A DNA stretch of 40,894 nt from a virus. The stretch's first letter is position 1. Every line of letters starts with the position of its first letter. The stretch is from positions 1 through 40,894 of the IMG/VR virus record IMGVR_UViG_3300048136_000214. One strand, written 5' to 3'. Position numbers and translations under genes: made by a program. This document shows positions 1 through 40,894 of this stretch, piece by piece. The notes under the pieces are model-generated. The model was not told the DNA's origin. It saw only the letters and a program-made list of their open reading frames with translations, and searched no databases.

Positions 1-2
1 AG

Positions 3-521
3 TTAACGGCATTATATGACGCAGTAAAATATAATATTGAAGAAATCAACCCGGACGGAGATGGTAAAGATATGGCTGCCGGTGGAGGTTGGATAAATGA
101 ATGGGGAACTGTAGGTGGAAAAAGATTTAAGCATATTCAAAATTTAACTAAGACAGATATTCAGGCCCTTTCTTCTAGTGAAAGAGATTTTAAAATAGGT
201 CCTGGAGATAAAGATAACGGCGCATTAGTAATTAAATTTAATGACGTAGAATTAGGAAAGCTAAGTGACTCTAAAACTGCAGAAAAAATTAAAAGTATAA
301 TAGAGACTGAGCCTTCCGTTAGAACATTTACTGAAATACAAGACGATGTAATTTCAGCAGTAGGAGATATACCTACTCCATTCCTTTTTATAGAGTCTAA
401 AGATCATGAAATAGTAGCTTTTCACTATTACAAGAAATTACCTGGAAAAACTAGCGAATTACAAATATATTCTATTACACAAGGTAAATTTAAATATAAA
501 ATAAAGCCTAACCGAGTTTAA
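3..521 (+). CDS. Partial CDS, unknown protein (5' end outside window)
   Basis: The frame is open from the first bases of the window, so the gene most likely begins upstream. The ATG at 72 is only the first methionine in view. About 172 residues are visible, starting LTALYDAVKYN, then an acidic NPDGDGKD stretch, then a mixed alpha/beta-looking region ending IKPNRV. I recognise no family. It sits directly upstream of a set of proteins with capsid-targeting-like signals and may belong to the same internal-protein block, but no such signal is visible in this fragment. The gap to the next start is 20 bases and A-rich, which suggests cotranscription. Confidence 0.7.
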   Translation, partial: LTALYDAVKYNIEEINPDGDGKDMAAGGGWINEWGTVGGKRFKHIQNLTKTDIQALSSSERDFKIGPGDKDNGALVIKFNDVELGKLSDSKTAEKIKSIIETEPSVRTFTEIQDDVISAVGDIPTPFLFIESKDHEIVAFHYYKKLPGKTSELQIYSITQGKFKYKIKPNRV

Positions 522-541
522 ATAAACAAATACAAATAAAA

Positions 542-3169
542 ATGAGCACTAAAAAAACATTTGAAAGCTTTGTAAATTCAATGAATGAAAACGTTGATTT
601 ATATAAAGTATATAAAAGAGTTTCTGGAAAATACTCTTTAAGAAAACCTTCTTATTGGGGAGATCTATTTAATCAAAGAGCTTCTATCCCGTTAAAAGAA
701 TTAAGTAAATATTCTTCTGAATTAGATTCATTAGAAGTCTATACTACTAAAGAATTAGGATGTCATCCAGATTATCCTATGCAATCAAATTTTAAGGTTC
801 AAGTTCCTCAAGTATTCGTACTATATTGTAATACTGAAAGGGGCGAATTAGGAGAGTATTATGGAATGTCAATTCTTGTAAATACTGAAGGTGCAACATA
901 TCCAAGATATGCATGTGGTATGCCAGATTTCGAACCAGAACTTCATAACTTTGCAAATGGAATTCCTGAAAGCTATTTAAATATTGTAACAACAGGTGCT
1001 CAAATGTTACATGAAAAAATGATAGCTGAAGGTCAATTCTCATGGATGACACAAGATACTGGAGATCAGATTGGTTCAGAACCTCAAAATAAAATAGACG
1101 TTTACATGTACGACAACCAAGGTAATTCTTGGAAAGAAAGAGACTATGAAGGCTATGGAGAATTTGGCGGTATGGATTACTATGACTTAGTTGCAACTAT
1201 GAACGGATATACTGAAGAAGACGTTAAAACAATGAAAGGTTCATTTAAAGAATTAAGACAACTTGGTATCGATTTAGCGTTTGGTAAAATAAAAACTAAA
1301 GATAAAAAGCGCAAAACTCTTTTTCCAGCTTTAGTCACAGATCCTAGGTATAATTGGAAAAGACATGATTTTACTCAAGAAGCAGAATCAGATCCAAACC
1401 AATCATGGTATCAAGAGCCTGAGTATGACGATTATGAAGATGAATATGATGATTTCTACAATGAAAAAGAAATCAAGGGTAAAGCTGCCGGCAACTCTAT
1501 AAAGATGGCACCAGCAGGTAGAACTATTGAAATCAATGGTATCACTTACACATGCCTTGGTAAAGGTAAGTGGGAAGGACCTGATGGCGAAAAAGTAAAT
1601 TGGATTGAAGTTTCTGCTATGGCATCAGCATTAGGAAACAAGAAAGTTGTATATGAATATGATGGCTATGAGTCAGTAGTTACTGAAGCTAAAGGAGATT
1701 TAAAAGTAGGAGATAAGGGTATAGATTATAATGATAATGTTGTAAAAATAATTGCTATTGGTAATTTTAAGAAAATTGCTAAAATGTTTAAGAAAGAAAT
1801 GAAAGCAGACGCAGCTGATTGGGGCTACGAAGAAGGAGCTGGAGATTTCTATCTTGCTAAAAACATAGAAGCGACTGAAGGTAATGTTGGAGATTTAGCA
1901 ATTTATCCAGTAAAATACGACATGGCTAACTACTGGGGTTTAGATAAACTAGATGAATCATCAGTTACTGAAAACTACGAAGTTATTTATAGCGATGGCG
2001 TAAGTGCTATGAAAAAGTTTAGAAGCGAGAAACAAGCACTAGACTTTATGAAGAAAACTATCTCTTCTAATAAAAAACTAAGAGATATTGCAGTTTACAA
2101 ACCAGGAATGCATTCAACTACTCAAACTGAATTAGTTGTTAAATTCTGGGGAGACGGGTCTTACTTAGATAATGTTTCTAAAAAAGATAAAGATTTAGCT
2201 TCTAAAAAATTAGAAGAATCTACCTTAAATGAAGCTCGTTCTATTAACAAGATTTCAAAGGAGTTTGGAGAAACAGTTAATAAAATGAAAGATATAGTTA
2301 AAGTATATGTTGCTGCTGAAGAAGGAAGTGATGAAAAATCAAAATTAAGACAACAATTAATTGATTTAACAGCAAAGAAAAAGTCTTTAACTAAAGAATT
2401 AGACGACGCCGTAGCTGGAAAAAACAAAGATGTAAAATTAGTTATAACAGAAGGTGTAATGTCAAATATTCATTTGATGGCATCCGATTCTAAAAACTGG
2501 GATGATTTCTTAAAAAAGTTTAAGAAAGATTATAAGAAAGTATTTCAAAATACACCTGACTTCATGGATTGGTTATATGGCATGTATAAAGATATGGCAC
2601 CTTTAAAAGCAGGTGAAAAAGTAGAAGAAAAATATAACAAGAAAAAGTTATTAAAAGCAATTAAGAATAAAGACGACATGTTTATTCAATTAGGAGACGG
2701 TACTCAACTACTAGTTTATAACCCAGATTCTAACAATGACGACAATGCAGAAATGTGGCACGATGATGTTGTATTTGCAATCGATCAAGACGGAGAAGAG
2801 CATGAGGTTAAATACTCAGATATTGCAGGTATTGGTGAATCTGTAGTTTCTGAATCTAAAATTCAAATAAAAAGAAAGTATACAGACAAGCATCCAGCAA
2901 AAACAGCTGGAAGATCTGCAAGGGTTAGAAACGCAATGATAGAAGCTCTTTCGGATGGAATATTAACAGAAGAAGAATTCAATAATATTTTAAAAGAAAA
3001 ATCTATTGACAGTAAAAGATGGATGAGAAGAAATTCTAGATTTTTTATGGTAAGTGAAGAAGGAATCAAGCTTTCTAAATATGGAAAAAGAATTTTTAAA
3101 GAAATTACGAATAAGCAAGTAGTTAACTTAACCCTAGAATCTTTTATAAAGGATATATACAATAAATAA
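542..3169 (+). CDS. Large putative internal head protein / polyprotein (875 aa)
   Basis: Unknown function. The N terminus (MSTKKTFESFVNSMNE) looks like a T4 capsid-targeting sequence: short, with aromatic residues, ending in x-E. Several sites along the chain fit the T4 prohead protease rule (L/I-x-E before A/G): I-A-E163/G, L-N-E564/A and I-T-E637/G. V-T-E382/A is a near match. Cutting at the last three would release segments of about 182, 73 and 238 residues. The first 320 residues contain an acidic, tyrosine-rich run (about 288-310); residues 560-625 look coiled-coil. The start follows an A-rich leader without Shine-Dalgarno. I infer a packaged protein, possibly processed into several products; the enzymatic role is unknown. 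Confidence 0.75.
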   Translation: MSTKKTFESFVNSMNENVDLYKVYKRVSGKYSLRKPSYWGDLFNQRASIPLKELSKYSSELDSLEVYTTKELGCHPDYPMQSNFKVQVPQVFVLYCNTERGELGEYYGMSILVNTEGATYPRYACGMPDFEPELHNFANGIPESYLNIVTTGAQMLHEKMIAEGQFSWMTQDTGDQIGSEPQNKIDVYMYDNQGNSWKERDYEGYGEFGGMDYYDLVATMNGYTEEDVKTMKGSFKELRQLGIDLAFGKIKTKDKKRKTLFPALVTDPRYNWKRHDFTQEAESDPNQSWYQEPEYDDYEDEYDDFYNEKEIKGKAAGNSIKMAPAGRTIEINGITYTCLGKGKWEGPDGEKVNWIEVSAMASALGNKKVVYEYDGYESVVTEAKGDLKVGDKGIDYNDNVVKIIAIGNFKKIAKMFKKEMKADAADWGYEEGAGDFYLAKNIEATEGNVGDLAIYPVKYDMANYWGLDKLDESSVTENYEVIYSDGVSAMKKFRSEKQALDFMKKTISSNKKLRDIAVYKPGMHSTTQTELVVKFWGDGSYLDNVSKKDKDLASKKLEESTLNEARSINKISKEFGETVNKMKDIVKVYVAAEEGSDEKSKLRQQLIDLTAKKKSLTKELDDAVAGKNKDVKLVITEGVMSNIHLMASDSKNWDDFLKKFKKDYKKVFQNTPDFMDWLYGMYKDMAPLKAGEKVEEKYNKKKLLKAIKNKDDMFIQLGDGTQLLVYNPDSNNDDNAEMWHDDVVFAIDQDGEEHEVKYSDIAGIGESVVSESKIQIKRKYTDKHPAKTAGRSARVRNAMIEALSDGILTEEEFNNILKEKSIDSKRWMRRNSRFFMVSEEGIKLSKYGKRIFKEITNKQVVNLTLESFIKDIYNK
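3152..3163 (+). promoter_or_regulatory. Candidate late promoter (GATATATAC)
   Basis: GATATATAC begins 30 bases before the ATG at 3182, in the 3' end of the preceding gene. It matches the AT-rich box found upstream of the head genes in this window and resembles the T4 late promoter TATAAATA, which needs no -35 element. This is an inference from the repeated motif. Confidence 0.45.
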
Positions 3170-3181
3170 AAACTATAGAAA

Positions 3182-4528
3182 ATGAAACTATATACTAACT
3201 TCGATAATTTTATCAATGAAGCAAAGGTTATGAAGCAGAAAGATACTGCTAAAATAGCACAAAAATTAGCATCGGCTCTTTCAAAGGCAGATGGTAAAGA
3301 ATTTACAATTTCTAAAGATTCATTAGATGCTGGAGGATGGGATCTAGATATGGATGGAGAAGAATTCGCAGGTGGAACTTATTTTATTGGAGATGCTGGA
3401 GAAATAGTAAACGCAGCAACAAGTAATGACGTATATGGTCACATGGACGACAGTGAAGCTGAATTAGTTAAAAAGATTAAAAAGGGTAAATTTGCAAAAT
3501 ACAGAGCAACTGAATCATTAGATATTGAACTTAATGAAGCTCTTAAGTCTTCTAAACTAAGAAACTTAATAGACATCAGACAGGGTGGTAAGCAACTAAT
3601 ACAGGGTATATATGGTCTTGCTAAAGTAGCATTAGATAAAGTAACCGACGACATGGTTATCACTAATTCAAATCCAGTTGAAGTTTATAAGAAAGCAAAA
3701 ACATACGGAAATGTATTAGTATTTTGGATTTCTAGAAACGAAAAGGAAAATCCTTACACACCTAGAAATAGTTATGGTGGAAAAGATATTATTCCAGGAA
3801 ACACCCTATTAGCAGTCTCAAATGGTAAAAACGAAATGTTTGACAATCATGCTGCATATACTAGAGAGTATGTGGATGGAAAACAAAGACATAAAACTAC
3901 AAGATCTTTAAAGAATAGAGGAAGATACCCTGGTTCTAAAGACACTGTCGGGATAGATAAATCTCATAGTTCATGGAGTGGAACAGGCTTAGGAAATATT
4001 AAAAGAATCGCAGAGGTTTCAGACGAATGTTACATTATTAATTTAGACGCTGTTAGAGATAGACTTTCTACAAGTAATAAAGTATCGCAAAGATTTTCTC
4101 AAAAAGCCGATGCTACCGCGTTTGATAATCCAAAAGATATTAAACAAGCAAACATCACTAAATATCAATCAATTTTAGCACAAAGAGCAGATAATCCAGA
4201 TAAAATAGACAAACAAGTTAAAGAAATTATTGAAGATGCTCATCAATTCTTAATGGCCGGTTTAGCTAAAAAAGAAATGGGAGACTATAACGAATTATCA
4301 ATAGGAAAAGATCCTAAAGGAAGAGATATTAAACCTAGAGATTTAACCAATTATATTTCAAATATATTGTCAGATTATCAAGGATATGTTTCGGCATACG
4401 TTAATGCAAAAACTGAAGAAGAAAAATATGGAACTTCAAGCGATTGGTATAAAAGAGATGCTAAACGTAAAGCTCTAGAGCTTAAGCAGCGAATGGCTAA
4501 ATGGGATAACAAGAACATAGTTTGGTAA
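3182..4528 (+). CDS. Putative internal head protein with capsid-targeting signal (448 aa)
   Basis: The protein starts MKLYTNFDNFINEAKV. This is strikingly like the T4 internal-protein signal MKTYQEFIAEA, in which gp21 cuts after I-A-E. Here the equivalent cut would be I11-N-E13/A14. A second consensus site, L117-N-E119/A120, would release a segment of about 106 residues and leave a C-terminal product of about 329. The C-terminal part is basic and polar, with no motif I recognise. A candidate late promoter lies 30 bases upstream, which fits expression with the head genes. By analogy with T4 IPI-IPIII and Alt, such proteins may enter the host with the DNA; the activity cannot be read from the sequence. 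Confidence 0.8.
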   Translation: MKLYTNFDNFINEAKVMKQKDTAKIAQKLASALSKADGKEFTISKDSLDAGGWDLDMDGEEFAGGTYFIGDAGEIVNAATSNDVYGHMDDSEAELVKKIKKGKFAKYRATESLDIELNEALKSSKLRNLIDIRQGGKQLIQGIYGLAKVALDKVTDDMVITNSNPVEVYKKAKTYGNVLVFWISRNEKENPYTPRNSYGGKDIIPGNTLLAVSNGKNEMFDNHAAYTREYVDGKQRHKTTRSLKNRGRYPGSKDTVGIDKSHSSWSGTGLGNIKRIAEVSDECYIINLDAVRDRLSTSNKVSQRFSQKADATAFDNPKDIKQANITKYQSILAQRADNPDKIDKQVKEIIEDAHQFLMAGLAKKEMGDYNELSIGKDPKGRDIKPRDLTNYISNILSDYQGYVSAYVNAKTEEEKYGTSSDWYKRDAKRKALELKQRMAKWDNKNIVW

Positions 4529-4545
4529 AATAAGACTTAAAAATT

Positions 4546-5268
4546 ATGAATAATAAAATAGAAGAAAAATTTAAGTGGGAAACTACTGGCGACAAGGATG
4601 ATAGAGAGTTCTTAACAGGTTTAGTTCAAAGAACTAAATTAATTTACGGAGATATTAAACCTGCTAAATACGATCTTAACGACTTTGATAAAGACTTAGA
4701 TAAATTATTAAAGAAATTTGTAAAAGATTCTGATTCTTTTTTTAAGGCAAAGGACGATAGAGACTATGGAGCTAGTAATAAAATACATGCAGATTGGATG
4801 AAAGCTGCTCAAAAAGCATTTAAACATGTTACTACAAATACTGCATGGAGAGGTCAATTAAATACATTCACTAGAAATTTATCAACTATTTGGCAAGTTC
4901 ACATGGAAGCAGAGGCTGGAAGAACAGGAAACAGAGGCTATAAAGTTCATAAGAGACAAGCCTTTCAAAAACAGTTTGAACAAGTAAAATTGTATGAACA
5001 GTTTATTAACGAAAGATTTAACGCTAGAAAAGTAAAGAAAGAACTAGAAGGTTTTGGCTTTAAGAACGTTGATGCTAGTGGAAACGAAATTTCAGTTGAA
5101 ACGGGCTCTTATGAAAATCCATTTGGTTCAGAACAGAGTTACACTTTCTTTTGGAATGGTGAAACAGTCTGGTGTGAATCAGAAGAAGCTGAAACAGAAT
5201 GGATGGGAGAAGTAACTACTGCAGAACAATTTGCAGAAACTATGGAAACAGCAGAAGGCTGGTCATAA
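4546..5268 (+). CDS. Unknown protein with internal capsid-targeting-like motif (240 aa)
   Basis: Unknown function. Residues 1-145 are lysine-rich and helical-looking. Residues 146-156 read EQVKLYEQFINE, almost identical to the N terminus of the next gene product (KQVKLYEQFINE). Residues 157-240 form a small tryptophan-rich domain. The architecture looks like an N-terminal module joined in frame to a complete internal protein with its own targeting signal. A protease cut after I-N-E156 would separate the halves, although R rather than A/G follows. The gene lies 17 bases after its upstream neighbour and is probably cotranscribed with it. Confidence 0.75.
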   Translation: MNNKIEEKFKWETTGDKDDREFLTGLVQRTKLIYGDIKPAKYDLNDFDKDLDKLLKKFVKDSDSFFKAKDDRDYGASNKIHADWMKAAQKAFKHVTTNTAWRGQLNTFTRNLSTIWQVHMEAEAGRTGNRGYKVHKRQAFQKQFEQVKLYEQFINERFNARKVKKELEGFGFKNVDASGNEISVETGSYENPFGSEQSYTFFWNGETVWCESEEAETEWMGEVTTAEQFAETMETAEGWS

Positions 5269-5284
5269 TTAAAAAACAAGAACT

Positions 5285-5602
5285 ATGAAACAAGTAAAAC
5301 TATATGAGCAATTTATAAATGAATCAGCAATTGATACTTTAGCTACTGAAATTGATGATGCTAAAGTTTATGATGCTGTTTCGGATGGAGGTTCTGTTGA
5401 CGCAAGATCTACTAAAAAAACATGGGACGATGGTGTTCCAGTTTTAAAGTATATTGCTAGAGCTCCAAAAAAATCTGTCAAATTACCCAAGAAATTTAAA
5501 ATAGTAGACGACACAAAATACGGATGGTGGTATTTTCAAGTAGGAAATGTTTGGTATGGCATCGAACAGGATGATTATGGAACACCTCCATTTGAATATT
5601 AA
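5285..5602 (+). CDS. Small putative internal head protein (105 aa)
   Basis: The N terminus is MKQVKLYEQFINES, a capsid-targeting-like signal with a likely cut after I-N-E13. The mature part of about 92 residues ends in an aromatic-rich region (YGWWYF, WYGIEQDD). No enzymatic motif is visible. Its signal repeats the one inside the preceding protein, with the same residues but several synonymous base changes, so the similarity is conserved at protein level rather than being a recent DNA duplication. The stop is 3 bases from the next start. Confidence 0.75.
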   Translation: MKQVKLYEQFINESAIDTLATEIDDAKVYDAVSDGGSVDARSTKKTWDDGVPVLKYIARAPKKSVKLPKKFKIVDDTKYGWWYFQVGNVWYGIEQDDYGTPPFEY

Positions 5603-5605
5603 GAT

Positions 5606-6748
5606 ATGGAATTAAACGAAAACTTATCACTTGGCGATATGGCCGGAATGGGAGAAGTCTCTTTACCAACTGAAACATCAGTTGGATCAGGGGATATTCC
5701 AGCCGGAAGAGGAGATGCTGAAGAAGAATATAAAAAGAAGAAGAAAAAGAAAATGAAACACTTAGAATCATTTGAATCTTTTCAAGGTAAACCAACTAAT
5801 GAAGCATTTGAAGGTATTGGAGATTTAGTTAAATCTTTACATTTTGAAACAGATCCTAAAACCGCAGAAGAAAAGAAAATCGAACTAGGTAAAAGACAAG
5901 GTGAAGTTTCAAGAAGAAAGCAAATTGAAGGTGGTGAATATTCACTAAGAAGATTTAGAAAAGAGATTAAATACGATGAGACTGGAGAAGATCTTGGTGT
6001 ATTTAAACCTGGCAGTTATATGGCCGCTACTTCTATATTAGGCGATGGTCCACATAAGAAAGCCGTTAAGAAAGTAAGATGGAATAGAAAGAAATACGAT
6101 CAATGGATTGAAGATGTAGCTTCTAATGATGGTTGGAAGAATGCATTTGATATGGCACAAAACGCTAAACATGAACCAGGTCTATTACAATGGGCTAAGA
6201 AAGAATTTAGAGGTGAAGACGTAATGCAAAGAATTCAATGGGATATTGAAGGTTACGCAGAATCAGTAGTTATTGAAGCTGAAAGTGTAAAGGTAGGAGA
6301 ATATATCAAAACCCAATACGGTTATTTCTATAAAAGAGTCGACGGTAAAGTTGGAGGACAAGAAGCTTTCGTTGAAATAAAGAAAGGAAAAGAAGGAAAG
6401 AGAAAAACAAGTATTCATGATACAGTTAGCTTTGAAATAGTTGATAAAGATGCTGCATTCGAATCATTGGTTACAGAAAAGAAACATGATAGAGAAGATA
6501 CTATAAAATTCATAAAGAAATACATGAGATTTGTAAAAACCACTGAAGAATTTAATGGTTCTCAGGGTGGTATATGGGTTTCAGGTGAAGATGGAGATGA
6601 ATATAAAGGAGTAACAATCTATGATTACTATACATCTGGTAAATCATACGAATTAGGTGTAAATATAAAGTGGGAAAAAGAGTTAAATAAAAGAGGATGG
6701 TACAGCGAATGGTATGATGCAGGAACTGTAATGATCTGGGAAATATAA
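5606..6748 (+). CDS. Two-module putative internal head protein (380 aa)
   Basis: Residues 1-49 form an unusual Gly/Ser/acidic leader ending in seven lysines, directly followed by an internal methionine (codon at 5753) that starts MKHLESFESF. That sequence looks like the N-terminal signals of its neighbours, and the small protein at 32421 starts MKHLQTF. The leader and the mature protein may therefore be separate modules, or translation may also start at 5753. Later sites resembling protease cuts are V-I-E/A and V-T-E/K. The C-terminal third is rich in W and Y. The reading frame favours ATG 5606 as the longest start. No enzymatic family is recognised. Confidence 0.75.
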   Translation: MELNENLSLGDMAGMGEVSLPTETSVGSGDIPAGRGDAEEEYKKKKKKKMKHLESFESFQGKPTNEAFEGIGDLVKSLHFETDPKTAEEKKIELGKRQGEVSRRKQIEGGEYSLRRFRKEIKYDETGEDLGVFKPGSYMAATSILGDGPHKKAVKKVRWNRKKYDQWIEDVASNDGWKNAFDMAQNAKHEPGLLQWAKKEFRGEDVMQRIQWDIEGYAESVVIEAESVKVGEYIKTQYGYFYKRVDGKVGGQEAFVEIKKGKEGKRKTSIHDTVSFEIVDKDAAFESLVTEKKHDREDTIKFIKKYMRFVKTTEEFNGSQGGIWVSGEDGDEYKGVTIYDYYTSGKSYELGVNIKWEKELNKRGWYSEWYDAGTVMIWEI

Positions 6749-6777
6749 CTCTACTCATTAGTTTTAAACAATTTTAG

Positions 6778-6807
6778 AATGCTTTGTATAACTACAAAGC
6801 ATTTTTT
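6778..6807 (+). terminator. Intrinsic terminator after the internal-protein block
   Basis: A perfect 11-bp stem (6778-6788 with 6793-6803) closes a 4-base loop TAAC and runs into a T tract. It ends the transcription unit of the preceding genes, just before the methylglyoxal synthase gene. Confidence 0.85.
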
Positions 6808-6818
6808 ATTTATATAGT

Positions 6819-7211
6819 ATGGACAAGATGAGATTCGCATTAATCGCACATGATAACAAAAAAGCAGACATGGTAGCTTTTGTTTCTAAAAGACTTGATT
6901 TTTTTAATAATGAAGCTGTTGATATTATTACCACAGGAACTACGGGTAAGAAGGTAAAGCATGCCGGAATCAATAGAGTTACCACTGTTCAAAGTGGGCC
7001 TTTAGGAGGAGATGCCGAAATAGCTGCAATGGTGGTAAGAGGTGAGGTTACTGGCGTGATATTCATGAGAGATCCCCTGGATAAACATCCACATGATGTA
7101 GATATTTCAATGTTAATGAGGTTATGTGACGTCCACGATGTCCCCTTGGCTACTAATTATAAAACGGCTAGCATCTTAATTAAATGGTATCGTTCTAAAT
7201 ATAAAATATAA
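6819..7211 (+). CDS. mgsA: Methylglyoxal synthase
   Basis: Converts dihydroxyacetone phosphate to methylglyoxal and phosphate. The 130-residue protein is slightly shorter than E. coli MgsA (152) and covers its core: IAHD (H11, D12), TGTTG at 39-43, SGPLGGD with D65, D85-P, and PHDVD (H92, D95). D65, D85, H92 and D95 all keep the same offset from E. coli D71, D91, H98 and D101, so the active site appears intact. It is the first gene after a terminator; TATATAG lies only a few bases upstream of the ATG, so the leader may be very short. A phage copy could divert host glycolytic flux or produce a toxic dicarbonyl. The role is inferred; the family is clear. Confidence 0.9.
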   Translation: MDKMRFALIAHDNKKADMVAFVSKRLDFFNNEAVDIITTGTTGKKVKHAGINRVTTVQSGPLGGDAEIAAMVVRGEVTGVIFMRDPLDKHPHDVDISMLMRLCDVHDVPLATNYKTASILIKWYRSKYKI

Positions 7212-7243
7212 ACAATTTTTAATTTAACAGTATAATAAACAAT

Positions 7244-7489
7244 ATGGATAACATTATCTTCAGGCCCGGAAATTATAAAACATGGTCAATTAAAGCGATA
7301 GAGAAAATCGAAGCTGTCATTGATTCATGTGTCACCGTCGATCATCTAGATTCTGCTAAAAAATTAGTTGATCAGTTTTCTATTATTACTGCGCTTGAAC
7401 AGGATGATGAAAAATCTATTGAAATAATTATTCACCAATTGTGGCTTAGAATTAAGTTACAAGAAAATAAAATAAATGGATCAAAATAA
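7244..7489 (+). CDS. Hypothetical protein (81 aa)
   Basis: A small, mostly helical-looking protein with no recognised family. It is preceded by an AGTATAAT box at 7229-7236, only about 8 bases from the ATG. Its end overlaps the next start by 14 bases, which suggests translational coupling with the nucleotidyltransferase. Confidence 0.6.
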   Translation: MDNIIFRPGNYKTWSIKAIEKIEAVIDSCVTVDHLDSAKKLVDQFSIITALEQDDEKSIEIIIHQLWLRIKLQENKINGSK

Positions 7490-7973
7490 AGGTAAAATAG
7501 GATTTACAGCAGGGAATTTCGATCTTCTCCATCCTGGGTATATTTACACATTTGAAACAGCAAAAGAACACTGTGATTACTTTATGGTATTTCTACAAAG
7601 AGATCCGTCAGAAACAAGGTATACTAAATATAAGCCAGTAATTCCTCTTTATGAAAGATATAAAACTTTAATGGCAATCAAATACGTAGACGAGGTGGTT
7701 ACGTATCAAACAGAAGAAGACCTTTTAAACTTAATCGAGTTTTATAAACCAGATGTTAGAATTTTAGGAGATGATTACATCGGTAAAAGATTCACCGGAG
7801 ATCACATGCCAATCGAGGTTATTTATACAACCAGGTCTCACAATTGGTCAACAACCAGAATTAAAGACCTTATCACTAAACAGACTATTCTACAGAATCC
7901 TTCAATCATAGAAGAAAATGTAAAATCCGTAACAGCTGAAGAAGCTGCTTCAATAATTAATAAAAAGAAATGA
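7476..7973 (+). CDS. Cytidylyltransferase-like nucleotidyltransferase
   Basis: Belongs to the nucleotidyltransferase superfamily that includes glycerol-3-phosphate cytidylyltransferase and the RfaE/HldE C-terminal domain, which make CDP- or ADP-activated compounds. The N terminus GKIGFTAGNFDLLHPGY holds the nucleotide-binding motif, but the usual HxGH reads H19-P-G-Y22. The second motif (RTSxGIST-like) is R120-S-H-N-W-S-T-T-R128. Length (165) is normal for a single domain. Its end overlaps the start of the sugar-nucleotide dehydratase gene by 4 bases, so the two are probably coupled and may act in one nucleotide-sugar route. The substrate cannot be told from sequence. Confidence 0.8.
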   Translation: MDQNKGKIGFTAGNFDLLHPGYIYTFETAKEHCDYFMVFLQRDPSETRYTKYKPVIPLYERYKTLMAIKYVDEVVTYQTEEDLLNLIEFYKPDVRILGDDYIGKRFTGDHMPIEVIYTTRSHNWSTTRIKDLITKQTILQNPSIIEENVKSVTAEEAASIINKKK

Positions 7974-8899
7974 GAATAATTGTAACCGGAGGATTTGGAT
8001 TTATAGGATCTGAATTCGTTAACACAATCGGAAGAAAAAACCCAACAGCAGAAATCGTCGTAGTAGATAAAATGACATACGCCGCTGATCCTAATAATAT
8101 TAAAACTAAAGTTACTCTAATACAAAAAGATATTTGTGACGTAACAATAGAAGACCTTGGAGAATATGATTATCTAGTTCACTTTGCAGCAGAAAGCCAT
8201 GTAGATAATTCTATTGCAAACGGAAGACCTTTTGTTAGAACAAACGTAGAAGGAACTTTTAATTTATTAGAATGTGCAAGACAAAATAAAAACCTTAAGA
8301 AATTTATTCATATCTCAACTGATGAAGTTTACGGAGATATGGACGATATCAGTAAAGACGTAACCGCTGACGAGCAGTTTCCTTTAGTTGCATCCTCCTA
8401 TTATTCCGCAACTAAAGCGTCTTCTGATATGTTAGTTTTATCTGCACATAGAACATTTGATTTACCATATATTATTACAAGAACATGTAATAACTATGGT
8501 GCCCATCAACATAAAGAAAAATTTATCCCAACCATTATGAGATCCATTAAAGAAGGAAAGAAAATTCCAGTATATGGAGATGGAAAGCAGGTTAGAGAAT
8601 GGATGGACGTAACAGACAATACGCTAGTTATTTATAACTTAATGATGTCAGATAGAATTAACGAAGTATTTAATATTGGTTCTGAAGAGAGATACACTAA
8701 TTTAGAGGTTATTGAAATGATCGGAAAAATTATGGGTAGAACTCCAGAATATGAATTCGTACCAGATAGACTGGGACACGATAGAAGATACGCGCTTAAT
8801 AGCTCAAAGGTAAATGCTATTTTAGGAGAAATGATTCCCCTTTCCTTTGAAGAATTTTTAAAAGAAGAAACTATTAAATTATTAGAAACTCAATTATGA
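7970..8899 (+). CDS. dTDP-glucose 4,6-dehydratase-like NDP-sugar enzyme
   Basis: A short-chain dehydrogenase/epimerase family member closest in motif to RmlB, which converts dTDP-glucose to the 4-keto-6-deoxy sugar. Visible motifs are: Rossmann TGGFGFIGS at 6-14, HFAAESHVD, the RmlB-type T117-D-E119, YxxxK (Y145, K149), and RTCNNYG followed by EKFIP. At 309 residues it is a little shorter than bacterial RmlB (about 350). It overlaps the nucleotidyltransferase upstream and the small gene downstream by 4 bases each. Presence next to a DNA glycosyltransferase suggests it supplies a modified sugar donor; a role in host surface glycans is an alternative. Confidence 0.85.
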   Translation: MRIIVTGGFGFIGSEFVNTIGRKNPTAEIVVVDKMTYAADPNNIKTKVTLIQKDICDVTIEDLGEYDYLVHFAAESHVDNSIANGRPFVRTNVEGTFNLLECARQNKNLKKFIHISTDEVYGDMDDISKDVTADEQFPLVASSYYSATKASSDMLVLSAHRTFDLPYIITRTCNNYGAHQHKEKFIPTIMRSIKEGKKIPVYGDGKQVREWMDVTDNTLVIYNLMMSDRINEVFNIGSEERYTNLEVIEMIGKIMGRTPEYEFVPDRLGHDRRYALNSSKVNAILGEMIPLSFEEFLKEETIKLLETQL

Positions 8900-9111
8900 A
8901 TGCAAAATTAATCGAAATGTTAAGAGCAGACGCTCTAGCACAAAAAGCAAAAGCACTTTTAACTTTAGACCTTTTAGGTAATAAAGGATCAGGTATTGGA
9001 GACCACTCCACTAAAGACTTTTATGAAAATGCAGATGAGGCATTAACTATGTTAGTCGATGCAGATGATAAATTAGAAGCTTTAGATAAGTATTTTCCAC
9101 AAGACGTATAA
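8896..9111 (+). CDS. Hypothetical protein (71 aa)
   Basis: A small acidic, helical-looking protein. It overlaps the end of the dehydratase gene by 4 bases (ATGA-type coupling) and is the last gene before a strong terminator. No family is recognised. Confidence 0.6.
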   Translation: MNAKLIEMLRADALAQKAKALLTLDLLGNKGSGIGDHSTKDFYENADEALTMLVDADDKLEALDKYFPQDV

Positions 9112-9138
9112 AAATGCACTTTTTTTGAAAAAAAACAG

Positions 9139-9167
9139 CCCGGGATTTTTTTATCTCGGGTTTTTTT
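9139..9167 (+). terminator. Intrinsic terminator
   Basis: The stem CCCGGGA/TCTCGGG (9139-9145 with 9154-9160, one G-U pair) is followed by seven T. It ends the unit running from the methylglyoxal synthase gene to the 71-aa gene. Confidence 0.88.
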
Positions 9168-9200
9168 GTTATATTTATAGAGTAATAATTAATTAAAGAT

Positions 9201-9578
9201 ATGCCTTACATAACAAAAGAACAAGTTTCAGAAAAAAGAAAGCAACTTAAAAAAGCCCTGCCACAGTATAAATTATCTATTACCACTGAACATTACAGTG
9301 GAATCAAGGTCGCAATTATGAATGGACCAACTGACTTTGGCACTGGATATACACAACTAAGTCCTTATAGAAATTATAGAGAAGAAAGATACAACTCAGA
9401 TACGGGAGAATGGGAAAGCCAACCCGTAATTGCAGATGTAATGGAGGTTATTATGCCTATTCTAAACGAAGGAATGGGAGAAGGATTTGAAGACAGTGAT
9501 TATGGTCACGTTCCTGACTATTACACATGGGTTCAAATAGGTAAGTGGGATAAAAATTACGAAGTAAAAATAAAATAA
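9201..9578 (+). CDS. Small protein resembling the LPD29 domain (125 aa)
   Basis: The segment LPQYKLSITTEHYSGIKVAI, followed by NGPTDF, resembles the large-polyvalent-protein-associated domain LPD29, found in phage and conjugative polyvalent proteins and of unknown biochemical role. This match is from memory of the family pattern and is tentative. The gene opens a new unit after the terminator at 9139. The leader contains AGAGTAATAATT and no clear Shine-Dalgarno. Confidence 0.65.
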   Translation: MPYITKEQVSEKRKQLKKALPQYKLSITTEHYSGIKVAIMNGPTDFGTGYTQLSPYRNYREERYNSDTGEWESQPVIADVMEVIMPILNEGMGEGFEDSDYGHVPDYYTWVQIGKWDKNYEVKIK

Positions 9579-9580
9579 GA

Positions 9581-10048
9581 ATGAAAGATATTCTAGAAAT
9601 TGTAAAATTAAAATTAGAATTAGAAGAAAAAGTAAAGAAAGCTTTTGGGCAAAATAATGCCAACGTCATGGGAGCGATCACTGAAGAAGTCATAACAAGG
9701 TGGTTAACAAAAACAAAAGAAACACAATATCTTTGTATAGGAGGAAATCAAAAAGGATATGATGTCACCTGTGAAAAATTTAAAGATACGTACGAAGTTA
9801 AACATACCAATACAACCGTTTCTGCGTATCATTATGGAAACTTAGAAAGTAAAGATGCCAAACATATCGTGTTTGTTAAATGGGAATATGGTTCTAATTT
9901 AAATGCAGAATACGCATATATATTTCCAAATAAGGTTGTTAAAGAAAATTTAAATAAGAGAGGTAAATTCACAATGTCTAATTTACATAAAACATCTCAT
10001 CTCGCAGAAGACATTACAACCAGCCTAAATAATTTTATATCTAATTAA
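9581..10048 (+). CDS. Possible PD-(D/E)XK-fold nuclease (155 aa)
   Basis: The central part reads GGNQKGYDVT, then YEVKH about ten residues later. This spacing of D-x-x-x then E-x-K fits the metal site of PD-(D/E)XK nucleases, and an upstream glutamate in GAITEEV could complete it. The N terminus is a charged helix. It lies 2 bases after the preceding gene. The family call is an inference from one motif. If correct, a role in DNA repair, recombination or host DNA attack is possible. Confidence 0.6.
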   Translation: MKDILEIVKLKLELEEKVKKAFGQNNANVMGAITEEVITRWLTKTKETQYLCIGGNQKGYDVTCEKFKDTYEVKHTNTTVSAYHYGNLESKDAKHIVFVKWEYGSNLNAEYAYIFPNKVVKENLNKRGKFTMSNLHKTSHLAEDITTSLNNFISN

Positions 10049-10049
10049 A

Positions 10050-10217
10050 ATGAATAAAGAAATAATTTTAAAAATCATAGAAATTTCGTTAGAAGAAATT
10101 AAGTTTTCTGATCCTGATCACGAAACACAGTTTGCATACAATGAAGGAGCAGAAGACGTTGCTATAAAGATAGAAGAAAAATTAGAAGAACTATCCGTAA
10201 ACAAAACACATATATAG
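10050..10217 (+). CDS. Small hypothetical protein (55 aa)
   Basis: A short open frame from ATG at 10050 to TAG at 10215-10217. It begins 1 base after the preceding stop and fills the gap to the next gene. The protein (MNKEIILKIIEISLEE... ending SVNKTHI) is acidic and helical. Tight packing and neighbour-like codon use support it; there is no homology evidence. Confidence 0.5.
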   Translation: MNKEIILKIIEISLEEIKFSDPDHETQFAYNEGAEDVAIKIEEKLEELSVNKTHI

Positions 10218-10241
10218 AGTATAATAACTAAACACATTCTT

Positions 10242-10508
10242 ATGAAAAGTATTCTAGAAGAAGCAAATGAAATTGTAAATAACAGGAGTGAAGAAGCGGA
10301 CCGTAATTATGGTCCTTTTTCAGAAGGCATGGACAGAGCAGCTTTAATCTTTAAGGGTATGACAGGCCATGACGTAACAGGCGCAGATATGTTTAAGGCA
10401 CTAGTTGCACTTAAATTTTCAAGAGAAAGTTACAATCATAAGAGAGACAATCTCTTAGATGCGGTTGCATATATTCAAGGTTTAGATAACTATGTAAATA
10501 ATAAATAA
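10242..10508 (+). CDS. Small protein of the DUF6378 type (88 aa)
   Basis: The pattern EEADRNYGPFSEG, then MFKALVALKFSRESYNHKRD, then NLLDAVAYIQG resembles phage proteins annotated with DUF6378, a small all-helical domain of unknown function. The match is from pattern memory. An AGTATAATA box lies at 10218-10226, 16 bases before the ATG. A short GGACC/GGTCC hairpin followed by five T lies inside the gene at 10298-10320. Confidence 0.65.
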   Translation: MKSILEEANEIVNNRSEEADRNYGPFSEGMDRAALIFKGMTGHDVTGADMFKALVALKFSRESYNHKRDNLLDAVAYIQGLDNYVNNK

Positions 10509-10509
10509 T

Positions 10510-10863
10510 ATGAAAGTTCAGGTAAGAAGAACAGAGTATCGTTACATTGCAGAGGCAACTCCAATTGTAACTTTAGAAACTGAAAAATTTCCAAATTTTA
10601 AAGGAACGACTGAAGAAGAGTTTGTAGAATATCTCGCAGAGAACTATTGGGATTTAGAAGGAATGGATGAACTTGTAGGTTCAGATATTGGAGTAACTGA
10701 CGAAGAAACGCACGAAGCCCTGGCAGATTTAGTATATTCAGAAATGGACATATATTCTGACTCTTCTGAAAAAGGATATGAAGGAGAAATACAGATAGGA
10801 GAAGAAGATGAATCTTGGAGAAAGCATGGAGGATTTAATATAAAACACGGATCACAAATATGA
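10510..10863 (+). CDS. Hypothetical acidic protein (117 aa)
   Basis: Unknown function. It has a basic N-terminal strand (MKVQVRRTEYRY) and then a strongly acidic body. It starts 1 base after the upstream stop and overlaps the glucosyltransferase start by 4 bases, so it is probably translated with it. Confidence 0.65.
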   Translation: MKVQVRRTEYRYIAEATPIVTLETEKFPNFKGTTEEEFVEYLAENYWDLEGMDELVGSDIGVTDEETHEALADLVYSEMDIYSDSSEKGYEGEIQIGEEDESWRKHGGFNIKHGSQI

Positions 10864-12083
10864 AAATAGCACTAGTATTAGCAAAAGGAGTCGAAGGCTG
10901 TGGACTCACAAGACACACAATCGAATTTTATAATTGGCTTATTAAAGAAGGTCATGATGCAACCATTTATGCAGCTATCGAAAAAAGATGGCCTCGTCAC
11001 AAAATGACAGACATCGTAGCAACCGAATTCAAAAGAAAAGATATCCCTAATATCGCAAAAGAACTTGAAAAAAATGATGTAGTTTATTACACATCATATC
11101 CACACAAATCAGTTGGAGATGAGTTTAACGAAGACTTTATCGAACACTGTATTTATGGTCTTGAAAATCCTATTAAAATAGGAAATTGCCTTGACCACAA
11201 TACTGCAAATCTCGCAAAGAATTATAAATATTGGGAGATTATGAAATCTATGGATGCAATGTTTAATTATTCAGCAAGATCTAATTTTGCAAATAAATTA
11301 AGAGAACATGCACCTGATACTCCACTTATTGAAATGAATCTTAATCCTTATGACTATGATGCTTGGAATCATGTTGTAGTTCCAGTTGAAGAGCAAGAAA
11401 GAAGAACTACTTATTTTGGTAGATTTGCAGGATTTAAAGATCCTTTTAGAATGTTCGATATTATGGAATTAATGAAAGATCATAATTTTGTAACAGAATG
11501 TAGAGGAGTTGAAAGATCAATGGGAGCTCTTCCTATGTTTCTTCAAGAAGATAGAAAAACACTAAGACCAGACATCTTTGAAGTAAACGAAAAAAAGAAT
11601 CCAATCACATATCCACAGGAGACTAATAAACTATACATTCACGGACCTTATAATCTAGCTGAAGGAATGGGAGAACTAGGAAAATCAATGTTTGGCGCAG
11701 AGTTCTTTAATCTTCCTGAAAGACTTTACGGTTCTATGATAGAATATGCAATGTGCGAGGTAATCGCAGCAGGAACTATTCCTCTTTTCGATAAACACTG
11801 GGGAGAACATGTAATTCACAGAACAGAAGGAGTTCCATTCATTCAATTAGAAGATTTTGCAATCTTTGTAGATAGAGATAACATCGAAGCCTCTATTCCG
11901 TTGATGTTAGAATTAGCAAACGATCATGAAAGAAGAGATAAGTTCAGAAAAAACTCACTAAGATTGGCTAAATTACATAACGCCCCAGAAGTTGTTAACA
12001 CTGATCTCTTCGAAGCTATTAACAATGTTAATAAAAGATCTGTAGAAAGACCAGTAGAATTAAAAACAAATTCATTGTTTTAA
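10860..12083 (+). CDS. agt: DNA alpha-glucosyltransferase-like enzyme (T4 Agt family)
   Basis: T4 Agt transfers glucose from UDP-glucose to 5-hydroxymethylcytosine in phage DNA. This 407-residue protein is close in length to T4 Agt (400) and aligns along it: LAKGVEGCGLTRHTIEF at the N terminus matches T4 MARGLEGCGVT, with E22 in the same position. GRFAGFKDPFRMFD matches GRTTTWKGFYQMFD. IEYAMCEVIAAGTIPLFDKHWGE matches the T4 LEYTHLELGACGTIPVF region. Its neighbour is a gp56-type dCTPase, which also belongs to the T4 modified-cytosine system. The last residues TNSLF resemble the tails of the polymerase and other replication proteins here. The sugar donor may differ from UDP-glucose given the nearby sugar-nucleotide genes. 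Confidence 0.85.
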   Translation: MKIALVLAKGVEGCGLTRHTIEFYNWLIKEGHDATIYAAIEKRWPRHKMTDIVATEFKRKDIPNIAKELEKNDVVYYTSYPHKSVGDEFNEDFIEHCIYGLENPIKIGNCLDHNTANLAKNYKYWEIMKSMDAMFNYSARSNFANKLREHAPDTPLIEMNLNPYDYDAWNHVVVPVEEQERRTTYFGRFAGFKDPFRMFDIMELMKDHNFVTECRGVERSMGALPMFLQEDRKTLRPDIFEVNEKKNPITYPQETNKLYIHGPYNLAEGMGELGKSMFGAEFFNLPERLYGSMIEYAMCEVIAAGTIPLFDKHWGEHVIHRTEGVPFIQLEDFAIFVDRDNIEASIPLMLELANDHERRDKFRKNSLRLAKLHNAPEVVNTDLFEAINNVNKRSVERPVELKTNSLF

Positions 12084-12107
12084 GTATTATAATAAAGTAG
12101 CGAAAAA

Positions 12108-12575
12108 ATGGCAAACATAGACAACGAATGCAAAGACTTAGAAGTTAAAGACTTCTATGCAGAATCTACCACTCACCTGGCAGATATCATGGAAAACCAA
12201 AAGAAAATGCAAGAGCAGACTTATGGTTTTAATTTTGAAGACATGACACTTAGGGAAGTTATGAATTTTTGGCACTGTAACACCCATGCAGTTATTGATG
12301 AAATTCATGAAATGACAGATGCCTTAGGAGGTATTAAAGACGGTAGCGGAAATGCTATCTGGAAATATTGGAAAAAAGATTTCACGAAGTTTGATAATCT
12401 TAAAGTTTCAGATCTTTCTGAAAATGATAAGAAAGAACTATATATGGAATGGGTAGATATTCTACACTTCTTTATTAATTATGCGGCATCAATTGGCCTC
12501 GATGCTAAAACAGCATACAACTATTATTTCGCAAAAGCAGAAGAAAATGTTCAACGTCAAAAAAGAGGCTATTAA
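12108..12575 (+). CDS. 56: dCTP/dUTP pyrophosphatase (gp56-like)
   Basis: An all-alpha NTP pyrophosphatase that in T4 hydrolyses dCTP and dUTP so that only modified cytosine enters DNA. The metal-binding pattern ExxE (E65, E68) and ExxD (E114, D117) is present. The C-terminal part WVDILHFFINYAASIGLD to ENVQRQKRGY follows the T4 gp56 ending very closely. At 155 residues it is near T4 length (171). Its stop overlaps the polymerase start. Together with the Agt-like gene it points to hypermodified cytosine. No hydroxymethylase (gp42) is in this window. Confidence 0.85.
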   Translation: MANIDNECKDLEVKDFYAESTTHLADIMENQKKMQEQTYGFNFEDMTLREVMNFWHCNTHAVIDEIHEMTDALGGIKDGSGNAIWKYWKKDFTKFDNLKVSDLSENDKKELYMEWVDILHFFINYAASIGLDAKTAYNYYFAKAEENVQRQKRGY

Positions 12576-13972
12576 TGATATTAGACATTGAACAAAGAGA
12601 CAAGGATGTAATTATATCGTATTACGACACCGAGGGTAAAGTAGCTTTTAAACAATATCCAGTTCAGCAATATCAGAATTGGTATGTATGTGACGGTAAA
12701 GATAGGGGTAGAAGTTTAGACCATAAAAACTGGGACGGAAGATCAGTGAAGCTCGGTAACGCAAGAAGATACAATAAATTTTCTTTAACTTATTTTCTAG
12801 ACTCTTTACCTGAAAAAGATAAAGAAGAAATTTTTGCATATAATATGCCTAAAACATATTTTGTCGATATTGAGACAGAAATTGTTGATGGTTTTCCAAA
12901 AGCAGAAGAAGCAAAAAGTAGAATTCTATCTTTTTCTATTATCACACCTGATCATAAAGCAATTGTTCTTGGATTAGAAGATATGTCTTCTTCTAATATT
13001 CAAAAGATTGAAGAAGATACTAATAACTATTTTAAGAACTTTGATCAAGATTGGGAATTTAGGTATCATAAGTTTGAAACTGAATATGATATGGTCTACA
13101 CCTTCTTAATGAAATTTCTACCTAAGTTTCCAATGATGACAGGCTGGAACTTTATTAACTATGACTGGCAATATATTGTAAACAGATGTAAAAGACTTCA
13201 AATAGATGTTGCAGAAGTTTCTATGACTCAATCTTTAGATAGAAATGATAGTAGACCTTTGCACATTGGAATCTTAGATTACATGCAACTTTATGATAAG
13301 TATGATAGATCTGTAAAGGTAAAAGAATCTAATGCACTTGATTATGTAGCAGGACAAGTTCTAAATGTAAATAAGATTAAGTTTACAGGTTCACTCCAAG
13401 ACCTTTATAGAGATGATTTTACTAAATACATTTATTATAATGTAGTTGACTCGGTTCTTGTATATTATATCGATCAACAATTAAAGTCAATGGAAGTTCT
13501 ATTAACTCTTGCAAACATTACAAAAATGCCTCTCTATAAAGCTGCATCTCCGGTTGCTGTAACAGAATCATTGATTGCAAGAAAACTTTCAGAAGAAGGT
13601 AAAAGAATTGGATCAGAACCTAAAGAAGATGGAGAAAAGAATGGACAATATGCCGGAGCTTTTGTAAAAGAACCTATCACAGGGTATTATGAAGGTGTAA
13701 GCGCCTTTGACTTTGCTTCTCTATATCCCTCTATTATGAGACAATTTAATATTTCACCAGATTCCTTTATAGAAAAAATAGATTCTAGTGAGATAAAAGA
13801 AAGAAGAAATGACAAAGAAGTTATTGTATGTGAGAACGGAGTTGTATACAAGCAAGAAACTTCAATGTTAAAAAAAATATTAGCAGACCTGTATGATCAG
13901 CGTAAAGCTTATAAGAATACTTCTTATGAGTATTTTACAAAAGCTGATAAACTTAGAAAAAGATTAAGTTAA
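12575..13972 (+). CDS. 43A: DNA polymerase, N-terminal part (exonuclease and palm motif A)
   Basis: First part of a family B T4-type DNA polymerase. It holds Exo I D98-x-E100 (FVDIETE), Exo II around D197 (MTGWNFINYDW), Exo III Y288-x3-D292, and polymerase motif A at D379 (FDFASLYPSI). It stops after 465 residues in the fingers region (DQRKAYKN ... KRLS), before motif B. The missing part is encoded at 17883-19079. The two together total 863 residues, close to T4 gp43 (898). The catalytic aspartate of motif A is here and motif C is on the other chain, so both chains must associate to polymerise. The stop codon lies inside a perfect inverted repeat. Confidence 0.93.
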   Translation: MILDIEQRDKDVIISYYDTEGKVAFKQYPVQQYQNWYVCDGKDRGRSLDHKNWDGRSVKLGNARRYNKFSLTYFLDSLPEKDKEEIFAYNMPKTYFVDIETEIVDGFPKAEEAKSRILSFSIITPDHKAIVLGLEDMSSSNIQKIEEDTNNYFKNFDQDWEFRYHKFETEYDMVYTFLMKFLPKFPMMTGWNFINYDWQYIVNRCKRLQIDVAEVSMTQSLDRNDSRPLHIGILDYMQLYDKYDRSVKVKESNALDYVAGQVLNVNKIKFTGSLQDLYRDDFTKYIYYNVVDSVLVYYIDQQLKSMEVLLTLANITKMPLYKAASPVAVTESLIARKLSEEGKRIGSEPKEDGEKNGQYAGAFVKEPITGYYEGVSAFDFASLYPSIMRQFNISPDSFIEKIDSSEIKERRNDKEVIVCENGVVYKQETSMLKKILADLYDQRKAYKNTSYEYFTKADKLRKRLS

Positions 13973-14035
13973 TCTTTTTCTCTCGGGATGGTAGTTAACA
14001 TATGTACTCGAATATATAACACCTATCAACCCGAG
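13955..14035 (+). promoter_or_regulatory. Structured RNA element at the polymerase break, upstream of nrdB
   Basis: Two stems precede a terminator. Stem 1 is a perfect 12-bp inverted repeat (13955-13966 with 13970-13981, loop AGT) that spans the polymerase stop codon. Stem 2 pairs 13982-13994 with 14023-14035 (six G/C-rich pairs, one mismatch, then six pairs with one G-U). Its right arm shares two bases with the left arm of the following terminator. This could be an attenuator for nrdBA or a scar of the rearrangement; no known riboswitch is recognised. Confidence 0.5.
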
Positions 14036-14063
14036 ACCAACTGTTATCAGTGTGGTCTTTTTT
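14034..14063 (+). terminator. Terminator-like hairpin before nrdB
   Basis: AGACCA (14034-14039) pairs with TGGTCT (14053-14058), extended by ACTG/CAGT with a TTAT loop and one bulged G, followed by six T. It ends the agt-gp56-gp43A unit or acts as an attenuator of nrdB. Confidence 0.75.
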
Positions 14064-14105
14064 AGACTTAGGTCTATTGTGTAAAAAATTAAGAAAACGT
14101 AAATT

Positions 14106-15110
14106 ATGAATCCATCAATTTTTAAAGAAAGAGTAGAATTTAAGCCTTTTGAATATCCAATATATTATACAGAAGGATGGTTAAAACAGGCACAAGCGTT
14201 TTGGTTACATACCGAAATCTCCATGCAAGGAGACGTAAAGGATTGGAATGAGAATCTTTCTCCTTCTGAAAAAAACTTAGTTGGTAATATTCTTTTGGGG
14301 TTTGCACAAACTGAATGTGCGGTTTCTGATTATTGGACTAATATGGTTACAGATTGGTTTCCTAAGCATGAAATTAGACAAATGGCTATGATGTTTGGTT
14401 CACAAGAAACTATACATGCGACTGCATATTCTTATTTAAATGAAACCTTAGGATTAGATGATTTTTCAGGATTTTTACACGAACCTTCTACCGCTGAAAG
14501 ATTTGAGTTCTTGATGAATACTACTTCTGAATATAAGCACAGTGATCTTGAACATAACTCAGAGGCAAGGAAAGAGGTTGCTAGATCTTTAGCTATTTTT
14601 TCAGCATTTGCAGAAGGAGTAGCTCTTTACTCTTCTTTCGCAGTCCTTTATTCCTTTCAAATGAGAAACCTTCTTAAGGGTATTGGCCAACAAATGAAGT
14701 GGTCAGTAAGAGACGAATCTTTACACTCAAAGATGGGATGCCAATTATTTAATCACATGTGCGAAGAATATCCTACACTAAGAGACGAGGTAGAAACGGA
14801 AGTTAAAGAGGCAGCAAAGCTTATGATAGACATGGAAATGCAATTTATTGATAAGATGTTTGAAATGGGAGATCTTGAAAACCTAAAAGCTTCTAATTTA
14901 AAGGAGTTTATTAAGAAAAGAGGTAACGAAAAGCTCGCAGAATTAGGTTATTCTTCTGCATTTGAATATAATAAAGAATCTGCTTCTGAATTAGATTGGT
15001 TTTATCACCTCACAGGAGGACACACACATACTGACTTTTTTGCAATTAGGCCAACTGACTATTCTAAAGCAGGAGAAGATGAAAACTGGGACGAAGATGA
15101 TTTATTTTAA
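14106..15110 (+). CDS. nrdB: Ribonucleotide reductase small subunit, aerobic class I
   Basis: Carries the di-iron site and tyrosyl radical for ribonucleotide reduction. All ligands keep a constant offset of 34 from E. coli R2: E70, E101, H104, E170, E204 (RDES) and H207 (SLHS). Y108 in ETIHATAY is in the position of radical tyrosine Y122. At 334 residues the length is normal. It is followed 18 bases later by nrdA, so the two form a pair, placed between the polymerase halves. The protein ends DEDDLF, similar to the x-L-F tails of several replication proteins here; note that R2 C termini also dock onto NrdA. Confidence 0.93.
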   Translation: MNPSIFKERVEFKPFEYPIYYTEGWLKQAQAFWLHTEISMQGDVKDWNENLSPSEKNLVGNILLGFAQTECAVSDYWTNMVTDWFPKHEIRQMAMMFGSQETIHATAYSYLNETLGLDDFSGFLHEPSTAERFEFLMNTTSEYKHSDLEHNSEARKEVARSLAIFSAFAEGVALYSSFAVLYSFQMRNLLKGIGQQMKWSVRDESLHSKMGCQLFNHMCEEYPTLRDEVETEVKEAAKLMIDMEMQFIDKMFEMGDLENLKASNLKEFIKKRGNEKLAELGYSSAFEYNKESASELDWFYHLTGGHTHTDFFAIRPTDYSKAGEDENWDEDDLF

Positions 15111-15128
15111 AAGATAATATAACTAAAG

Positions 15129-16976
15129 ATGATTAGAAATTATAACGATGCTCCAAGTCCGGAGTATAACGAAAAGGGAAAAGAAAGAAATTGCGGAGAA
15201 TCAGAAGGATGGAAGCTAGGAATAGATTTTCCAGTATGGGCAAACACAGAAGTATATGTTAAAACCGTATCTAAAGGTTATCTTTTAGAAGGAGAAACTC
15301 CAAAGGACGCATATTGGAGAGTTTCAACAACAGTGGCACATAGATTAGGAAAACCAGAATTAGCAAGTAAATTTTTCGATTATATGTGGAAAGGATGGTT
15401 AAATCTTGCAACTCCTGTTTTTTCAAATACAGGTTCAGAAAGAGGCCTTCCAATTTCATGTTTCGGGATCGACGTTGCTGATTCAATTCACGATATAGGT
15501 TCTAAAAATTTAGAGTTAATGTTACTTGCTAAACATGGAGGAGGAGTTGGAATTGGTGTAAATCAAATTAGACCAGCTGGAGCAACTATTACAGGGAACG
15601 GTACCTCGGACGGAGTAGTCCCTTTTATAAAAATTTATGATTCTACAATTTTAGCAACTAATCAAGGTTCAGTAAGAAGAGGTGCAGCGTCAGTCAATAT
15701 AGATATAGAACATGATGATTTTTGGGAATGGTTAGAGGTTAGAGAACCTAAAGGTGACGTAAACAGACAATGTTTAAACGTACACCAGTGTATTGTAGTA
15801 TCTGACGGGTTTATGCAAAAGATAGAGGCTGGAGATAAAGAAGCTCGTAAAAGATGGGCCGCCGTGATTAGAAAAAGAAGAGCAACGGGAGAACCATATA
15901 TAATGTTTAAGGGCAATATCAATAGAATGAATCCTGATGCATATAAACAAAATGGTTTAAAAGTTTATATGACTAACATCTGTTCGGAAATTACTCTACA
16001 TACTGATGAAAATCATTCATTTGTATGTTGTCTATCTTCTGTGAATCTTAAGAAATATGATGAGTGGAAAGACACTGATTTAATTTATACAGCAACGTAC
16101 TTTTTAGATGGCGTACTTCAAGAATTTATTCACAGGGCAAAATACATGAGAGGGTTTGAAAATGCAGTTAGATCCGCTGAAAAAGGAAGAGCATTAGGCC
16201 TTGGAGTTCTAGGATGGCATACATATTTACAAGATAGAAATATTCCATTCGACTCATTGTCTGCACAATTTGAAACTAGAAAAATATTTTCACAAATTAA
16301 AGTAGAAAGTGAAAGAGCAAGTAGAGATTTAGCTACAGAATTTGGAGAACCGCTATGGTGTGTAGGAACTGGAATGAGAAACACTCACCTAAGAGCAATC
16401 GCCCCTACGGTTTCTAATTCTAAATTAGCAGGTAACGTTTCTCCAGGTATAGAGCCATGGGCCGCAAATGTATTTACTGAGCAAACAGCAAAGGGAACTT
16501 TTATTAGAAAGAATCCTGCACTTGAAGACATGCTAGCTAAGATTAAACAAAATAAGAAAAGTGTATGGGATAAAATATTAGAAGATGGAGGTTCTGTTCA
16601 AGGAGTTGATATATTAGATGAATATTGGGTAAAAGAAGGAAGTAACGATGCTCCAATCAGACAGACTGCCTATGACAAATTAACTGATCATGAAAAAGAT
16701 CTTTATATTTCAGTTAAAGATGTGTTTAGAACATTTAAGGAAATTAATCAGATGGAATTAGTAAAACAAGCGGGAGTTAGACAACAGTACGTAGATCAAG
16801 CAGTTTCTTTAAACTTAGCATTTCCTACTCAGGCAGAACCTAAGTATATTAATCAAGTTCATTTAGAAGCTTATAAGCAAGGAATAAAAACACTCTACTA
16901 TATGAGAACTGAATCAGTATTGAGAGGAGATATTGCACAGCGAGCAATGGATGATTGCTTGGCTTGTGATGGATAA
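15129..16976 (+). CDS. nrdA: Ribonucleotide reductase large subunit, class I
   Basis: Reduces ribonucleoside diphosphates to deoxyribonucleotides. Key residues are visible: the substrate cysteine in PISCFG, the active-site loop NICSE (N, C and E), the partner cysteine region CCLSSVNL, the paired radical-relay tyrosines in YYMRTES, and the C-terminal redox pair CLAC followed by DG. At 615 residues it is shorter than E. coli NrdA (761). The N terminus begins close to the catalytic part, so the ATP-cone regulatory domain appears absent. It is followed by three consecutive hairpins. Confidence 0.93.
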   Translation: MIRNYNDAPSPEYNEKGKERNCGESEGWKLGIDFPVWANTEVYVKTVSKGYLLEGETPKDAYWRVSTTVAHRLGKPELASKFFDYMWKGWLNLATPVFSNTGSERGLPISCFGIDVADSIHDIGSKNLELMLLAKHGGGVGIGVNQIRPAGATITGNGTSDGVVPFIKIYDSTILATNQGSVRRGAASVNIDIEHDDFWEWLEVREPKGDVNRQCLNVHQCIVVSDGFMQKIEAGDKEARKRWAAVIRKRRATGEPYIMFKGNINRMNPDAYKQNGLKVYMTNICSEITLHTDENHSFVCCLSSVNLKKYDEWKDTDLIYTATYFLDGVLQEFIHRAKYMRGFENAVRSAEKGRALGLGVLGWHTYLQDRNIPFDSLSAQFETRKIFSQIKVESERASRDLATEFGEPLWCVGTGMRNTHLRAIAPTVSNSKLAGNVSPGIEPWAANVFTEQTAKGTFIRKNPALEDMLAKIKQNKKSVWDKILEDGGSVQGVDILDEYWVKEGSNDAPIRQTAYDKLTDHEKDLYISVKDVFRTFKEINQMELVKQAGVRQQYVDQAVSLNLAFPTQAEPKYINQVHLEAYKQGIKTLYYMRTESVLRGDIAQRAMDDCLACDG

Positions 16977-16980
16977 AGGT

Positions 16981-17021
16981 GTGGTTTGAAGACCACGTCT
17001 TAGGGCCGAGATAGTTCTCGG
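16981..17021 (+). promoter_or_regulatory. Two tandem hairpins after nrdA
   Basis: GTGGT (16981-16985) pairs with ACCAC (16992-16996). CCGAGA (17006-17011) pairs with TCTCGG (17016-17021) around a TAGT loop. They lie directly upstream of a strong terminator and are not explained by coding. They may protect the nrdA 3' end or be part of a small RNA; neither is demonstrated. Confidence 0.4.
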
Positions 17022-17027
17022 ATTTTA

Positions 17028-17066
17028 GAAGCCAGGAGTTCGCTACTTCCTGGCTTCGATTTTTTT
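17028..17066 (+). terminator. Intrinsic terminator after nrdA
   Basis: A perfect 10-bp stem GAAGCCAGGA/TCCTGGCTTC (17028-17037 with 17048-17057) with a 10-base loop is followed by seven T (17060-17066). It separates nrdBA from the sliding clamp gene. Confidence 0.88.
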
Positions 17067-17123
17067 ACTGAAACAATTTATGATTTTTGTGTAGAATAAT
17101 AAACAAATAAAAATTATACATTC

Positions 17124-17879
17124 ATGAAAATTTCAATCAGTAAGGTCGATTCAAACAACTTCATCGGCTTCGTAAATAGACTTAAAGTAATTGATTCTTT
17201 TGTCTATTTTAAATTAAAGGATGGCGTAGTACAAGCATCAGCTTACTTGCCACAAAGAGATGCAGTTAAGCATCACAGGATGCCAATCGCTCAAGTATTT
17301 CAATTAGAAGATGATGCTATTAAAACAGAAAAAGAATTAAAGATAGCATTCTTTGACGCTTCTAAAATTACAGATGCATTTAAGCAATTTGACTATGACG
17401 CAATTTCTGCAGAAATAGAATTTGTAGAAAACGAAGAAGATTGTGTAGCAACTACATTTAAAATCTTTAATGATGAATTAGAAATCACATTAGCATGTTC
17501 TGAGCCATCATTAGGATATAAAGACCTTACGGATTCTCAAATTCAAGGTATTTTTAACACCGAAGCGTCTACTTTCAAGTTTGATTTAGACTATACTTCA
17601 CTTGCTAAAGTGAGAAACCTATTCTCATTAGATAAAGAAGAAACCTTCTCAATTAACGCGAATGGAAATGGAGTTAAATTATTAGGTAAAACTTATAATA
17701 TGCTAGTAACACCTGATTACGATGGTGATTCAGGAACTAATGTAACTCTTTTCAAAAAATACCTAAATCTTTTAGATAAAGAAGATTATACAGCCCATGT
17801 CTTAGACAATAGAGTTGTTCTAAGATCTAATGATTCTGAAACACTTTTAACTATTGCAACTTGCCAAACAGCAGAGTAA
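17124..17879 (+). CDS. 45: Sliding clamp (gp45)
   Basis: T4-type trimeric DNA clamp that tethers the polymerase and, in T4, also activates late transcription. At 251 residues it is close to T4 gp45 (228). The sequence has the alternating strand pattern of clamp domains; identification rests on this fold-like pattern and on its place between nrdA and the polymerase C-terminal half, with gp44 also present in the window. The leader (GTAGAATAATAAACAAAT) is A-rich and lacks Shine-Dalgarno. The stop lies 3 bases from the polymerase half, so clamp and 43B are probably co-translated. Confidence 0.8.
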   Translation: MKISISKVDSNNFIGFVNRLKVIDSFVYFKLKDGVVQASAYLPQRDAVKHHRMPIAQVFQLEDDAIKTEKELKIAFFDASKITDAFKQFDYDAISAEIEFVENEEDCVATTFKIFNDELEITLACSEPSLGYKDLTDSQIQGIFNTEASTFKFDLDYTSLAKVRNLFSLDKEETFSINANGNGVKLLGKTYNMLVTPDYDGDSGTNVTLFKKYLNLLDKEDYTAHVLDNRVVLRSNDSETLLTIATCQTAE

Positions 17880-17882
17880 TAG

Positions 17883-19079
17883 ATGGATATAAACACACTA
17901 ATTAACAAGCCCGAAGAAGACCTTACTAGGGATGAAATGCAAAACTTAGCGGACTATTATCAAACTATGTCCGCTAAGTATACTGCATATGAACAAGCAG
18001 TAAAGGTAACTCTGAACTCTATTTATGGTGCATTTGGTAATAAGTGGTTCCATTTTTTTAACATAGACATTGCAGAGTCAATTACATTACAGGGTCAAAA
18101 CGCAATTCTATATTCTGAAAAAATTCTTAATAAATATTTTCAAGAATTTTGGCCTAAAGATTCGAAAGTACACAAACATTTTAACATTTCTATTAAAAAT
18201 AAATTAGTAAGACCTTCTGTAGTTTATATTGATACAGATTCATGCTATGTACAATTTGAAGAAATGTATGAATCTATTGAATGGCACGAAGAAAAAATGC
18301 CTATTGACAAATTTATCATGGAACTATATAATTTTAGAATTAAAGATTATATAACAGGCGCCATGAAAAAATATGCAGAAGCAACCAATACAGATAATTT
18401 CTTATTTTTCGAATTAGAAACTATAGCGTATTCTGGAATTTGGCTAGCTAAGAAAAAGTATTTACAGGATATTGCATGGGAAGATAAATTAGAAATAGAT
18501 GACAGATACCCTTCTCTTAAGAAAATTAAGACAATCGGATTTGATACTATTCAGTCTTCCACTCCTACACTTGCGAGAAAGCATTTAACCGAAGCTCTCA
18601 AATTAATTCTTTCTGAGAAACCAACTGCGGACATGTTAAGTAGATTAGTTTCTTTTTTGAAAACTGCAAAGAAAGAATTTAAAATGGCTAACGTTGACGA
18701 AATATCTTTCAATAAAAGAACAAATAACATTGAAAAATATATCGTAGACGACACTATAGAATTTCAATATGGATTAAAATGTCCTCCAAATGTTAAAGCA
18801 GCAGGATTTTATAATTTCTTAATGAATCAGAATCCTAAATATAAAAATAAGTATAAAATGATAGGTAATGGTGAAAAACTAAAACTATATCATTGTAACC
18901 ATAATGTATGTGAAATGTATGCGTATCAGCCAGGTGCTCATCCGTATGAAATTGCTCCACAAGTAGATTATGAAACTCAATTTGAAAAATCTGTAATAGA
19001 TCCGATCAATAGAGTTTTAACTTCAGTGGGTCTTCAAAGACTAAATAGAAACTTAATTTACTCTACATCATTATTCTAA
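17883..19079 (+). CDS. 43B: DNA polymerase, C-terminal part (motifs B and C, thumb)
   Basis: Second part of the family B polymerase. It holds motif B K41-x3-N45-S-x-Y48-G (KVTLNSIYGAFGN), motif C with D117-T-D119-S (YIDTDS), the K-K-K-Y motif (LAKKKYLQ), and a thumb region. The first 35 residues are a charged helical extension that continues the fingers and may help the two chains join. The protein ends YSTSLF, likely the clamp-binding tail (T4 gp43 uses its C terminus to bind gp45). It has its own ATG 3 bases after the clamp gene, so this is an independently translated subunit and not a frameshift. Confidence 0.93.
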   Translation: MDINTLINKPEEDLTRDEMQNLADYYQTMSAKYTAYEQAVKVTLNSIYGAFGNKWFHFFNIDIAESITLQGQNAILYSEKILNKYFQEFWPKDSKVHKHFNISIKNKLVRPSVVYIDTDSCYVQFEEMYESIEWHEEKMPIDKFIMELYNFRIKDYITGAMKKYAEATNTDNFLFFELETIAYSGIWLAKKKYLQDIAWEDKLEIDDRYPSLKKIKTIGFDTIQSSTPTLARKHLTEALKLILSEKPTADMLSRLVSFLKTAKKEFKMANVDEISFNKRTNNIEKYIVDDTIEFQYGLKCPPNVKAAGFYNFLMNQNPKYKNKYKMIGNGEKLKLYHCNHNVCEMYAYQPGAHPYEIAPQVDYETQFEKSVIDPINRVLTSVGLQRLNRNLIYSTSLF

Positions 19080-19089
19080 AATAAACAAA

Positions 19090-19275
19090 ATGAATTTTAA
19101 AGGTAAAATAATAGAATTGGTAAAAACAAATCCTAATAATTATGAATTAGGAAATAAGGTTAGAAACCTAGTTTGGCCAGAAGTTATTAAAGAACTTGAA
19201 GCAAATAGAACTGATAAAAATCAAATTAGTATATTTGACGAAATAAAAGAAAGAGAAGATGCTAGATCCAACTAA
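19090..19275 (+). CDS. Hypothetical protein (61 aa)
   Basis: A small charged protein of unknown family, 10 bases after the polymerase C-terminal part. Its end overlaps the next small gene by 17 bases. Tight packing supports it as real. Confidence 0.55.
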   Translation: MNFKGKIIELVKTNPNNYELGNKVRNLVWPEVIKELEANRTDKNQISIFDEIKEREDARSN

Positions 19276-19447
19276 ACTTAATGAAGAACAACAGGCTTTT
19301 GTTGTAAAGTATAAAGTTATTTATGATAAGTTAATTTCTCTACAAGATAAAATGGATTCTTTAAAAAAAGAATCTGATGTTCTAATAAAAGAACTCGAAA
19401 CACTAAGAAAACAAGAAAAAAAATTATTCAAAGATGGCAAAAAATAA
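19259..19447 (+). CDS. Small coiled-coil protein (62 aa)
   Basis: The protein has a heptad-like helix from about residue 18 to 58 (LISLQDKMDSLKKE and onward) rich in K and E, consistent with a coiled coil. It overlaps both the upstream gene (17 bases) and the uvsX start (14 bases). Function unknown. Confidence 0.55.
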   Translation: MLDPTKLNEEQQAFVVKYKVIYDKLISLQDKMDSLKKESDVLIKELETLRKQEKKLFKDGKK

Positions 19448-20543
19448 AGATTTTACATTTGACGATTTAAATAGCGAATTAGCTAATATAAATCCTTTAG
19501 GTTCTATTATGGAAAGTTCCAACTTTTCAGAAGTAACAGATTGGATTCACACAGGAAACTACCACTTAAACGCATGCGTATCAGGTTCATTGTTTAAGGG
19601 ATGGCCCAATAATAGATCATCTTCTATTGCAGGTCCTTCAGGAACTGGTAAAACCTTTTTAATGCTAAACACAGTAAGAGAAGCTATTGATAAAGGTTAT
19701 AGCGTAATTTACTATGACTCAGAAGCAGCAGTCGATAAAGAGCAAATGGAAAAGTTCGGAATTGATACTTCTAAGGTAAATTATCAACCAACTAACACTG
19801 TTCAAGATTTTAGAACTTCTGTAACTACGATTACTAAGAAAATGCAAGAAGCTAAAAGAGCAGGTGGTGAAGTTCCTAAAGTAATGATTATTTTAGATTC
19901 AGCTGGTAACTTAGCAACTGCGAAAGAAATAGCAGACGCAGCAAGCGGTTCTGACAAATCAGATATGACTAGATCTAAGGTTTTAAAATCTATCTTTAGA
20001 ATTATAATGACCCCATTAGCAGATCTTAAAATACCTTTCTTATTTACAAACCACACATACCAATCTCAATCCTTTATTCCAATGCAAATCGCAGGCGGTG
20101 GAACAGGACCACAGTATGCGGCATCAATTGTATTGATGTTAAATAAGGCGCAATTAAAAGACGGAGCAGAAAAGGTAGGTATCATAGTTACTGCTAAGCC
20201 AGATAAAAATAGATTTGCAAAACCACATCCTATTAAGTTTCACTTAAACTTTACAGAAGGTATGAATCCTTATGTTGGATTAGAACAATATGCAACATGG
20301 GATATATGTGGAATCACAAGAGGAAACATTGTGAAAGGAGAAAAGATTCCAAAAGCAACCGCAAGAACATGGATATGTAAACACCTAGACCATACAGTTG
20401 CAAACAAAGATTTCTTTTCAGATCTAGTATTTACACAAGAAGTCTTAGAGCAAATCGAAGCTCACATTCAACCAATATTTAACTACAATACTGAGATTTC
20501 TCAAATCGATGTTGAAGAAATGTTAGAAGACAGTGAAGCATAA
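19434..20543 (+). CDS. uvsX: RecA-like recombinase UvsX
   Basis: Catalyses strand exchange in recombination-dependent replication and repair. Walker A is GPSGTGKT (67-74) and a Walker B-like strand reads VMIILDSAGNL near residue 150. The DNA-loop region with SDKSDMTRSK and the conserved QSFIPMQIAGGG segment follow, and the C terminus is acidic (EEMLEDSEA), as in T4 UvsX. At 369 residues it is near the T4 length (391). It is followed directly, with a TAATG overlap, by a small gene and then the gp41 helicase, which matches the T4 order uvsX-40-41. Confidence 0.9.
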   Translation: MAKNKDFTFDDLNSELANINPLGSIMESSNFSEVTDWIHTGNYHLNACVSGSLFKGWPNNRSSSIAGPSGTGKTFLMLNTVREAIDKGYSVIYYDSEAAVDKEQMEKFGIDTSKVNYQPTNTVQDFRTSVTTITKKMQEAKRAGGEVPKVMIILDSAGNLATAKEIADAASGSDKSDMTRSKVLKSIFRIIMTPLADLKIPFLFTNHTYQSQSFIPMQIAGGGTGPQYAASIVLMLNKAQLKDGAEKVGIIVTAKPDKNRFAKPHPIKFHLNFTEGMNPYVGLEQYATWDICGITRGNIVKGEKIPKATARTWICKHLDHTVANKDFFSDLVFTQEVLEQIEAHIQPIFNYNTEISQIDVEEMLEDSEA

Positions 20544-20854
20544 TGGAGTTAAATATAAACAAGATAGATGAGGATAAGTTACCTATAAAATATGTACTAG
20601 GTATTCAAGAAGAGCTCGAATCTTTTCCAGACGCATTTGACATATTACATATATTTATTACGAGAGCAGTAAGGCAACCAGATAGACAAAAGGCAAGTTT
20701 TACTAAACATGCTCTTAAAAAATATTTTGCAAAAGGAAAAGACGAGAATATAGAAAAAGGTTTGCAAGAAGCGATAGGGATGGGTCTTATAGAACAGACC
20801 AATGAAAACGAAGGAAAGGAAGCATATAAAATAAAAATAAACCCTTTTCTATAA
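20543..20854 (+). CDS. Small protein between uvsX and gp41 (103 aa)
   Basis: It occupies the place of T4 gene 40, but I see no sequence similarity that proves it. The second half (KHALKKYFAKGKDENIEKGL, then a GLIEQT turn and a final strand) looks like a winged helix. The ATG overlaps the uvsX stop. A regulatory or DNA-binding role is possible. Confidence 0.6.
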   Translation: MELNINKIDEDKLPIKYVLGIQEELESFPDAFDILHIFITRAVRQPDRQKASFTKHALKKYFAKGKDENIEKGLQEAIGMGLIEQTNENEGKEAYKIKINPFL

Positions 20855-20917
20855 TGATTATCCAAGTCAAAAAAACAAAAAAAGAATTAACAGTAGAATA
20901 ACTATAAAAAAACAAAT

Positions 20918-22231
20918 ATGAAGTTTGGACCCGATTTTGAAAAAATATTCTTTAAGTTATCTCTACAAAAACCTAAATATTTAGGCAATATTAAGAGAGG
21001 ATTTTATACCTCTGAAGATATAGACTTAATTCATTTTTTAACCACTAAATTCTACGATAAGTTTCACGAAACTCCAACTAATGAGCAAATGAAACTACTT
21101 ATCAAAAATGATAAGATAGCTGGAAAAGTAGAAGAATCAATAGTAGATATAGTATACGACGTAGACCTAGATCAATATGATGAAGAATGGTTAACTTCTA
21201 CGGCAGAAGCATGGATAAAATGGCGTAATTTTGATAACACTCTTATCGATACAATAGAGTATATTAAAACTACCGAAGTAACACCGGATAATGCAGACTC
21301 GATCATTTCTAAGGTTAAAACATTAATTAATGATAGAAACTCAATCGTATTTAATTCTGATCTCGGATTAGACTTCTTTAAACCCGAAGACCACTCCTTT
21401 GAAGATGCTGAAAAGGTTTCCACAGGATATAATTTTTTAGATAGAGCCCTTAACGGAGGATACGATAAAGATGGATCTTTAGTAGTTTATGTAGGTGAAC
21501 AGAACATCGGTAAATCGATTTATCTTGCAAATGATGCAGCAAACTTTGTTAAGATGGGAACTAACACTGCAGTTATAACAGCGGAAATGTCAGCTCCTAA
21601 ATTTATGAAAAGAATAGGTTCTAATTTATTAGGAATTGATATATCTGATTACGAAGAAAAATCTAAGAACGCAGATTTAATTAAAAGAAAGTTAGAAACA
21701 GTAGGAGACGGATTTACCCCACCGGGCCAATTATTTGTTAAACAATTTCCAACTTCACAGGCGACGGTTCCAGATATTGAAGCCTATTTAAAACAAATTG
21801 AAGAAGAAAGAAAAATAAAATTAGGAGCAGTTGTTATTGACTACATCAACATTCTTTCTAATTTTAGAAATCCTAATTCTGAAAATACCTATTTAAAGAT
21901 CAAGCAAATAGCAGAAGATCTTAGAGCAATGGGCGTAAGAAACGGTTGGTTAATCGTAACAGCTACTCAAATTACAAGAAACGGATATAACTCCAGTGAT
22001 ATCACAATGACAGACGTTGCAGAATCAGCCGGTCTTTCACATACGGCAGATATCATGCTAGGTATTATTCAAGATGATATCATGAGAGCTAGCTACGAGT
22101 ATTGGCTCAAAATACTCAAAATAAGAGACGGTGAAGGTAGAGGTTCTAAATGTAAATTAGGCATTAACTATAATTACATGAGGCTTACTGAAACTGACGA
22201 AGTTACTAATTCTAATATACACAGTTTATAA
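20918..22231 (+). CDS. 41: Replicative DNA helicase (gp41, DnaB-like)
   Basis: Hexameric helicase of the T4 replisome, RecA/DnaB fold. Walker A reads GEQNIGKS (193-200), matching the T4 form GVNVGKS. Walker B is in AVVIDYINIL near residue 310. A downstream segment VTATQITRNGYNS matches the DnaB family Q-motif region, and an arginine-rich KIRDGEGRGS segment follows. At 437 residues it is close to T4 gp41 (475). The leader is A-rich. The next gene begins 1 base after the stop. Confidence 0.9.
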   Translation: MKFGPDFEKIFFKLSLQKPKYLGNIKRGFYTSEDIDLIHFLTTKFYDKFHETPTNEQMKLLIKNDKIAGKVEESIVDIVYDVDLDQYDEEWLTSTAEAWIKWRNFDNTLIDTIEYIKTTEVTPDNADSIISKVKTLINDRNSIVFNSDLGLDFFKPEDHSFEDAEKVSTGYNFLDRALNGGYDKDGSLVVYVGEQNIGKSIYLANDAANFVKMGTNTAVITAEMSAPKFMKRIGSNLLGIDISDYEEKSKNADLIKRKLETVGDGFTPPGQLFVKQFPTSQATVPDIEAYLKQIEEERKIKLGAVVIDYINILSNFRNPNSENTYLKIKQIAEDLRAMGVRNGWLIVTATQITRNGYNSSDITMTDVAESAGLSHTADIMLGIIQDDIMRASYEYWLKILKIRDGEGRGSKCKLGINYNYMRLTETDEVTNSNIHSL

Positions 22232-22232
22232 T

Positions 22233-22679
22233 ATGAGAACAAAAAGAGATAAAATATTTGACAATACTTTCGAAGATGGCGGTGACTTTGAGTTAAACGG
22301 ATCGATTTCATTTAATCTTAATCCACAGTACACTGATAATAGGGATGAAGAAGAAAAAATAGAAAGCGAGCAAATTAGAAATAAAATTCACGAACTAATT
22401 ACTAATTCTAGATTTAAAAAATTTAATGAAATAGATGAATTTCAACAAATAACTAAATTAAGAAAATTAGATATAAATGAAGTTTACGGGTTTATGTATG
22501 ATGAGCTACACGACAGATATTCTATAATTGATCTTTTTTCAGAATTATGTGACTACTTTAACATTAATCCAACCAAATTCTATTCTTCATTAAGTAACAA
22601 ATATAAAGAAGACCTCATTCAAGAACTTGATAAAAAGACTAACGTCCTACAAAGAAAGAATATAAATAAACTTTTTTAA
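22233..22679 (+). CDS. Possible late-transcription coactivator (gp33-like)
   Basis: 148 residues, acidic at the N terminus. The C-terminal half (YSIIDLFSELCDYFNINPTK and after) recalls T4 gp33, where a similar helical region binds the RNA polymerase flap and a final hydrophobic tail binds the gp45 clamp. The protein ends NINKLF, resembling the proposed clamp tail of the polymerase. This is a weak, pattern-based call. The gene lies between gp41 and gp47, 2 bases from the gp47 start. Confidence 0.55.
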   Translation: MRTKRDKIFDNTFEDGGDFELNGSISFNLNPQYTDNRDEEEKIESEQIRNKIHELITNSRFKKFNEIDEFQQITKLRKLDINEVYGFMYDELHDRYSIIDLFSELCDYFNINPTKFYSSLSNKYKEDLIQELDKKTNVLQRKNINKLF

Positions 22680-22681
22680 TT

Positions 22682-23797
22682 ATGATTGAGCCTAAGGTAT
22701 TAGAGAAACCAGTAAATAGAATCTGGATTCTCGGAGACATGCACCTTGGAGTTCGTTCTAATTCTCTTGAATGGTTAGAAATTCAAAAGGATTTTTACGA
22801 AAACCAATTTATTCCAACTTTAAAAAGAGATGTTAAACCCGGGGATATTTTAGTTCAGGTTGGAGATGCATTCGATAATAGACAAAGTATAAATCTAAGA
22901 GTTCTTCACTATGCAGTAGATCTTTTCGAAAGATTAGGTGAAATTTTACCCGTTCATGTTATATGCGGTAATCATGATATATGGGCTAAAAAATCAAATG
23001 AAGTAAGTTCTATTGATTCTTTAAAATGGATTCCAAATGTAGCAGTATATAAAGAACCTAAGGAATTTAATTGGGGTGGAAAGAAAGTTTTATTAATGCC
23101 GTGGAGAAGAGATTCTGCGCATGAGGCAGAAACCCTAGCACAGTTCCCTAATTCTCAAATTGTATTTTGCCATTCAGAGGTTTCGGGAGTTTCTTTAAAT
23201 TCTAAAGTAAAAAATCACCACGGAACAGATACAGTTTCATATAAGAATTATGATGCCGTTTATTCTGGACATATTCATTATAGACAAACTAAAGGAAAAT
23301 TAAGATTAGTAGGAACACCGTATGAATTAACACGCTCTGATTCTGGCAATACAAAGGGATTTGATATGGTTGATCTAGGAACAATGGAAGAGACTTTCTA
23401 TGAGAATACTATATCACCAAAGTTTGTAAAATACTATCTCACAGGTCTTTACAATGTTCCTCTAGGTGAATTTAAAGATAAGATTAGAAATAACTTCGTA
23501 GATTTATACGTTCCTTCTAACATTGCAACTACAAGTGCACTTTCTAGATTAATAAACAAAATACAAAAAATAGGTAGAAAAATAGAACCTAACATATATG
23601 AGCAAGATTCTTTCTTAGATAAAGATTTGTATGATATGGATGAAATAGAAGATCTCTATAAAAATTACAACATCTTGCACCTATGTAACACATACGTTGA
23701 TGGTTTACCACACGATGACGAAACAAGAGAAAGAGTCAAAGAAAGTTTAAAGAACCTACACGATAAGTGTGCATATAATTATGACAACGAAGTATGA
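22682..23797 (+). CDS. 47: Recombination endonuclease subunit gp47 (Mre11-like)
   Basis: Metallophosphoesterase nuclease that works with gp46 to resect DNA ends. The phosphoesterase motifs appear in order: D19-x-H21 (ILGDMHLG), G-D62 (GDAFDNR), GNHD (96-99), H in FCHSEVSG, and H-x-H in SGHIHYRQ. At 371 residues it is close to T4 gp47 (339). It overlaps the gp46 start by 4 bases, the same arrangement as a coupled Mre11-Rad50 pair. Confidence 0.92.
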   Translation: MIEPKVLEKPVNRIWILGDMHLGVRSNSLEWLEIQKDFYENQFIPTLKRDVKPGDILVQVGDAFDNRQSINLRVLHYAVDLFERLGEILPVHVICGNHDIWAKKSNEVSSIDSLKWIPNVAVYKEPKEFNWGGKKVLLMPWRRDSAHEAETLAQFPNSQIVFCHSEVSGVSLNSKVKNHHGTDTVSYKNYDAVYSGHIHYRQTKGKLRLVGTPYELTRSDSGNTKGFDMVDLGTMEETFYENTISPKFVKYYLTGLYNVPLGEFKDKIRNNFVDLYVPSNIATTSALSRLINKIQKIGRKIEPNIYEQDSFLDKDLYDMDEIEDLYKNYNILHLCNTYVDGLPHDDETRERVKESLKNLHDKCAYNYDNEV

Positions 23798-25467
23798 AGA
23801 TTAAGTCTATAGAATTTAAAAATTTTGCATCTTATGGAAACTCTATTCAAAAAATAGAGTTTGAAGATAATAAGGCAGAATTACTTTTAACACTTGGAAA
23901 GAATGGCGAAGGTAAAACTACAATCGCGAATGCGATAGTATATGCCCTGTATGGAAAAGTAGAAGGTGTTAAAATGGCAGATCTTCCCAATAGAATCAAT
24001 AAAGAATTATGGGTAAGAATAGAACTTTATTGCAAAGGGACTAAGGTAGAGATTGAAAGAGGTTTAATGCCAAATAGATTTAAGGTTCTTTTAAATGGTG
24101 TAGAATTTGATAAAGCGGGTAAAAAGTCAGTTCAAGATTATTTAGAAGAAGAAATATTTGGAATTCCATACCATGTATTTAAAAATATAATTATTCTATC
24201 TGTAAATGATTTTAAGTCTTTTTTAACCATGACAAATCATGACAAAAGACAGATCATAGATAAAATGTTTGGTTTTTCTATTCTTAACGATATGCAAAAG
24301 CAAATTAAAGAAGAAAGAAGAGACCTTAAAATAGAATTAGATTCTTATGAAAAAGAACTAAATCAGCTTAGTGAAAATATCGTCTCAGTTAATATGAAGT
24401 TAAATCAGTTATTAGCAGAAGCAGATACTAAGAATAAAGAAGAAATAGAAGCTTTAAAAGAAAGCTTAAAAAGATATGACGCTAATAGGATTAAATTAGA
24501 AGAAGCAAGTTCTAAAGTTTCTGAAAAAATATCAAGCAATCAAGAAACTCTTCAAGAAAAACAATCTAATTATTCAAAGCTAAAATATGAATTAGACGAA
24601 TTGAAGAAAAAACTAGCGTTATATGAAAGCGATAAATGCCCAACATGTGAAGGTGAATTGACATCTTCTTTTCACCAAGAAAGAAAAAAGGAAATTGAAA
24701 ATAAAGCCAATACTCTTCCTTCTGAAATTGAAAAAGCAGAAAAATCTGTAACTTCCATTAAAGACGATATTGCAGATTTAAGAATTAAAGACAGGGCTAT
24801 TAACGATAAAGTTTCTACAATTAATACTAATATTAGAAATCTTAAAGGAGAACTTATTAAAATTAAGGATTCTTTAGGATCTAACAAAGACTTTTCTCAT
24901 CTAAGACAAATCATTGAAGATTTTGAAACTCAAGAAAAAGAAAAAGCTAATAAAAAGGATGAAACATCTGGAAGTTATAATTTCTTAGAAATCTTAGAAG
25001 AAGTTTTAGGAGAAGATGGTGTTAAGAATTTAGCTGTAAAAACTATTCTTCCAGGCCTTAACGCTAATATTGCAGCAATGGGACAAACGATGCACCTTCC
25101 ATTTCATATTAGATTTGACGAAAAATTCAATTGTTTAATAAATCACTTAGGTGAAGAAATTAATCCACTTACGCTTTCAACTGGTGAAAGAAAAAAAGCA
25201 GACTTTATAATTATAATAGCTATTATAAAAATACTTAAGTTAAGGTTTCCACAATTAAATCTATTATTTTTAGACGAGCTATTATCTTCAGTAGACGCAG
25301 ATGGAGTTCATAATATTCTTAAAATTTTATCACAAGTTATCAAAGATAGCAAGATTAATACGTTTGTAATTAATCACACAGTTCTTCCTCATGAACTATT
25401 CGATAAAAAAATACAAATTTATAGAGAGAACGGATTTTCCAAACTAGATATAGAAGTTATAGAATAA
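23794..25467 (+). CDS. 46: Recombination endonuclease subunit gp46 (Rad50-like)
   Basis: SMC-like ATPase partner of gp47. Walker A is GKNGEGKT (35-42). A long coiled coil is broken near residue 285 by the zinc hook CPTC. The ABC signature LSTGERKKAD and Walker B with D-loop (LLFLDELLSSVD) follow. At 557 residues it matches T4 gp46 (560). The zinc hook and both ATPase halves are intact. Confidence 0.93.
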   Translation: MKIKSIEFKNFASYGNSIQKIEFEDNKAELLLTLGKNGEGKTTIANAIVYALYGKVEGVKMADLPNRINKELWVRIELYCKGTKVEIERGLMPNRFKVLLNGVEFDKAGKKSVQDYLEEEIFGIPYHVFKNIIILSVNDFKSFLTMTNHDKRQIIDKMFGFSILNDMQKQIKEERRDLKIELDSYEKELNQLSENIVSVNMKLNQLLAEADTKNKEEIEALKESLKRYDANRIKLEEASSKVSEKISSNQETLQEKQSNYSKLKYELDELKKKLALYESDKCPTCEGELTSSFHQERKKEIENKANTLPSEIEKAEKSVTSIKDDIADLRIKDRAINDKVSTINTNIRNLKGELIKIKDSLGSNKDFSHLRQIIEDFETQEKEKANKKDETSGSYNFLEILEEVLGEDGVKNLAVKTILPGLNANIAAMGQTMHLPFHIRFDEKFNCLINHLGEEINPLTLSTGERKKADFIIIIAIIKILKLRFPQLNLLFLDELLSSVDADGVHNILKILSQVIKDSKINTFVINHTVLPHELFDKKIQIYRENGFSKLDIEVIE

Positions 25468-25468
25468 A

Positions 25469-25486
25469 GATATATAGTCTAAATAT
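25469..25486 (+). promoter_or_regulatory. Candidate late promoter (GATATATAGTCTA)
   Basis: The 13-mer GATATATAGTCTA begins 41 bases before the ATG at 25510. The identical 13-mer occurs at 36520, again 41 bases before a start codon. The resemblance is to the T4 late box TATAAATA. Confidence 0.6.
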
Positions 25487-25509
25487 TATAAAAAAACAGA
25501 AGTCCCGAT

Positions 25510-26865
25510 ATGAGACATAAGATATTAAAATATGATGACTATTTAGTAGAAGCTACAAAAGCCGATTCAGTAGATCCATCCATTACTAATCCTTCATTAA
25601 ATAGAGCAGCTCTTTTAATTGCAAAATTTGTAAATAAAAAGACAAAGAAAGACTTTAAGAAATTTCCATACACGATGTTTAGTGAGGTTGGTGGAGAAGA
25701 AAAACAAGGAATTATGTTTTATTCTAGTAAAGGAACAGAGTCCTTTATGGTAACATCAGCAACTGCTAAGAATCCAGGTATTGTAGGTTCTATAGTTTAT
25801 TTTTCAGATGCTGCAAATATTCAATCTGACTTTTCTATTTCATCTGAAACATTTCCAATTGTCAAATTAGTTGGAGAATTTGTTAGATTAATGGATAAAA
25901 AATACGCTGCATCTATACAGGAGTCAATGTTATTAGAAAGAAGAAAAAATAGAGCTTTTTCTAAAGAAGAGATTAAAATGATTGAAGCTAAATTATCATC
26001 TGGTATCGCAGTAAATAAAATAGCAGATGAATTAGAAGTTCCTTACTCTTCTATCATGAACATTAAGAAAGGACAGCAGGTTAAAGTTAAGCCTTCTCCA
26101 ATGGAGACAAAAAATGAAGCGACACTTGACGATAAAGTAAAATATCTAGAAGAGACTATGGAAGATATTTACGAAATATCAAGAAGAGTTGCGGCTGGTG
26201 CATTTAACTCTCTATTTATTTCAGGTAGAGCGGGTACGGGTAAAACATATAATGTAGAAAGAGCAATGAAAGATGAAGGTCTTGTCGATGAAGAAGACTA
26301 TGTACTAGTATCTGGTGCTGCATCTGTAATTATGATGTATAAGAAATTTTACCAATATAGAAATAAAACATTAATCTTTGATGATTGTGACGCAGTATTT
26401 AGAGATGAAAACGGTAGAAACCTAATGAAAGCAGCTTTAGATACAAAGAAAATAAGAAAGATTTCTTATTTAAAAAAGACTAAAGCAGTATACGATCCTA
26501 AAGACGTAAGCCCTGAAGAAGCATTTAATTTAGAAGAAAATGGAATTGTTCCTAATTCATTTGAATTCTCAGGAAGAGTGATATTTATTTCAAACTTAGC
26601 AAAAGATAAAGCAGATCCAGATGGAGCAATCAGATCAAGGTCAATTTTAGTTGACGTTAATCCAGATGATGCAACCTTGATGGAAAGAATGGAAAGATTA
26701 TTACCTCACTTAGAACCTACAGAAATGCCACTTGAGGAGAAAAGAGAAATATATGAATTTATGAAAAATGCAAATGATGTTTCTATGAGAACATTTGTTA
26801 AAGCGGCTGGTTTAAAAATGTCAGGTCTACCAAATTGGGAAAGAGCAGCAAGAAGATACCTATAA
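25510..26865 (+). CDS. AAA+ ATPase with capsid-targeting-like N terminus (451 aa)
   Basis: The N terminus MRHKILKYDDYLVEATK looks like the packaged-protein signals and has a consensus prohead-protease site L12-V-E14/A15. Residues 20-140 form an uncharacterised domain. Residues 150-190 look like a helix-turn-helix (IADELEVPYSSIMNIKKG). An AAA+ module follows, with Walker A GRAGTGKT (239-246), Walker B LIFDDCDAVF near 290, a sensor region GRVIFISN and an arginine pair RSRS. A candidate late promoter lies 41 bases upstream. I do not know the T4 counterpart. A late, possibly packaged DNA- or protein-remodelling ATPase is the inference. Confidence 0.8.
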   Translation: MRHKILKYDDYLVEATKADSVDPSITNPSLNRAALLIAKFVNKKTKKDFKKFPYTMFSEVGGEEKQGIMFYSSKGTESFMVTSATAKNPGIVGSIVYFSDAANIQSDFSISSETFPIVKLVGEFVRLMDKKYAASIQESMLLERRKNRAFSKEEIKMIEAKLSSGIAVNKIADELEVPYSSIMNIKKGQQVKVKPSPMETKNEATLDDKVKYLEETMEDIYEISRRVAAGAFNSLFISGRAGTGKTYNVERAMKDEGLVDEEDYVLVSGAASVIMMYKKFYQYRNKTLIFDDCDAVFRDENGRNLMKAALDTKKIRKISYLKKTKAVYDPKDVSPEEAFNLEENGIVPNSFEFSGRVIFISNLAKDKADPDGAIRSRSILVDVNPDDATLMERMERLLPHLEPTEMPLEEKREIYEFMKNANDVSMRTFVKAAGLKMSGLPNWERAARRYL

Positions 26866-26868
26866 TAA

Positions 26869-27774
26869 ATGGCAACATATAATCTTAAATATAATTCTGA
26901 CGACGCGATAATTAGACACATTATAATCGGTCTTTTAGCTGATTTAAATAATAAGGTCTGGTTCCAGCGACAAGTAGATAAAGATACTAGAAAAGACATA
27001 GACGTTCCTTTCTATTATTCAATTACAGGAGACGATCAATTTCTAAGAGATAATTTTTTATTTACAACTCCAACCGGAGAAGACTGTTACCCAGATCCTG
27101 GGTTTGCAGATGGAAATTACGATGTAGTTCCAAGAGGAGTTGCAAGAATATCTTCTATTTCTATAGATTCTTCTAAGCTTGTAAATAGAAGAATTATGGG
27201 AGAATACACAAGACTAGATCAAGAAGGATCTCTTCAGTCATATTCTTCTGAATTTGAAATGATACCTATAACACTAAACTTTGACATTGAAGTCTTAGTG
27301 TCTTCGACATTAGACGCATTAAAGATCACTGAAATGATAATCAAAAGATTATACAAATCTAATTACTTTAATGTTGAAGTTGGACATCTAGACGAAGGAA
27401 CATATAGACTAGCATCTTATTATGCTCTTCCAGACGACTATACTGTTGAAAGTCCTATTGATTTTGGATTTGACGATAAAGATAAGTATAACATTACGTT
27501 TCCAATTGAAGTTAACTCATTTATTCCTTCATTCTCAAACACACCTGATGGAGGAGCTGGAACTGGAGGCGAAGCAGGAACAGGAGGAAGTGTATCTTAT
27601 GGGCCAAATGGAGCTAGACACTATGGTGGAGGTGGAAACTCTGAATTTCATTCAGGTAATAGAATGTTTGAAATTAAACAAAAGTCTATTACTTCCAACC
27701 GGGGAGAATCTCAGAACAAGCAAATTCAAGCAAAAGAAGACGACCCTAACATAATTGACGAAAACGACATATAA
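26869..27774 (+). CDS. 15: Tail sheath stabilizer / tail terminator (gp15-like)
   Basis: In T4, gp15 caps the tail and joins it to the head. The N-terminal pattern DLNNKVWFQRQVDKDTRKDI followed by VPFYYS, and the central MIPITLNFDIEVLVSSTLDA followed by a helix and FNVEV, follow the layout of T4 gp15 (FSNIQIKRQL, then PITYAS, then a YELSIFTRYEDDM-like segment). At 301 residues it is near T4 gp15 (272). The C-terminal third is a glycine-rich, probably disordered tail. The start is 3 bases after the AAA+ gene stop. The call is moderate, from pattern comparison. Confidence 0.65.
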   Translation: MATYNLKYNSDDAIIRHIIIGLLADLNNKVWFQRQVDKDTRKDIDVPFYYSITGDDQFLRDNFLFTTPTGEDCYPDPGFADGNYDVVPRGVARISSISIDSSKLVNRRIMGEYTRLDQEGSLQSYSSEFEMIPITLNFDIEVLVSSTLDALKITEMIIKRLYKSNYFNVEVGHLDEGTYRLASYYALPDDYTVESPIDFGFDDKDKYNITFPIEVNSFIPSFSNTPDGGAGTGGEAGTGGSVSYGPNGARHYGGGGNSEFHSGNRMFEIKQKSITSNRGESQNKQIQAKEDDPNIIDENDI

Positions 27775-27778
27775 TACA

Positions 27779-27790
27779 GATATATACATA
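27779..27790 (+). promoter_or_regulatory. Candidate late promoter (GATATATACATA)
   Basis: GATATATAC starts 40 bases before the ATG at 27819, matching the spacing seen at 25469 and 36520. Confidence 0.5.
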
Positions 27791-27818
27791 AATAATAAAA
27801 AATTAAATAAATAATAAA

Positions 27819-28571
27819 ATGGCAAACATATTAGCTCCTTTCGTAAAAATTGAAGAATCTTTTCAATTCTATTTAAATGGTAGAACTTACGAAATAAAAG
27901 AAAATAACGTTGAAATTATTGAAAATCCTAAAAATTCAAATTTGCTATCTGCTATTTCTGCATTTGAAAGCTTTGAGTTTTTAAACGAAACCGTAAGATG
28001 GTATCACGGATCTTCTAAATTTATTTACAACATTGAAGAAGGTAAATTTTACAACAATAACACTGAGATTTTAGAATCTTTTTCTAACTTCGCATTAACT
28101 AGCGGTTTAGTTAGATACGAAAATAAAAATAAAGCTGAGTTATTTGAAAGTCTTTCCTCTATCATGGAAAACTTTATGATAGTAGATTTCGCTACTACAT
28201 ACAAGAAAGGAGGTGTCACCGTTGATTTATTTAAATTAGATGAAAATCTGTTTATTTCAAGATACAACGAAGACACCAAATTATCTAAATTTTTCTCAGC
28301 ATCTGCTAATGAAGCCGTAGAATATATTAAAGATGAAACATCTGAAGATGCATCTCCGGTCGTAATGGAAATGTTAGAAGGAGAATTAGCAGAAGAAGCA
28401 AAAAAATCTGAAGAGATTTCTAAATATGAAGATATGATTTCTTTCTTAAAAGACCAAAGAGGTTTATTAGCTGAAGCTGATAAATCAATTGAAGAAATTA
28501 AAGAAGCTGATTCTTTAATCAATTCTGAAATTAAATCTTGGGAAGAAAAGATTGAAGCATTAAAGGCATAA
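27819..28571 (+). CDS. Unknown late protein with C-terminal coiled coil (250 aa)
   Basis: No family recognised. Residues 1-150 look mixed alpha/beta with many aromatic residues. Residues 165-250 are strongly acidic and helical, ending in a probable coiled coil. It has a candidate late promoter 40 bases upstream and a terminator 22 bases downstream, so it may be a one-gene late unit. A structural or assembly role is inferred from this context and from its position between gp15 and gp55. Confidence 0.7.
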   Translation: MANILAPFVKIEESFQFYLNGRTYEIKENNVEIIENPKNSNLLSAISAFESFEFLNETVRWYHGSSKFIYNIEEGKFYNNNTEILESFSNFALTSGLVRYENKNKAELFESLSSIMENFMIVDFATTYKKGGVTVDLFKLDENLFISRYNEDTKLSKFFSASANEAVEYIKDETSEDASPVVMEMLEGELAEEAKKSEEISKYEDMISFLKDQRGLLAEADKSIEEIKEADSLINSEIKSWEEKIEALKA

Positions 28572-28593
28572 TACGTATCATCGAATTATAAAG

Positions 28594-28616
28594 AAGGGAC
28601 CATCGGTCCCTTTTTT
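28594..28616 (+). terminator. Intrinsic terminator
   Basis: AAGGGACC (28594-28601) pairs with GGTCCCTT (28605-28612) around the 3-base loop ATC and continues into a T run to 28616. Confidence 0.87.
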
Positions 28617-28642
28617 AGGTAATAAACTTTTTAACATTTGAG

Positions 28643-28660
28643 AGTATAATCTCTATAAAT
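28643..28660 (+). promoter_or_regulatory. Candidate promoter upstream of gp55
   Basis: AGTATAAT (28643-28650) is followed by TATAAAT (28654-28660), the core of the T4 late box. AGTATAAT also occurs before the genes at 7244, 10242 and 30777. Which element is used cannot be decided by eye. Confidence 0.4.
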
Positions 28661-28674
28661 AAACAATATGCATT

Positions 28675-29058
28675 GTGGCTAAAAGAAGAAAATCAAAAAA
28701 CTATCTAAATAATAGAGATCTTTACGATCAAATGGTTCTTTCTAAAGAGCAAGATAAATTAACCAGAGACGCAGAAAAAATGTTAATTCTTCTCGCAGAA
28801 AAGGCAATTAACCGTATGAAATATGTAAGCGAAGACGACAGAAACGATTGTCTACAGTTTGCTATTTTAGATCTTTTAAAATATTGGAGAAATTTTAATC
28901 CAAAATATCCAAACGCATTTGCCTATTTTACGGAAATAGCAAAAAGAGGTTATGCAAAGGGATGGAATAAGATTCACCCTCAAAAATATAAAGGAACTTT
29001 ATCCATAGACAAGGGATCAGGTAACTCTGAAAATCAAACAGGAATTTACAGTATCTAA
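28675..29058 (+). CDS. 55: Late transcription sigma factor (gp55-like)
   Basis: A divergent sigma factor that directs host RNA polymerase to late promoters. The order of motifs follows T4 gp55: YLNNRDLYDQMV (T4 YVNNKELL), a helix pair, then FNPKYPNAFAYFTEIAKRGY (T4 KYKNPHAYITQACFNAF) and a basic KIHPQKYKG end. At 127 residues it is shorter than T4 gp55 (185) and lacks the T4 C-terminal clamp-binding tail. The start is GTG at 28675. An ATG at 28668 in another frame encodes only MHCG before a stop overlapping this start, a possible coupling device. The last base of its stop is the first base of the gp4 ATG. Confidence 0.8.
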   Translation: MAKRRKSKNYLNNRDLYDQMVLSKEQDKLTRDAEKMLILLAEKAINRMKYVSEDDRNDCLQFAILDLLKYWRNFNPKYPNAFAYFTEIAKRGYAKGWNKIHPQKYKGTLSIDKGSGNSENQTGIYSI

Positions 29059-29546
29059 TGTCAATAAAGAATGTTAAACCAACTAAAAATTCAGGATTTA
29101 ATCAAGGTTATTTTAAACCTAATAATCCTTCTAAATATGCAGGACCTACTCCTATCATATATAGAAGTTCCTGGGAACGTAAGTTTATGATGTGGTGTGA
29201 CAAAAATGAAAAAGTAAGTATGTGGTCAAGTGAACCAGTTGAAATACCCTATTGGTCAAGGCAAGATTCTACTAAAAGAAAATATTATCCTGATTTTTAT
29301 TTTAAAGCAATTCAACCCGATGACAGTGTTAAAGAATATTTAGTAGAAATTAAACCAAAACAACAAATTCAGAAGCCTGAACCACCTAAGGTAAATTCTA
29401 AAAAAGCACTAAAATCTTATAAGTTTTTGGCTGAGCAATACGTTAAAAATATGGATAAATATAATGCAGCTAAAGAATTCTGTTCTCAGCGAAATTGGAA
29501 TTTTATAGTATTAACAGAAGAAACAATAATCAATGGATTACATTAA
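29058..29546 (+). CDS. 4: Head completion nuclease (gp4-like)
   Basis: T4 gp4 completes heads after packaging. The match runs along the protein: PIIYRSSWERKFMMWCDKNEKV (T4 ITYRSNWEKFFFEWLDKN), SSEPVEIPYW, then YYPDFYF and EYLVEIKPK. The D in PDFYF and E-x-K in VEIKP form a PD-(D/E)XK-type nuclease site. At 162 residues it is near T4 gp4 (150). The start overlaps the gp55 stop, so the two are co-translated. Confidence 0.88.
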   Translation: MSIKNVKPTKNSGFNQGYFKPNNPSKYAGPTPIIYRSSWERKFMMWCDKNEKVSMWSSEPVEIPYWSRQDSTKRKYYPDFYFKAIQPDDSVKEYLVEIKPKQQIQKPEPPKVNSKKALKSYKFLAEQYVKNMDKYNAAKEFCSQRNWNFIVLTEETIINGLH

Positions 29547-29564
29547 ACATATAAATTTTAAAAC

Positions 29565-30137
29565 ATGATAGCAGTATTTGATGATTTTATACAAGACGAA
29601 CAATTATTAAAAGACATTTTAAAAGAAGGAGATAACTTTTATGTTCCAACAGGGGATTATAAATATTGGAAAGGATGGTGGAATAAACCTGCCGCAAATA
29701 TTAAGCAAAGATTGGCAGAATATATCTGGAAAGATAATCTTCCAGTTAAATTAAACATGGAAGTTAATGGATTTGAATATTGGACGGGTTTACAAACCGC
29801 AGCAGAAGATGGTAGAAGAAATTATTTAGAACTACACTTTGACGATGACGTACAGTATAGACAAAAAACGGGAAATAGAATGTTTCCAGTTTTAGGATGT
29901 GTTTACTATCCACCTGGTTTTGATTTTAAAGGAGGAGATTTACACATTTATACAGACGGAGAAGAAAACACACCAGAGGTTATTAAAACAAGACCAAATA
30001 GATTAGTTATTTTTAACCCAGGTGAAGTTGTTCACGGAGTTGACACTGTAATTGAAGGAAAAAGAGGAGCAATTGCAATAAATGTATGGGCGGAAGAGCC
30101 ATGGTCAGTTGGCCAAGGTTTTATAAAAGTTGAATAA
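29565..30137 (+). CDS. 2-oxoglutarate/Fe(II)-dependent oxygenase
   Basis: The iron triad is visible as H91-x-D93 (LHFDDD) and H157 (VVHGVD), with R167 placed to bind 2-oxoglutarate. The surrounding segments GCVYYPPGFDFKGGDLHIYT and RPNRLVIFNPGE are typical of the prolyl-hydroxylase-like 2OG fold. At 190 residues it is a single domain. Such enzymes are common in T4-like phages but their substrates are generally unknown: a structural protein and a modified base are both possible. It lies between gp4 and a gp2-like gene, so it is probably expressed late. Confidence 0.88.
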   Translation: MIAVFDDFIQDEQLLKDILKEGDNFYVPTGDYKYWKGWWNKPAANIKQRLAEYIWKDNLPVKLNMEVNGFEYWTGLQTAAEDGRRNYLELHFDDDVQYRQKTGNRMFPVLGCVYYPPGFDFKGGDLHIYTDGEENTPEVIKTRPNRLVIFNPGEVVHGVDTVIEGKRGAIAINVWAEEPWSVGQGFIKVE

Positions 30138-30146
30138 TCAGGATTA

Positions 30147-30743
30147 ATGGGCTACATTAAGGAAGAAATTAAAAAATTGGTAAAGGGTAAGGGTAAGGCT
30201 AAAGCGTCTAAGGAATCTTTATCTTGGTTCGAAGATAGTCTTAATGATAGAAAGAATAAATCTGTTATGCCAATAAGGTCTAGGTTTATTCCAGGTAAAA
30301 TGTATATTTTTGAATATAGCCCAATTACTGAAGGTATTCCATGGTATGATGATAATCCTATTGTTTTGGCATTAGACCCGTATGACGGAGATGATATAGG
30401 AATAAATGTTTCCATGTTACCTCCTAAGTTTAGAGAACAATTTTTAGATGAAATATATGACAGATATCAATCTACAATAAAAAGAGCTTCAAAGACGGAT
30501 AATGCTAAAAATCAACGAGGATTATTAACATTTTCATATCAAGGAGCTAAGGCATATTTAGAGCAACGTGGATATGATTTTGCAATTAGAAGATATAAAC
30601 CTTCTAGAAAATCAAATCAGGCAGTGATTGCATATAAAGATTGGTGTAAAATAGCTATTTGTGATTTTAATTCTTTAAATGGAATAACAAAAAATGAGCT
30701 AAATAGATTATTTGAAGATCATCGTAGAAAGAAGAATATATAA
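30147..30743 (+). CDS. DNA end protector-like protein (gp2-like)
   Basis: In T4, gp2 binds the packaged DNA ends and protects them from RecBCD. The central pattern FIPGKMYIFEYSP, then PWYDDNPIVLALD and GINVSMLPPKFREQFLDEIY resembles the conserved block of phage proteins annotated as gp2 or DNA end protector. In T4 genes 2 and 4 are also neighbours. The N terminus is lysine-rich, fitting DNA contact. At 198 residues it is shorter than T4 gp2 (274). Identification is by pattern memory and context, so moderate. Confidence 0.6.
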   Translation: MGYIKEEIKKLVKGKGKAKASKESLSWFEDSLNDRKNKSVMPIRSRFIPGKMYIFEYSPITEGIPWYDDNPIVLALDPYDGDDIGINVSMLPPKFREQFLDEIYDRYQSTIKRASKTDNAKNQRGLLTFSYQGAKAYLEQRGYDFAIRRYKPSRKSNQAVIAYKDWCKIAICDFNSLNGITKNELNRLFEDHRRKKNI

Positions 30744-30757
30744 AGAGAAAGTATAAT
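30735..30757 (+). promoter_or_regulatory. Candidate promoters before the portal gene
   Basis: AATATATAA begins 42 bases before the ATG at 30777, matching the late-box spacing. AGTATAAT (30750-30757) also lies in the same interval, so early and late boxes may overlap here. Confidence 0.45.
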
Positions 30758-30776
30758 ACAATTGTAAATTTAACAC

Positions 30777-32372
30777 ATGGCAGGTTTTATAGAAAGAAAT
30801 GGACCATTAAGTACCGGTAAAAGACCGTTCACCTTAAGTGATACACTAAAAAGACTCTCGTCTTTTGGAATGTATTACGATGATTTAGTCTTAAGGCAGT
30901 CTCAGGCAATAGGTCCAGTAGAAGATGAATTTGGATATGGCCAAATGAATCAAATGGGTCTAGACGACGATAATATGTATGGCGCATTCGCCGCATTATC
31001 GATGGCAGACACCAACATGAGAAAAAATATTCCTTTCTTTGATCAAGGCTATGAAGGTAAAAGAGACGAATTAAGAAGATTTTCAACTCATGACGAAATA
31101 GAAGATATATTAGATATTTTATGTGATGAGTCTATCGTATATGATAATAAAAACTTTATTGGAAATCCAGAACTTATTGGAATGGATGTTTCTGAAGAAG
31201 TTACTAAATATTTAAATAAATCTTTTAGGGATATTTACCAATACTTTGGTTTTAATCAAGATCAATCAGCATGGTACTTCTTTAGAAAATTCTTAATTGA
31301 TGGTTATCTTTCTTTTGAAATTATTTATAGCCCTGAGCAAGATCAGATTATAGGATTTAAAGAAATAGATCCTATTACATTAATGCCAGGTTATAATAAA
31401 GATGACGGTAAAAAGGTATGGGTTCAATTTAAAGACGATCCGGTTAAGGAGAGGGTCCTATATGATTCACAGATCATCTATCTTTCTTATTCTTCAATAA
31501 CCACTGCATCTAGGGTAAGTTACTTAGAAAGACTCGTAAGAGCCTTTAACTTGATGAGAATTATGGAACATACTAGAGTTATCTGGGCAGTTACTAATTC
31601 TTCGTATAGAATGAAGTTTATTATTCCTGTTGGTGGTAAATCTAAAACAAGAGCAAAACAATCTCTTGCACAATTAATGGGTAATTATAAAGAAGTTGTA
31701 GACTTTGATTGGGATTCAGCTACATTAGCGACTAATGGAAAACCAATGCTTCAATTTAACAAAGAATATTGGTTACCATCTAAAGAAGGAGAATCTCCAG
31801 AGATTGAAACTTTAGGAGGAGACGGTCCTGAATTATCAGATACAGAAGCACTTAAATATTTCAATGATAAATTAAAAATGGTTTCTAAAATACCATTCAA
31901 TAGATTTATGTATGAAGACGGTGGAGGTGACTTTAATCTAGCAGCCGATGGTATGATTAGAGATGAAATTAAGTTTTCTAAATTTATCAAAAGATTACGT
32001 TCTTCTTTCCAAGAAATTTTAGTAAAACCACTATGGTTACAAATGTGTCTTAAGTTTCCTGAATTTAAAGATGATGCAGGGTTTAGAACTCAAATAGCTA
32101 TTCAATTTAATGAAGAGAATATGTTTGCTGAATTAAAGCAGATGGAAATCATGGAGAAACGATTAGACTTTATATCTACAATGCAAGATTCTCTAATGAA
32201 AACAGATCCAGTTACCATGGAAGAAATGCCATACTTCGATATGGAATTCTTAGTCGATAGATACTTGAAATTATCACCCGACGATAAAGCAGCTAATTTA
32301 TCATATAGACAAAGACAGGCTAAAGAAGATGCAGAAGAACCAGAGGTAGATCCAATGGACATGGGCTTCTAG
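30777..32372 (+). CDS. 20: Portal vertex protein (gp20)
   Basis: Dodecameric portal for DNA packaging and head-tail joining. At 531 residues it matches T4 gp20 (524). Family-like segments include DEIEDILDILCDESIVYD (T4-type EIDAAIDEIVNE region), WYFFRKFLIDGYLSFEIIY, a PITLMPGY stretch, and the helical WAVTNSSYRMKFIIPVG region followed by the LPSKEGESPEIETLGG crown segment. Context agrees: it is followed by core, protease/scaffold and capsid genes in the T4 order 20-67/68-21-22-23. Confidence 0.92.
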   Translation: MAGFIERNGPLSTGKRPFTLSDTLKRLSSFGMYYDDLVLRQSQAIGPVEDEFGYGQMNQMGLDDDNMYGAFAALSMADTNMRKNIPFFDQGYEGKRDELRRFSTHDEIEDILDILCDESIVYDNKNFIGNPELIGMDVSEEVTKYLNKSFRDIYQYFGFNQDQSAWYFFRKFLIDGYLSFEIIYSPEQDQIIGFKEIDPITLMPGYNKDDGKKVWVQFKDDPVKERVLYDSQIIYLSYSSITTASRVSYLERLVRAFNLMRIMEHTRVIWAVTNSSYRMKFIIPVGGKSKTRAKQSLAQLMGNYKEVVDFDWDSATLATNGKPMLQFNKEYWLPSKEGESPEIETLGGDGPELSDTEALKYFNDKLKMVSKIPFNRFMYEDGGGDFNLAADGMIRDEIKFSKFIKRLRSSFQEILVKPLWLQMCLKFPEFKDDAGFRTQIAIQFNEENMFAELKQMEIMEKRLDFISTMQDSLMKTDPVTMEEMPYFDMEFLVDRYLKLSPDDKAANLSYRQRQAKEDAEEPEVDPMDMGF

Positions 32373-32378
32373 AAAAAG

Positions 32379-32387
32379 AATATATAA
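32379..32387 (+). promoter_or_regulatory. Candidate late promoter (AATATATAA)
   Basis: It begins 42 bases before the ATG at 32421 but only 15 before the GTG at 32394. The spacing seen at other late boxes (40-42) therefore favours the ATG as start. Confidence 0.45.
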
Positions 32388-32420
32388 TCAATAGTGAAAA
32401 TAAATGAATCATATACTGAA

Positions 32421-32789
32421 ATGAAACACTTACAAACATTTAAAAATTATTCTTCAATAAAGGAAGATGCCAGAGAAGTAGGTGAAGAATCTGACGTTAT
32501 CGTTGATGACATTCTCCTAGATTCAGGTAAAAAGATTAAATCAGCTGAAATCATAGGAGTTATTAAAACTAGCAAGACTGAAAAGGAATTTAAAGAATAT
32601 TTCTATGATGAATATGGAAATAACGCATTTACGGAAGAGGATATGCAGACTCTTGTAAAGTATTATTTAGAAGTAGAAACAGAAGAAACTGCTAAAGAAA
32701 CTGAAGAAGAGGAAGAAGAAAAGAAGAAAGAAGACGGTGAAGAATCAGGTGGTGATTTATCTGGCGATTTAGCAGATTTAGAAATATAG
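32421..32789 (+). CDS. Small acidic prohead core protein with targeting-like signal
   Basis: Starting at ATG 32421 the product is 122 residues and begins MKHLQTFKNYSSIKED, a capsid-targeting-like signal with a possible cut after I13-K-E15. An upstream in-frame GTG at 32394 would add nine residues (start MKINESYTE). The C-terminal third is almost entirely E and K. Position between gp20 and the gp21-like protease matches T4 genes 67/68, which encode small acidic prohead core proteins, but I cannot show sequence homology. Confidence 0.7.
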   Translation: MKHLQTFKNYSSIKEDAREVGEESDVIVDDILLDSGKKIKSAEIIGVIKTSKTEKEFKEYFYDEYGNNAFTEEDMQTLVKYYLEVETEETAKETEEEEEEKKKEDGEESGGDLSGDLADLEI

Positions 32790-32818
32790 AAAAAATGAAA
32801 AATCATTATTCTTCAAAA

Positions 32819-32827
32819 GATATATAA
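32819..32827 (+). promoter_or_regulatory. Candidate late promoter (GATATATAA)
   Basis: It starts 30 bases before the ATG of the protease-scaffold gene at 32849, the same spacing as the box at 3152. Confidence 0.45.
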
Positions 32828-32848
32828 ACAAACATAGTATCAAAATAT

Positions 32849-34909
32849 ATGAATACGAAAAACAATCTATTAATCCTAGAAAGATCTTCTAGTGAACTGG
32901 AATTTAAACAAAAGGATGGTATATACGTCCTTGAAGGAGTTTTTGGTGAAATTGACAAAAAGAATAGAAACAATAGAATCTATACTGAGTCAGAATACGT
33001 TCCTCAAATTGAAGCCCTTCAAGCGAAGATAGGTTCTTCTAAACTATTAGGAGAATTAGACCACCCGCAAACATTTGATGTATCTTTAAAGAATGTATCT
33101 CACATTATTGAAGAATTATCATATGATAAAGAAACAAAACAAGTAAAGGGTAAGATCAGATTATTAGATACAGAAGCAGGCCGCCAGGCTAAAGCTTTAG
33201 TTGATGCTGGTGTTCCTCTTCAAATTTCATCTAGAGCAGCTGGTCAAGTTGAATCTAATGGAACTGTTAAAATTAAACAATTATTTACGTATGATTTAGT
33301 TGCAGATCCAGGTTTTGAAAATGCAGAATTAAAAAGAGTAAATGAATCATTTGGATTCGAAAACGATTCTGACATTCAAATCTATGAAATTAGCGATACA
33401 AAAGAACTTTTAACAACCGAAAATAAAACTGAAACAAAAATGGCTGAATCAAAATTCGTAAGTACAGAAGATTTTAACAAATATTCACAGTACTTATCAA
33501 GCGAAATCAAGTCTCTTAAAGAAGAAGTAACTTCTTTAACTGGAGACGAATCTGTTAAGTCTGAAGTTGAAAGCGTTAAAGAATATTCAAACTATCTTGC
33601 TGAAAAATTAGAAAAAACAATTGAATACTCTGCATATTTAGCCGAAAACTTAGATAACACGATTACAACAAATAACGAAATATCTGAGAAATTAGATAAT
33701 AGCATTTCATACTCTGAGCATATTGCTGAAGGTGTTGAATCAATTAAAGATTACACTAACTATTTAGCAGAATCTTACAACGAAGGTGCTACAACACACG
33801 AAAACTTATTAAAATACATTGACTATTTAAAAGAAAACTTAGAAAAAGTTACTGAATACGCAGAATATGTTGCAGAAACAGTTAATTCTAACTTATTACT
33901 AGAAGATGAAGCTGGTAAAGAAGTTGAAGAAATTGAAGATGAAGACGATTCTACAGATGTTACTGAACCTACAGTTGATGCTGAAGGAAATGAACTAGAT
34001 CATGGTGGCGAAGTTGAAGATAAATCTGACGAATTAGAAGATGAGTTAGAAGATACAGTTGACGATGCAGGTGATGAAGAAATTTCTGAAGAAGAAGACG
34101 TTGAAGCAGTTGAAGAAACTGAAGAAGAAGACGTTGAAGAAGGTAATGCATTTGGTGCTGCAAGAGCAAAAGCTATCGCAGACGGAGAAGAAGAATTTAC
34201 AGTAGATGGAGAAACTTTCAAAGTTAAAGATGTTGACGCTGAAGATAAAGAAAATGCTGAAGAGTTTGTAGAAGAAGAAGTTGAAGCTACAGAAGAATCA
34301 GAAGAATCAGAAGAAGTTGAAGCTACTGAAGAATCAGAAGAATCAGAAGAATCAGAAGACGTTGAAGAAGCAGTAGATGCATTAGATTCATACAAATCTG
34401 AAATTACTTCTAAATTATCTGCTTTAATTGAAAAAGCAACTGCTAAAGAAAATTCTAATCCTCATTTCTTTAGATTTATTTCTGAAGCTAAGAAATCAGA
34501 ATACAATGAATTATCTACTGAAGATCAATCTACAGTATTAAAGGCAGTAGAAGGTAAAGGATTCTTAACAGAAGGACAAATTATTACTCTATGGAATTCT
34601 TCATTAATCAAAGCTGATAACACTAGCGAACCTAATGTTATTGCAATGATGCCAGAAGAATATAAAGAAACATGGTCTAAATTATCTGAAGCTAAGAAAA
34701 CAGCTCTTTTAGCACAATCTAAGTATCATAAGTTAGAAACTTCTTATCAAGTTAGAAACTTCTGGCAAACTAGAGATCTTAGAGACGTTGCAGTAGTTAT
34801 GGAAAAAGTAGAAACGGTAAATGAAGCTGCAGTTGAAGCTCCAGCTAAAAAACCTTTATACGATTTAACTAACGTAAAAGAAGAAATAGCTAAGAAATTT
34901 AAGAAGTAA
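32849..34909 (+). CDS. 21: Prohead protease fused to scaffold-like domain (gp21-gp22 type)
   Basis: Residues 1-170 are a T4 gp21-type prohead protease. GELDHP gives H72, QISSRA gives S127 and YDLVADP gives D149; the H-S distance of 55 equals that of T4 H85/S140. The chain then continues for 500 residues: seven YxxYLAE-like repeats (about 211-350), a long acidic low-complexity tract (350-515), and a C-terminal helical domain. That domain contains prohead-protease sites I-S-E/A, L-T-E/G and L-S-E/A. In T4 the scaffold (gp22) is a separate gene; none follows here, so this part is probably the scaffold. An internal ATG at 33440 (MAESKF) could start a free scaffold. Confidence 0.88.
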   Translation: MNTKNNLLILERSSSELEFKQKDGIYVLEGVFGEIDKKNRNNRIYTESEYVPQIEALQAKIGSSKLLGELDHPQTFDVSLKNVSHIIEELSYDKETKQVKGKIRLLDTEAGRQAKALVDAGVPLQISSRAAGQVESNGTVKIKQLFTYDLVADPGFENAELKRVNESFGFENDSDIQIYEISDTKELLTTENKTETKMAESKFVSTEDFNKYSQYLSSEIKSLKEEVTSLTGDESVKSEVESVKEYSNYLAEKLEKTIEYSAYLAENLDNTITTNNEISEKLDNSISYSEHIAEGVESIKDYTNYLAESYNEGATTHENLLKYIDYLKENLEKVTEYAEYVAETVNSNLLLEDEAGKEVEEIEDEDDSTDVTEPTVDAEGNELDHGGEVEDKSDELEDELEDTVDDAGDEEISEEEDVEAVEETEEEDVEEGNAFGAARAKAIADGEEEFTVDGETFKVKDVDAEDKENAEEFVEEEVEATEESEESEEVEATEESEESEESEDVEEAVDALDSYKSEITSKLSALIEKATAKENSNPHFFRFISEAKKSEYNELSTEDQSTVLKAVEGKGFLTEGQIITLWNSSLIKADNTSEPNVIAMMPEEYKETWSKLSEAKKTALLAQSKYHKLETSYQVRNFWQTRDLRDVAVVMEKVETVNEAAVEAPAKKPLYDLTNVKEEIAKKFKK
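34277..34348 (+). repeat. 36-bp tandem repeat in the scaffold coding region
   Basis: Two 36-bp copies (34277-34312 and 34313-34348) differ by one base and encode EVEATEESEESE twice. A partial third unit (GAATCAGAAGAC) follows. The reading frame stays open, so copy number could vary without breaking the protein. Confidence 0.8.
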
Positions 34910-34956
34910 TATCTTAATATTTTAAGAAAAACGTAAAAAACGTAAATATAATAACA

Positions 34957-34969
34957 ATATATAGTATAT
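34957..34969 (+). promoter_or_regulatory. Candidate late promoter of the capsid gene
   Basis: AATATATAGTATA lies 105 bases before the capsid ATG, so the mRNA would have an unusually long leader. The leader contains short inverted repeats (CAGAT/ATCTG and ATCGA/TCGAT) and a final A-rich stretch before the start. Confidence 0.5.
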
Positions 34970-35061
34970 CGATAATCAGATAAGAAGAAAAAATCTGACA
35001 TACATCGAGAAGATCTGAAAAGATCGATTTAAACAACCATTAAAAAAAACAAAATAATAAA

Positions 35062-36441
35062 ATGGCAAATTTAATTAACTCTGCAGAAGTTAGAGAAACT
35101 TGGGCTCCGATCATCGAATCAGCTACAGGTATCAACGAAGCAGAAAAACTAGCGTGGATGTCAGAATACTGTCATAACCACAAACTTTATGAAGATGCTC
35201 ACGTCATGGCTTTAGGCGATGCTGGTAACATCTTTGGTATGGGTCCTGTATCTTTACCGAACGTAGCAACAGGTGCTGAAGGTTCGGGAGATAAAGCTCC
35301 AACATTATTACCATTAGCAATGCAAGTTGCTGCACAAACTATCGGTTTAGACTTAGTACCAGTTGTACCAATGGCTGGACCAATGGGTCTTTTATCTTAC
35401 TTAGACTTCGTTTACGAAGGTGGTAAAATCGGTGCTAATCAAACAGTTAACCCAACTTACATTAAATCTAATACTGCTGAAGCTACTGTAACGGCAAACG
35501 GTGACGTATGGGTTGGTGAATCAAGATTAGATGGTTTCTCAATCATCAAATTAGATGCTAATGCAGAAACTGCACCATTAACTGGTGTTTACGCTGATGC
35601 TGAATTAGTAAAAGCTTTAGAAGACCACATTAAAGGTTTTGCTGGTGCTGATGAGTCTGGTAACCCATTCTCAAGAGGTGTTGGTGAACAGACTCCTGAC
35701 AACATCATGGGTCTTTCTTTATTCTCAAAAAGTGTTGCTGCTGAAACTTTCCAAGTTGCTGCTGCAGTTACTAGAGAGCAAGTACAAGATTTAAAACAAT
35801 TCGGTGTAGATGCTGTTGCTCAAGTTGAGTCAGTATTAACTAACGAATTAACTCAGTCAATCAACAACTTAATCTTAGCTAAACTTAAGTCATTAGGTAC
35901 ATCTAACATTACTCAATCAGGTGCTTCTTTAGACTTAGACTTAGACCAAAACAACCAATTAGGTGGTGAAACTATCGCTTCTAACCATAGAAGAATCTTA
36001 ACTTCAATCCTTGCTGCTGCGAACTTTATCGCAAACAGAGGTAGAAGAGGTGCTGGTAACTTCGCAGTTGTAGGTCCTAAAGTGGCTACAGCTTTACAAT
36101 CAGTTGCTGGTTTCGTTGCTAACCCAATGGCTAACACATTATCACAAGCAGCAGGTGCAATCTACCCAGTAGGTTCTGTAGCTGGTGTAAATATCTACAC
36201 TGACCCAAGACAAGAATGGGAACAAGCAGGTGGATATGATGTAGTAGTTGGTAGAAAAGGTGACGGTAACGGTCCTGGATTAGTATTCATGCCTTACTTA
36301 ATGGCTGAATCAGTACAAACAATCGCTGAAGGAACTATGGCTCCTAAAGTTGCTGTTAAATCTAGATTCGCATTAGTTGAAGCAGGTTTCCACCCAGAAA
36401 CTCAATATGTTACATACAAAATCGAAAACTTAGCTCTTTAA
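35062..36441 (+). CDS. 23: Major capsid protein (gp23)
   Basis: Forms the capsid hexamers. The N-terminal SAEVRETWAPIIES matches T4 AELLNKWKPLLEG. The segment PLAMQVAAQTIGLDLVPVVPMAGP matches the T4 region VMGMVRRAIPNLIAFDICGVQPM, and GRRGAGNFAVVGPKVATAL matches GRGEGNFIIASRNVVNVL. The ending KSRFALVEAGFHPE also follows T4. At 459 residues it is shorter than T4 gp23 (521). The only T4-type protease consensus near the N terminus is I24-N-E26/A27, earlier than the T4 cut at 65. Its codons (many GGT, GCT) look more biased than those of neighbours, as expected for a highly expressed gene. Confidence 0.93.
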   Translation: MANLINSAEVRETWAPIIESATGINEAEKLAWMSEYCHNHKLYEDAHVMALGDAGNIFGMGPVSLPNVATGAEGSGDKAPTLLPLAMQVAAQTIGLDLVPVVPMAGPMGLLSYLDFVYEGGKIGANQTVNPTYIKSNTAEATVTANGDVWVGESRLDGFSIIKLDANAETAPLTGVYADAELVKALEDHIKGFAGADESGNPFSRGVGEQTPDNIMGLSLFSKSVAAETFQVAAAVTREQVQDLKQFGVDAVAQVESVLTNELTQSINNLILAKLKSLGTSNITQSGASLDLDLDQNNQLGGETIASNHRRILTSILAAANFIANRGRRGAGNFAVVGPKVATALQSVAGFVANPMANTLSQAAGAIYPVGSVAGVNIYTDPRQEWEQAGGYDVVVGRKGDGNGPGLVFMPYLMAESVQTIAEGTMAPKVAVKSRFALVEAGFHPETQYVTYKIENLAL

Positions 36442-36467
36442 TTAGAACTTAAATAGATTTTAATATT

Positions 36468-36499
36468 AAAGGTCCTCTATTTTAGAGGACCTTTTTTTT
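36468..36499 (+). terminator. Intrinsic terminator of the capsid gene
   Basis: AAAGGTCCTCTA (36468-36479) pairs with TAGAGGACCTTT (36483-36494) around a TTT loop, followed by a T run to 36499. Confidence 0.9.
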
Positions 36500-36519
36500 G
36501 TTTCGTTGAAACTTAAATG

Positions 36520-36536
36520 GATATATAGTCTATAAC
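36520..36536 (+). promoter_or_regulatory. Candidate late promoter (GATATATAGTCTA)
   Basis: The identical 13-mer to the one at 25469, again exactly 41 bases before a start codon (36561). Confidence 0.6.
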
Positions 36537-36560
36537 AATTATTAAATATAATATACTAAG

Positions 36561-37940
36561 ATGAAAACATTCGAACAATGGTATAAAGCATTTACAGAAT
36601 CTAACGAAGATAACATTCCAGTCGCTAAAGATTCTGCGTCTATTGAAGCAGGAACTGCAACGGCAACTATTTCTTCTTCAAATCCAACTGATATTTCATC
36701 AGATGACTCTCATTCTAAATTAATGAAAGATTGTGATGATATTATTAATTCTCTTAAAACTCTTTCAGATAAATTAACAGAATCAGAAGAACAGGATGAG
36801 GCTATTAACGAATCAAATCCAATGACAGCCGTAATTATGCAAGATCCTATTATTATGGGAGCTATTATTGGTTTAACTGCGATTACAGGTGCTGTGATCG
36901 GTACCACTAAAGCAGCGGTTGACGCGAAGAGAAATAAGAAAATAGCTAAAGAAGTAGATAAAGATTATGATAAGCTTAAGAAGATTACGATGCAAGAGCT
37001 TAAGGTAGAAACTTCTGTTAAAGAGCTTGAAAAAAGAAAAAAAGAATTAACTTCAGGTGGTTCAATGGAAGAGGCTGAAGCGACAAATAAACCAAGTAAG
37101 GCTGATGTTGATTCTAAGAAAAAGGAAGCTCTTAAGAAGATGAAAGCTAAATTAGATATTCAAATTGAAAATCTAAAAGGTAAGCAAGAAAATCTTAAAG
37201 AAGCTACTGACGAATTTAAATTGGGTCTAGACTCTAAATATGGAAAAGAAAAAGTATATGGATTTTTTTCAGGAAAGGTTACATCTCTTATCGCACAAAA
37301 GAAAGATGAGATTTTACAAGCTGAAACTGAGTATAAATTAAAATACTTAGCAGACGATATGGATCCTGAAATTAAAAAAGATCTAAACGAAAGATTACAA
37401 AAGGTTAAAGCTGCTCAAAAGAAAAGATTAACTAGTTTAAAAAATGAGCAAGAAAAAGAAGCTGAAAAGTTAGCAAAGGCAAAAAAAGAAGATCCTGCAG
37501 TTGCTAAAGAATGGGAAGAAAATAAAGATAAATTACAGCCTAAAGAAGAAGAAGAAGATGAGAAGGAAGAAACTCCTTCTGCTGAAGAAACTCCTTCCGC
37601 TGAAGAAACACCAGACGATAAAGAAGATGATTTCGACGCATTTGGTGTTGATGATGAGGAAGAAACACCGGAAGAAGAAACTGTCGATAAAACAGATAAC
37701 TCTAAAGAAGGAATGACTAAAAGAATTGACGCAGTCATTAAAAAAGCTGAAGAGTCTGGTGATGAAGAAAAACTTAAAAAGGCAAAAGAATTAAAGGACA
37801 AGATCTTAGCAAAAGAATCTTGGCAAATTGAAAATACAAAATTAGGAATTTTAATAGAATCAGAACTTAGAAAGATTGAGCATTCAGAAATAATTAAAGA
37901 ATCTTTTTCAGTTAAAGATCGTTTCTCAAAACTAATCTAA
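36561..37940 (+). CDS. Putative internal head protein with hydrophobic segment (459 aa)
   Basis: Begins MKTFEQWYKAFTES, close to the T4 internal-protein signal MKTYQEFIAEA. After an acidic region, residues 89-115 form a strongly hydrophobic segment (VIMQDPIIMGAIIGLTAITG and onward) that could cross a membrane; it starts just after an I82-N-E84 site. The rest is highly charged K/E helix with an 18-bp DNA repeat (ETPSAE) near 37569 and an acidic tail. It has its own late-type promoter and terminator. One possibility is a packaged protein that inserts in the host membrane during DNA entry; a structural role is equally possible. Confidence 0.75.
   Translation: MKTFEQWYKAFTESNEDNIPVAKDSASIEAGTATATISSSNPTDISSDDSHSKLMKDCDDIINSLKTLSDKLTESEEQDEAINESNPMTAVIMQDPIIMGAIIGLTAITGAVIGTTKAAVDAKRNKKIAKEVDKDYDKLKKITMQELKVETSVKELEKRKKELTSGGSMEEAEATNKPSKADVDSKKKEALKKMKAKLDIQIENLKGKQENLKEATDEFKLGLDSKYGKEKVYGFFSGKVTSLIAQKKDEILQAETEYKLKYLADDMDPEIKKDLNERLQKVKAAQKKRLTSLKNEQEKEAEKLAKAKKEDPAVAKEWEENKDKLQPKEEEEDEKEETPSAEETPSAEETPDDKEDDFDAFGVDDEEETPEEETVDKTDNSKEGMTKRIDAVIKKAEESGDEEKLKKAKELKDKILAKESWQIENTKLGILIESELRKIEHSEIIKESFSVKDRFSKLI
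37569..37610 (+). repeat. 18-bp tandem repeat (ETPSAE)
   Basis: Two 18-bp units (37569-37586 and 37587-37604) differ by one base and are followed by a partial third. They encode a disordered acidic linker. Confidence 0.7.
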
Positions 37941-38459
37941 TTTCTTTTTAGAATTTTTACGAGCTAATTTTAAGAACTCCTGTTGTTGATTCAGCAGGAG
38001 TTTTTTTACGTGTTTTCTAAACTCAACTGAAGACTTTAATATACGGCTATCCACCATAGGAGCCAGCAGGGCATCATGATAATCTGGATGAACAAAGTTT
38101 TCTAAGCTAAAGTCATCTGTTTTAGATCTAATAGGTTTACCAGATAGTGCGCAAACCCAATCTATGGTGTTGTAACTTTCTTTTAAATCTTCCATTTTTA
38201 CAAAAGAATCAGTAGACCAATCATAATAGAATTTTTCTTTAGGAGCAGTGTATTTATGTTGACATACTCCAAAGATAATATGAACAAACTGATCACTTTG
38301 GCATCTTTCTCTTAAAATTGGATTTTCTATCAATAATCTTTTTTGTTGTCTTGCAAGATTAGACAGCTTAATTCCAAACCTATTAGAATAAGGAGAGTGA
38401 GTAGGAACTCTTTCTATTTTAGGATATTTCTTATTATATGCCATATAGTATTTATTCAT
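37932..38459 (-). CDS. Unknown protein, only minus-strand gene (175 aa)
   Basis: No family recognised. The protein is basic at both ends and has a central cysteine/histidine-containing part (C in FGVCQHKY, C in DWVCALSG, H in FVHPDYH) that might bind metal. Its 3' end overlaps the convergent gene by 9 bases, and it is divergent from gp44, with only 17 bases between the start codons as listed. An alternative start is M6 (MAYNKK). The opposite orientation suggests separate regulation or recent acquisition. Confidence 0.75.
   Translation of the reverse strand: MNKYYMAYNKKYPKIERVPTHSPYSNRFGIKLSNLARQQKRLLIENPILRERCQSDQFVHIIFGVCQHKYTAPKEKFYYDWSTDSFVKMEDLKESYNTIDWVCALSGKPIRSKTDDFSLENFVHPDYHDALLAPMVDSRILKSSVEFRKHVKKLLLNQQQEFLKLARKNSKKKLD
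37975..38007 (+). terminator. Plus-strand terminator inside the minus-strand gene
   Basis: AACTCCTGTTG (37975-37985) pairs with CAGCAGGAGTT (37992-38002, one G-U) around TTGATT, followed by a T run to 38007. It would end transcription of the plus-strand gene stopping at 37940, yet lies within the coding sequence of the convergent gene. Confidence 0.75.
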
Positions 38460-38476
38460 GAAACAAAGGCTATCCT

Positions 38477-39454
38477 ATGAGTATAACTATTAAACAATTT
38501 TACATGGTTCATACACTGTTCACAGAAAAATATCGTCCAAGTAACTTAGACGAGTTGATTTTACCAGAAAGAGTAATGTCAAAATTTAAAGATGGTCTAA
38601 CTCAAAATGTACTTTTGGCTGGGAGCCCTGGTACCGGTAAGACATCTACTGCGAAGGCAATTGTTAAACAATTCGGACTTCCGTACATTTATATCAATGC
38701 ATCCACAGATACTTCAGTCGATGTTATTAGAACCAGAATTATGGATTTCTGTTCCACTATGTCAATCTTAGACGATCAGGGTAAAATGAAAGTGGTTATA
38801 TTAGATGAGGTAGATGGTGTATCTGATCAATTCTTTAAAGCGCTTCGAGCTACTATGGAACAATTTGCATCTAATTCAAGATTTATTGCAACTTGTAATT
38901 ATGTAAATAAAATTCCAGATCCTATTCTTTCAAGATTTGAGGTAATCAATTTCGACTTTGATAAAGAAGAAGAAAGTGAATTAACTAAAAAATATATTAG
39001 AAGAGTATACGATATATGTGGAAAAGAAGAAATGACAATAGAAAAACCAGCACTGGTTGAATTTGTCCGCAGAAACTTTCCAGATCTTCGCTCGACTCTT
39101 AATAAATTACAAGGATATAAGTCTGAAGGAACAAGCAATATTACACTAGATGATGTTAAAAAGTTTAACTCAGTGTATAAAGATGTTTTTGAATTAATCT
39201 TTAATGAAACTGATCCGGTTAAAAATTATAAATATCTGGTTGGGGAATATTCAAATAGAGTTGATGAAATTCTTCAAACCCTAGGAGAAGAGTTTATAGA
39301 ATATATTCAGTCTGAAAAAGGAAACAGTACTAAACATATTCCTCAAATCGCAGTAACTGTGGCTGAACACCAAGCACAGAGAGTTCATGTAATAGATCCT
39401 GCAATCACCATGCTAAGTTGTATATATAAATTACAGGAAATAATTAGAAATTAA
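38477..39454 (+). CDS. 44: Clamp loader large subunit (gp44)
   Basis: AAA+ ATPase that loads the gp45 clamp with gp62. Visible motifs: TEKYRPSNLDE near the N terminus (T4 QKYRPSTIDE), Walker A GSPGTGKT, Walker B VVILDEVDG, and sensor RFIATCNYVNKIPDPILSRFE with the SRF arginine. At 325 residues the length equals T4 gp44 (319). An alternative start is the ATG at 38504 (MVHTLFTEKY). A promoter-like GAGTATAACT (38479-38488) overlaps the first codons of the longer form, which favours the shorter start. Confidence 0.9.
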   Translation: MSITIKQFYMVHTLFTEKYRPSNLDELILPERVMSKFKDGLTQNVLLAGSPGTGKTSTAKAIVKQFGLPYIYINASTDTSVDVIRTRIMDFCSTMSILDDQGKMKVVILDEVDGVSDQFFKALRATMEQFASNSRFIATCNYVNKIPDPILSRFEVINFDFDKEEESELTKKYIRRVYDICGKEEMTIEKPALVEFVRRNFPDLRSTLNKLQGYKSEGTSNITLDDVKKFNSVYKDVFELIFNETDPVKNYKYLVGEYSNRVDEILQTLGEEFIEYIQSEKGNSTKHIPQIAVTVAEHQAQRVHVIDPAITMLSCIYKLQEIIRN

Positions 39455-39516
39455 TTGGCTAAATATTTTTTTATCTCAGAAATTTTGCTTATATTAGCTA
39501 TATAAACACCAACATT

Positions 39517-40743
39517 ATGAAACTAGGAAAACATACACTATTAATTGATGGCAACTACTTTTTACATAGTAGATTATTCGTATTACCTAGACCTAAAGGA
39601 AAGCAGCTCTTAGCTGATAAAGAATCTCAATCTCAACTTATGAGAAAGTTATGTATTGATTTTGCTTCAGAAGTTCGTAAAATGTCTCCTTTTGTAGATC
39701 AGATTGTAGTTGCAGTTGACGCCAAATCATGGCGTAAAGATCTTTTTCCAGATGCACAATACAAAGGAACTAGGACACATGACGATTCTATTAATTGGAA
39801 AGCAGTTTTCGATGTTTATTCTGAATGGCAAAAAATACTAGAAAATAAAGGTATCGTTATTCACCAGGTTCAGGGTGCAGAGGCAGATGATGTAATGTAT
39901 GGCTGGTCAACACAACTAAACAGTGAAGGTAAAAATTGTATTGCATGGACCGGTGACAGGGACCTTATTCAGCTTGTAAATTATAACCAAGCAACAGATG
40001 CATATACTCTATGGTATTATAATTCTAAGAAAAAGCTTATTGCCTTTGAAGGCTTTGAAGATGTAATGGCATCTAGAAAAACAGCATCTATGACAAACGA
40101 TGAATTACTTTTTAATATTTCATCTAAAGAATCTGCATACGATAAATTAAAAGAAGACTTTCAAGCATGGATGGATAAGAATAGGGTAGAAGTTCAAGAA
40201 ATAAATTGTGACGACTTTGTATTTGGTAAAATATTACAGGGTGATAAGTCTGATAATATTCCATCTGTTATCACATGGACTAAAGCAGCTTCTAATGGTA
40301 AAATTAGAAATTATTCTCTTACCGAAAAACACTGTGTAAAAATACTAGATCAATATAAAAAAGAAGAAGGCGAATTTACAATAGAACATTTTTTCAATAG
40401 AGGACAAGTAAATAAACTTGTAGATATTATTTATAGGGTTGTTGGTAAATCTGATCCTAAAGAAATTAGAATCAGATTTAATCAAAATCTAGATCTAGTT
40501 CTATTACACTATCATACTATTCCTCTTGCAATTCAAAAGGATATCTATAAGAATATAGAAGCAGATAGAAATATTCTACCAGAATTTACTAACATTACAC
40601 AAATGGAAAAAATTCTAGAAGGAACAGATTGGATGGCGAAAAAATCACAAGGAGCTCCAAAAAAATATGATGCATTCGCAACGTTGAAAGACGATAGTAG
40701 TAAAGAAAGACCTTCTACTAAGAAATTAAACGAACTTTTTTAA
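39517..40743 (+). CDS. rnh: RNase H / 5'-3' exonuclease (FEN family)
   Basis: Removes RNA primers from lagging-strand fragments. The acidic metal-site motifs of the 5' nuclease family are in order: LLIDGNYFLH, VVAVDAKSW, GAEADDVMYG, WTGDRDLIQLV, and ILQGDKSDNIPS in the helix-3-turn region. At 408 residues it is longer than T4 RNase H (305); the extra length lies in a central segment and a C-terminal tail. It ends KLNELF, like the proposed clamp tails. The leader holds CTATATAAAC and no Shine-Dalgarno. Confidence 0.88.
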   Translation: MKLGKHTLLIDGNYFLHSRLFVLPRPKGKQLLADKESQSQLMRKLCIDFASEVRKMSPFVDQIVVAVDAKSWRKDLFPDAQYKGTRTHDDSINWKAVFDVYSEWQKILENKGIVIHQVQGAEADDVMYGWSTQLNSEGKNCIAWTGDRDLIQLVNYNQATDAYTLWYYNSKKKLIAFEGFEDVMASRKTASMTNDELLFNISSKESAYDKLKEDFQAWMDKNRVEVQEINCDDFVFGKILQGDKSDNIPSVITWTKAASNGKIRNYSLTEKHCVKILDQYKKEEGEFTIEHFFNRGQVNKLVDIIYRVVGKSDPKEIRIRFNQNLDLVLLHYHTIPLAIQKDIYKNIEADRNILPEFTNITQMEKILEGTDWMAKKSQGAPKKYDAFATLKDDSSKERPSTKKLNELF

Positions 40744-40774
40744 AAACTTACTTTAAGTTTAAGGTATAATTTAT

Positions 40775-40894
40775 ATGCTAGACGAAACAAAATTATTTGA
40801 TTTTGTAAAGATTATGTTTACAAAACCTAATCAATACAAGAATGTAAAGAACTTTAATAAGAAGAGACATCACTTCATGATTAACAGATTTTTT
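40775..40894 (+). CDS. Partial CDS, possible clamp loader small subunit (gp62-like)
   Basis: The frame is open from ATG 40775 to the window edge; 40 residues are visible (MLDETKLFDFVKIMFTKPNQ, then NFNKKRHHFMINRFF). The K-x-x-x-FMINR pattern is reminiscent of the N terminus of gp62 in divergent T4-like phages, and it follows gp44 and RNase H. A GGTATAAT box lies at 40763-40770. The call is tentative because the gene is cut. Confidence 0.5.
   Translation, partial: MLDETKLFDFVKIMFTKPNQYKNVKNFNKKRHHFMINRFF

Follow-up and report, generated by a model that had tools for sequence, protein, structure and literature searches.

The analysed window is a 40.9-kb viral fragment (40,894 nucleotides), in which an open reading frame (ORF) of 686 amino acids lies between the portal gene and the gene of the major capsid protein gp23 (Table 1). 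On the 5' side, gp20 is followed by a small acidic ORF that gave no match in a family search, and gp23 follows directly on the 3' side. Residues 1–166 of the long ORF form a protease, which is joined in frame to an extension of about 490 residues. A preliminary description of this DNA had proposed that a prohead protease and a scaffold are joined in one gene and that no separate gp22 lies before gp23. Both proposals gained support: 122 distinct proteins show the same fusion, in a gene order that is conserved as well, and an ORF search of the interval before gp23 revealed none able to be gp22.

Table 1. Features of the protease–extension locus and its neighbours (positions are those of the window).
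Feature	Coordinates	Strand	Basis
Portal, gp20	30777..32372	+	Pfam Portal_T4, E 5.9e-68
Small acidic ORF, gp67 position	32394..32789	+	Synteny in relatives
Protease–(predicted) scaffold fusion gene, 686 aa	32849..34909	+	Fusion also in 122 distinct proteins
gp21-type (Peptidase S77) protease domain, residues 1–166; His72, Ser127/Ser128, Asp149	32849..33346	+	Pfam, 5JBL
VNE|S, residues 164–167, candidate autocleavage site between protease and scaffold	33338..33349	+	Conservation
Hypervariable linker, residues 167–197	33347..33439	+	Last part (~33395–33436) with reduced synonymous variation
Internal in-frame ATG (Met198), proposed scaffold-only start	33440..33442	+	Kept in 117/122 fused proteins
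Helical 14-residue repeats (YSxYLAExLDxxI type), residues 198–352	33440..33904	+	Autocorrelation; AlphaFold helices, low confidence
Acidic tract, residues 353–510	33905..34378	+	50% Asp+Glu; length differs among relatives
Mobile module (GNAFGAARAKAIADGEEEFTVDGETFKVK...), residues 429–473	34133..34267	+	Missing in many relatives, present in other phage proteins
Conserved C-terminal helical domain, residues 511–686	34379..34906	+	Invariant columns; AlphaFold
Major capsid protein, gp23	35062..36441	+	Pfam Gp23, E 3.3e-43
459-aa ORF following gp23, probably a head-core or internal protein and a rival candidate for the scaffold	36561..37940	+	N-terminus, motifs

As judged by sequence and fold comparison, the N-terminal part belongs to the S77/gp21 family. 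Pfam Peptidase S77 (PF03420) matched residues 20–136 with 40.1 bits against a cut-off of 27 (E 3.6e-10), and PHROG 207, "head maturation protease", matched residues 9–429. The T4 gp21 structure (5JBL) was the sole PDB match in a sequence search with the ORF, and it ranked first in a fold search with the protease domain (E 5e-7). The gp21 catalytic triad reported in the preliminary description was confirmed in the motifs GELDHP (His72), ISSRA (Ser127/128), and TYD (Asp149), which were placed by alignment with 5JBL and are invariant in our alignment A2. The full-length AlphaFold model, with a mean pLDDT of 57, is usable for the protease only. In two related records of 234–236 kb (L101 and L103), a second short S77 protease-like match was found in a 132-aa ORF far from the fusion (G003:C1:156418-156672 and G004:C1:36115-36369).

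Repeats and an acidic tract had been described in the roughly 500 residues that follow the triad. The 14-residue period is real, since the autocorrelation of the extension peaks at this spacing, and the acidic composition was borne out as well. AlphaFold modelled the extension with low confidence. The C-terminal domain has a pLDDT of 76, and 28 of its columns are invariant across 39 sequences. The best fold matches of this domain include other gp21 fusions; virus NIOZ-UU157 contributed a match to an uncharacterised protein of 389 aa and an uncultured phage one to a prohead protease of 657 aa, whereas pT24 and PTm1 matched weakly. We predict that, within the scaffold, the C-terminal domain binds the capsid or the core. 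The 45-residue module (GNAFGAARAKAIADGEEEFTVDGETFKVKDV), which has no Pfam family, is mobile: it occurs in the fusion and, in some relatives, in the ORF after gp23, it was also located at L061:6325-8034, L069:8155-10140, and L081:5713-8244, and contigs on which no fusion is in view encode proteins that carry it with as much as 96% identity.

The preliminary description had also mentioned multiple protease sites, which did not withstand counting. The T4 consensus [IL]xE occurs 18 times compared with 15.9 times in shuffled sequence, and an enrichment of LxE sites in the ORF was rejected as not above chance. The narrower motif [ILVMF]NE[SAG] occurs twice where 0.34 occurrences are expected, and of these two sites only the one that closes the protease domain (residues 164–167) is near-invariant among relatives, with V164-N165-E166 invariant in 39 representatives. 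In 68 of the 69 relatives gp23 carries a motif of this type, which lies close to the N-terminus in the listed proteins, and we infer that it is the cleavage motif of the clade.

More than 580 relatives are present in IMG/VR, and our comparison set consisted of 122 distinct full-length fused proteins. They come from marine viral contigs, from metagenomic phages of 462–735 kb (LR756500, 462 kb; LR756504, 636 kb; LR756502, 642 kb; LR756501, 735 kb), and from Bacteroidota phages, among them Tenacibaculum phage PTm1 and Chryseobacterium phage MA9V-1; long fused ORFs are also present in Tenacibaculum phage pT24 and the Prevotella Lak phages. The large clade carrying the fusion probably infects Bacteroidota. 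The order of gp20, small acidic ORF, fusion, and gp23 is kept in the loci checked. At L059:3948-5535 the portal gene is divided into two ORFs, by a frameshift or an assembly error, and the MA9V-1 fusion (L005:8914-12957) extends to 1,347 aa with many (I/V/L)NES motifs. In a protease tree, a well-supported branch splits the fused clade from T4, the cyanophages, and PA5oct, all of which have separate genes. PAU, also with separate genes, falls inside the fused clade, so that a re-splitting of the fused gene is likely there, a placement to be read with caution because long branches meet. PAU gp152 was considered as the split homologue of the scaffold and rejected, as the C-terminal domain did not match it.

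The in-frame ATG at 33440, pointed out at the outset as a possible start for scaffold alone, exists and encodes Met198, the sole Met from residue 2 up to the C-terminal 90 residues of the protein. Its conservation is the strongest evidence that the sequences offer for a nested start. A Met stands at this place in all 88 distinct proteins from the first two homologue searches and in 39 of 39 representatives sharing less than 85% identity, where it precedes a DFNxY motif by 8–13 residues; the surrounding linker columns 183–202 of these representatives reach at most 67% consensus and contain many indels. In the wider set, the count of 117 fused proteins comprises 115 recognised by script together with L089 and L090, whose motif escaped the script and which read NMNKKDFVTKKQ and NMNKNEFVTKEQ. 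The five proteins without Met at this place are L336 and four distant lineages, PTm1, MA9V-1, L272, and L327. L336, an in-family sequence, lacks any ATG, GTG, or TTG within codons 151–300 and therefore cannot use this internal start. In L057 the ATG is retained and is followed by different residues.

The nucleotides around the ATG also appear constrained. Codon bias in the acidic stretches distorted a raw scan of synonymous variation, so the scan was repeated with rates specific to each residue type. The residue-corrected variation fell to its minimum, a ratio of 0.37, in the scan window centred on residue 191, the lowest of 529, and in one subgroup the ratio was 0.0 at the ATG itself; two further dips fall within acidic regions. 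We trained a start-context model on 41 starts of the window (AUC 0.93). Among internal ATGs, 33440 ranked at the 90th percentile in this model, but among true starts only in the lower quarter, and the homologous ATGs had a median score at the 95th percentile of the internal ones. The 21 bases upstream of 33440 are 71% A, a content matched by 0.7% of internal ATGs. The absence of a Shine-Dalgarno-like motif at 33440 is uninformative, since only 10% of the assigned starts of this phage have one. Retention of the Met, the synonymous dip, and the start-like context support the idea that scaffold alone could be made from this codon.

In this marine T4-like virus, a single gene encodes the head-maturation protease and, behind an internal start codon, probably also the head scaffold. 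We think it quite likely that this is a T4-gp21-type protease gene with a scaffold extension giving two products in one frame, the second from the start at 33440. The start at 32849 would give the full-length protease–scaffold of 77 kDa, and that at 33440 the scaffold alone (Met198–Lys686, 55 kDa) in larger amount; both are probably made. The two products would co-assemble into the core through their common helical repeats and C-terminal domain, which would give the high scaffold-to-protease ratio required for a head and deliver the protease inside the head. After assembly, the protease would free itself at VNE166|S and then degrade or release the scaffold. Fusion alone would impose a 1:1 ratio of protease to scaffold, a problem that a second start would solve; T4 uses ~580 gp22 per 55–100 gp21 (PMC9958956, PMC5694885). 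The fusion and its conservation, the lack of a separate gp22 that could be recognised, and the retained ATG with its constraint at the nucleotide level are observations; scaffold function, start use, stoichiometry, and cleavage are predictions.

Alternatively, a single product might be made, from which autocleavage at VNE166|S yields free scaffold, Met198 being left over from a scaffold gene that was separate in the ancestor or having a structural role. The invariant V164-N165-E166 would suit such a route, and the five fused proteins without the Met imply that a fused gene apparently works without it. We regard this as unlikely, because one would expect a relic Met in a hypervariable linker to have changed over such divergence, the nucleotides before Met198 are constrained beyond the amino acids, and L057 retains the ATG despite its differing downstream residues. 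Autocleavage would moreover come late and could not set the ratio in the assembling core.

The extension resembles gp22 in its position directly before gp23 and in being helical and acidic, as a domain and not as a gene, and single extension and gp22 sequences resemble each other by eye. Homology to T4 or cyanophage gp22 (T4_CASP, PHROG 237) was nevertheless not detected: there was no HMM match, hhalign against cyanophage and T4-type gp22 alignments gave a probability of at most ~10%, and the C-terminal 14-mer motif came out on top in 2 of 63 gp22 sequences compared with 0.8 expected. By analogy, the extension is gp22-like in position and composition, and the gene is lambda C/Nu3- or Mu-like in architecture.

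A separate scaffold gene elsewhere in the genome would speak against a nested scaffold, and none was found in the records of 12 relatives (79–236 kb; possibly incomplete). Pfam T4_CASP had no match in them, and the scaffold part had no second copy, matching only the fusion besides short matches that include the mobile module. A separate scaffold gene could still exist, since the window is itself a fragment, since divergent scaffolds can escape HMMs, as a separate ORF in the scaffold position of PA5oct escapes the T4_CASP model, and since the ORF at 36561–37940 is probably another head-core protein. The N-terminus of the latter, MKTFEQWYKAFTE|S, resembles a T4 capsid-targeting sequence, and INE|S occurs at residue 82; its relatives carry NE[SAG] sites (41 of 51) and a C-terminal VKDRFSKLI-type motif (46 of 77 contexts). 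The N-termini encoded at 3182–4528 (MKQVKLYEQFINE|S) and 5285–5602 (MKLYTNFDNFINE|A) show the same resemblance to T4 capsid-targeting sequences, which suggests that all three proteins might be packaged inside the head.

The extension could also be mainly a targeting propeptide, with the true scaffold another protein, perhaps the ORF after gp23. The targeting-like N-terminus and the recurrent motifs of that ORF accord with this reading, as does the SPN3US protease, whose C-terminal propeptide has been proposed to target the protease into the prohead (PMC7411985). It strikes us as distinctly unlikely. The ORF was not found behind gp23 in several of the fused phages (L089, L335, PTm1), which makes it a weaker candidate for the main scaffold; it diverges quickly, with 54% identity in a comparison that gives 87% for the fusion, and it contains a hydrophobic stretch of membrane-like character. 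A targeting tail, moreover, would not need a conserved internal start. That the gene encodes nothing but a long protease, with a tail of low complexity and a Met conserved by chance or common ancestry, is hardly credible: the acidic tract and repeats do differ in length and composition and some sequences are closely related, but the Met is present in every representative under 85% identity, the C-terminal domain has its invariant columns, and the dip in synonymous variation before the ATG contradicts it.

The predicted two-product gene has counterparts outside the T4 lineage. In phage lambda, the scaffold Nu3 is the 3' part of the protease gene C, read from an in-frame internal start, and in phage P2 protease and scaffold are one protein, GpO, whose protease, unlike that of the fusion gene, is not known to belong to the S77 (gp21) family. 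As in lambda C/Nu3, Mu, and herpesvirus UL26/UL26.5, the protease of the fusion gene comes first and a scaffold-like C-terminal part follows in the same frame, with a conserved internal start at the domain boundary (one in-family exception), whereas the lambda, Mu, and herpes proteases do not belong to the T4 gp21 family. The scaffold is the in-frame 3' part of the protease gene both in Mu, with an internal start (PMC4378225), and in herpesviruses (PMC2949831); UL26.5 has an internal promoter, and the second product of the fusion gene is a prediction.

T4 gp21 shares with the fusion the S77 protease and the position between portal/gp67 and gp23, and gene 21 has an essential internal start of its own (PMC9026906), which leads to a shorter protease product and not to a scaffold; the T4 scaffold gp22 is a separate gene without detectable homology to the extension. 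The Tenacibaculum phages PTm1 and pT24 (PHROG 207) likewise have gp21 and repeats directly before gp23, and are already annotated as "prohead core scaffolding protein and protease" or "prohead core scaffold"; their C-terminal fold also gives a weak match. Their repeats differ from those of the fusion, and they have no Met at the corresponding place. The repeats of PTm1, pT24, and L272 (L272, L002, L003) are of unrelated, W-rich sequence, those of L272 being of the FAPEVQNWVxEE type with a 14-residue spacing by eye. We found no paper in the open-access literature on a gp21–scaffold fusion with an internal start.

The repeat region measures 142 aa in phages of 170–179 kb, 150 aa at 234 kb, 222 aa at 462 kb, 257–258 aa at 636–642 kb, and 285 aa at 735 kb, although these points are few and phylogenetically non-independent, and L129 (a 192-aa repeat region on a 97-kb fragment) is no test of the relationship. 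It is rather unlikely, yet conceivable, that a nested dual-start gene is a general solution in this T4-like clade, up to 735 kb, with the number of 14-residue repeats acting as a ruler of head size. The automatic label "head maturation protease" would conceal the scaffold part. A nested scaffold would explain why no separate scaffold gene can be recognised in these phages, some of which are among the largest known, and it would give them a scaffold that can be tested. Our findings suggest that the arrangement of lambda, Mu, and the herpesviruses also arose in the T4 protease lineage, where the whole clade, including the phages of 462–735 kb, may have its scaffold hidden within the protease gene, downstream of an internal start that is conserved.
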